Of a stretch of 41,560 nucleotides of DNA, positions 1-41,560 are shown piece after piece. The notes under the pieces were generated by a model. The model saw nothing but the letters and a program-made list of their open reading frames with translations, did no database searches and was not told where the DNA came from. The stretch's first letter is position 1. Each line of letters begins with the position of its first letter. The stretch lies in contig JAUXSI010000024.1 of NCBI GenBank assembly GCA_030679985.1, positions 1 through 41,560 on the forward strand, read 5' to 3'. A program made the translations under genes and the position numbers. This DNA comes from Candidatus Moraniibacteriota bacterium (GTDB lineage: Bacteria; Patescibacteriota; Minisyncoccia; Moranbacterales; UBA2206).

Positions 1-271
1 GGTAAATTCGTCCGGTGGCCTGACTTGGTACCTGGATTACAACGGCAACGGCATTTGGGATGGCACCGCCATAGACCGGATGTACGTTTCAACCTTTGGC
101 TCACCGGGAGACATTCTTATCACTGGTGACTGGAATGATGACGGTAAAACGGAAATAGGGATTGTGAAGCCCAACCCAACCCAAACCGGATTGGATTGGT
201 ATCTGGACTGCAATGGCAATGGAATTCTGGATAATGATCCAAATATTGACTGCATCTATCTGTCCAACTAA
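1..271 (+). CDS. C-terminal end of a secreted repeat protein (partial)
   Basis: The open frame enters the window from the left, with its first full codon at base 2, and ends at TAA 269-271, so only the last 89 residues are visible. They hold two copies of an acidic, glycine-rich unit: WYLDYNGNGIWD near the start and WYLDCNGNGILD near the end, separated by FGSPGDILITGDWNDDGKTE. The spacing of Asp, Asn and Gly resembles calcium-binding loops of FG-GAP/VCBS or dockerin-like repeats in extracellular bacterial proteins. A surface or secreted role is inferred; no signal peptide or catalytic domain lies in this part. The gene is followed by a strong terminator and is not part of the glycan operon downstream. 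Confidence 0.7.
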   Translation, partial: VNSSGGLTWYLDYNGNGIWDGTAIDRMYVSTFGSPGDILITGDWNDDGKTEIGIVKPNPTQTGLDWYLDCNGNGILDNDPNIDCIYLSN

Positions 272-296
272 CTAAAGTCTAGAAATAGACACAACC

Positions 297-338
297 AAAA
301 CGGTTTACCTCTAAGTTTCAGAGGTGAACCGTTTTTTT
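297..338 (+). terminator. Rho-independent terminator after the repeat protein
   Basis: A 14-bp stem, AACGGTTTACCTCT (299-312) against AGAGGTGAACCGTT (320-333), has one G-U pair, a 7-base loop and a run of seven T at 332-338. It lies 26 bases past the stop codon and separates the first gene from the glycan operon. Confidence 0.93.
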
Positions 339-401
339 ATTTATAAACAAGATTTGGTTATTGCAAAAAATCCTTATGTACGGCTTTTTAAGTCACTCTC
401 G

Positions 402-429
402 TTGTATTTATGCTATTTTTTGCTATAAT
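402..429 (+). promoter_or_regulatory. Predicted promoter of the + strand glycan operon
   Basis: A perfect -10 box TATAAT (424-429) is preceded by TGC, giving an extended -10. The -35 candidate is TTGTAT (402-407) with a 16-base spacer. The expected start of transcription is near 436, leaving a leader of about 39 bases before the ATG at 475. No Shine-Dalgarno sequence is visible in that leader. This is the only good promoter seen before the twelve-gene run to 14036. Confidence 0.6.
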
Positions 430-474
430 TAAGTAAATTTTAGAAAATACACCTAATTTTTACACGAAACAACG

Positions 475-1170
475 ATGCTGGAACCAATAAACCATAAAAT
501 TTTCATACTTATTCCCGCTTACAACGAAGAGGCAGTAATTGGATCAGTTATCCTAAGGCTTAAAGAAGCCGGGTATGGTAATATCCTGGTTGTTAATGAC
601 GGTAGCAAAGACAATACCGCGAGAATAGCAGAAAGCGCTGGTGCTGAAGTACTGAATCATATAATGAATCGCGGCCAAGGATCAGCACTTGAAACCGGCA
701 TGAAATATTTACGCGAAACACATAGACCCGACATTATCATAACCTTTGATGCGGATGGGCAACATAGCGTTGAAGATATCGCGCGATTGATCCGACCTAT
801 AATTGAAGAAAATTTTGACATAGTCTTAGGCTCCCGATTTTTGAACAAAAAAGCCAGGATACCTCTATTAAGAAAAGCCATCTTAAAAGCTGGCATATTG
901 TTCACATCCATAATATCCCGCATAGAACTATCGGATACCCATAATGGCATCCGGGCTTTGGGAAAAAGAGCGATCAATTCGATAGAAATATACCATCGGG
1001 GAATGGAACATGCCTCGGATATCATCGATGAGATAGCTAGGAATGGATTGAAATACAAAGAAGTCCCGGTAACCATAACTTATTCCGAATATTCCCTGAA
1101 AAAAGGACAGAAAAACCTCGGATTTATAAAGATGGGCTTGAAAATATTATTAAATAAAATAATAAAATGA
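475..1170 (+). CDS. Family 2 glycosyltransferase, DPM1/polyprenyl-phosphate type
   Basis: A 231-residue GT-A-fold enzyme without membrane helices. Residues 11-20 (ILIPAYNEEA), NDGS at 41-44, DADGQH at 92-97 and GSRF at 119-122 are the nucleotide-sugar and metal-binding signatures of GT2 enzymes of the dolichol-phosphate mannosyltransferase type. In this family the product is usually a polyprenyl-phosphate-linked sugar made at the inner membrane face. The stop overlaps the next start (ATGA, 1167-1170), so translation is probably coupled to the DUF2304 membrane protein, a common partner of such transferases. The sugar specificity cannot be read from the sequence. It is the first gene of the operon. 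Confidence 0.92.
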   Translation: MLEPINHKIFILIPAYNEEAVIGSVILRLKEAGYGNILVVNDGSKDNTARIAESAGAEVLNHIMNRGQGSALETGMKYLRETHRPDIIITFDADGQHSVEDIARLIRPIIEENFDIVLGSRFLNKKARIPLLRKAILKAGILFTSIISRIELSDTHNGIRALGKRAINSIEIYHRGMEHASDIIDEIARNGLKYKEVPVTITYSEYSLKKGQKNLGFIKMGLKILLNKIIK

Positions 1171-1511
1171 CTTTCTTAAGGATTATCGCACTGATATTCA
1201 TAGCCTTTGCCACTTCAAGGGCATATTTAAGATTCAAGGATAAATCCCTCAATCTTGCAAATTTGATTTTCTGGATAGTCATTTGGGGGCTGGCGCTAAT
1301 ATTCATTTTCAATCCTAAAATATCCGATAAAATAGCCTCCTTTCTCGGACTGCAAAGAGGAACCGACACTATCCTATTTTTAGCCTCCATACTTCTTTTC
1401 TATCTTGTTTTCAGAATTTATGTCAAGGTTGATTCGATCGATCAAAATTTAACGCGCCTGAATACGAATGCTTCAATATTACTGCACAAAAACTCCAAAA
1501 AAAATAATTGA
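1167..1511 (+). CDS. DUF2304 family membrane protein
   Basis: A 114-residue protein with three hydrophobic segments (about 3-19, 32-50 and 68-86) and a polar tail that ends in KNSKKNN. Size, topology and the segment KISDKIASFLGLQRGTDTILFL match DUF2304 proteins, which are found beside family 2 glycosyltransferases. The start overlaps the transferase stop by four bases. The family has no proven reaction; a role as membrane partner of the upstream enzyme, anchoring it or handling lipid-linked sugar, is inferred from this pairing. The gene is clearly richer in A and T than the one that follows. Confidence 0.82.
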   Translation: MTFLRIIALIFIAFATSRAYLRFKDKSLNLANLIFWIVIWGLALIFIFNPKISDKIASFLGLQRGTDTILFLASILLFYLVFRIYVKVDSIDQNLTRLNTNASILLHKNSKKNN

Positions 1512-1512
1512 T

Positions 1513-2658
1513 ATGAAATTACTTATTTTTTCCCCTTATTACCCCCCTCATATCGGGGGTCTGGAAACCCATGCCGACGAATTCAACAAGCATCTTTCGG
1601 CAAAAAATGTTTCCATAACCGTCTTTACTACCCGCCTGCCGGCCGGTTCGCCCGAAAGGGAAACTATGCACGGCCGGGTTACCATTTTGCGATTCCCAGC
1701 TTTCGAAATCATCCCGAACTATCCCCTGCCGAAATTCTGGCAATCCGGATTTTGGAAATTGTTCCTGCCCTTGTTCAATGAAAAATTCGACCTTGTGATT
1801 TCCCGCACGCGGTTTTTCAACGCTTCCATCCTGGCTTTGCTTTATGCCAAAACCAAAAGGACCAAGTGGATCCATATCGAACACGGGTCTGATTTCGTCC
1901 AACTTTCCAACAAATTCAACTCGTCCGTCGCAAAAATATATGACTGGACGTTAGGCAGGCTGGTCTTGAAACTTTCCGACAAAAACATCGCCAACTCCGC
2001 CGCCTCGGCCGGTTTCTGCAAAAGATTGAGCCGCAGAGACTGCGCGGTGATCTACCGCGGAGTGGAAATCGAAAAAATCGACGGACTGCCGCCAACGACG
2101 GAAATACGCGAAAAATATCCAAACCGGACCATCATAACTTTCCTGGGCCGCCTCATCGATGGCAAAGGCGTCGCCGACCTCATCCAGGCGGTGGCGGAAT
2201 TGGAAGGGAATTACCTGCTTTTCATCATCGGAGACGGTCCGCAAAAGAGGAATTTGGAAAAATTGGCCGAAAAACTCGGCATCTCGGACAAAATCATTTT
2301 CTGGGGACACAAAAACCAAGCTGAGGCCGTCGGGCTTCTGAAAATATCCGACATTTTCGTCAATCCAAGCTACACGGAAGGGCTTCCGACCTCGGTTATC
2401 GAAGCCGCTTTGTGCGAAAAAGCCATCATTGCGACGAATGTAGGCGGCACGCCGGAAATCATAACCGACAGCGAAAGCGGCTATCTGATCGACCCCAAAA
2501 ACACGGATTTACTAAAAGGACGGCTTGAGTTATTATTAGATAATCCGGATTTAAGGGAGAATTTCGGCAAAAAAGCCCGCCGAGCGGTTTACGAAAAATT
2601 CAATTGGGACAGGTCCATCGGAAAATACTTGGAAATATTCAAAAAAATTATCTCCTAA
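1513..2658 (+). CDS. Family 4 glycosyltransferase (GT-B fold)
   Basis: A 381-residue retaining-type transferase. The start at 1513 (MKLLIFSPYYPPHIGG) is preferred over an upstream ATG at 1468 because it begins at the conserved first beta strand and lies one base after the DUF2304 stop. The N-terminal acceptor domain contains the glycine-rich loop PPHIGGLE. The C-terminal donor domain contains the hallmark NPSYTEGLPTSVIEA, with the paired glutamates of the EX7E motif, followed by TNVGGTPEII. It acts in the cytoplasm or at the inner membrane face on a lipid-linked glycan; donor and acceptor are unknown. It opens a stretch of higher G+C that continues into asnB. Confidence 0.93.
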   Translation: MKLLIFSPYYPPHIGGLETHADEFNKHLSAKNVSITVFTTRLPAGSPERETMHGRVTILRFPAFEIIPNYPLPKFWQSGFWKLFLPLFNEKFDLVISRTRFFNASILALLYAKTKRTKWIHIEHGSDFVQLSNKFNSSVAKIYDWTLGRLVLKLSDKNIANSAASAGFCKRLSRRDCAVIYRGVEIEKIDGLPPTTEIREKYPNRTIITFLGRLIDGKGVADLIQAVAELEGNYLLFIIGDGPQKRNLEKLAEKLGISDKIIFWGHKNQAEAVGLLKISDIFVNPSYTEGLPTSVIEAALCEKAIIATNVGGTPEIITDSESGYLIDPKNTDLLKGRLELLLDNPDLRENFGKKARRAVYEKFNWDRSIGKYLEIFKKIIS

Positions 2659-2694
2659 ATTTTACGTTTTGATTTTTAATTTTGCATTTTCATT

Positions 2695-4584
2695 ATGTGT
2701 GGCATAACCGGAAAAATATTTTTTGACACCGACGAGGTTTCACAAACGGAAATCGAAAAAATGAACGGCGCCATTATCCATCGCGGACCGGACGACGGCG
2801 GCGTTTATGTTTCTCCCGACAAAAAAACCGGCCTGGGCCACCGGCGTCTTTCAATCATCGACCTCTCCCCGCTCGGACACCAGCCAATGGGTTATCTTGA
2901 CCGCTATTGGATCGTTTTCAACGGAGAGATCTATAACTTCCAAGAAAAACGTGATCTTTTGGAGAAAGAAGGCTACCGCTTCAAATCGAAATCGGACACC
3001 GAAGTGATTATGGCACTCTATGACAAGTTCGGGAAAAAATGCCTCGACCACCTGCGCGGAATGTTCGCTTTCGCCATCTATGATGAACAGGAAAAAACCG
3101 TCTTCTGCGCCCGCGACCGGGTCGGCAAAAAACCTTTCAAATACTACCTGGACGGGCAGGTTTTTATGTTCGCTTCCGAACTCAAAGCCATCCTCACGCA
3201 AAAGGAATACAGGAAAGAAGTGGACTATGACGCCATCCACCATTACCTGACCTTGCAATATTGCCCTGCTCCGCTCACCGGTTTCAAGGGGATAAAAAAA
3301 CTCGAAGCGGCGCACTACCTTTTCATCGACCTCAAAACCAAGAAGGTCGAAAAAGAAAGGTACTGGAAATTGGACTATTCCAAAAAATTGGACTTGCCGG
3401 AAGAAGAATGGAAAAAAAGGATAATGGAAAAATTAGAGGAATCCGTCCGGTTGCGTATGATTGCCGACGTTCCGCTAGGAGCCTTCCTTTCCGGCGGCAT
3501 CGACTCCAGCGCCATCGTGGCGCTTATGAGCAAGTTGAGCGACAAACCGGTCAAAACTTTTTCCATCGGCTTCAAAGAGGAAAAATACAACGAACTGAAA
3601 TATGCCAAAATCGTGGCCGACAAATTCAAAACCGACCACACGGAATTCATCGTCGAACCGCACGCCATCGAGCTCCTGCCGATGTTGGTGCGCCACTACG
3701 AAGAACCCTACGCCGATTCCAGCGCCCTGCCGACCTACTACGTCAGCAAGATGACGCGCGATTTCGTCACCGTCGCCTTGAATGGCGACGGCGGAGACGA
3801 GAATTTCGGCGGCTATTCCCGTTACAGCGCTTTCAAATTCTCACTGTTTTATGAAAATTTTTCAGCACTGAACAATATCATAGTCTTGCCGCTAAGCAAA
3901 TTTTTAACCGATACTTTCAATAGCACCCTCCTTGAAAGAATTCATAGGTTTTCAAACTCCATAAACCATAGCTACACGAAAAGGAGCGGCCTATTCACCA
4001 ATTATTTCACAATTGAACAAAAAAATAATTTATACTCGGATTCTTTCAAGGACAAATTGGCAAAATCAGATTCCTGCGATATCGCAGGCGATAAATTTGC
4101 CGAGTCAGGAGCGGCGGACAAAATGGACCAATTATTGTACGCCGATATAAACACATCCCTGCCGGACGATCTTCTTGTTAAAGTCGATATGGCATCGATG
4201 CTCGTATCCCTTGAGGGGCGATCCCCTTTCCTTGACCATGAATTTATGGAATTTTGCGCAAAAATCCCCTTTGGTTTGAAAATCAAAGGACTGAACGGCA
4301 AAAAACACATACTCAAAAAAGCGCTGGAAGATATTTTGCCAGCGGAAATTATGTATCGGAAAAAAATGGGGTTCAGCATCCCCCTGGAAAAATGGTTCCG
4401 GACTGAATTAAAGGATTTCACGTATCATAAATTATTATCGGAAAATTCATCAATTGGAAAAATTTTCGATAAAAATTACGTAAAAAACCTCCTTGACGAC
4501 CATTGTCTGGAAAAATTCGATCATTCACACCGGATTTGGGCGCTGCTGGCACTGGAATTATGGCTTGAAGAATATTTCGCTTGA
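2695..4584 (+). CDS. asnB: Asparagine synthase (glutamine-hydrolysing), AsnB type
   Basis: A full-length class II amidotransferase of 629 residues. Cys2 (MCGITG) is the glutaminase nucleophile. The synthetase half has the PP-loop SGGIDSS (266-272), which binds ATP, and the acidic GDGGDE (364-369). In glycan loci such proteins are often not used for asparagine supply but to amidate a sugar carboxylate such as a uronic acid; that is plausible here because the window makes uronic-acid nucleotides, but it is inference. The base composition changes abruptly at about 3840 (codon 382), right after the conserved FGGY: 32 G+C of 60 in 3781-3840, then 20 of 60 in 3841-3900 and 21 of 60 in 3901-3960. 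The gene stays in frame. Confidence 0.93.
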   Translation: MCGITGKIFFDTDEVSQTEIEKMNGAIIHRGPDDGGVYVSPDKKTGLGHRRLSIIDLSPLGHQPMGYLDRYWIVFNGEIYNFQEKRDLLEKEGYRFKSKSDTEVIMALYDKFGKKCLDHLRGMFAFAIYDEQEKTVFCARDRVGKKPFKYYLDGQVFMFASELKAILTQKEYRKEVDYDAIHHYLTLQYCPAPLTGFKGIKKLEAAHYLFIDLKTKKVEKERYWKLDYSKKLDLPEEEWKKRIMEKLEESVRLRMIADVPLGAFLSGGIDSSAIVALMSKLSDKPVKTFSIGFKEEKYNELKYAKIVADKFKTDHTEFIVEPHAIELLPMLVRHYEEPYADSSALPTYYVSKMTRDFVTVALNGDGGDENFGGYSRYSAFKFSLFYENFSALNNIIVLPLSKFLTDTFNSTLLERIHRFSNSINHSYTKRSGLFTNYFTIEQKNNLYSDSFKDKLAKSDSCDIAGDKFAESGAADKMDQLLYADINTSLPDDLLVKVDMASMLVSLEGRSPFLDHEFMEFCAKIPFGLKIKGLNGKKHILKKALEDILPAEIMYRKKMGFSIPLEKWFRTELKDFTYHKLLSENSSIGKIFDKNYVKNLLDDHCLEKFDHSHRIWALLALELWLEEYFA

Positions 4585-4605
4585 TATCATTGACTCAGAA
4601 ATTTA

Positions 4606-6297
4606 ATGAGGAACTACTTCGACAAAAAAAAGGCTTGGAATATCGCCAAAGACAATAAGTGGATCATAGCCGCCTCGGTTTTTTTTATAATACTGAAGTT
4701 TTTTCTTATCGGAACCTTATGGGAAAACAGGTTACTTCCGCCCCAACCAGATGACGCTTTTATATATGCGTCTAATATAGAATCAGTGAGGGACTGTCCC
4801 ACGGTGCTTTGCAATGATGAAAGCCAATATTATTCATTGAAAAACTACCAAGGATTCACCTATCTGACTTATAGGTTATCCGGAGGGTTAATCGGAAAAA
4901 TACTGCATATCGATTCGATATCGGCATTCAAATTATTGTTTTACGCCGGAACGGTACTGTTGCTTTTTTCCCTGATATACCTATTAAAAAGCTTGGAATC
5001 TAACAAAAACCTGATTGCCATTTCGATATTCACACTATCCCTTTTCAATGGGATGGGATATTACCATGGATTCTGGTGGGTAGTTCCAAGTTTCTTCACT
5101 GTCGTTTTGTTTTTTCTCATATTAGGAACCGTCTTCAATGGGGATGACCGCCACTGGAAAACAAAAATAACCATCTTTTCCGCGTTGTTGATCCTTACCC
5201 ATCCGACTGGGATATTTATGAACCTATCCGTTCCATTACTGGCTTTTTTTTGCTGGTTTTTAAAAGTAGACCGTAAAAATCCCATCTTTAAAAAAATCCT
5301 TTTCACTTTCATTTGCTCCATATTGATATACTCACCGATCGCCGTTTATCTGAATAACACCCCTTTAAAAAATCCTTTCGGTCCTGAAAATATGCTCGCT
5401 TCATATTACAATACGCTAGCAAACAAACATCCAGCCACTATCGATTCACAAGAAGAAGACCGGTTATCCGCAGAACATAATCCGCCCGAAAAAACTGGCT
5501 TTGAAAATTCTCAAAATACCAGCGGAAATTTATCGGATAAAGAAATAGTGAAAAATTATTATTTTTCCTGGATTTTCTTTCCGCGTCTTTATGGCGCTAT
5601 TCCTTTCATCCTCACTATTTTGATATTATTCTATTATAAAAAATTGGAGGTGTTATCGATATATTTTTATTTCATCACGCTAGTCGTGGTTGGAGCGCTT
5701 TTCCAAAACGGATCAAGGATGCTCATATTACTTTGGCCTTTCACCTATATCCTCATAGGATTCGGGGCTTTTTTCGCATTTAAATTGATCCGGGATAAGA
5801 TCGGCCCGGGGGCTATCAAGGCGGCCGCGTATACCATGATCGTTTCGTTCCTTCTGGCATTCACCGCTATCAACATCTCCTTTTCCTATTTATTCAATGA
5901 ATCTCAAAATAAAATGTTCAATATGGACATAGACAAGGATTTTGTTGATTATATCCAAAGCACGGGTTATTATAAGGATAACGGCAAATTTGTTTTTTTC
6001 AATTCCAAGCTATCCCTTGTTTTCGGTATTTACCAAGGAATCTCCATATCCAAAATAACTGCGGATGCTTCAAATGCGGAATATTTCGTGACTACCGTCT
6101 GTCCTGATACGGCCAAGGAAACCGAACAAACGAAACTTTTCCAACTGTATTCAACCTTGAGAAAATACATTTCCGGCTTTGAAAACAGGACCGGATTGGA
6201 TAAGCGAGAAGCACGCGTCGATTGCAATGGAAATCTGCCGAGTAATTTCATTTTTGATAAACGGTTCGGCGACATATTAATATTCAAAAAAACATAA
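4606..6297 (+). CDS. Polytopic membrane protein, possible GT-C-fold glycosyltransferase
   Basis: A 563-residue protein with roughly ten hydrophobic segments, the first at about 18-35. Directly after it comes a loop with PPQPDDAFIYASNIES, an acidic pair in the first outside loop, where GT-C transferases that use polyprenyl-phosphate sugars keep their catalytic acid. The motif THPTGIFMNLS follows in a later helix, and the soluble C-terminal tail (from about residue 440) has several cysteines. No family is recognised with certainty; GT-C is inferred from topology and position of the acidic pair, and a chain polymerase is an alternative. It lies 21 bases after asnB and 4 bases before the next gene. 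Confidence 0.5.
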   Translation: MRNYFDKKKAWNIAKDNKWIIAASVFFIILKFFLIGTLWENRLLPPQPDDAFIYASNIESVRDCPTVLCNDESQYYSLKNYQGFTYLTYRLSGGLIGKILHIDSISAFKLLFYAGTVLLLFSLIYLLKSLESNKNLIAISIFTLSLFNGMGYYHGFWWVVPSFFTVVLFFLILGTVFNGDDRHWKTKITIFSALLILTHPTGIFMNLSVPLLAFFCWFLKVDRKNPIFKKILFTFICSILIYSPIAVYLNNTPLKNPFGPENMLASYYNTLANKHPATIDSQEEDRLSAEHNPPEKTGFENSQNTSGNLSDKEIVKNYYFSWIFFPRLYGAIPFILTILILFYYKKLEVLSIYFYFITLVVVGALFQNGSRMLILLWPFTYILIGFGAFFAFKLIRDKIGPGAIKAAAYTMIVSFLLAFTAINISFSYLFNESQNKMFNMDIDKDFVDYIQSTGYYKDNGKFVFFNSKLSLVFGIYQGISISKITADASNAEYFVTTVCPDTAKETEQTKLFQLYSTLRKYISGFENRTGLDKREARVDCNGNLPSNFIFDKRFGDILIFKKT

Positions 6298-6301
6298 CAT
6301 T

Positions 6302-8752
6302 ATGAGCAAAAAAAATATTTTGATATTTTCCGTAGCGTATTATCCGATGGTCGGAGGCGCCGAAGTCGCGTGGAAAGAAATTACGGACAGACTGGGTTAT
6401 TTTGAATTCGATATGGTCACCCCCAGATTCAAAAGGTCACTCCCCTCCTATGAAAAGATAGGCAATATCAATGTTTATCGGATCGGGTTCGGAAATATTT
6501 TTGACAAATTGATGTTTCCGATTACCGGAGCGATCGCGGGGTTCTTTCTGAATCGCAAGAAGAATTACTCCCTGACTATCGGAATCATGTATAACCATGC
6601 CGGCCTGGCCGCATCATTTTTTAAAATATTAAAGTCTGAAATTCCTTTTGTGCTGAATCTCCAGGACGGCGACACGGACGAAGTCATAGATAAAAACACC
6701 CGGGGGATAAAATCCATCACCAGGATGATATACAGGAAGCCCGACGCCATAACCGTTATCGCGAAATTTCTCAAGGAACGCGCATTGAAAAACGGTTCTA
6801 CTCCGGATATATCCTTGATACCTAACGGCGTCGATTTGAACATATTTGACGCGAAAACAAGCAGGGAAGAACTGGCTAGCCTGCGAGCCAACCTAGGCCT
6901 TAGTCCCGCCACCAAAACCATAATAACGACGTCCAGACTTAATTATAAAAATGCGATCGATGATCTCATCCTAAGTTTGAAGTTTTTGAGCGATGACTAC
7001 AGGCTATTGATATTGGGAAATGGCGAAGATGAGGAAAAACTCAGGAAACTGACCGCGGAGAATGGACTTGAAAAAAATGTCGTATTCCTAGGATACAAAA
7101 AACATAGCGAAATTGCTAAATACCTGCAAATTTCCGATGTGTTTTGCCGCCCATCGCTTCAAGAAGGATTAGGCAATTCTTTTCTGGAGGCTATGATGGC
7201 AGGCATCCCCGTGGTTGCGACCCCCGTCGGAGGGATTCCGGACTTCTTGATTGATGGCGAGACCGGGTTGTTCTGCGAGGTCAGAAATCCCAAAAGCATA
7301 GCTGAAAAAATAAAAGTCCTTTGCGAAAACAGTGACCTTAGAAATAAAATCATTGAAAATTCAAAAAAACTCATCAAAAAAAATTATGATTGGGATTTGA
7401 CAGCTGAAAAATACGACGCCTTATTTAAAAAAATAGACGCACAGCGCCCAAAAACACCTAAAAAAAATATTTTTCCGATAATTATTTCCTTGTTAGCATT
7501 GCTTATGGTTTTTTATTTCGGATCGGATATCCGCGGACTATTCGATAAAAATCACCCTATGGAGCAACGTATGAATAGAGTCAGGGTTTATGACACGAAC
7601 GGATCCGAAGAAGAAGATAAATGGATCGCGATTACCGGCATAAACCAGCCGATAAGCGCACCGGAAAACATATTGATTCAAAACGGATTAATACGAATAG
7701 CCTATAATAAGTACGATGACAATACCGAGCAGCGCGGATCACATTCCTGGTATTTGAAAAATCAAAACAATCAATACGAAAAAATAACCGATTTGCATTA
7801 TGGAGACTATGTTTATTATGTGAATTCCATCACCACATCCCCTACTAAAGCATCCTTGATCGAAGTTTCTGCGGATAAGGTTATCGTCGATTTTTATTTT
7901 GAAAATCACACGGCAAAACATATCGCGAAAAAGGATGGTATAGTTGAGGGAAAGCGCCCATTCATAAAAAGAATCGAGATGGATTCAAATATGTACGGTG
8001 CGTATTTGAATTATATAAGCGACGACCCGGATCCAACCGGAGAAAGGGAATTCAGCCTCGGCATGGGAAAGAATATAATGTATGGAACATCTGGAAATTG
8101 GATATGGGATGCCTCCCTCAAGGAATCGCGAACAACGAGGATGCCGAAATCCGATTACTATTTAGGATTTCCGAACGAATCCGCCGGATATTACTATATG
8201 ATGAAGCCGCCGAAAAATTTCAAAGTATCCATGTATAAATTTGAAAGCGCATGGGGCGGACCGATCGTCCAGCATTTCATAGAATCTAAAAACAGCAAGG
8301 GAATTTTTTTAGGACTAGTCCCCTACCGTGGCAAGTTTTCCCATGAGGCGGAATTCCTGCCGCATAACAAATCAAGCGTGGTGGAAAACATGACTGACGC
8401 GAAAAATAATTCCGCCCTGAAACTAGCTGTAGGGGAAAAAATAATGATATTTCCGGAAAACACTTTTCCCAAAGGAAGCTACAAGATAGCATTACGACAA
8501 AAAGGTTCGGCATCTTCCATAGAAATATATGGGAACGATAAAAAGCACATTGAAAAAATCCAAGGCTCGGAACAAAAGTCCTTTATCAACACATCCATTG
8601 GCAAAACCATAAAATATGATCCCGCTGAAAATGACGCCTACTACATAGTACTGAGAAACGGAGATATGCTGCTAGATAACTTGTATTTCATACCTATCGA
8701 ATCCGGATCAGAGATATTTCCTAAAGACATAGCCAAAGGCGTAAAATCATAA
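6302..8752 (+). CDS. GT4 glycosyltransferase fused through a membrane helix to a large outside domain
   Basis: An 816-residue protein in three parts. Residues 1-375 are a complete family 4 transferase: VAYYPMVGGAE near the start, SLIPNGVDLN (171-180) and CRPSLQEGLGNSFLEAM (282-298) with the EX7E glutamates. Residues 389-407 form one strong membrane helix (FPIIISLLALLMVFYFG). Residues 411-816 are about 400 residues rich in aromatic residues and predicted strands, with no motif I can assign. With the transferase inside, the last part lies outside the membrane. GT4 enzymes are normally about 350-400 residues, so this is more than twice the usual size. The outside part may bind, modify or cut the exported glycan; this is inference. 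There is no frameshift or internal start signal at the junction. Confidence 0.85.
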   Translation: MSKKNILIFSVAYYPMVGGAEVAWKEITDRLGYFEFDMVTPRFKRSLPSYEKIGNINVYRIGFGNIFDKLMFPITGAIAGFFLNRKKNYSLTIGIMYNHAGLAASFFKILKSEIPFVLNLQDGDTDEVIDKNTRGIKSITRMIYRKPDAITVIAKFLKERALKNGSTPDISLIPNGVDLNIFDAKTSREELASLRANLGLSPATKTIITTSRLNYKNAIDDLILSLKFLSDDYRLLILGNGEDEEKLRKLTAENGLEKNVVFLGYKKHSEIAKYLQISDVFCRPSLQEGLGNSFLEAMMAGIPVVATPVGGIPDFLIDGETGLFCEVRNPKSIAEKIKVLCENSDLRNKIIENSKKLIKKNYDWDLTAEKYDALFKKIDAQRPKTPKKNIFPIIISLLALLMVFYFGSDIRGLFDKNHPMEQRMNRVRVYDTNGSEEEDKWIAITGINQPISAPENILIQNGLIRIAYNKYDDNTEQRGSHSWYLKNQNNQYEKITDLHYGDYVYYVNSITTSPTKASLIEVSADKVIVDFYFENHTAKHIAKKDGIVEGKRPFIKRIEMDSNMYGAYLNYISDDPDPTGEREFSLGMGKNIMYGTSGNWIWDASLKESRTTRMPKSDYYLGFPNESAGYYYMMKPPKNFKVSMYKFESAWGGPIVQHFIESKNSKGIFLGLVPYRGKFSHEAEFLPHNKSSVVENMTDAKNNSALKLAVGEKIMIFPENTFPKGSYKIALRQKGSASSIEIYGNDKKHIEKIQGSEQKSFINTSIGKTIKYDPAENDAYYIVLRNGDMLLDNLYFIPIESGSEIFPKDIAKGVKS

Positions 8753-8762
8753 AAAAAAGCAA

Positions 8763-9893
8763 ATGGCCAAATCAGTCTTATTTTGTACTGGCATATATCC
8801 GCCCGACATAGGCGGCCCGGCTACTTATGTCCTCAGGCTGGCCCAGCAAATGGACCAGGACGGCATCCGGGTCGGAGTCATAACATATTCCGACAACCAT
8901 TCCGGAACCGAACACGGCTTTCACGTGACAAGAATTGAACGTCGTTTTTTTGCTTTGAATTATTTACGCTATTTTTATGCGGTAATCCGTAGCGCAAAAA
9001 ATTATGACACTTTATACATCCAAGGCTCTTTTTCCGAAGGAATTCCCACCGTTCTGGCAAATATATTTCTTAGAAAAAAAACGGTTATGCGCATCGGAGG
9101 GATTTTTTCATGGGAACTTTCCACAAATCTTGGAATGACACGTGACTTACCGGAAGATTTTTTCCATAAAAAACAACGTTTTTTTTGCGAAATATTGAAA
9201 AAAATAGACAATCTGGTGATATCGAACTGCGACAGGGTTATCGCGAACAGCAATTATATGAAAAAAATCCTTACATTGAACAAGATTGAACCCGCCAAGA
9301 TTTCCGTCATTTACAATTCCTTCGACCCCATACCGGAAACAAAAACACCCTACGCCGAAGAAGAATTTCTTGAAAATAAATTTGGCGCCTCCGGAAAAAC
9401 CGTCCTGCTTTCGCACGGAAGATTCGTCCCATGGAAAAATTTTGACAAATTGATACTTTTTTTCAAAGAGCTTTCTGAAAACCATATCCTTATTATCGCA
9501 GGTGAAGGACCGGAAGAGGAAAAATTGAAAAATTTGATACGGAACGAATCACTCGAAAAAAAGGTATTTCTCCTGCCGAAACAATCCAAATCCGAATTAC
9601 GCAAACTCAATAATTTTGCCGATATTTTCGTGCTCATCAGTTCATACGAGGGCCTGAGCAACGCCCTTGTGGAAGCCGTACAACTCGATTGCAAGATAAT
9701 CTCTTCTGACATAGAGCCGAATGCCGAAGTATTGAAAGGATATGAAACCTGTAAAATCATCCCCATAAAAAAAGAATTTTTTATCAGGGCCGTATCTGAG
9801 TTGGAAACGATGCAAAGACGGACCAATCCGCAGAAAGACACATTTGTTTTCGCGTTAATTTATAAAAAAACTTTGTCCGAATTATGTACGTAA
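8763..9893 (+). CDS. Family 4 glycosyltransferase
   Basis: A 376-residue GT-B transferase. The N-terminus has YPPDIGGPATYV, the glycine-rich acceptor-side loop; the donor domain has SHGRFVPWKNFDKLI and LISSYEGLSNALVEAV, with the EX7E glutamates. The start ATG lies 10 bases after the previous stop and the last ten bases overlap the next gene, so coupling is likely. Membrane segments are absent. The substrate is unknown. It is the second of four GT4 units encoded in a row, which suggests stepwise addition of several sugars to one chain. Confidence 0.91.
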   Translation: MAKSVLFCTGIYPPDIGGPATYVLRLAQQMDQDGIRVGVITYSDNHSGTEHGFHVTRIERRFFALNYLRYFYAVIRSAKNYDTLYIQGSFSEGIPTVLANIFLRKKTVMRIGGIFSWELSTNLGMTRDLPEDFFHKKQRFFCEILKKIDNLVISNCDRVIANSNYMKKILTLNKIEPAKISVIYNSFDPIPETKTPYAEEEFLENKFGASGKTVLLSHGRFVPWKNFDKLILFFKELSENHILIIAGEGPEEEKLKNLIRNESLEKKVFLLPKQSKSELRKLNNFADIFVLISSYEGLSNALVEAVQLDCKIISSDIEPNAEVLKGYETCKIIPIKKEFFIRAVSELETMQRRTNPQKDTFVFALIYKKTLSELCT

Positions 9894-11023
9894 TAAGCAT
9901 CAGTTTAGACACGAAAATGTTCGAAAAAAATTCAAAGCCATTGCGGCGCATGGTTGAATATTCTTCGCTGTTCAAACAAATGCATACTATATGCTACACT
10001 CCTGCCAAAAATTTCCAAAAAATATCCATAGGAAATCTGACCGTCCATCCCACCAATTCATATTCGAAAATCTTCTTCATTGTCGATGCGTTCATCATCG
10101 CCTCTAGGCTGATAAAAAAAGACTTGCCCACTGCCGATCGGATGGCGATAACGGCACAGGACCCTTTCGAAACAGGCCTAGTAGGGCTTTTGTTGAAAAA
10201 AAGATTTTCCATACGGTTGAACATCCAGGATCATGGCAACTTTTTTGAATCGAAATATTGGAGGAAAGAGTCTATTTTGAATTTCTTCCGTTATTTCTTA
10301 GGAATAATCGTACTTAAAAAATCAGACAGTGTCAGAACCGTATCCTTGAGAGAAAAAATTTTCATAGAAAAAAACTTCGGATACCCCTCGAAAAAAACGA
10401 TCAGCTACCCTATTTTTACAAATTGGGAGGCAATTTCCAATCATACCCCAAGCTTCGATATCAAACAAAGATATCCCGGTTTTGATTTTTACATCCTGAC
10501 GGTTTGCCGCTTGGAAAAAGTGAAGAATATCCCCCTTCTCTTGGAATCATTTTCTGAAATACTGCGGGAATTTCCAAAGACACTTTTGTTGATCATCGGC
10601 AGCGGCTCTCAAGAAAAAAATATCAGGGATACGGTACAAAAACGACATCTGCAAAATAACGTGATCTTGGAAAATTGGACCGATGATCCCGCAAGCTATT
10701 ACAAAACATCGGATTTATTCGTTTTATCAAGCTTTTCCGAAGGCTGGGGATTGACCGTGATTGAAGCCGCTTCTTCAAAGTGCCCCATCATAATGACAGA
10801 TACCGGCTGCGCGAACGAATTTATTATCAACGGAAGAAACGGCTGGATCGTTCCCATACAGGACAAAAACGCCCTCGTCGAATCGATGCAAGACGCGATA
10901 AACAACGCCGGAAAGCGCAAACTCTACGCCGAGCAGGCGTTCAATGACTTGTCGACACTGCCCACAAAAGGACAAACGTTGCTTTTATTCGAAAAATTAA
11001 TGGAATTAACATCGCAAAAATAA
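9884..11023 (+). CDS. Family 4 glycosyltransferase
   Basis: A 379-residue GT4-type enzyme. The donor domain is clear: LTVCRLEKVKNIPLLLESF, then VLSSFSEGWGLTVIEAAS with the EX7E glutamates and CANEFIINGRNGWIV. The N-terminal half is divergent and lacks the usual GG loop; it starts MYVISISLDTKMFEKNS, so its acceptor is probably different from those of the neighbours. The start overlaps the upstream gene by ten bases. The HDGN-like segment QDHGNFFESKYW sits where many GT4 proteins have a conserved histidine after a beta strand. The exact activity is unknown. Confidence 0.88.
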   Translation: MYVISISLDTKMFEKNSKPLRRMVEYSSLFKQMHTICYTPAKNFQKISIGNLTVHPTNSYSKIFFIVDAFIIASRLIKKDLPTADRMAITAQDPFETGLVGLLLKKRFSIRLNIQDHGNFFESKYWRKESILNFFRYFLGIIVLKKSDSVRTVSLREKIFIEKNFGYPSKKTISYPIFTNWEAISNHTPSFDIKQRYPGFDFYILTVCRLEKVKNIPLLLESFSEILREFPKTLLLIIGSGSQEKNIRDTVQKRHLQNNVILENWTDDPASYYKTSDLFVLSSFSEGWGLTVIEAASSKCPIIMTDTGCANEFIINGRNGWIVPIQDKNALVESMQDAINNAGKRKLYAEQAFNDLSTLPTKGQTLLLFEKLMELTSQK

Positions 11024-11028
11024 ACTTT

Positions 11029-12120
11029 ATGGAAAAGAAAAAAATATGTTATCTATTGCCATTTTTTGACACCGCTACCGACAGCCACCACTTCCATCTG
11101 TATGATTTCATAAACGAAGCCGGCAAAGAATTGGATATACTGCTGATTATTGAAAAAGGTTCATCAGACACCTCGTTCTTTACCAATGTTTCCGCGGTAT
11201 ATGAACAAAAGTTCAGCTTTCTGCCATTGCGCGTTATGGAAAATTTCTTACTGATCGCATTGGCCAGAATGAAAGGCTACCGCAAATTCTATGTCCATTA
11301 TTCATACGTTTCGGCTATAAATTCCTCCGTGATTTGCAAGCTTTCCGCAGCAAAAAATTGGTATTGGAGCTGCGGGATGATGTGGTTGTTCAAAAAAGAT
11401 ATTTTAAATCAATTTTTAATCAAATCAACCCTCCACTTTGTCGATTACCTGGTTACCGGAGTAGATGTGCTAGCGGCCGGATATTCAAAAAATTACGGCA
11501 TTCCTCTTGAAAAAATACGGATAATGCCGAATTGGATCGATCTTGGCCGATTTGATAGGGTTTATGAAACTGACAAACTGAAAGATAAATACGGAATACC
11601 AAGAAATAAAAAAATAATCCTTTTCATCCATCGGCTTGCTGCGCGCAAAGGGGCCCATTTTATAATTCCCATTTCCAAATTGCTTGAAAAATCATACCAT
11701 TTTTTGGTGGTTGGCGACGGACCCCTTAAAGAAGACATTGGAAATGCCGTCCAGAACGACCACTTGGAAAATATCCAATTACTTGGTAAAATAAGCAATG
11801 CCCGGATACCCGAGATAATGGCTCTTGCCGACGTATTTTTTATGCCATCCGAAGAAGAAGGGTTTCCAAGGGTATTGATAGAGTGTATGGCGAGCGGGCT
11901 CCCATACGTAGCGTCCAATGTCGGCGGAGTGGAAGAAATCAGCCCTGAGACACAGAAAAAATTCATATACGCAAGCGGAGATGTCCAAGCTTTCGCTGAT
12001 GGAATACAAGAGATCATCCGAAACGGAAAAGGGTTCTACGAAAAAGATCTCCAAAAGAAAGCGCGCGAATACGACCAAAAAAATGTCATCGGTATTTTTA
12101 TAGGCCTATTTCAAAAATAA
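11029..12120 (+). CDS. Family 4 glycosyltransferase
   Basis: A 363-residue GT4-type enzyme. Supporting motifs are RIMPNWIDLGRF at the interdomain boundary, FIHRLAARKGAHFII at the donor domain entry, and FMPSEEEGFPRVLIECMASG with the EX7E glutamates, followed by ASNVGGVEEIS. The N-terminus (CYLLPFFDTATDSHHFHLYDF) keeps histidines but not the GG loop. It lies five bases after the preceding transferase, and its TAA overlaps the next ATG by one base. Acceptor and sugar are unknown. It is the last transferase before the methyltransferase group. Confidence 0.9.
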   Translation: MEKKKICYLLPFFDTATDSHHFHLYDFINEAGKELDILLIIEKGSSDTSFFTNVSAVYEQKFSFLPLRVMENFLLIALARMKGYRKFYVHYSYVSAINSSVICKLSAAKNWYWSCGMMWLFKKDILNQFLIKSTLHFVDYLVTGVDVLAAGYSKNYGIPLEKIRIMPNWIDLGRFDRVYETDKLKDKYGIPRNKKIILFIHRLAARKGAHFIIPISKLLEKSYHFLVVGDGPLKEDIGNAVQNDHLENIQLLGKISNARIPEIMALADVFFMPSEEEGFPRVLIECMASGLPYVASNVGGVEEISPETQKKFIYASGDVQAFADGIQEIIRNGKGFYEKDLQKKAREYDQKNVIGIFIGLFQK

Positions 12121-12758
12121 TGAAAAATATTTTCCACAAGATACTTTTTGCTTATTCCAAGGGATGCTCATCCTATGTGGCCCAAGTTATTTGCAAAAAC
12201 AAAAAAACACTCGATATCGGATGCGGTTTCGGATCATTCCTACAATACGATCCGATGAACTTCACAGGCATTGAAATCAATGAATCTGCCATTGAATATT
12301 GCAAGAAAAAAGGATTTTCGGTCCTGAACGCCAGTACGGAAAAAATACCAGTCGCGGACGCTTCTTTTGAGAGAGTTGTCGCATTGCAAGTGATCGAACA
12401 TCTGACTCCGGATACCGCATATGCGATGATACGGGAGGCCATCAGGATATTGAAACCGGAGGGAGAACTAATTTTGTCGACCGAATTTCCGACAAACACG
12501 TTTTGGGACACCTTTTCACACGTCAAACCATATCCACCGAAAAGCATCCTAAAAATGCTCGCCAAGGATGAATTAGGATTAGAAACATTCTCAAAATTCA
12601 AGACACTGGAAGCCAAGGAAATATATTACAGCGGAAAATTCCACAAAAACAAAATTATCAGCTTACTTTCCCAAATAGCCGCGAATTATCTGGATATCGG
12701 AAAGAAAAATTATACCATTATTTTAAAAAAACATGTTGTCACTCCTGAGAAAATATGA
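12120..12758 (+). CDS. Class I SAM-dependent methyltransferase (first of three)
   Basis: A 212-residue Rossmann-fold methyltransferase. LDIGCGFGSFL is motif I, which binds S-adenosylmethionine; FTGIEINESAIEYCKKKG carries the acidic residue at the end of strand 2; VVALQVIEHL is the motif typical of small-molecule methyltransferases (UbiE/Methyltransf_11 type). The ILKPEGELILST strand follows. The target may be a sugar hydroxyl or carboxyl of the glycan made here, or a terminal cap; this is inferred from the operon. The end overlaps the next gene by 26 bases. Confidence 0.88.
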   Translation: MKNIFHKILFAYSKGCSSYVAQVICKNKKTLDIGCGFGSFLQYDPMNFTGIEINESAIEYCKKKGFSVLNASTEKIPVADASFERVVALQVIEHLTPDTAYAMIREAIRILKPEGELILSTEFPTNTFWDTFSHVKPYPPKSILKMLAKDELGLETFSKFKTLEAKEIYYSGKFHKNKIISLLSQIAANYLDIGKKNYTIILKKHVVTPEKI

Positions 12759-13362
12759 ATATGCGGAGCTTGAAAAGCTATCCCTGGATGGGGAAATTTT
12801 AGATCTCGGAGGGAGCCGCAAATCGAACTACCATGGACTGCTGCAAGGTTCCCACGAGATAACTGTCGTAAATTTCGATGAAAAATACGGGTTCGACCTT
12901 AATTTCAACCTCGAAGAAAAATTTCCCCTTGGAAACGAAAGTTATGACAACCTGCTCGCCATAAACGTCCTTGAGCACATCTTCAATTATGGGGATTTTT
13001 TTGCGGAAAGCTACCGCATCCTGAAGCCAGGCGGAAAAATGGTGCTGACTTCCCCCTTTTTCCATCAAATCCATGGCTGCCCCTATGACTACAACAGATT
13101 CACGGAAGATGCGTTGAAAAAAATATCACTCTCGCATAATTTCGAAATAGTATCGTTAAAAGTTCTCGGATCCGGTATTTTTTCCGCGATATATCAAATG
13201 TTGATAGGCCTGATCCCGACAAGCACGCTAAAATACATATTCCAATCAGCTTGCGTCTTTTTGGATAAATTGTTAATTTTGATCAGCCGCAGATACGAAA
13301 AAATAGCCAAGAACTATCCGCTTGGGTATGTACTGATATTAAAAAAGAGTGAAAGAAAATGA
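12733..13362 (+). CDS. Class I SAM-dependent methyltransferase (second of three)
   Basis: A 209-residue protein. Motif I is LDLGGSRKSNYH, in which the usual GxGxG is reduced to GG, and the later motif NLLAINVLEHIFNYGDFF and RILKPGGKMVLTSPF are intact. It resembles Methyltransf_11 proteins that sit in polysaccharide loci. A hydrophobic stretch near 154-180 (FSAIYQMLIGLIP) may touch the membrane. The frame begins 26 bases inside the upstream gene and ends in an ATGA overlap with the third methyltransferase, so all three are probably translated together. The divergent motif I leaves some doubt about SAM affinity. Confidence 0.82.
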   Translation: MLSLLRKYEYAELEKLSLDGEILDLGGSRKSNYHGLLQGSHEITVVNFDEKYGFDLNFNLEEKFPLGNESYDNLLAINVLEHIFNYGDFFAESYRILKPGGKMVLTSPFFHQIHGCPYDYNRFTEDALKKISLSHNFEIVSLKVLGSGIFSAIYQMLIGLIPTSTLKYIFQSACVFLDKLLILISRRYEKIAKNYPLGYVLILKKSERK

Positions 13363-14036
13363 CTAAAAAACCACCATCCGAAGCGAAATCATTCCAAAAT
13401 TCATATTGGCAAAGCAACCCCCAACTGCTTTGTTTCAGGCACGCAGCAGCGCTGGATTTGTTGCAAAAATACAAAGTCAAAAATTTTTTAGACATCGGGG
13501 CTGGCGATGGGTTTTTCATCGAGCACGCCAGGGGTAAAAATATCCACGGCAAAGGAATCGAACTTAGCGATGAAGGCATCAAAAAGTGCGCTGAAAAAAA
13601 TATCGCCATTTTCCAACAGGACATAACGGATGGCGGATTCGGACTTGATGAAAGATTTGACGCCGTCACATGCTTGGATGTCCTTGAACATTTGCTAAAT
13701 CCCGGGCGTGCCATGGAAAATATCGGAAAAACCGACAGCCCTTATCTGATAGTTTCTGTCCCTAATTTCAATTCGATCACGGCCAGATTGCAGATGCTCA
13801 TGGGGAAGGTCCCAGAAAACAATTCCCCGAAAAAAGGGCACTGTTTTTGGTTTACGAAAAAAGTGCTCCGCGATTTATTGCAAAAACATAATTATGACAT
13901 CGTCGAGTGGAGATGCAACACATTGAAAAGACCGCTCTTTATCCCCGGATTGATGCTGAGATTGTTCCCATCGCTTTTCGCCCTGTCATTCGTAGTGATT
14001 TCAAAAAAAAATAAGAAAATTCTCAAAAATACATAG
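13359..14036 (+). CDS. Class I SAM-dependent methyltransferase (third of three)
   Basis: A 225-residue protein. FLDIGAGDGFFIEHA is a standard SAM-binding motif I, GKGIELSDEGIKKC the strand-2 acidic region, and AVTCLDVLEHLLNPGRAM the central motif. The C-terminus has a hydrophobic stretch (IPGLMLRLFPSLFALSFVVI), suggesting contact with the membrane or a lipid-linked substrate. The domain plan resembles Methyltransf_23 proteins in O-antigen clusters. It is the last gene of the + strand operon; only 18 bases separate it from the convergent flippase gene, and no hairpin terminator is visible between them. Confidence 0.87.
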   Translation: MTKKPPSEAKSFQNSYWQSNPQLLCFRHAAALDLLQKYKVKNFLDIGAGDGFFIEHARGKNIHGKGIELSDEGIKKCAEKNIAIFQQDITDGGFGLDERFDAVTCLDVLEHLLNPGRAMENIGKTDSPYLIVSVPNFNSITARLQMLMGKVPENNSPKKGHCFWFTKKVLRDLLQKHNYDIVEWRCNTLKRPLFIPGLMLRLFPSLFALSFVVISKKNKKILKNT

Positions 14037-14054
14037 CCGTCCCGTCCGCAAGAA

Positions 14055-15287
14055 TTACCCGATGACATTATCACCTTTATTGAAATAGAAAATAACTACC
14101 GCAAGATTCAGCGAATCTGATATCGTTTTGGCGATTATGATGCCAAATATCTGATATTTGACGATGAACAGCAGCATCAGACCGAGTTCTATGAACGGTC
14201 CGACGTAGGAAGAAAAAACCGTAGACTTCAAATCCTTCTTCGACTGGCTGATTTGCTGGATAATCGCGGTAATACTTTTTATTCCGACAAAAAGGGTTAT
14301 TACCTGGGCATACAATATCGCATCCTCATACTGCCCTCCAAAAACAAAAGGTATGAGATATGGATAAAGGAAAAAAAGGATCATCGATATCGAACAAAAT
14401 AACAGCGCCAAGTACGCCAATATCCTGGATAGATTTTTTCGCAATGTCGCATGGTCCATATTGGCGCTTTTAGGCACGACCATCGTCGCGATTATTTTCG
14501 CAAAGGCATAGACCTGATCGGCAAGCGCCGCCGCGATATTATACGTAGCAGTGCTCGCATACCCAAGGAAATTCGCAACCAGTATTTTGTCTATTTGCAT
14601 TTTTGCCGTAGGCAATACATTAGCCAGATTCAAAACTTTTCCGTATTTATTCGAACTATAATCAATTTTTTTATTTGAAGTACGCATCAAATACGCGATA
14701 TACGAAAGACCGGTCAGCGTCTGCGCCAAGATAGGAGCTAAAACCAACCACAACAATCCCCCATGCGACAATAAAACGATCGCGATCGAAACTATGATCG
14801 CCGCATTCTGACCCAATTCCATCCACATACGGATATGGAATTTTTTCACAGCGACCAAATAATACACGAAATTCACACTTATGCTATAAAATGGAAATAT
14901 GAATCCGAGCAAAAAGAAAATCCTGGAAAATTCTCCGGCAGCGAAAAATTCATCATATAGCCCGGCAAAAAACATAAAGAAAGTCCCCATGATGCTCCAG
15001 AGGAATACTTTTTTCGTCAGATAGGCGAAAGTGCCTTCATAGCCCCGCGCGACTGATTGCACTATGGCGACGCTCATGCCCGGCGCACCGAAGACATTCG
15101 TAATAAGAAAAATCGAATTTACATACGTAAAAGCGCCGAAACTTTCTTTCGGCAAAAAACGGGCAAAAATAATCCCGATTATCAGAAGCCTTGAAACATT
15201 CGCGATGTTCGACAATCCAAGCCAAAAGCCTCCTTTTAAAAAGTATTTTAAGTCTATTTCTAATTTTTTTTCCAGTTTATCTAACAT
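14055..15287 (-). CDS. Wzx-like oligosaccharide flippase
   Basis: A 410-residue polytopic protein with about 12 hydrophobic segments, typical in length for the polysaccharide transport branch of the MOP superfamily. The N-terminal FLKGGFWLGLSNIANVSRLLIIGIIF and the RFLPKESFGAFTYVNS segment match the first helices and first loop of Wzx/RfbX proteins. It should move lipid-linked glycan repeat units across the cytoplasmic membrane. The ATG at 15287 is chosen over a TTG two codons upstream. It follows the UDP-glucuronate decarboxylase gene by about 60 bases on the same strand and is probably cotranscribed with it. Confidence 0.87.
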   Translation of the reverse strand: MLDKLEKKLEIDLKYFLKGGFWLGLSNIANVSRLLIIGIIFARFLPKESFGAFTYVNSIFLITNVFGAPGMSVAIVQSVARGYEGTFAYLTKKVFLWSIMGTFFMFFAGLYDEFFAAGEFSRIFFLLGFIFPFYSISVNFVYYLVAVKKFHIRMWMELGQNAAIIVSIAIVLLSHGGLLWLVLAPILAQTLTGLSYIAYLMRTSNKKIDYSSNKYGKVLNLANVLPTAKMQIDKILVANFLGYASTATYNIAAALADQVYAFAKIIATMVVPKSANMDHATLRKNLSRILAYLALLFCSISMILFFLYPYLIPFVFGGQYEDAILYAQVITLFVGIKSITAIIQQISQSKKDLKSTVFSSYVGPFIELGLMLLFIVKYQIFGIIIAKTISDSLNLAVVIFYFNKGDNVIG

Positions 15288-15346
15288 TTTCAAAGGAAAA
15301 AATCGTCTTTGCTAATTTTTTCAAAAAGAGGGTTTCGGAACCAGAA

Positions 15347-16282
15347 TCACTTTAAAATCTGCTTGAAGTAGGCGATCGTCTTAATTAATCCATCTTCAAG
15401 TTCAATGCCTGGATTCCAATCTAATTTTTCTTGTGCCAAAGAAATATCAGGCTGCCTTTGTTTCGGGTCATCCTGCGGAAGATCCTTATAGATTATCTTA
15501 CTTTTACTCTCAGGAATCATCCCCAAAACTTTCTCAGCCAATTCCTTAATCGTAAACTCTTTCGGGTTTCCCATATTGACAGGACCTATGAACCCTTCCT
15601 CATTATCCATCATCCGTATCATACCTTCCACCAAATCATCAATATATTGGAAGCTTCTAGTTTGAAGCCCGTCCCCGTATATGGTTATATCCTTATCTTG
15701 CAGGGCCTGCACGATAAAATTAGAAACTACCCTGCCGTCATTCTGATGCATATTCGGACCATAAGTATTGAAAATCCTGACCACGCGTATATCCATCTTG
15801 TGCTGCCTCCAATAATCGAAAAAAAGAGTTTCAGCGCAACGCTTTCCTTCGTCATAGCAAGAGCGGATTCCTATCGGATTCACTCTTCCCCAATATGCCT
15901 CCACTTGCGGATGCACTTCCGGATCGCCATAGACTTCAGATGTGGAGGCCTGCAATATCCTAGCTTTGGTGCGCTTAGCAAGACCCAACATATTTATAGC
16001 TCCGTGAACGGAAGTTTTCGTAGTTTGGACGGGATCGAACTGGTAGTGGATCGGGGAAGCCGGACATGCCAAATTGTAAATCTGATCGACTTCGACGTAT
16101 AGTGGAAAAGTCACGTCATGCCGCATCAATTCGAAACGTTTATTATCCAAAAGTTCTAATATATTGTCCTTGTTACCCGTAAAAAAATTATCGACGCAAA
16201 GCACCTCATGGCCGTCATCCAATAATCTCTTGCATAAATGTGATCCGATAAAACCCGCACCTCCTGTTACTAAAATTTTCAT
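15347..16282 (-). CDS. uxs: UDP-glucuronate decarboxylase (UDP-xylose synthase)
   Basis: A 311-residue extended short-chain dehydrogenase/reductase. GGAGFIGSH (7-15) binds [13 protein letters not shown] (112-121) carries the catalytic Ser/Thr region, and Tyr143 and Lys147 in RSCYDEGKR form the YxxxK pair. The segments [10 protein letters not shown] and RSCYDEGKR are characteristic of UXS and separate it from dTDP-glucose dehydratases and UDP-glucose epimerases. The enzyme oxidises, decarboxylates and reduces UDP-glucuronate to UDP-xylose in the cytoplasm. Xylose is therefore a likely building block of the glycan. It lies upstream of the flippase gene on the same strand. Confidence 0.94.
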
Positions 16283-16339
16283 GGTTCGCTACTTTAATAG
16301 TTATACGTCGTGAAAAACATAATATACCCTTACTCCTTA

Positions 16340-16368
16340 ATTATAACCTACCTGCGTATATTTGCCAG
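16340..16368 (-). promoter_or_regulatory. Predicted promoter of the UXS-flippase pair
   Basis: On the minus strand CTGGCA (16368-16363) and TATAAT (16345-16340) are 17 bases apart. The -10 is perfect and the -35 moderate. The predicted leader before the ATG at 16282 is about 50 bases and has no clear Shine-Dalgarno sequence. Confidence 0.5.
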
Positions 16369-16411
16369 TTTCACAATCGATTATCCGCTTGATAGCCGAC
16401 TATACCGGAAA

Positions 16412-16440
16412 TTGCCTGATAGGCGCCTTTATAATATAAT
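16412..16440 (+). promoter_or_regulatory. Predicted promoter giving a leaderless mRNA
   Basis: TTGCCT (16412-16417), a 17-base spacer and TATAAT (16435-16440). The ATG of the next gene starts at 16447, six bases after the -10 box, where transcription would begin. A second TATAAT overlaps at 16430-16435 with a 12-base spacer. The mRNA is therefore probably leaderless. The promoter is divergent from that of UXS. Confidence 0.6.
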
Positions 16441-16446
16441 ACATTC

Positions 16447-17907
16447 ATGGAAAAGCCTCAACAGCCAATTTTTTATAAACGACCCATTTTCCTCCTAATT
16501 TTAATTTTAGCCGCTTTCTTCCTGAAAGGCGTTTTTTTGGCCGCTGTTTTCCCGATCTTCAGCGGGCAAGATGAGGCCCGGCACTATAGCGCCATCCAAT
16601 ATTTAGCCGAACCTACGGATAAGACGTGGGATCTTAAGGAATTGCCTGAGCGCGATGATGATAACCTTGAGACATACGGATTTTCAGAAGAAGTGCAAAA
16701 AACCGCCACCGCCACCGATACACATATCTTACGCGGGGAAATTTTCAATACCATCGGATTTTCCGACGGTTCGGATGGCAAAAATGAAGAAGTGATCCAT
16801 TCGATGCCCTGGAAGCCGTACAATTTCAACCTCAAGCCGGATAATGTGGGCGGCGGAAAGCTATACCACCCAGCTGCCGCCTTGATTGAAAAAGCCCTGG
16901 TTGATCAAGACATCCTCGTCCGGTTTTATTCCCTCAGGATCATCTCGGTCCTGCTCGGGACGCTGGCGGTCTTGTTTTTCTATCTCACCGCTAAAACGAT
17001 AGGCTTTTCTGAAAAAACCAGTCTGCTCCTCACGGCCATCGTCTCCTTTCAGCCTAAATTTTCCATGTACGGAGCCAGCATAACCTATGATGCCCTCCTC
17101 ATACCGGCCTTTTTTCTCTTCACGCTCGCCGGAGCGATGGCATTTAAAAACGGGTTGGATTGGAAAAATTCCACACTTCTTATCATTTCTGCCACATTGG
17201 GCTTCTTGGCGAAATTGACGGGGTTCGTCCTGATTGCGGTCCTTGTCTCGATTTTTATTTATTTCATCTACCAAAAAATAAAAACGAGAAACAAAAATAT
17301 CCGATATATAACATACATCCTGTGCGCGTCATCCTTCCTTTTTCTATTCAGCTATATAAAAGATTATTTGCCCGGTGCCGAACAATCCCTGGCGCAACTA
17401 GCCGGTTCATTGGGCAAATATTTGGATAAAAGCTTGACCTTCGGAAGATTCGGACTCTCCGCACGGACATATTGGGGAGCGCTCGGATGGACCGATGGAC
17501 ACATCATGGACGGCATCGTTGAAGCTATCAAATATATCGAGATCATTTCCCTGGCGGGACTTGGAATTTTTTTCTTTTCAAAAAAAGAAAGGCCGGCATA
17601 TCTGCCGGAAAAAAAATATATCGCTTTCTTCGTATTTATGGTAATCGCGCTCCAATTGGAGATCCGCGTGGCTGATTGGAGCATATTCAACCAATCAGGA
17701 GCGCTCGGCCTCGGAACGCCGGGGCGATATTTCCTACCCAACCTTAGCGCCCATATCATTTTGATATTTACCGGCCTTGGCGCGCTTTTCGCATATTTCA
17801 AACGCGGGCATTATTTTGAAAAATCATTGGTCATCGGAGCCATTTCCATGCTGTATTTTTCCACATACCTGATTTTCAACGCGATCATTTTGAGATACTA
17901 TCTGTAA
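16447..17907 (+). CDS. Polytopic membrane protein, GT-C/DUF2142-like
   Basis: A 486-residue protein with about ten membrane helices (first at 15-38). The first outside loop carries FSGQDEARHYSAIQYLAE, an acidic motif placed as in GT-C transferases and DUF2142 proteins that take sugars from polyprenyl carriers. A long outside loop (about 55-150) follows. The sequence RYFLPNLSAHIIL near the end resembles the GRYFLP segment shared by many such proteins. The reaction is unknown; transfer of a sugar to an exported glycan or protein is the best guess. The ATG sits six bases after a TATAAT box. A bitopic protein gene follows after 31 bases. Confidence 0.62.
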   Translation: MEKPQQPIFYKRPIFLLILILAAFFLKGVFLAAVFPIFSGQDEARHYSAIQYLAEPTDKTWDLKELPERDDDNLETYGFSEEVQKTATATDTHILRGEIFNTIGFSDGSDGKNEEVIHSMPWKPYNFNLKPDNVGGGKLYHPAAALIEKALVDQDILVRFYSLRIISVLLGTLAVLFFYLTAKTIGFSEKTSLLLTAIVSFQPKFSMYGASITYDALLIPAFFLFTLAGAMAFKNGLDWKNSTLLIISATLGFLAKLTGFVLIAVLVSIFIYFIYQKIKTRNKNIRYITYILCASSFLFLFSYIKDYLPGAEQSLAQLAGSLGKYLDKSLTFGRFGLSARTYWGALGWTDGHIMDGIVEAIKYIEIISLAGLGIFFFSKKERPAYLPEKKYIAFFVFMVIALQLEIRVADWSIFNQSGALGLGTPGRYFLPNLSAHIILIFTGLGALFAYFKRGHYFEKSLVIGAISMLYFSTYLIFNAIILRYYL

Positions 17908-17938
17908 AATAATTTTGAAATTAAAGATCCAATCGTTT

Positions 17939-18628
17939 ATGTACAAAAAATATCTCCGAACAAAAAATATTTTCTTGGTCATTCTCGTGATATCGTTATT
18001 TGCCGTTTTTTTCAAATTTTTATCGCTCCTTTCTTTTCCTGACTCAAGCATCGTCCTGGAGAAAGGCGATCCCGCCGTCAAGCTGCCGGCAAAAAATTCC
18101 CTCACGCAAAAATTCACCGCCCAGCGCGACAATTTGGTGAAGGTCGAATTTCTTTTGCGCACCCCTGGAATCGAATTTGAAAATAACGACAAAGTCGAAA
18201 TGCGCCTAGCGGATGAAAACTGCCAGAACCCGATCCGCGAGGGATATTTGCAAACATCTTTTCTCAATTCCAAAAACCTGTATGAATTCGGGTTCCCCAA
18301 GGTCAAAAATTCAAAAAACCAGACCTACTGCCTGATTGCAACATTCAAACCGTCCAAGGGAAAGGCCAAGGCGATCCAATTTTTCGTTTTTGAGAAGAGC
18401 CCCGGAACTTTTCTGCCGGAAAATCCGGCCACACAGGAAAAATATCCCAACTCCTTATCCATCCGCCCGGCATACGCCAATGACAATCTCTGGCAAAACC
18501 TCGAGGAACTCAACCAACGGATTTCCCAATACAAGCCGTGGTTTTTGAAGCACTACTATCTCTGGATCATCACAATCGCCTTCGTCGTCTTTTCCATAAC
18601 CGGCGTAGCCATCTTAATCACCCTATAA
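17939..18628 (+). CDS. Bitopic membrane protein with an outside domain, unknown function
   Basis: A 229-residue protein starting at ATG 17939; a TTG eight codons upstream is also possible. One helix lies at about 11-30 (IFLVILVISLFAVFFKFLSL) and another at about 206-229. Between them is a domain of roughly 170 residues with alternating polar and hydrophobic residues typical of a beta sandwich (for example NLVKVEFLLRTPGIEF), and two cysteines (near ENCQNP and TYCLIA) that could pair outside. I do not recognise the family. It probably works with the GT-C-like protein encoded 31 bases upstream, as an accessory or glycan-binding subunit. Confidence 0.6.
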   Translation: MYKKYLRTKNIFLVILVISLFAVFFKFLSLLSFPDSSIVLEKGDPAVKLPAKNSLTQKFTAQRDNLVKVEFLLRTPGIEFENNDKVEMRLADENCQNPIREGYLQTSFLNSKNLYEFGFPKVKNSKNQTYCLIATFKPSKGKAKAIQFFVFEKSPGTFLPENPATQEKYPNSLSIRPAYANDNLWQNLEELNQRISQYKPWFLKHYYLWIITIAFVVFSITGVAILITL

Positions 18629-18714
18629 CGAAAACTGCCACCAGATCATCTGCTGCCTTCCATTGCACCCGCAAAAAACACCGACGCAACCCCAATCTAT
18701 ATACCCCACCTATC

Positions 18715-18744
18715 CACATAATCTTACGGCCGTAAGATTATGTG
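18715..18744. repeat. Perfect 30-bp palindrome, copy 1
   Basis: The half site CACATAATCTTACGG is followed at once by its exact reverse complement. The same sequence, two bases longer, recurs at 19487-19518. It lies between the bitopic protein gene and the HTH-Cas2-like gene, with no T-run that would make it an ordinary terminator. Confidence 0.95.
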
Positions 18745-18764
18745 CAAAATGAAATCATACGCTT

Positions 18765-18798
18765 TGCACATTAACTCACGACCGTAAGTTAATGTGCA
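18765..18798. repeat. Imperfect 34-bp palindrome, copy 2
   Basis: The half site TGCACATTAACTCACGA faces its near reverse complement; only the central pair and one other pair fail to match. The core ACG-CCGTAAG and the outer GCACAT are shared with copies 1 and 3. It ends two bases from the last codon of the HTH-Cas2-like gene. The right arm of copy 1 (TGTGCAAA) and the left arm of copy 2 (TTTGCACA) are also complementary. Confidence 0.93.
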
Positions 18799-18799
18799 A

Positions 18800-19360
18800 T
18801 TAAATTTTATTGAAAAAATGCTTTTTTAAGCTATCTTCATTATCGATTTTCAAAGCCGTAATCACGCGCACATATTTTTCCGCAGAATACAAGGATGCCA
18901 GTTCCAAGATCTGACTTTCAAAAGGATGCGGCGAGACAAAAACGCTGTGTTGCAATTTTAGAAACTCAAGCTCACGGAGATGATCACGTAAAATATCGCG
19001 GAACATCCGATCTTTTTCAGGAATATCGAAAATCACGATTCTCCATTTCCCATCCCACTTTTTTGGCAGCTTGAATTTTATAGTCGAGCCCAACAAGCTT
19101 AACTTTTTTGCCTGCTCTTCGCCCTTTTTCGTAAGCACTAATTTAAAAGAACCATCAGGAAAGATTTCCTTTTCAATCAGTTTTTCCTTTGACAATCGGG
19201 AGATGGAACGTTTAAAACTGAATTGATTGGTCTTCCCCCACTCATTCCGTATTTTGTGAAACGTTTTGAAATATTGCCGCGGGGAAGAAGACAAACCCAA
19301 GGCCACGCCTCCCAAAAGCGCGACCATTATTTTCTTTTGTACCGGACCGAATTTATACAT
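18800..19360 (-). CDS. HTH protein with PaaX/Cas2-like C-terminal domain
   Basis: A 186-residue protein. Residues about 1-85 look like a winged helix-turn-helix (FSFKRSISRLSKEKLIEKE, then FKLVLTKKGEEQAKKL as the wing). Residues about 95-186 have the ferredoxin-like pattern of Cas2 and the PaaX C-terminal domain: WDGKWRIVIFDIPEKDRMFRDI, then LRELEFLKLQHSVFVSPHPF. In CPR genomes such fusions are often labelled Cas2, but there is no array and no other cas gene here. A DNA-binding regulator, or a nuclease of a mobile or toxin-like unit, fits better. One palindrome lies 127 bases upstream of its start and two lie at its 3' end, possible targets. Several frames of its leader are A/T-rich and no clear promoter was chosen. 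Confidence 0.8.
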   Translation of the reverse strand: MYKFGPVQKKIMVALLGGVALGLSSSPRQYFKTFHKIRNEWGKTNQFSFKRSISRLSKEKLIEKEIFPDGSFKLVLTKKGEEQAKKLSLLGSTIKFKLPKKWDGKWRIVIFDIPEKDRMFRDILRDHLRELEFLKLQHSVFVSPHPFESQILELASLYSAEKYVRVITALKIDNEDSLKKHFFNKI

Positions 19361-19486
19361 ATTTCAATTCCAACATCAATCCACTTATCCCGGATGTCAT
19401 TTTGATAGCAGGCGGTTATGAAAAAACATTGATTTTTTTGTAATTTTTTATTGTTGTTTTTTTACCAATTCCGCCTTTATATTCTT

Positions 19487-19518
19487 GCACATAATCTTAC
19501 GGCCGTAAGATTATGTGC
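19487..19518. repeat. Perfect 32-bp palindrome, copy 3
   Basis: The half site GCACATAATCTTACGG is followed directly by its reverse complement. It contains the complete 30-bp palindrome of copy 1. It lies 127 bases upstream of the HTH-Cas2-like start, so copies 1 and 3 bracket that gene as an approximately 800-base unit. Confidence 0.95.
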
Positions 19519-19695
19519 GGATAGGCAGCGACACGGGGAAGCAGGGAATATTTGCTGCTTTCACAAGCCTTGTTTTTTTAATTCCGATACGTTATGCACC
19601 GACACAATTTTAGCCAAAGAAGCGCTGGTGAGGATGACATAGGAAAAGCCGATGACCGATATATCAAATCTGCTGGATATGCCCCCTCTGCATAT
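19519..19695 (-). other. Gene-poor stretch with a 44-codon open frame continuing past an upstream stop
   Basis: On the minus strand the frame of the gene at 20106-19696 stays open after its TAA for 44 more codons to a TGA at 19563-19561. It reads as a plausible membrane segment and tail (DISVIGFSYVILTSASLA, then VHNVSELKKQGL). There is no ATG in frame, only weak start codons. It may be a remnant of a longer gene cut by a nonsense change or of an unrelated small gene. Nothing else is visible between here and palindrome 3. Confidence 0.3.
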
Positions 19696-20106
19696 TTATC
19701 TTTTTTGTTTCCTTGAATCCCAGCTGATTTTCACCAAACTGATGATGACAAAAAGTGATCCCATCCAAATGGATACGGTTTCCCTATCAGGACTAAGACT
19801 GAGAAAATTGTGCCTGTCGGGAGTCGCGGCGATGGCAATTATCGACAGCAGGATCCATATCCCGGCAAATTGAAGCCATTTGAGAAAAACTTTGTCGGAA
19901 ATAAAGAAAAGAAAAGGAGAAACAATCAAGATAAAAAGAGAAAAGAACATCGAAGAATCTATATAAGAATTATATTTAAATAGACAATTTTCATCCATTC
20001 TTTGACACAAATCAAATTCAAGACTATTAACAACTAGATAATCCCACCCAAAGATAATGATTCCTATAAATATAACTCCGATTCTCCACCAAAATGTCTT
20101 TTTCAT
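19696..20106 (-). CDS. Small four-helix membrane protein, unknown function
   Basis: A 136-residue protein with four hydrophobic segments at about 7-26, 53-70, 76-93 and 110-127. Between helices 1 and 2 a loop contains two cysteines (FDLCQRMDENCLF), which could form a disulphide outside. The tail is basic (SWDSRKQKR). I do not recognise the family. It starts 19 bases after the stop of the secreted hydrolase gene and may be cotranscribed with it. The frame stays open beyond the stop (see the adjacent entry), so a shortened gene is possible. No Shine-Dalgarno sequence is visible. Confidence 0.6.
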   Translation of the reverse strand: MKKTFWWRIGVIFIGIIIFGWDYLVVNSLEFDLCQRMDENCLFKYNSYIDSSMFFSLFILIVSPFLFFISDKVFLKWLQFAGIWILLSIIAIAATPDRHNFLSLSPDRETVSIWMGSLFVIISLVKISWDSRKQKR

Positions 20107-20125
20107 ATTTTTATTTATTATTAAT

Positions 20126-23100
20126 TCAATAATTTATTTTAACACTTCCTCCTGCAGTAATCAAAGCCGGAATAACCAGTCCGGACAATTTTTGTCTGAC
20201 CAGCCGGGCATCGACTTCATCATCCTCATCACGATCATCCAGTTCTTGCGGTCTCTGCATCAGGATGGTGATGTCTTTCTTCGGCCGATAGTGCGATTCG
20301 ATCCATCCATCCGGCGTCTTGGCACTGGCCGCCAATATCATATATTTCTTTTTCCTGCTATCATATTTCCATTTATATCCGAGGCTCGTGCCGGATAAAT
20401 TATGCACTACCCCGTCATAAGCCAGTGAAGAAATGGAAACGTCGATGCGCCTGTTTACATCTCTTTTCTTTTCCAGAACAATTGTCGTTGTATGCCCCGC
20501 CTCATCAGTCAAAACCGCCGTTGCGATGTTTTCTTTTTTATGATCCTTTTCTTTGTTTTTCCACAACCAAGCAAAGATCATATCCTTTAGCTTTTGTTTC
20601 GCTGAGTTGTCGCTATAATTCCCCTCTTCCGCCACCGATACCGACACGTTTTGGGACAAATTATCCATACCGGAGATATCCAATTTTTGCGCGACCGGAT
20701 CGAATCGCAATCCGGCTTCCGGCGCGGTCTTGTCGATCTTGATGGTTTCCGTTTTTGTTTCCTCTTTGTTGCCCTGCTTATCGATAGCATAATATTGAAA
20801 CGTCGTGATACCTTCATTAGAAATATTCACTGGCTCAGTATAATCATTCCAATTGGCGCCATTATCCAGAGAATACGATATTTTGCCTACTCCGCTGCCG
20901 CCCTCGTTATCTTTTGCCTTCAATGAAACCGCCGCGTCACCCATATACCAACCATCGTCGCCAGCCGGACCGTCTATGGAAATTTCCGTGGTCGGAGCGG
21001 CCGTATCCAATGTCGCCGCGCCATTCGGAACGGAAGCAATCACATAATCATCCGCTCCGTCGCTATCCATATCCGCCCGCAACGGCAACGCGTCCGCAAT
21101 CCCGGCTTCCGGAATATCCATTTTCACGATCGTATCGGCTGTTGTCGGCAGGTTGGAAAATTCAGCCTGCGTCACGATTTCTTCTCCGGCTTCCGTGGCC
21201 TGGACTTCCGCCAGTTTTAGCGTATATGCACCCAGCGCGTAGCCGTCCATCTCGACGCGGATATGCCTGCCTTTCGGAAAGCCGACATATTTCCGATCCC
21301 CGAATTGGTAATAATAACTGTTCGGGATATTTTCTTCAAAGATCGTCTGTTCTTGGCCGTTTTCATCGATTGTTTTCGGTCCGGTATGCCGGCCGGCATC
21401 GTCATATAGATGGATGTTGAGCGGCGAATATAGCGACATCCTTAAACGAGAACTGGCATCGGCATAATCCTCCGGACGGGATGTGCCGATGTATGGCGGC
21501 AATGACACGCCCAGATCCGCTTTTGTAATTATTTTATCCAACAGATATTTTACGGAATCAACTTCTAAAAGACTTTTATGCTCACGATCAATTTCTAATC
21601 CTTTATTTTGCGACCATAAATCCACCCAATATCTCTTCACCCTCCCATCCGCCGGCAACATCAATGCGCTTGGCGCCACCACCACCCTGTCTCCGTCCAC
21701 CGTGAATTTCGGATCGTACACCGGTTCATATTCACCGCTGGGCGCGCAAGAAGGAATTTTTCCTTCCACCAGATAACATTCCATCGTTTCTTTTTTGGTA
21801 TAATCCACTCCGCTCACCGTATCCAATCCCCAGCCTGCGATTTGGATGGCTTCCACCGAATCCGGCGGCGTCCAACTATCCAGACGCTGATGGATTTCCT
21901 CCGCCTGATCCAGGATATCCTTATTCAAAATATTCTCGCTTTCCACGTCATTTTTTTCCGGCTTCGCTCTCTTATCATCCGAACCTAATAGAAACTTTTT
22001 AAACTCGCTGAAACTGTCTATGTTTTCACCATAAGCATCTTTGAAGATTTCATATCCGGCTTGCTCGGAAAGAAAATTTATGAAAGGTTTTTCCATCCGT
22101 TGGAAATATTTTTCACTCGGCAACAAGCCATACGCGCCCGGCATATTTTCCGATAACGCTCGGGCGTCTTGGCGCGAGATAAGCAACTGCATCGGGGATG
22201 ATCCTTCGTCATACCCATATAATAAAGAAAGTATGGCCAGCGGCGTGCCCATCTGCGGGGTACCGACAAAAATAATTTTATCTACTTTATCAGCCAACCC
22301 CAGCTTTTCCAATTCCAGCATCGCCGCCTTAGCCACCAGTCCGCCATTGGAATGCGCCACGATTGTTACTTTTTTACTTTTGGAATTTTCCGCCAATGCC
22401 TGCAGATCGACTATGACTGATTTTGTGATGTTTTCATACGGCGTTCCGTTTTGCGCGATATCCTCGACATCTTGCCGCCAATCATACGCGAAAGATTCAT
22501 AATCATTGATGGTGCCGTCACTTTTCAACCCAGCTAAATCCGCTAAAAATGTCTTGTAGATATTTCCTCCGATTGGCGATTCTTCCAGGACATCCCGGGT
22601 ATATACGTCATTGATACTTTCCCCGTTTTCATCCAAAGCTAAATCTCCCAGATCGTCGCCGAAATAATTCGGCGGCCAAAGCTGATCTTCCGTTCCCAAT
22701 GATCCTTCTTTATATAACCGGCTGGATTTGATGCCCGGCAAAAAAAGTACATTAGAAAAACAATCTTCCGTGCAAGCCTGATTGGCGTCGAGGATTTCAT
22801 CAGTGATCCGCCAGGCATCCAAATAGAGCTGTCCGACCACCCGGTAGCCTTTTACGATTCCTTGATTTTCATCCTCATCGGTGGTCGGACCGGCCGGATC
22901 CCCGAACCAATCATCCTTCAAATACACCCGCTTGAGGCATCCCTGGTCAACATAATCCTCATCCGTGTTTTCGTCATAGGCCCAGCAGTCCAATTGGGAA
23001 TCGACTGCGGTTTGGTTGGAAAAATTGGAATTGATGACTTCCGCTTGCGCCTCATTTTGCACCAGATTGTCATTTTCATCATAGACATCGTTACCATCCG

Positions 23101-23641
23101 CGTCTTGGACGGGCACATCCGCGATGCTCATTTCTCTAAAACGGCTATTGGCGAATTTGGAGTTTTCAATGTGGATCTTGCCGCCGTTTATTTCAAAAAC
23201 CGGGAACTTCGGCACGAAGTCGCCACCACCGTCCACGGTCGGGATGAAGCCGCCGTTTTCCAAAGTCACATAACGCAAAAAGGAAGACTGATCATTATCA
23301 TTGAAAACCAAACTGAAACCGTCGTCCGGCGAAGTGATGACGACATTCTCCTCGCGCGTCCCGTTTGCGACCAATTTTCCGTCAACCGTTTGGAATCCTG
23401 GCGCGTTGAAGGGCTGATCGGGATTGGCCTGGAAAGTTATCCTGGTCCCCTCCTCGATAGTCAAGGTAGCGCCGCTTTCGATGACGACTGGTTTATCGAA
23501 AACCAGATCAGGAGTCGTTTTGGTCCAGGTCGTATCGGTGTCGATATGTTCGACTTCTTGGGCACTGACGCTTTTGGATGAAAAAATTAAACCGAGGGCC
23601 AGACAGAATACCAGTAATTTGTTTTTATTTGTTTTTGACAT
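20126..23641 (-). CDS. Large secreted LCAT-like alpha/beta hydrolase with Ig-like domains
   Basis: A 1171-residue protein. Residues 1-27 are a signal peptide (hydrophobic LLVFCLALGLIF, then SVSA before QE). Residues about 40-215 have the turn-rich pattern of a right-handed beta helix (SGATLTIEEGTRITF). Residues about 295-705 form an alpha/beta hydrolase of the lecithin:cholesterol acyltransferase/lipase type: LPGIKSSRLY (301-310), YDWRQ (386-390), and AHSNGG (429-434) with nucleophile Ser431. His688 (REHKS) is a likely catalytic histidine. From about 883 an Ig-like, OmpL47-type domain follows (GDAAVSLKAKDNEGGSGVGK). Substrates are probably outside lipids or acyl esters; this is inference. The C-terminal tail from about 980 is basic and unassigned. 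Confidence 0.85.
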   Translation of the reverse strand: MSKTNKNKLLVFCLALGLIFSSKSVSAQEVEHIDTDTTWTKTTPDLVFDKPVVIESGATLTIEEGTRITFQANPDQPFNAPGFQTVDGKLVANGTREENVVITSPDDGFSLVFNDNDQSSFLRYVTLENGGFIPTVDGGGDFVPKFPVFEINGGKIHIENSKFANSRFREMSIADVPVQDADGNDVYDENDNLVQNEAQAEVINSNFSNQTAVDSQLDCWAYDENTDEDYVDQGCLKRVYLKDDWFGDPAGPTTDEDENQGIVKGYRVVGQLYLDAWRITDEILDANQACTEDCFSNVLFLPGIKSSRLYKEGSLGTEDQLWPPNYFGDDLGDLALDENGESINDVYTRDVLEESPIGGNIYKTFLADLAGLKSDGTINDYESFAYDWRQDVEDIAQNGTPYENITKSVIVDLQALAENSKSKKVTIVAHSNGGLVAKAAMLELEKLGLADKVDKIIFVGTPQMGTPLAILSLLYGYDEGSSPMQLLISRQDARALSENMPGAYGLLPSEKYFQRMEKPFINFLSEQAGYEIFKDAYGENIDSFSEFKKFLLGSDDKRAKPEKNDVESENILNKDILDQAEEIHQRLDSWTPPDSVEAIQIAGWGLDTVSGVDYTKKETMECYLVEGKIPSCAPSGEYEPVYDPKFTVDGDRVVVAPSALMLPADGRVKRYWVDLWSQNKGLEIDREHKSLLEVDSVKYLLDKIITKADLGVSLPPYIGTSRPEDYADASSRLRMSLYSPLNIHLYDDAGRHTGPKTIDENGQEQTIFEENIPNSYYYQFGDRKYVGFPKGRHIRVEMDGYALGAYTLKLAEVQATEAGEEIVTQAEFSNLPTTADTIVKMDIPEAGIADALPLRADMDSDGADDYVIASVPNGAATLDTAAPTTEISIDGPAGDDGWYMGDAAVSLKAKDNEGGSGVGKISYSLDNGANWNDYTEPVNISNEGITTFQYYAIDKQGNKEETKTETIKIDKTAPEAGLRFDPVAQKLDISGMDNLSQNVSVSVAEEGNYSDNSAKQKLKDMIFAWLWKNKEKDHKKENIATAVLTDEAGHTTTIVLEKKRDVNRRIDVSISSLAYDGVVHNLSGTSLGYKWKYDSRKKKYMILAASAKTPDGWIESHYRPKKDITILMQRPQELDDRDEDDEVDARLVRQKLSGLVIPALITAGGSVKINY

Positions 23642-23739
23642 TTTTGTTTTCGCAATCCCTCCAAAAAATTTGTCAGGATCGTTTCGTTATTTTGATTAGC
23701 TTTAACTTATTTAAATTTTAACTAATATTTATCTCCAAG

Positions 23740-23765
23740 AAAAAATCGGGGTACATCCCCGATTT
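23740..23765 (-). terminator. Rho-independent terminator of the mini-gene
   Basis: On the minus strand AAATCGGGG, a five-base loop (ATGTA) and CCCCGATTT form a 9-bp stem followed by a T-run (complement of A at 23740-23745). The stop codon of the small open frame overlaps the start of the stem. Confidence 0.88.
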
Positions 23766-23856
23766 ATCGCTTCGCGCAGTAATTTCTAAAAATATCCGGA
23801 TAACCCTCCCAGACACAATACCAGCTCATCATTTTTTTATCTCCGCTATTTTCCAT
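23764..23856 (-). CDS. Stand-alone mini-gene encoding a 22- or 30-residue peptide
   Basis: The open frame runs from ATG 23856 to TAA 23764 (30 codons). An internal ATG at 23832 has GGAG eight bases upstream, so a 22-residue product is the better-supported form; the outer ATG would be leaderless, six bases after the -10 box. The shorter peptide begins MMSWYCVWEGYP and ends NYCAKR: two Trp, three Tyr and two Cys in 22 residues. It has its own promoter and terminator and is isolated by another terminator from the epimerase upstream. I know no matching family. It could be a real small protein, a leader peptide in front of the hydrolase gene (start 23641), or a short RNA that happens to be open. 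Confidence 0.5.
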   Translation of the reverse strand: MENSGDKKMMSWYCVWEGYPDIFRNYCAKR

Positions 23857-23862
23857 ATGCAA

Positions 23863-23891
23863 AGTATAATCGGTAATCCGTTTTTTGACAA
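23863..23891 (-). promoter_or_regulatory. Predicted promoter of the mini-gene
   Basis: On the minus strand TTGTCA (23891-23886), a 17-base spacer and TATACT (23868-23863). Transcription should begin near 23856, giving an RNA of about 115 bases up to the terminator. Confidence 0.65.
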
Positions 23892-23928
23892 TATGTCATC
23901 GCGGCACCACAGCCGAATTTCCATCCGC

Positions 23929-23963
23929 AAAAAAATCCGCAGGATTTTTATTCCGGCGGATTT
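23929..23963 (-). terminator. Rho-independent terminator after the epimerase gene
   Basis: On the minus strand AAATCCGC (23963-23956) pairs with GCGGATTT (23940-23933), with an inner GGA/TCC pairing in the loop and a run of seven T (complement of A at 23929-23935). It lies 29 bases after the epimerase stop. Confidence 0.88.
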
Positions 23964-23991
23964 ATTTCGCGGCAAAATTTGGATTATGCCA

Positions 23992-24945
23992 TTAAGCGAC
24001 TTTGTAATATTCCTTATACCACTCCACGAAATTCTTGATGCCTTCTTCGATGCGGGTGGTCGGCTTCCAACCGAGCTTCCTGAGCTTGCGGATATCGGCC
24101 ACGGTTGACGGCACGTCGCCCGGTTGCATCGGCAACATTTTTTTCTTGGCTTTCTTACCCAGATTATCTTCCAGCACTTCGATGTAGCGCATCAGGGTTT
24201 CCTCGCGGTCGCCGCCGATGTTCATCACTTCGCATTTGAGGTTGGCGTCGATGACGGTGATGGTGCCGGAAACGATGTCATCCACGTAGGTGAAATTGCG
24301 GCTCATCTTGCCGCGGTTGAAAACGTTGATCGGCGTGCCCTTGGTGATCCCGTCCGCGAAAAGGAACAGGGCCATATCTGGCCGGCCCCACGGACCGTAG
24401 ACGGTGAAATAGCGCAGTCCGGTGGTGTTCAGGCCGTAGATGTGGCTATAGACGTGCGCCAGGAGCTCCGTAGCCTTCTTGGTGGCCGCGTAGGGTGAAA
24501 TCGGCGTATCGACGCTATCGCTCTCGGAAAACGGCTGTTTCTTGTTGTTGCCATAGACCGAAGAAGATGAGGCGTACACGAAATTCTTGATTTTGTATTT
24601 GCGCGACATTTCCAGCAGGTTCAAGGTCCCCTTGATGTTCACATCCTCATAGCCGATCGGATCAAGCAGCGAATTGCGCACGCCGGCCAAAGCCGCCAAA
24701 CTCATCACCTTGTCCAATTTTTCCGTCTTGAAAATCCTTTCCAAAAGTTTGATGTCGCGGATGTCGCCTTTGTACAGCTTGAACTTATAACCCTTGAGAT
24801 ATTTTTTGATGCGGTCCTTTTTCAACTGCGGATCATAATAATCGTTGAAATTGTCGATCATCACCACTTGGTCCCCCCGGTCCATCAACTTTTTGGCCAG
24901 ATTGGAACCGATAAAGCCCGCACCGCCCGTAATGAGTATTTTCAT
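23992..24945 (-). CDS. NAD-dependent epimerase, UDP-glucuronate 4-epimerase-like
   Basis: A 317-residue extended [12 protein letters not shown] (7-15) binds NAD, SSSSVYG (126-132) holds the catalytic serine, and Tyr152 and Lys156 in PYAATKK form the YxxxK pair. DNFNDYYDPQLKK (31-43), AALAGVRNS and YGPWGRPDMALF (183-194) are signatures of bacterial UDP-glucuronate 4-epimerases, which interconvert UDP-glucuronate and UDP-galacturonate. It should provide galacturonate for the glycan and shares its substrate with UXS. A close relative acting on another UDP-sugar cannot be excluded. It lies 45 bases downstream of the DUF4012 gene on the same strand and has its own terminator. Confidence 0.87.
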   Translation of the reverse strand: MKILITGGAGFIGSNLAKKLMDRGDQVVMIDNFNDYYDPQLKKDRIKKYLKGYKFKLYKGDIRDIKLLERIFKTEKLDKVMSLAALAGVRNSLLDPIGYEDVNIKGTLNLLEMSRKYKIKNFVYASSSSVYGNNKKQPFSESDSVDTPISPYAATKKATELLAHVYSHIYGLNTTGLRYFTVYGPWGRPDMALFLFADGITKGTPINVFNRGKMSRNFTYVDDIVSGTITVIDANLKCEVMNIGGDREETLMRYIEVLEDNLGKKAKKKMLPMQPGDVPSTVADIRKLRKLGWKPTTRIEEGIKNFVEWYKEYYKVA

Positions 24946-24990
24946 ACCGTTTATTTAAATTATTTGATTATCGATTGGTTTTTTTGCAGT

Positions 24991-26436
24991 CTATTTTTTC
25001 ATTTGGAATTTCAGGTCGCCTTTCAAAACGCTCTCCTGGTCAAATTCACCCTCTTTACTTTTTATGCGTATCTTGACCGGCAGATCGCCCACGCCGGATT
25101 GCTTCTGGATCAACAGTTTGTATTCATCCGCACTGAAATTGACCGGCAATTCATATTTTATCATCGCGGCGGTTTCTTGGCCAATCAGCGTATGCAACAT
25201 AAATCCGAAAACGGTCTTGCCGAATTCATCGACGGTGCCGCCGATCGGCGAAACCATCTTGTTTTCCAAAAGCTTCGCCCCGGCTGGGACATACACCCGC
25301 AGATAGGAATGGTAATCGCTGGTCCGCCAATCCCCATAAGGCGCGGTGTTTTTATAGAGGATATTGAGCGTCGCCACCGGCTTTTCTCCCGTCAGATCCA
25401 ATCCGTATTCCATCGAACGGCGCATATAGTAGTCGGTTTTGAGCGCGCCCATATTGGCATCGACCATCATCAGATAGTCGCCTTGCCAGTCCGCGGCCAC
25501 CTTGCCGTCCCAAGCCACGCTCTCGACCGATCTTTGCAATTCCGGATCGGAAAAGTTCAGCATAATATTCTTGTTCTTCAATTCGTTGTGGAAAAATTCC
25601 GCCAGCTTTGGTAGATCGCCGGCATTGGATAATTTCCCGATGATCACCGGTGCCAATTTTTTCATAATCCATTTCCGGTTTTGCGTATCAAGGTTCTCAT
25701 CCATCAGATATGGTTTTTCGACGATCTCCTCGAGCTTCAAGGCGGCGTTCGAACTGTCAAAAACGACCGAGCTGCCCGGAGCCGAAACCGGCCCGGTAAT
25801 TTCCAAAATGTCATTGAATACCTGCGAGTTCACCGCGACCACCCCGTCAAATTTGCTCTGGCTGCCCGCCAGGCGCAAAAAATATTCCGCCTTGTCCACA
25901 TTGGTCGGGAAATCCGGGGAAAAATTAGAGTCCCGGAATTTCCATTTCCTGATCTGCATCATCCTTTGCAAAGCATAGGGCGGGGTTATTTTGGCGGAAA
26001 TTTTCTGATCCAGCAGGTTGGCATCTTCCACGAAAACCGAAACCGCTTCCCCGTCTTTGATCTTTATGATCGCATATTGCCCCAAGAAACCGCCGCCCGG
26101 ACGGAGCTCCATATTGTTCTGGAGCAGTACCAGGAAATTCCTGGTCACCCCGTCTTTTTTGGTGATGTCTTGGACTAACCGGTTGACCACTTCCAATTCC
26201 TTCTTTTCATCCGCCTCAATCGGCAACAAGCTCGAAATCTTGCTAGCGACATTGAGCGCTTCGATGACCATCAGCTGCTTGTTTTTGCTCACGAACGAAT
26301 AGGCGAGAAAAGCCACTAAAATAAAAAGGGCTGTCCAAGCAGCTATGATGGCGTTCTTTCTGGTAAAAAATTTCCTAAGTTTCGATTTGTCGCCAACAGT
26401 CCGCCCGCCACCCGATCCCCGTCTGTCTAAAAACAT
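24991..26436 (-). CDS. DUF4012 membrane-anchored outside protein
   Basis: A 481-residue protein. A basic N-terminus is followed by one membrane helix at about 29-48 (AIIAAWTALFILVAFLAYSF), so the rest lies outside. The DUF4012 hallmarks are present: RNFLVLLQNNMELRPGGGF and the DSNFSPDFP segment, followed by VAVNSQVFNDILEITGP. DUF4012 proteins occur in actinobacteria, chloroflexi and CPR beside polysaccharide genes and share a short motif with LytR-CpsA-Psr proteins that attach glycans to the wall; attachment or maturation of the surface glycan is therefore the likely role, unproven. It is divergent from the GT-C-like gene at 26538. Confidence 0.88.
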   Translation of the reverse strand: MFLDRRGSGGGRTVGDKSKLRKFFTRKNAIIAAWTALFILVAFLAYSFVSKNKQLMVIEALNVASKISSLLPIEADEKKELEVVNRLVQDITKKDGVTRNFLVLLQNNMELRPGGGFLGQYAIIKIKDGEAVSVFVEDANLLDQKISAKITPPYALQRMMQIRKWKFRDSNFSPDFPTNVDKAEYFLRLAGSQSKFDGVVAVNSQVFNDILEITGPVSAPGSSVVFDSSNAALKLEEIVEKPYLMDENLDTQNRKWIMKKLAPVIIGKLSNAGDLPKLAEFFHNELKNKNIMLNFSDPELQRSVESVAWDGKVAADWQGDYLMMVDANMGALKTDYYMRRSMEYGLDLTGEKPVATLNILYKNTAPYGDWRTSDYHSYLRVYVPAGAKLLENKMVSPIGGTVDEFGKTVFGFMLHTLIGQETAAMIKYELPVNFSADEYKLLIQKQSGVGDLPVKIRIKSKEGEFDQESVLKGDLKFQMKK

Positions 26437-26501
26437 AATATGTCTTTTCTTAATTAATTATTTTTTAACATATATCCGAATTCTATCCCATTCCGGCCGG
26501 T

Positions 26502-26530
26502 TTGGCAAAAGGGTTTTTTGCCTATATAAT
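26502..26530 (+). promoter_or_regulatory. Predicted strong promoter giving a leaderless mRNA
   Basis: TTGGCA (26502-26507), a 17-base spacer and TATAAT (26525-26530). The ATG at 26538 begins seven bases after the -10 box, at the expected start of transcription. An open frame extends upstream to a TTG inside the -35 box; that start is rejected for this reason. Confidence 0.7.
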
Positions 26531-26537
26531 TGGAACA

Positions 26538-28340
26538 ATGCGACTGAAAATACCCGAGGTCAATTTGGACAGACACCAGCTCTTCACAATCTTTGTGCTT
26601 TTTTGGATTGGCTTGGGCTGGCTCGGTTTGGCCTTGGCGCTCCTGGGTATTTTTTACAACATCTTCCTGGCCGCCTACATACTCCTCGGCGGAATCAGTC
26701 TTGTCTATCTGATCGCTTTCAACCGGGCTAAAATCGAAATCAACCACCGTTTTTTCCTGGTCTTCTTCCTGTCGCTCCTAAGTATCTTCATTTTTTCCTA
26801 TTACACCGTCCCGACTATTTTTTCCGGACGCGACCAAGGGACGCTTAGCGAATCAGCCATCCAGCTGGCACAAAACCACCGCCTGACTTTTTCTTTCCCG
26901 GCCGAAAAGGAATTTTTCCAGATTTACGGACCGGGTCCGGCCTTGAATTTTCCAGGCTTCAACTACACGCCCAAAGGCGAACTGATGACCCAATTCCCCT
27001 TGGGCTACGTCTCATGGCTCGCGGTTTTTTATTCCCTGGCCGGCCTCAATGGTTTCGTGATCGCCAACAGCGTGACTTTCCTGATTTTTATTTTCTCTTT
27101 CTACCTGGTCGCCCGCTATTATCTGCGCGCCCAATCCGCCCTCGCCGCCCTCTTTTTGATCCTGACCTCCTTCATCTTCTCCTGGTTTTTCAAATTCACG
27201 CTCAGCGAGAACCTGGCACTGATGCTCACCTGGTTCGGCTTGTATGAATTCGTCCTGTTCACCCACAACAAAAAACGCTTCTACCTGCTCGCCTCTATCA
27301 CGGCCTTTTCCATCCTAGTCTTCACCCGCGTGGAAGCCCTAGGCTTCCTGGCGATCATCATCGCCATATTGCTCATCAAATACAAAGATTGGAAATACCT
27401 GCTCTTCGTGGTCATCGGCAAAAAGCTCCTCTTGCTGTTCGGCAGTTTCATCCTGCTCTATTTTTTCAACCTGGTGTTGGATACCCAATCGTATATGCTG
27501 ATGTTGAAAGGAATCCTCAGTCCCTTCATTTCATTGGGCTCCGGCCTCAAGGATTATTCCTTGCCTGCTTCGGTCTCGATCCTGGAAACGACCGCCTATG
27601 TCATTAAAATCCTCTTCGCCTACGCCATTTTCAATTTCATCCTGTTCGGAATCATCGGCTTCGTCTATCTCTTGAAACATCGCCGGTTTGAAATCATCAT
27701 GCCTTTCCTCATCATCCTGCCGACTTTCGTCTATCTTATCCATCCGAGCATTTCCAGCGACCACCCGTGGATGCTGCGCCGTTTCGTTTTTTCAATCGTT
27801 CCCATCAGCATCCTCTACACGGTTTGGTTTTTGGATTGGTTTTTTAAAAAAAGGATCTATTTCCATATTTTCATTTTTCTGATGCTGGCAACCAACCTGC
27901 TGATATTCATTCCTTATCTGACCATCTCGCCCAACAAGGATCTCCTGCCGCAAATCAAAGAAATCAGCGGTAATTTCAAAGATTCCGATCTGATCCTGGT
28001 CGACCGGGACGCCACCGGCGACGGCTGGTCGATGATGACCGGACCGCTCAATTTCCTTTACGGCAAACAAGCTGTCTATTTTTTCAATCCCAAGGATCTG
28101 GACAAGCTGGACCGCGAAAAGTTCAGTTCGGTCTATTTCATAATCCCGGATGACAAATTGGATTTTTACAAGTCCAGCGGACTGCTTGAAAGGCTCGCCG
28201 CCATCAAAAGCTATGAAATAAAAACCGATATGCTCGACATCGTTACCGGAGAGAAACAGGAGATATATGGCGCCGCAATCAAGCTCCCGGAAAACAAGAA
28301 GGTCGTCGTTTATGGTAAAATATACCTATTAAGATATTAA
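26538..28340 (+). CDS. Polytopic membrane protein, GT39/ArnT-like glycosyltransferase
   Basis: A 600-residue protein when started at ATG 26538. It has about twelve hydrophobic segments. The first outside loop contains TIFSGRDQGTLSESAIQLAQ, an acidic residue after the first helices as in GT-C enzymes of the GT39/GT83 type (protein mannosyltransferases, ArnT). The C-terminal about 110 residues (from DLILVDRDATGDGW) are soluble and probably outside. Such enzymes transfer a sugar from a polyprenyl phosphate carrier to a lipid, glycan or protein on the outer face; which one is unknown. The promoter just upstream predicts a leaderless message. A repeat protein gene follows after 11 bases. Confidence 0.68.
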   Translation: MRLKIPEVNLDRHQLFTIFVLFWIGLGWLGLALALLGIFYNIFLAAYILLGGISLVYLIAFNRAKIEINHRFFLVFFLSLLSIFIFSYYTVPTIFSGRDQGTLSESAIQLAQNHRLTFSFPAEKEFFQIYGPGPALNFPGFNYTPKGELMTQFPLGYVSWLAVFYSLAGLNGFVIANSVTFLIFIFSFYLVARYYLRAQSALAALFLILTSFIFSWFFKFTLSENLALMLTWFGLYEFVLFTHNKKRFYLLASITAFSILVFTRVEALGFLAIIIAILLIKYKDWKYLLFVVIGKKLLLLFGSFILLYFFNLVLDTQSYMLMLKGILSPFISLGSGLKDYSLPASVSILETTAYVIKILFAYAIFNFILFGIIGFVYLLKHRRFEIIMPFLIILPTFVYLIHPSISSDHPWMLRRFVFSIVPISILYTVWFLDWFFKKRIYFHIFIFLMLATNLLIFIPYLTISPNKDLLPQIKEISGNFKDSDLILVDRDATGDGWSMMTGPLNFLYGKQAVYFFNPKDLDKLDREKFSSVYFIIPDDKLDFYKSSGLLERLAAIKSYEIKTDMLDIVTGEKQEIYGAAIKLPENKKVVVYGKIYLLRY

Positions 28341-28351
28341 TTTTTTAAAAT

Positions 28352-29695
28352 ATGTGGTTCGATTTGACCGAAGATGTTACGCTCGCGGAAAAAGATCGCG
28401 CGCGCTACAAAAAATTCCAAACCGCCCTGTACGCGCTGGCTTTTTTAGCGGCCGCCATTATGGCCGTCCGTGTGGTTTTTGACGCGCAAAATTTCACTTT
28501 TTCCTTCACTAATCCGGACTCGGCCAAAAACAGTATCACTATCCCGCGCTACCAAGACGCGGATTTCCCGGTTGAGAACGGGCGCATCTCCGCCGGCCGC
28601 GACGTGTATTTCGATATGGCCGCGACCGGAACTTTTTCCACAGCCGTCATCGAATTTCCGCAAGATAAAGATTCATCCGAACCGAATTCCGGCTCGATCA
28701 TCGTCAAAAAATCCTACCAGGCCTTCCTCTATCCGGAAGGCGAGCCGATCGGATTCAAAGACGGCTCGATCCTTAAAAATAATGGCGGCTACTATCTGGT
28801 TTCCCAGGGCGCACTCCGCCGCTTTGATACGGACGCCGTTGCGGCCCTCGGTTACGCGCCTGAGGCTTTCGTCGAAGCCGCTCCGGAAGAATTGCGTTTC
28901 AATCCGGCCGGCGAGCCGATCAGGAGCAGCGAAGGCTATCCGGATGATTCCATCTTCAAAATCAATGGCGAATATTACCTTTTGGAGGACGCCCGGTTGA
29001 AAAAATTCTCCAGCGAACAAGCGTTTCTCAGCCAATACGGACCGCAGCAAGCGCTTGAAAAAAACACGGATATATTTTCCCGCTATCCATTATCCGAAAC
29101 CCTTGTCGGCTTCAGCGACGGCTCGCTCATCTCCTATGGCGAATCGGTCTATATCGTCAGTGATAACAAGATTCTGCCGGTCAATAATCCCGTGACTTTC
29201 CTGGAAAAAGGTTTCGCCTGGGAGGATGTGATCGCCGCCAGCGCCGATGAGATCGCGCTCTATGAAAAAACCAAACTCTTCAATATCAAAAGCGTCCACC
29301 CGGACGGGACGGTCTTCGCCAATATCGAAAACGCCAAACACTATATGGTCAAAGATTCCAAAAAGCATTTTCTGCCCTCCCAGAACGTCGCCGATTCCTG
29401 GCTGCGCCATTCCCCGATTCCGGTTTCAGAAAAAAGTTTGGAGGCTGCCAGCCAGTGCGCAATCAAACAAAGCTTTTTCGGATCATATTCCTGCGAGATT
29501 CCGATCGCAAGCCTCCAACAACTGGCCGGTACCAACTATGAATTCATTATGAAATTGGACAATGGCACCAAAATCGATTATCTGAACGTTTCTTTCAAAA
29601 AAGATATAAGCCGGACCAATCTGGTCGCGTTTGTGCGCGATATATATAATAAAATAAAAAATCGCTATGCTCCACAAGTCGTTCCTGCGCCTTAA
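28352..29695 (+). CDS. Membrane-anchored protein with four tandem outside repeats
   Basis: A 447-residue protein with one membrane helix at about 24-43 after a charged N-terminus. Residues about 137-355 contain four copies of a roughly 60-residue unit that begins DGS and continues with a hydrophobic strand, an Y(Y/I)(L/M)V-like strand and an F..GY/F segment: starts at D137 (DGSILKNNGGYYLVSQG), D198 (DDSIFKINGEYYLLED), D256 (DGSLISYGESVYIVSD) and D318 (DGTVFANIENAKHYMV). Similar units are seen in other CPR outside proteins; a repeated beta structure is inferred. Two cysteines at about 367 and 378 may pair. It lies between two membrane protein genes and overlaps the next by 29 bases. Function unknown. 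Confidence 0.65.
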   Translation: MWFDLTEDVTLAEKDRARYKKFQTALYALAFLAAAIMAVRVVFDAQNFTFSFTNPDSAKNSITIPRYQDADFPVENGRISAGRDVYFDMAATGTFSTAVIEFPQDKDSSEPNSGSIIVKKSYQAFLYPEGEPIGFKDGSILKNNGGYYLVSQGALRRFDTDAVAALGYAPEAFVEAAPEELRFNPAGEPIRSSEGYPDDSIFKINGEYYLLEDARLKKFSSEQAFLSQYGPQQALEKNTDIFSRYPLSETLVGFSDGSLISYGESVYIVSDNKILPVNNPVTFLEKGFAWEDVIAASADEIALYEKTKLFNIKSVHPDGTVFANIENAKHYMVKDSKKHFLPSQNVADSWLRHSPIPVSEKSLEAASQCAIKQSFFGSYSCEIPIASLQQLAGTNYEFIMKLDNGTKIDYLNVSFKKDISRTNLVAFVRDIYNKIKNRYAPQVVPAP

Positions 29696-30059
29696 GCCGG
29701 AAAATCTCATCATAATCTACAAACTGCTCAATGATTCGCTGCTGCTGTGGCTGGCGCTTTTCGTTTTCGCCCTGATCGCCGAGGGATTGATTCCCGGCAT
29801 AGTTTCACAGCATTTGGAGCTCTACAAGATAGCATTTGCTATGCTCATCAACATCGTGCTGATCCACAAGATACGCGAAGACGCGCAGATCGGAAACGCG
29901 GATATCCTCAACAAAAAAATAGCTTGGCCGCTATTTTTCATCTTCGTATTGTTGCTTTTCAATAGTATGCTTAAATTGGATGTCTACCTCAGCCTGTCTA
30001 TTTTAGCCGCGGTTTCAGCGACTGTTTATCTTATCTTTAAAGCGTTCCAGAAAGAATGA
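29667..30059 (+). CDS. Small membrane protein, unknown function
   Basis: A 130-residue protein with three or four hydrophobic segments (about 21-45, 54-68, 84-100 and 104-123). The start overlaps the end of the repeat protein gene by 29 bases, which suggests translational coupling. No family is recognised. With the GT-C-like and repeat protein genes it forms a three-gene unit driven from the promoter at 26502-26530. A bulged hairpin follows its stop. Confidence 0.6.
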   Translation: MLHKSFLRLKPENLIIIYKLLNDSLLLWLALFVFALIAEGLIPGIVSQHLELYKIAFAMLINIVLIHKIREDAQIGNADILNKKIAWPLFFIFVLLLFNSMLKLDVYLSLSILAAVSATVYLIFKAFQKE

Positions 30060-30064
30060 TCAGC

Positions 30065-30101
30065 GCCTTATGGAGATTAAACTTCCATAGGCTCAATTTT
30101 T
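30065..30101 (+). terminator. Probable terminator of the three-gene unit
   Basis: GCCTTATGGA and TCCATAGGC form a nine-pair stem with one bulged T and a nine-base loop, followed by TCAATTTTT. The T-run overlaps the 3' end of the convergent gene, which ends at 30093. Confidence 0.6.
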
Positions 30102-31223
30102 CAAATAGTCCAAAGTTTCCTGGGCGCATTTTTCCCAGGAGAATTTTTTTATTTGTTCCTGGCCTTTGGCGACCAGCTCGGCGCGCAATCCTCCATCCCC
30201 CAAAACGTGCTTGATTTTTTGCGCCAAATCCTCAGGGTCGGCGGCCTTAAAATACAGGCAAGCCTCGCCGCCGACTTCCGGCAAACTGGAGTTGTCCGCG
30301 CAGATGACCGGCACCCTGGCTGCCATCGCCTCCAAGACCGGTATGCCGAAACCCTCATAGAGCGGCGGAAATACGAATACCCCTGCCCCCCGGCAAAGAT
30401 GCCCCACATCCTCAAATTTGAGCCTACCGGGCATTTTGATAGCGTCGGCAAACCGGCTTTGCCGGGCCATTTTGACCGTTCCTTCGCTCAACCAGGCTTT
30501 TTCCCCGACAATGACCAGCTCCAAATCATCCGGATGGTCTTCGTTTTGTGCTTGGTTTTTCAGCATCTCGAAAGCCTTGATTAGAGTGTTGAGGTTTTTG
30601 CGCGGCTGGATGGCACCGATATAGATGATATAGCTTCCCGCGATACCCAATTCTTTTTTGATTTCCGCTTCGCGCGCCGCATCGCGCGGCTGACTGAATA
30701 CATCTGGACTGAAGCCGTGGTAGATGACTCTGACTTTCTCCGCTTTTATTCCCGGATATAATTTCAAAATGTCTTTTTTAGTCGCTTCGGAAATCGCGAT
30801 TATCTTGTCGGCGGCCCGGATCGAATAATCAGCGAAAAAATTCAACTTGCGCAGATCTTTGGCGGGAAAATGTTCCGGAAAATATTTGAAAGCCAGGTCA
30901 TGGATCGTAATCACGGTTTTCATCTTTTTCCGGCGGATTATCGGCAAGGCCGACATCGGCATCCACAGGACATCCGGAGTGTTCCACCATAATTCATAGG
31001 CCAGCCGCGTCTGGGTCCACAGGAAAGGAAACGGCTTGCGGATGGCCGCATAGTTAGCGAAGTTTGGCGGAGCCAGTTCAGGGTTGAAATCATCCCTGTG
31101 ATAGAGCGCAAAGTCGCTGCCGCTATCCAGCCGGCCGAAATGTTTCAACAGATTGAAGATGTAGACCCGCGTCCCGTCGATCCGGCTGTGGTCGAGGTCG
31201 GCGGCTTGGATGGCGATTTTCAT
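30093..31223 (-). CDS. Family 4 glycosyltransferase, mannosyltransferase-like
   Basis: A 376-residue GT-B enzyme. The start at 31223 (MKIAIQAADLDHS) is chosen because it lies one base past the galU stop; an ATG nine codons upstream lies inside galU. The sequence has TVITIHDLAFKYFPEHF, RVIYHGFSPDVF, IGAIQPRKNLNTLIKAFE and VFPPLYEGFGIPVLEAMA, a combination typical of WbaZ/MtfB-like mannosyl- or rhamnosyltransferases. The last motif carries the EX7E glutamates. It is the final gene of the eight-gene minus-strand operon. Confidence 0.92.
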   Translation of the reverse strand: MKIAIQAADLDHSRIDGTRVYIFNLLKHFGRLDSGSDFALYHRDDFNPELAPPNFANYAAIRKPFPFLWTQTRLAYELWWNTPDVLWMPMSALPIIRRKKMKTVITIHDLAFKYFPEHFPAKDLRKLNFFADYSIRAADKIIAISEATKKDILKLYPGIKAEKVRVIYHGFSPDVFSQPRDAAREAEIKKELGIAGSYIIYIGAIQPRKNLNTLIKAFEMLKNQAQNEDHPDDLELVIVGEKAWLSEGTVKMARQSRFADAIKMPGRLKFEDVGHLCRGAGVFVFPPLYEGFGIPVLEAMAARVPVICADNSSLPEVGGEACLYFKAADPEDLAQKIKHVLGDGGLRAELVAKGQEQIKKFSWEKCAQETLDYLKN

Positions 31224-31224
31224 C

Positions 31225-32091
31225 CTACTTCTGGGATTGGATAAATTCATTTAAAGTGTCTTTTAAATCTTCCCTGTCTGAAGCATATGCGAGGATAGTC
31301 TTCAAATAATTCGCAGGATCGCCGGTAGTCAACCAATGGCCGTCCTTGACCTCTTTGGCCATAACTTTTCCGCCCCTTTCAATATATGTCTTGATTGCAT
31401 CCGCTATCCACAATTCATTGCCCTTTCCTAGCGGAGTATTTCTCAATATATCGATTATCTCTTGATTCAATATATATCTGCCGAACACTACCAGTCGCGA
31501 AGGCGCATCTCCAACGCTTGGTTTTTCTATGATATCCTCCAATTGGTTGGTTTCTTTGTTTAATTTAACAACGCCGTACCGCACGACATCTTCCTCTGGA
31601 ACTTCCTGCACCCCGACCATCAAATTTCCATTCTTCTCATAATCTTCCACCATCTGTTTCGTGAAAGATATTTTTGATTTTACCAAGTCATCCCCGAAAC
31701 AAAAAATAAACGGCTCGTCATCTACCAAGCTGGCTGCCGACAAAACCGGGGTGCCATTTCCATAGGGCCCCTTCTGACGCACATGCACAAAGTTCGCCAT
31801 CTCGGCAATTTTTGCAATCTTATCAGCGGCCTCAATTTTTCCATTTTTTCTAAGATCGTCTTCCAATGCCACGCTATGATCAAAATGATCTTCCAGCGGT
31901 TTTTTGTCCCACCGGGTCACAAAGATTATATCCTCGATGCCCGCCTCGACCAGCTCCTCGACGACCAATTGGATTATCGGCTTATCCACAATCGGCAACA
32001 TCTCTTTAGGCATCGATTTGGTGGCCGGCAACAGCCTGGTTCCCGAACCGGCGACGGCGATTATGGCTTTTTTGATTTTTCTTGTCGTCAT
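31225..32091 (-). CDS. galU: UTP--glucose-1-phosphate uridylyltransferase
   Basis: A 288-residue enzyme of the usual GalU length. AVAGSGTRLLPATKSMPKEMLP (13-34 region) is the nucleotide-binding and catalytic signature; FCFGDDLV carries the metal-binding aspartate; DIIEKPS and GRYIL follow. It makes UDP-glucose from glucose-1-phosphate and UTP in the cytoplasm, the entry point for UDP-glucuronate, UDP-xylose and UDP-galacturonate. It is placed between glycosyltransferase genes in the operon, 28 bases after the preceding gene. It is a little richer in A and T than its neighbours. Confidence 0.96.
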   Translation of the reverse strand: MTTRKIKKAIIAVAGSGTRLLPATKSMPKEMLPIVDKPIIQLVVEELVEAGIEDIIFVTRWDKKPLEDHFDHSVALEDDLRKNGKIEAADKIAKIAEMANFVHVRQKGPYGNGTPVLSAASLVDDEPFIFCFGDDLVKSKISFTKQMVEDYEKNGNLMVGVQEVPEEDVVRYGVVKLNKETNQLEDIIEKPSVGDAPSRLVVFGRYILNQEIIDILRNTPLGKGNELWIADAIKTYIERGGKVMAKEVKDGHWLTTGDPANYLKTILAYASDREDLKDTLNEFIQSQK

Positions 32092-32119
32092 GATTTTATC
32101 TTAATAATATTAAAAAATC

Positions 32120-32935
32120 CTATCGGCTGAAAAAGATCCTCCTAAGCGTCTTTACCACGGACGTCTCGAATCCGGAACGGTGCTTTTTGAAATAATAGAC
32201 CAGCGAGTCATAATAATTTTGCTTCTGCCTTTTTTTCCCATCTTCGCCGTAACTGCCCCCGCACTTGTGCAGGATTTTTATTTCGGGAAAATAAAATATC
32301 TTTTTACCTGTTCCCCGTATCCTTTTGCACAAATCGACATCCTCAAAATACATAAAAATATCTTCATCAAATCCCCCAATTTCCAAAAATAGCTCCCTTT
32401 TCACGAATAATGCCGTGCCGGCCACCCAAGCGGCTTCCTTTTTGTTTCCACTCTCCCAAATTTTCCGGCTGGCATAAATTCCCAGATTATTCTTTATCAG
32501 GTCCCAAAGGGTGACCTCTTCCCCAGCTCCCCATTCTTGTATTTTACCATATTCGGTCATCAGGCAACATCCGAGCGCGCCTAGCCTAACGTCACGCTTG
32601 AATTCTCCTATCATGTTATATGGGTTGCCGGCGATAATTTCCGTATCCGGATTCAAGAGCCACAGATACCGGCCGGACGCCTCCCAGGCACCGACGTTAT
32701 TCCCTTGGCCAAATCCTCCGTTTTTCGAATTGACGATTACCCGGGTTTCCGGAAAAATATGCCGGATTTTTTCCAGTTTTTCCGCAGGATAATTATTGAC
32801 GATGATAACCTCGAACGACATCCGGCCGCCGATCGCGCGATAAAGGGACGCCAAACATTGTTCCAAGAAATGCTCGCTTTTATAATTCACGATGATGACC
32901 GACAGGTCGAATTTATTTTCCTTGTTCGAAATCAT
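32120..32935 (-). CDS. Family 2 glycosyltransferase, rhamnosyltransferase WbbL-like
   Basis: A 271-residue GT-A enzyme starting at ATG 32935 (MISNKENKFDLSVIIV), preferred over an ATG 33 bases upstream; it overlaps the preceding gene by 23 bases. LSVIIVNYKS opens the nucleotide-binding domain, and LWLLNPDTEI has the DxD-like NPDTE that binds metal in this family. GGFDEDIFMYFEDVDLCKRI matches the ED(V/T)DLC region with the catalytic base, and GTGKKIFYFPEIKILH follows. WbbL-type enzymes add rhamnose or a similar sugar to a lipid-linked chain. The specificity here is unproven. Confidence 0.91.
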   Translation of the reverse strand: MISNKENKFDLSVIIVNYKSEHFLEQCLASLYRAIGGRMSFEVIIVNNYPAEKLEKIRHIFPETRVIVNSKNGGFGQGNNVGAWEASGRYLWLLNPDTEIIAGNPYNMIGEFKRDVRLGALGCCLMTEYGKIQEWGAGEEVTLWDLIKNNLGIYASRKIWESGNKKEAAWVAGTALFVKRELFLEIGGFDEDIFMYFEDVDLCKRIRGTGKKIFYFPEIKILHKCGGSYGEDGKKRQKQNYYDSLVYYFKKHRSGFETSVVKTLRRIFFSR

Positions 32936-33770
32936 AATAGGCTTTCTGAACGGCTCGCGCATCCTCATCGGGGCGCAACGCCATATCCATCCGATTTTTT
33001 ATTTTTCTTAATCCATAGTAAAGGGCGATCCATCCTTTGGCCCAAAAAGGGGTGTTTTTTTTGAAAAACCTGAGTCCGGAAAAAACCAGCCAATATAGTT
33101 TCATCCCCGCCGGAGCCTTGCTTATCTCGAAATGGTAAATCACGCTTTCCGGCACGACCAGCGTGGCGAAGCCGGCTTTTTTGGCGCGATAACTGAAATC
33201 GGCATCTTCCCAATACAAAAAAAACTTATCATCCAAAAGGCCTATTTTTTCAAAAACGTCTTTTTTCACAAACATCGAGCAACCCGTGATGAATCCGCTC
33301 TTGAAAGGTTTCCCGCTTCCCGCTTTTTTTGAGTGGTAGGATTTCATATTGAGCCAATTGACCCATCCGCCGGAAAACCAAACTTCATCCGTCCTTTTCC
33401 AAAAGATAAGCGGTGACAATATCCCGGCTTCCGGATTTTCCCCGGAAGCTTGGACGAGTTTTTTCAAAAAATCAGGCTCGACTTCCGTGTCTTGGTTCAA
33501 CAACAAAACATAGTCAGCCTTATTTTCCAAGGCGTATTTTATTCCGACATTATTCCCCCCGGCAAAACCGAGGTTCTTTTCGTTCCGGATGACGACCGCT
33601 TCCGGAAAAACGACTTTCGACATTTCCAGGGAACCATCCGTAGAGGCGTTGTCGACGACGATCACGGAGAGGTTCCCATAATCGACCCGGGAGACGCTTT
33701 CCAGGCAATTCCTAAGCAGATCCCCTCCGTTATAATCGAGTATGATGATGGATATTTTCGGTTCAGACAT
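32913..33770 (-). CDS. Family 2 glycosyltransferase
   Basis: A 285-residue WbbL/RfbF-like enzyme. Motifs: ISIIILDYNGGDLL, VIVVDNASTDGS, KNLGFAGGNNVGIKYA, LLLNQDTEVEPDF (metal-binding region), and FFLYWEDADFSYRAKKAGF with the catalytic acidic pair. The C-terminal about 70 residues carry a hydrophobic basic stretch (YWLVFSGLRFFKKNTPFWAKGWIAL) that may touch the membrane. It begins 16 bases after the preceding gene and overlaps the next one. Substrate unknown. Confidence 0.92.
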   Translation of the reverse strand: MSEPKISIIILDYNGGDLLRNCLESVSRVDYGNLSVIVVDNASTDGSLEMSKVVFPEAVVIRNEKNLGFAGGNNVGIKYALENKADYVLLLNQDTEVEPDFLKKLVQASGENPEAGILSPLIFWKRTDEVWFSGGWVNWLNMKSYHSKKAGSGKPFKSGFITGCSMFVKKDVFEKIGLLDDKFFLYWEDADFSYRAKKAGFATLVVPESVIYHFEISKAPAGMKLYWLVFSGLRFFKKNTPFWAKGWIALYYGLRKIKNRMDMALRPDEDARAVQKAYYDFEQGK

Positions 33771-33786
33771 CGTTCCAATTTGAAAA

Positions 33787-34968
33787 TTATTTGCTTATGA
33801 CATCCCTTATGTATCCGTAATATTCTTCGTTCTGGCTGGCTTTATTGGTGTACCGCTTCAAAACCTTCTCCCTGGCCTTCTTACCCATCGCGACCCGCAA
33901 CTCCTTGTCCTCGACCAAGCGGCCTATTTTTTCCACCCATTCACCGGTATCGCCGGCCAAAAAACCGTCCGTCCCATCTTCGATCGTTTCAGAAAACGTT
34001 TGGTTTTTCACCGCTACCGTAGGAATTTCCAATATGCCCGCTTCGGTAAATTTAATCGCCGACTTCGACTCACAAAAAGGGTTCCCCAATTCCAACGGCG
34101 CCAAGTTGATGTCGCATTTGTAGACGTTCCCGTAATATTCGTCCCGCGGAACCCGCGGCAACGTTTCAATCCGCGCGCCGAATTCGTTCAGTTTGTCTTC
34201 CACGTCAAGCGAACCGGCCAGAAGCAGTTTCACGTTCCCATATTTCCCAAGCACGGACATCAGCGCATCCGTGATGCTGGCGAAATCCTTGTTATGGGAA
34301 AGCGTCCCGCTGTAATACCCCAACCGCACAAAACCATCTGAAGTCTTTTCTTTTTCCAAAAGTTTATCCGCCACTTCCAATTCGTGGTCGGAAAATTTGT
34401 TCGGCACGATGATCACCTTCTTCCCTTTTTCTTTCAGCTTGTCCCCCAGATATGAGACGGTCGTAGTGCAGGTCTTCACGTACGGATCATTGACGATTTC
34501 CGCCCCGATTCCGTTTTTGTATTGTTCCTGCTCCGCCGGACCCATTTTTTGGAAATAATCCATATGGACCAAATATTGCGGATCATATACCAGATCGTCC
34601 GTATCAAAGATGATTTCTTTCCCCCGTTCCTTTATTTTCCGGATTATCTTTTCAATGTTTTTATTCCACATCGTCCGATGGAACACGAAAACTTTGAATT
34701 TATCAGCCAGCTTCTCCAAATTGGGATTATCAGAAATAGTGGTGGCGGTTTTGAAACCGTGGATCCTCAATTCTTCCGCCGGGTTATAGGCGCGATAATA
34801 GGCGCTGTCCCCCACGCCGCTGGAAATGAACAGCACGTCGCCGGAACCGACGAAAAAAGCCTTGATGAAAGTGCGCAAATAACCCGCGATGATCCTAGCT
34901 CCTCCCCACCAGCCGTTCCGTTCCAATATCAGCCGGGCTTTCCCAAATTTTACCAATAATGATTTCAT
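33787..34968 (-). CDS. GT4-like glycosyltransferase, divergent
   Basis: A 393-residue protein. IIFDTDDLVYD and the YSGTLSHNKDF segment, followed by INLAPLELGNPFCESKSAIKFTEAG and VPNKFSD, match GT-B transferases of the glycosyl transferases group 1 family found in teichoic acid and capsule loci. The classic EGF/GLPxxxxEA motif is replaced by PFCESKSAIKFTEAG, in which the spaced Glu residues are kept. The N-terminal 45 residues are basic and hydrophobic. It lies between two family 2 enzymes in the operon. The assignment to GT4 is by overall pattern only. Confidence 0.78.
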   Translation of the reverse strand: MKSLLVKFGKARLILERNGWWGGARIIAGYLRTFIKAFFVGSGDVLFISSGVGDSAYYRAYNPAEELRIHGFKTATTISDNPNLEKLADKFKVFVFHRTMWNKNIEKIIRKIKERGKEIIFDTDDLVYDPQYLVHMDYFQKMGPAEQEQYKNGIGAEIVNDPYVKTCTTTVSYLGDKLKEKGKKVIIVPNKFSDHELEVADKLLEKEKTSDGFVRLGYYSGTLSHNKDFASITDALMSVLGKYGNVKLLLAGSLDVEDKLNEFGARIETLPRVPRDEYYGNVYKCDINLAPLELGNPFCESKSAIKFTEAGILEIPTVAVKNQTFSETIEDGTDGFLAGDTGEWVEKIGRLVEDKELRVAMGKKAREKVLKRYTNKASQNEEYYGYIRDVISK

Positions 34969-35006
34969 ATTCGTATGTTATGATTATGGATTCATGCGCG
35001 GAAAGG

Positions 35007-35876
35007 TCAGATTGCAGACCCCTTCCTGCGCGCCTCCGCTTCATAGTATTTCTTTCTCGGATCGGCGGAAAACAGATGGGCCAGATTGTATTTCAAAGAA
35101 TCCTTGACATGCTGGCGGAGCACCCAGCTCCTGAAAAAAGTCGCGAAGCCTCCGGCGCTGACCCTTTTGCCGTCGGCATAAACCTGGGTTTCAGGATAAT
35201 AAACCACGCGCAAACCGTTTTTCCAAGATTCCAAACAAAGCTCGGCGTCAGACATAAACAGGAAATAATCTTCGTTGAGTCCGCCGATCTTTTTCCATAG
35301 TTCGGTTTTCACGGCCACGCAGGACGATTGCAACCAATCGACATCTTGGATCTTGGAATAATCCAAATGGCGCATTTCATCATAAGCCACTTTTCTTTTG
35401 AAAAGAGGCAGGTTGCGCAAAAAAGTCCGCCTGGCCACTTGCAGATAAAATTTCGGAAAAGCCCGGACCGTCATCGCGATTTCGCCGGTATCGTTCACTT
35501 GTTTGGGACCTAAAACGCCGATTTCCGGATTGGCGTCCATATAATTTACCATTTTCTGCAACGTGTCATTTTCCCGCAACAGGATATCGGGATTGAGGAT
35601 CAAGAGATATTTTCCCTCGATTTTGTCGCTTATTTCGTTATGCGCTTTGATGTATCCGGAATTCCGGGAATTGATGACCAATTCGATGTTTTCAGCATCC
35701 CCGAGACCTTGCCGCAAAATGTCAGCATTCCGCTTGTCGCAAGAATTGTCGATCACGATGATTTTTAAAATGAAATCAACCTTTTGCTCCAACACCAATT
35801 TCACATTCTCGATCACTCTCTGCCCTTTCATAAAATCAAGGATAACAACCGTAAGTTTCACGTTATTCGGACTCAT
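35007..35876 (-). CDS. Family 2 glycosyltransferase
   Basis: A 289-residue enzyme of the WbbL/RfbF group. LTVVILDFMKG, IIVIDNSCDKRN, NSRNSGYIKAHN, YLLILNPDILL (metal-binding NPD) and EDYFLFMSDAELCLESWKNGL are the ordered signatures. In the last one the usual ED pair becomes SDAELC. The C-terminal part is basic (RKKYYEAEARRKGSAI). It follows the RmlA fusion gene by 16 bases and is the third family 2 enzyme counted from the end of the operon. Substrate unknown. Confidence 0.91.
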   Translation of the reverse strand: MSPNNVKLTVVILDFMKGQRVIENVKLVLEQKVDFILKIIVIDNSCDKRNADILRQGLGDAENIELVINSRNSGYIKAHNEISDKIEGKYLLILNPDILLRENDTLQKMVNYMDANPEIGVLGPKQVNDTGEIAMTVRAFPKFYLQVARRTFLRNLPLFKRKVAYDEMRHLDYSKIQDVDWLQSSCVAVKTELWKKIGGLNEDYFLFMSDAELCLESWKNGLRVVYYPETQVYADGKRVSAGGFATFFRSWVLRQHVKDSLKYNLAHLFSADPRKKYYEAEARRKGSAI

Positions 35877-35892
35877 TGTTTTTACATAATGA

Positions 35893-37020
35893 TTAGGGTT
35901 TCTTGTGTAAGACGAATTCTTCGCGAAGTTGCAAATTATGCATATTCAAAACGGCTTTCGTCCGCATCTTAAGCTCTCGGTTGAATTCCTCGATCGCTTC
36001 GTTTATTATCGGATGGAAATCGCGGGAAATGTTTTTTTCTTTGACGACCTGGCTGGCCTCTAAAAGGGAATCGTGCGTCCCGGCATCCAGCCAAGCGCCA
36101 TCCAAAACATCCACCTTCAACCCGCCTTTTTCCAAATAATGCCGGTGGAGATCAGTTATCTCAAGTTCACCCCTTTCGGACGTTTGCAGGTTTTTGGAAG
36201 CTCCGATCACTTCATTGTCGAAAATATACAGTCCGGTGACAGCATAATCACTGATCCAATCTTTGGGTTTTTCAACGATTTTCTCCGCTTTCCCGGCGGC
36301 ATCGAATTTCACCACCCCGAACCGTTCCGGATCAGGCACTTTCTTGGCGAAAATATGGGCTCCGGATTTGAATCCGGAAATGATTTTCGAAATGTCGTCT
36401 TCAAAAATATTGTCCCCCAGGATCAAAGCGACATTGTCGCTACCCACGAAACCTTCTCCGAAAATGAAAGCTTCCGGCAATCCGCCCGGCACCTTCTGGA
36501 CTTCGAAATACAAATTGACCCCGTAATTTTTGAAAATCGAGCCTAGGAGGTTCAAATATTGCCCGCTGTTTTCCGGAGAGACAATCAGGAGGATGTCCCG
36601 GATCCCGGCCTTGATCAGAGTGTTCAACGGATAGAAAATCATCTGCTTGTCATAGACGGGCAAGAGTTGCTTGGACGTGGTGGCCGTCAGCGGAAAAAGG
36701 CGCGTCGCGGTTCCGCCCGAAAGGATAATCCCCTTCATTCCGATGGCTGATTTTTTGAAATACTTTCCGATATCGCTTCCGATTTTCCGGATCTTGTCTT
36801 TACTGATTTCTTCTTTCCGGATAAGGATATTGACCCGGTAATATTCGTTCAGAAGGAAGATGGCCATAAAAAATTCCATCGAACCGAACAGCGACCGGAT
36901 AAGGCTTTGCCGGAAAGCATCCGGATGGGCGGTCAGGAAAGGCGTGGCGAACATCATAAAGACGACGCCGGAAAGCGCAATTGTGATGGCTATGAGCTTG
37001 GTGTTGGTAGTGAGAAACAT
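35893..37020 (-). CDS. rmlA: Membrane domain fused to an RmlA-type sugar nucleotidyltransferase
   Basis: A 375-residue protein. Residues 1-94 have two hydrophobic helices (about 9-29 and 45-59) and a charged linker. From M95 a full nucleotidyltransferase follows: GIILSGGTATRLFPLT (97-112), SKQLLPVYDKQMIFYPL, ALILGDNIFEDD, and FGVVKFDAAGKAEKIVEKP. These are signatures of glucose-1-phosphate thymidylyltransferase (RmlA/RfbA), which makes dTDP-glucose. The last 80 residues are unlike the compact RmlA C-terminus. RmlA is normally soluble, so the membrane part is unusual. There is no good Shine-Dalgarno sequence before M95, favouring one fused product. No rmlB, C or D genes are in the window. It begins two bases after the 95-residue paralogue of its own N-terminal domain. 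Confidence 0.88.
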   Translation of the reverse strand: MFLTTNTKLIAITIALSGVVFMMFATPFLTAHPDAFRQSLIRSLFGSMEFFMAIFLLNEYYRVNILIRKEEISKDKIRKIGSDIGKYFKKSAIGMKGIILSGGTATRLFPLTATTSKQLLPVYDKQMIFYPLNTLIKAGIRDILLIVSPENSGQYLNLLGSIFKNYGVNLYFEVQKVPGGLPEAFIFGEGFVGSDNVALILGDNIFEDDISKIISGFKSGAHIFAKKVPDPERFGVVKFDAAGKAEKIVEKPKDWISDYAVTGLYIFDNEVIGASKNLQTSERGELEITDLHRHYLEKGGLKVDVLDGAWLDAGTHDSLLEASQVVKEKNISRDFHPIINEAIEEFNRELKMRTKAVLNMHNLQLREEFVLHKKP

Positions 37021-37022
37021 AT

Positions 37023-37310
37023 TTATTGCGGTTTCATATGGGTGATCTGCTGGACGTTTTTCTCCAGTTCCAAAAGATCGCCGTCTTCGAGTTCCTTTTT
37101 ATTTATGGTTATGCGCAGTCCGTTGAATTGCTTCCAGAGATAGAAAATCGCCAAAAAATCCAGGACCAGAAATGCCCCTTGGAAAAATTCTTGGGAAAAC
37201 CCTCCCAGACTGAAACGGATGATGAACGGATCCAAAACCGCCAAAACGACCGTAAGGCCGATGCCGGAGAGAACAAGGATAAGCTTGGGTTCTTTGAGCA
37301 TTTTGGACAT
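37023..37310 (-). CDS. Two-helix membrane protein related to the RmlA fusion's N-terminus
   Basis: A 95-residue protein with two hydrophobic segments (about 10-28 and 43-59) and a charged tail. It matches the first 94 residues of the next gene product in length, topology and scattered identities: KLI near the start, a Pro-Phe after helix 1, FLAIF/FMAIF in helix 2, and I-I-K/R-KE after it. A second ATG three codons in is possible. Function unknown; it may pair with the fusion protein in the membrane. It is the first gene of the eight-gene operon. Confidence 0.65.
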   Translation of the reverse strand: MSKMLKEPKLILVLSGIGLTVVLAVLDPFIIRFSLGGFSQEFFQGAFLVLDFLAIFYLWKQFNGLRITINKKELEDGDLLELEKNVQQITHMKPQ

Positions 37311-37336
37311 AAAAAATAGCTTAGCGTATTATTTTT

Positions 37337-37365
37337 ATTATAGCCTTTCTGGTCCTAAAAAGCAA
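37337..37365 (-). promoter_or_regulatory. Predicted promoter of the eight-gene minus-strand operon
   Basis: On the minus strand TTGCTT (37365-37360), a 17-base spacer and a perfect TATAAT (37342-37337). Transcription would start near 37330, about 20 bases before the ATG at 37310. All genes down to 30093 follow with gaps of at most 38 bases. Confidence 0.6.
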
Positions 37366-37378
37366 CCGTGATTTCCGC

Positions 37379-37421
37379 AAAAAAAACGCGCCCCGTCAAT
37401 GGAAATTCCAGAGCGGGGCGC
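37379..37421 (-). terminator. Strong rho-independent terminator
   Basis: On the minus strand GCGCCCCG (37421-37414 read as its complement) pairs with CGGGGCGC; the loop itself contains TGGAA/TTCCA, and eight T follow (complement of A at 37379-37386). It lies 18 bases after the stop of the gene at 37439. Confidence 0.93.
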
Positions 37422-37438
37422 AAGTCAAAAGGTTTTTA

Positions 37439-37927
37439 TCAGATGCTGGCCAGGAGAAGATCCTCCATTTCCAGCACTTTCACCGTCTCGGACTTGGTAG
37501 GCTTGAAAATACCTACCAATCCGTCGAGACGATTTTTGTCAGGCATAAACGCAGCCGCAAGGTGTCCCTTGCTGGCGCCGGCGATAAACAGCTCGCCGGC
37601 GACGATCTCCACGGTCTGACGCTTCGCATAGACGGCGTTCGACCAGGAAAACCGCTCCACGATTTTGCCGGACTCGTCAAGGATAAGCGCCCCGACAATC
37701 CGGCCATGTTCGGTGCTGATGCCGAGCGTCCGTTCCTGGACGATTTTGCCGGCACCGTACGGGTTGCCGACGGTGGAAAAGGTGAAAAACTTCTCACCAC
37801 CGCCTTCGACCGGATTGGACACTTCCACATCCGCCCCGCTCTCGGTTCCGATCAGGTCATAGACCCAACCGCCCCGACCGACAACCCGCACCTGCTCCCC
37901 AGCCCCAACTTCGATTTCTTTTCTCAT
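37439..37927 (-). CDS. Unknown 162-residue protein behind a structured leader
   Basis: No family is recognised. The sequence is rich in Gly, Val and Glu with a pattern of short strands (QVRVVGRGGWVYDLIG, then GKIVERFSWSN, then LFIAGASKGHLAAAFMP) and no membrane segment or signal peptide, so a small cytoplasmic beta protein is likely. It is clearly coding: it has GAGGAG six bases before the ATG, a TTGACA promoter about 200 bases upstream and a strong terminator. It has more G+C than the glycan genes. It is a single-gene unit, so its role cannot be read from neighbours. Confidence 0.7.
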   Translation of the reverse strand: MRKEIEVGAGEQVRVVGRGGWVYDLIGTESGADVEVSNPVEGGGEKFFTFSTVGNPYGAGKIVQERTLGISTEHGRIVGALILDESGKIVERFSWSNAVYAKRQTVEIVAGELFIAGASKGHLAAAFMPDKNRLDGLVGIFKPTKSETVKVLEMEDLLLASI

Positions 37928-38116
37928 ACTATTCTCCTCTGCCGCCTATTTGCGGCAAAATGAGATTTGAGCGACAGGCTTTTCACTCCTATTGAGCTAG
38001 TTCCGGACTATTCCGAAACATTCCCGCCGCCATTTTCAAAAAACCAACTTCGGCTTCACCGCGCATATTCCCTATTTGGAAGATGTGCCGTGAAGAAAAA
38101 TCAGATTTTATCGCGA
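37928..38116 (-). ncRNA. Long hairpin-rich leader (candidate cis-regulatory RNA)
   Basis: Between the predicted transcription start (about 38116) and the ATG lie about 188 bases with four hairpins on the minus strand. Hairpin A (38054-38095) pairs CTTCAC, GC, CAT and TTCC with GGAA, ATG, GC and GTGAAG, with three single mismatches and a six-base loop. Hairpin B (38001-38018) is a 7-bp stem with a four-base loop. Hairpin C (37969-37988) has five pairs. Hairpin D (37940-37957) is TGCCGC/GCGGCA one base before the Shine-Dalgarno sequence. It matches no riboswitch class I know. The hairpins are seen; the regulatory role is inferred. Confidence 0.4.
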
Positions 38117-38122
38117 CCGTAT

Positions 38123-38151
38123 ATCCTAGCATATTGCAAGGATTTTGTCAA
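38123..38151 (-). promoter_or_regulatory. Predicted promoter of the 37927 gene
   Basis: On the minus strand a perfect TTGACA (38151-38146), a 17-base spacer and TAGGAT (38128-38123), preceded by TGC as an extended -10. Confidence 0.7.
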
Positions 38152-38199
38152 TACCGCAAAAACGCCCTCCGCCGGGGATTATTTCCATCCTAACAGCCC

Positions 38200-39147
38200 T
38201 CATGGAACCATTTTTTCTTTTATCTCCTGGGCGAATTTCCGATTGCCGCTTTCTTTGGCATACCGCTCCAAAAGTTTGAGGGTGATTTCCGCCAATTTTT
38301 TATAACCGCTTTTTTTGGAATATTCCATCACCTCCCCGATAAGTCCGCGCGCGCGTTCCAAATTATCCTCCCTGACGGCGCTGTCCTTGGCGGATATTTG
38401 CAAGGAAGCCAGATGCACCCTTGCCCGGGCTTCTTCGATCTTGGCCCGGTGCGCGTCATACAGATGATCCAAGCTTTCCATTTTCTCAGCGATGGTTTTG
38501 AAATCGGAAGCTTTGTCCTTCGGTTTCAGATTTTTCTGGCTTGCCAGCCCCAACCTCGCCTTCCAATGGAGGATATCTTGCCCCCTTTCTCCGGCTTCCC
38601 GCGCGACTTTCAAATTGGCCTTGATCGAAGCTTCCGGATCCTTGCCGATAGAATATTTCCAACTCGCCCGGTTATGCTCCGCCCGCAAAACCAAATCCCT
38701 GTTTTCCAACGAATCTCCGTTTTCAAAAATGACCGCCAACAAACGATAGAACATAACGGCGTCTTTCCTATGGAAAGCCGCGTCAAGAAGTTCGACCAGA
38801 TATTGTTCCGGCAAGCCGGCTCTATGCAACATCGCGACCATATCCCCGCCTTTGACCGAGTAGATGTCCGCTTGCGGCCCGAATTCCTCCTTCAAAAAAA
38901 CTTCCAGTCCCCTTTGCAATCCGTCGTATTCCCCTTCGACTACGAAACTGCGGAGCATTTTCGGATCACTCAATATCTCTCGCGCTTTTTGCAAATCGGT
39001 TTTACCCGTCCGCAAAGCCTCCGCCAGACCGGCAGAAGCGGCCGCCACTTCCTGCGGGGCACAAATCCCCCATTCCAATTTATTTTTGTCCGTTTCCGGT
39101 TTCAGATCCGCTTTGCTTCCCGGAGCCGCCGGTTTAAAAATTTCCAT
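38200..39147 (-). CDS. Helical repeat (TPR-like) protein, unknown function
   Basis: A 315-residue protein that is almost entirely helical, rich in Ala, Leu, Glu and Lys, with paired-helix patterns as in TPR or similar solenoids (for example ASWKYSIGKDPEASIKANLKVAREAGERG, described in pieces: ASWKYSIGKD and ASIKANLKVAREAG). It has no signal peptide or membrane helix. AAGGA ten bases before the ATG is a fair Shine-Dalgarno sequence. It follows the TIM-barrel-like gene by six bases, so the two are cotranscribed and may work together. A scaffold role is the most that can be said. Confidence 0.6.
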   Translation of the reverse strand: MEIFKPAAPGSKADLKPETDKNKLEWGICAPQEVAAASAGLAEALRTGKTDLQKAREILSDPKMLRSFVVEGEYDGLQRGLEVFLKEEFGPQADIYSVKGGDMVAMLHRAGLPEQYLVELLDAAFHRKDAVMFYRLLAVIFENGDSLENRDLVLRAEHNRASWKYSIGKDPEASIKANLKVAREAGERGQDILHWKARLGLASQKNLKPKDKASDFKTIAEKMESLDHLYDAHRAKIEEARARVHLASLQISAKDSAVREDNLERARGLIGEVMEYSKKSGYKKLAEITLKLLERYAKESGNRKFAQEIKEKMVP

Positions 39148-39153
39148 ATTTTT

Positions 39154-39882
39154 TTATTCCTTATTTCCTTGGATTATTTTCTCAATATACCCCTTGGCTT
39201 CCAATTGTTCTTCAAAAGAATTTTCAAGCTCAAGGCTGACCAGTTCGGGAATGAATCCGACGTATTTGCCCAAATAATCAAACTCGTCCAGGTCATCAAA
39301 AAAATGTTTCGAATAATGGCTATAAACGATGTCGGGGAAAGTCGCGTCCCTGCTCCCGGATATCTTAGCGCCTACGGCCGAAATATGGGCGCACCCTATG
39401 GGAAATTTTCTCGCCATTTTCCTTATTTCCCCATCATAACTTTCCACGCCGAGCGTGATCGCGTCTTGCCAATGACTGAAGTCTATGCAAAGTCCGGCAA
39501 AATTTTCCAATTCCTCTTCATCCGGAATGGAATCGGCGCTTATGCTGTTTTCAACATAAGTCCTGTCCCGGTAACGGCCGAAGTCGAAACCGGAAAAATT
39601 ACGTACATCGTTTTTATTGTGGATATTGAAAACCTTCACGGCGAACTTTTTTTCCAAATACTCCAACTCCCACAACAGCATATCGTCCCGCAAATGGACG
39701 TGCGGAATGCTTTTGATGGAAGAATTTTCCAAGAGCCTGTAAAGCTCCTTTCTTTTTTCCAAACCGACCCCGGACAGAAAAAGCGCGACCTCCTCAATGC
39801 CAAGCGCTTCGGCTTCATCTATTTTAGCTTTATAATCCGACCCCGACGTCGTGGTCAGCCCTAAAAGGATTTTGTTAGCCAT
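39154..39882 (-). CDS. TIM-barrel-like protein, sugar-phosphate isomerase/AP-endonuclease-2-like
   Basis: A 242-residue protein with alternating strands and helices. The strands end in acidic or histidine residues typical of xylose isomerase-like TIM barrels: IPHVHLRDD, VFNIHNKND, LCIDFSHW, GCAHISAVG and IVYSHYS. These could bind a metal, as in endonuclease IV or sugar isomerases. The length is slightly short for the family and no full signature is present, so the reaction is open. It is the first gene of a two-gene unit with the helical protein. Its ATG has no Shine-Dalgarno sequence. Confidence 0.55.
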   Translation of the reverse strand: MANKILLGLTTTSGSDYKAKIDEAEALGIEEVALFLSGVGLEKRKELYRLLENSSIKSIPHVHLRDDMLLWELEYLEKKFAVKVFNIHNKNDVRNFSGFDFGRYRDRTYVENSISADSIPDEEELENFAGLCIDFSHWQDAITLGVESYDGEIRKMARKFPIGCAHISAVGAKISGSRDATFPDIVYSHYSKHFFDDLDEFDYLGKYVGFIPELVSLELENSFEEQLEAKGYIEKIIQGNKE

Positions 39883-39920
39883 AGGGAATTTTTCAAATCT
39901 TAATTCCTGTTTATAGGTTC

Positions 39921-39948
39921 ATTTTAACATAAAGACATCCGATATCAA
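39921..39948 (-). promoter_or_regulatory. Predicted promoter of the TIM-barrel-like gene
   Basis: On the minus strand TTGATA (39948-39943), a 16-base spacer and TAAAAT (39926-39921) preceded by TGT as an extended -10. The leader before ATG 39882 would be about 32 bases. Confidence 0.55.
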
Positions 39949-39985
39949 GCCGGGGAATTTTTCCATTTATCATCCATAAAATATT

Positions 39986-40018
39986 AAAGACTTGAGTGAC
40001 GGCGTCACCCAAGTCTTT
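39986..40018 (-). terminator. Hairpin terminator after the 40087 gene
   Basis: AAAGACTTG and CAAGTCTTT enclose GTGAC/GTCAC with one mismatch and a three-base loop, a 14-pair stem. On the minus strand the tail is weak (TTTAATATTTTA); on the plus strand TTTTGTTTT follows. It may work in either direction, but only the minus-strand side has a gene. Confidence 0.6.
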
Positions 40019-40086
40019 TGTTTTCCCGATTTATGCAGATTCTAAGAGCCGGCGTTGTACGGGTTTCAACGCCAACTCCCGGATGC

Positions 40087-40914
40087 TCAAGATAAAGCTA
40101 ACGACAGCTTCAACATTTGAGCATACAGGATCATATTTTGATGGAACTGCGGGTCAACATAGCTGAAACTTTGGCTCGGAGCGAGCCGAATTTTGAACTT
40201 TGAACCTTGCGGCCCGCAAAATGCAGCAACTCCTTTTATCATGTTCTTGGCTTCAGCCTCCGATTCCGAGGTCCAGATTCCCTCCGCGCAGGCAGGAATC
40301 CATAACCCCGCCTCAATAGCGAATCCGTTATAATGTCCGATATGCATCAATTTGCCACGAGCCACAAAGGCCTTAGCGATCTGCTCATCGACTTTCGCAG
40401 GCTCAAAAAACATCTTCGGAAATAACCTCATACTCGCCATTATTTGAGAAATGTTTATCTGACCGTCTTGGTCACAATCAATAGCCACTACAATCTCCTT
40501 GGCCGGCCTGATCATCTCGTATTTTTCTCGGAAATGCTCCGTATATTTCTCGTGAAGCTTAGCATCCTTGAGAAACCGGAGTTCTATGATCCGGTTCTCA
40601 TCGATCGTCCCCAGACACTCCAGTCGAATCAGACAGATTCCGGGCAGATCAATGATTACCATTCCATTTTTCAATAATTCATGGTAACCCGCGTCAAGGG
40701 TTGCCATAAAAAAACAGTGCAGAGCTTTTTTCAGCTTCCCGCCGTTCTTGCTGTCCTGGAAAGCACCCTCAAAAAATTCCTCCACGAACTCAGAGATGCC
40801 CAGATAAGTATCGATCTTCGTGAGCTTCCCATTATCCGGGAATCCCTCAAAAATATCTCCCGGAACAGCCTTTAACAAACAATCATCCCATACTGCCGTA
40901 ATCCTTGCTTCCAT
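40087..40914 (-). CDS. Unknown 275-residue protein behind a structured leader
   Basis: The start at 40914 (MEARITAVWDD) is chosen because AAGGAAGG lies just upstream; the frame is open for 49 more codons, but that part is G+C-rich leader. There is no signal peptide or membrane helix. One segment, DCDQDGQINISQ at 146-157, follows the DxDxDGxI pattern of an EF-hand loop, though the last ligand is Gln rather than Glu. Other parts (GMVIIDLPGICLIRLECLG) look like strands. I know no family. It is monocistronic, with a TTGACA promoter, a long leader with three hairpins and a terminator, so it may be well expressed and regulated. Confidence 0.65.
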   Translation of the reverse strand: MEARITAVWDDCLLKAVPGDIFEGFPDNGKLTKIDTYLGISEFVEEFFEGAFQDSKNGGKLKKALHCFFMATLDAGYHELLKNGMVIIDLPGICLIRLECLGTIDENRIIELRFLKDAKLHEKYTEHFREKYEMIRPAKEIVVAIDCDQDGQINISQIMASMRLFPKMFFEPAKVDEQIAKAFVARGKLMHIGHYNGFAIEAGLWIPACAEGIWTSESEAEAKNMIKGVAAFCGPQGSKFKIRLAPSQSFSYVDPQFHQNMILYAQMLKLSLALS

Positions 40915-41065
40915 TTTCCACCTTCCTTTATTCTTTTTTGTAAGAACTTGCCGGCTCTGGAGCCAGCCCTGCCGCCTGGGCGGCCGGAGAAAACGGACCC
41001 TGTGCCCATCCCCCGCCCTGGAAACGATTCGGAAATCGTTCGCATAGCGGGAAACAGCCATCGAA
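40915..41065 (-). ncRNA. Long leader with three consecutive hairpins (candidate cis-regulatory RNA)
   Basis: On the minus strand: hairpin 1 at 41040-41023, AACGATT/AATCGTT with loop TCCG; hairpin 2 at 40984-40971, GCCGC/GCGGC with loop CCAG; hairpin 3 at 40967-40950, GCTGGCT/AGCCGGC with loop CCAG. The Shine-Dalgarno sequence and ATG follow about 35 bases later. The last two hairpins share the same four-base loop. No T-run follows any of them, so they are not simple terminators. Their regulatory role is inferred. Confidence 0.4.
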
Positions 41066-41073
41066 TAACGGCT

Positions 41074-41103
41074 TATATTGGCACATTATGGAAAATTTGT
41101 CAA
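41074..41103 (-). promoter_or_regulatory. Predicted promoter of the 40914 gene
   Basis: On the minus strand a perfect TTGACA (41103-41098) and AATATA (41079-41074) with an 18-base spacer; TATAAG with a 20-base spacer is the alternative. Confidence 0.5.
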
Positions 41104-41210
41104 ACCGAAAACCGCCGGCAACCCCGGTCCGGGCCATCCGCGCATTTTATGATTCCTAGCGAGTCCGCGAGAGAAAGTTCACTTTCTTCTGGGACGAGCG
41201 ACGGAACTTC

Positions 41211-41236
41211 AAGCGCCGCAACAGCGCTTATTTTTT
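41211..41236 (+). other. Hairpin with T-run next to the glyA 3' end
   Basis: AAGCGC/GCGCTT with a seven-base loop is followed by ATTTTTT on the plus strand, the form of a plus-strand terminator, but no plus-strand gene lies upstream. On the minus strand it directly follows the glyA stop and lacks a T-run. The rest of 41104-41237 shows no gene. Confidence 0.4.
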
Positions 41237-41237
41237 A

Positions 41238-41560
41238 TCAGTATTTCAGGTTGCCGTATACCGGGAATTTCTTGCACAGCGCGATCACTTCCTTGTGGAT
41301 CGCTTTGAGCTTTTTTTCATCCGCGTGGTTTTCAACCACATCGTTTATCCAGCGGGCGATTTTCACGATTTCCTTTTCTTTCATCCCGCGGGTCGTCACC
41401 GCCGGCACGCCGATCCGCACACCGCTCGGATCCATCGGGCTTCTCGGATCATCGGGAATCATATTTTTATTCAAAGTTATGCCGACTTTGTCCAAGGCCT
41501 TTTCCGCCTCCTTGCCGGTCACGCCTTTGCTGCCGAAGACATCCACCAGGACCATATGGT
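41238..41560 (-). CDS. glyA: Serine hydroxymethyltransferase, C-terminal part (partial)
   Basis: The frame runs off the right edge; 107 residues of the C-terminal domain are visible. HMVLVDVFGSKGVTGKEAE, VGITLNKNMIPDDPRSPMDPSG and VRIGVPAVTTRGMKEKE match the end of bacterial SHMT, including the conserved Arg of RIGxPAxTTRG that binds the substrate carboxylate. The enzyme is pyridoxal-phosphate dependent and interconverts serine and glycine while loading tetrahydrofolate with a one-carbon unit. It is a housekeeping gene and marks the edge of the glycan region. Confidence 0.95.
   Translation of the reverse strand, partial: HMVLVDVFGSKGVTGKEAEKALDKVGITLNKNMIPDDPRSPMDPSGVRIGVPAVTTRGMKEKEIVKIARWINDVVENHADEKKLKAIHKEVIALCKKFPVYGNLKY

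Follow-up and report, generated by a model that had tools for sequence, protein, structure and literature searches.

The gap between an NAD-dependent epimerase gene and the gene of a large secreted protein on contig JAUXSI010000024.1 (GCA_030679985.1, Candidatus Moraniibacteriota) carries on its minus strand an apparent transcription unit so short that the nature of its product is the main question: a small protein, a regulatory leader of the downstream gene, or a small RNA. These options come from a first-pass annotation of the window (the whole 41,560-nucleotide stretch of the contig analyzed here), which had pointed to complete expression signals around a frame of 22–30 codons. Related loci also place the host in Candidatus Moraniibacteriota (Patescibacteria). 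A second copy of the element was found only in a sister species (G001; contig JAUXSK010000004.1, a Candidatus Moraniibacteriota MAG), where it likewise follows the epimerase gene; the epimerases of the two species are 99% identical. The signals named in the first-pass annotation (promoter, ATG, GGAG, ATGATG, overlap of stop and terminator, and flanking terminators) are all present, on the minus strand, and are listed here from 5' to 3' with the neighboring genes.

23992-24945, minus strand: NAD-dependent epimerase gene (Pfam Epimerase), 5' of the element
~23933-23975, minus strand: epimerase intrinsic terminator, with visible stem and T-run; fold -14.4 kcal/mol (G001 homologue, -17.1)
23886-23891, minus strand: -35 hexamer TTGTCA, identical in G001
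23863-23868, minus strand: -10 hexamer TATACT, identical in G001, with a 17-nt spacer to the -35 hexamer
23827-23862, minus strand: conserved 5' block of the transcript, containing the first ATG (23856), GGAG, and ATGATG
23856-23854, minus strand: first ATG, six bases past the -10 hexamer, at the inferred transcription start
23764-23856, minus strand: open frame of 30 codons, MENSGDKKMMSWYCVWEGYPDIFRNYCAKR (22 codons if started at ATG 23832)
23844-23841, minus strand: GGAG, eight bases 5' of ATG 23832-23830
23832-23827, minus strand: ATGATG, second in-frame start, giving 22 codons
23784-23817 (approximate limits), minus strand: internal hairpin GUCUGGG-AGGGUUA-UCCGGAU, then a U-rich stretch, inside the frame
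23766-23764, minus strand: TAA stop, sharing two bases with the 5' end of the terminator stem
23738-23765, minus strand: intrinsic terminator of the element, AAATCGGGG-ATGTA-CCCCGATTTTTTCTT, with a 9-bp stem (23765-23743) that holds 5 GC pairs, then a T-run
23715-23743, minus strand: weak promoter-like site TTTTCT-17-TAAAAT, 3' of the terminator, an 8/12 match in both species
20126-23641, minus strand: gene of a secreted 1171-aa protein with an LCAT/PGAP1-like domain (hereafter the hydrolase), 3' of the element

The TTGTCA-17-TATACT promoter agrees with the consensus at 10 of 12 positions, which makes it the top promoter-like match within the 3.5 kb scanned and the best consensus promoter of the epimerase–hydrolase interval. 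The epimerase terminator was missed by the terminator scan because its stem is interrupted. Beyond the terminator of the element there are about 100 bases before the hydrolase ATG (23641), and the TTTTCT-17-TAAAAT site is a possible separate promoter for the downstream operon. By themselves, the frame and its Shine-Dalgarno (SD) sequence are weak evidence of a gene, because dinucleotide shuffles of the stretch contain an ATG frame of at least 20 codons with an SD in 5% of cases, and without an SD in 25%.

Comparison with the sister species was more informative. The alignment of the two copies is gap-free between the -35 hexamer and a point beyond the terminator, and we took the synonymous divergence of the epimerase genes (pS 0.31, dS 0.40; dN 0.007) as the neutral reference. 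None of the 12 promoter hexamer sites has changed, while the 17-nt spacer between them differs at 6 of its 17 sites. The block that runs from the -10 hexamer to ATGATG has 2 changes in 36 sites (P = 2e-4 at a neutral rate of 0.31), the body of the frame (codons 11–30) has 17 in 60, which is the neutral rate, and the stop and terminator have 2 in 30, both in the loop of an otherwise identical stem (P = 0.0015). The 3' flank has 8 differences, a rate of about 0.20. Between the 5' block and the frame body the difference is significant by Fisher's test (P = 0.007), for two sequences and for region boundaries that were set after the alignment had been inspected. Across 13.6 kb of collinear sequence, only one other intergenic 36-nt stretch, in the upstream region of the epimerase gene, is equally conserved. 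Since promoter, start region, and terminator are unchanged or nearly so while spacer and frame body drift neutrally, they appear to be under selection, and the transcription unit is probably real; the self-contained expression unit proposed in the first-pass annotation is thus supported by the sister species.

The encoded peptide behaves differently. We compared the peptide of the window with that of G001, MENNGDKKMMEWYSVRKSYPDVFAGYYVKR. In both species the 30-codon frame is uninterrupted and has the same length and stop; it stays open in 35% of neutral simulations. The base changes are spread evenly over the three codon positions (7, 7, and 5), and only one changed codon is synonymous. The resulting dN/dS is 0.73 over 30 codons and 1.1 over 22 codons (dN 0.32, dS 0.29), compared with 0.02 for the adjacent epimerase; for the 22-codon frame, the 14 nonsynonymous changes are too many for an omega of 0.3 or less (P <= 0.002) and fit values of 0.7–1. 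The ten N-terminal residues are identical at 9 positions, and after the MM pair 10 of 20 residues are identical against 9.8 expected without selection. Both cysteines (Cys14 and Cys27) and one of the two tryptophans (Trp16) are lost in G001. Because identity equals the neutral expectation, low omega is rejected, and an open frame is 35% likely by chance, there is no evidence of amino-acid constraint: between these two copies, the amino-acid sequence of the peptide shows no sign of selection. The conservation in close relatives that the first-pass annotation had asked for was seen in part, in that open frame and terminator are kept and the peptide sequence shows no constraint. Its proposal of a real small protein finds no support at the sequence level, with half of the 20 residues that follow MM changed and dN/dS near 1. 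Since the unit seems to be transcribed and nothing indicates that the peptide is preserved, a small RNA or a leader is likelier than a conserved small protein.

Translation of the short frame is nonetheless plausible from the start signals of this genome, for which the statistics cover about 150 kb. The 3' end of the 16S rRNA reads ACCTCCTTT, so that the anti-SD is intact, and SD-like 4-mers are most frequent at -12 to -10 among 118 genes sampled; the GGAG of the element is at -12. Such motifs mark a minority of starts, occurring at -18 to -5 in 12 of the 118 and in 7 for the control interval. A few genes look leaderless, with the -10 hexamer six bases before the ATG as in the element. One such start, TATAAT-acattc-ATG, lies at position 16447 of the window (plus strand), and others were seen in sampled contigs of the same genome (G000).

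At the RNA level, all 7 pairs of the internal hairpin are kept in G001, where U-G has become C-G and G-U has become A-U, each by a change on one side. With two sequences, the column-shuffle test of the consensus fold gave P = 0.04 for the core, and the other tests gave 0.13–0.29. The G001 hairpin scores as a terminator-like site, and fold z-scores were -0.8 for the window copy and -3.2 for the G001 copy. Of the three options raised in the first-pass annotation, a small RNA survives best, on these two sequences, and our tentative preference, held with somewhat less than even confidence, is for a small RNA gene, about 115 nt long, that is restricted to the genus, independently transcribed and terminated, and perhaps also translated. 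Such a transcript would start near 23856 from the sigma-70-type promoter and end at the intrinsic terminator near 23738. Its product would act as RNA, in trans or in cis, through the conserved and mostly unpaired 5' segment beside the hairpin and the terminator stem, and this segment would either base-pair with other transcripts or recruit ribosomes; the amino-acid sequence of the peptide would have little or no function. Counting against a small RNA, the conserved 5' block resembles a translation start more than an antisense seed. The fold z-score of only -0.8 for the window copy, the lack of an Rfam match at cut-off, and the failure to find Hfq in the host genome also speak against it.

The element is narrowly distributed. 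It is single-copy in its own genome, the reason for rejecting a mobile or repeated element, and its genus is represented by two species genomes in the collection searched. Beyond G001, it was not found in the family (34 genomes), in the order (131 genomes searched with the protein query, 124 with the RNA model and with the 5' pattern), or among 384 genomes sampled from the class. Scanning viral contigs for the conserved 5' block returned nothing, and the RNA model gave no convincing match downstream of the epimerase gene in other Moraniibacteriota. The only other match at E < 0.01, given by the RNA model in G027 (E = 1.8e-4), reflects no more than an identical terminator that follows a nucleotidyltransferase-like gene. 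Apart from G001, the family-wide blastn search matched short fragments that are AT-rich or terminator/RBS-like. Peptide matches outside the genus (E = 0.01–0.4 in other genera, E = 7 in phages) were set aside as unrelated or chance-level frames. The peptide has no protein-family match, the element contains no tRNA or tmRNA, and the covariance models of Rfam 15 gave no match at the gathering score and sub-threshold matches to unrelated families.

The downstream operon bears on the proposal that the element is a leader of the hydrolase gene. The same hydrolase operon follows the element in both species, but in G001 two small membrane-protein genes of about 95 aa (ATGs at 1698 and 2042) intervene.

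L023:1698-1982, plus strand: ~95-aa membrane-protein gene of G001, first copy
L023:2042-2335, plus strand: ~95-aa membrane-protein gene of G001, second copy

Relatives of these genes occur in L162, L164, and L168, and adjoin the hydrolase gene also in G014, G104, and G118; in the genome of the window the family was not found, and it has no Pfam or NCBIfam match above cut-off. In G104 an epimerase gene again precedes, and a TATACT promoter-like site, read from the sequence, stands directly before the membrane-protein gene. The element is absent from the upstream regions of related operon genes examined in other genera. Because those genera carry the operon without it, a conserved hydrolase-operon leader is disfavored, and the element would be a genus-specific addition and not an ancestral leader. 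The leader proposal is weakened accordingly by the intervening genes and by the other genera, and what survives of it is a leader at the level of the genus, for which start, stop, and terminator are what would be conserved. Classical attenuation by Trp or Cys codons was rejected, since the sensor codons are not kept in G001 and such a mechanism would have no sensor. Overlap of stop and terminator was dropped as evidence of coupling, as terminators 2–19 nt past stops are usual in the host genome.

Weighed against the small RNA, a small protein of 22–30 residues, translated from the leaderless ATG or the SD-preceded ATGATG and evolving rapidly in its C-terminal part under relaxed or diversifying selection, is rather unlikely. 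It would account for the conserved start region, for an SD spaced as is optimal in this genome, for the shared length and stop, and for the near-identity of the first ten residues, but the 20 residues after MM change at the neutral rate, evenly over codon positions, neither Cys nor Trp is kept as a whole, low omega is rejected, and chance alone would leave the frame open in 35% of cases. A cis-acting operon leader is less probable. Here transcription would start at 23856 and usually end at the terminator, translation up to the stop would allow read-through into the hydrolase gene, and the act of translating the frame would matter while the peptide would not. Such a leader would explain how conserved start region, stop, and terminator coexist with a neutral, indel-free frame, and the position of the best promoter and the shared downstream operon fit it as well; the intervening genes of G001, the membrane-protein genes of other genera (several beside the hydrolase gene) that lack the element, and the conserved weak promoter-like site 3' of the terminator speak against it, and no conserved alternative anti-terminator pairing was seen in folds of the two copies.

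A functionless remnant, with the promoter and terminator of a lost gene kept by chance or through recent divergence, is very improbable: it would agree with the confinement to one genus and with frame and hairpin statistics that are each weak, but conservation this patchy within 150 bases is unexpected under uniform neutral drift. We also consider it improbable that the element exemplifies either a translation-only regulatory leader in a patescibacterium, with start, stop, and terminator selected and a drifting peptide, or a peptide whose leader is conserved while its C-terminal part diversifies.

Returning to the small RNA that we favor, the element resembles intergenic small RNA genes in its sigma-70-type promoter, length, mostly unpaired conserved 5' part, hairpin, and Rho-independent terminator, but differs from them in having no Rfam match at cut-off, no known target, no Hfq found in its genome, and an RBS-like 5' part. 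With trp-leader type attenuators it shares a short SD-preceded frame with Trp codons, a stop beside a terminator, and a same-strand gene downstream; in contrast to these, its Trp and Cys codons are not conserved and its downstream gene encodes a secreted LCAT/PGAP1-like protein and is not a biosynthetic operon. Standalone small open reading frames likewise have a promoter, start site, SD, short frame, and terminator, but the amino-acid sequence of the element lacks signs of selection between the two species. Our literature search turned up no studies of small RNAs or small proteins from Moranbacteria. A small transcription unit that is genus-specific and under selection would offer a concrete candidate for RNA-based regulation in a host whose genome is reduced and yielded no Hfq, and the locus illustrates that complete expression signals around a short frame do not necessarily imply a conserved peptide.

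Further features were observed. The ~95-aa multi-TM-like family ('MDSIGLG...WPIINLLL...KNK') adjoins the LCAT/PGAP1-like gene in several Moraniibacteriota, and in L160, L170, and L171 a hairpin, CCTTTCT(C/T)CCGTAAA...TTTACGGG...GAGGAGG, lies about 60 bases 5' of the membrane-protein ATG; it is possibly a cis-regulatory RNA that could sequester the ribosome binding site (GGAGG) of the membrane-protein gene. Elsewhere in the window (18803-19360, minus strand), this Moranbacterium encodes a PaaX-like protein whose central domain is Cas2-like (PF20803, E = 1e-23).
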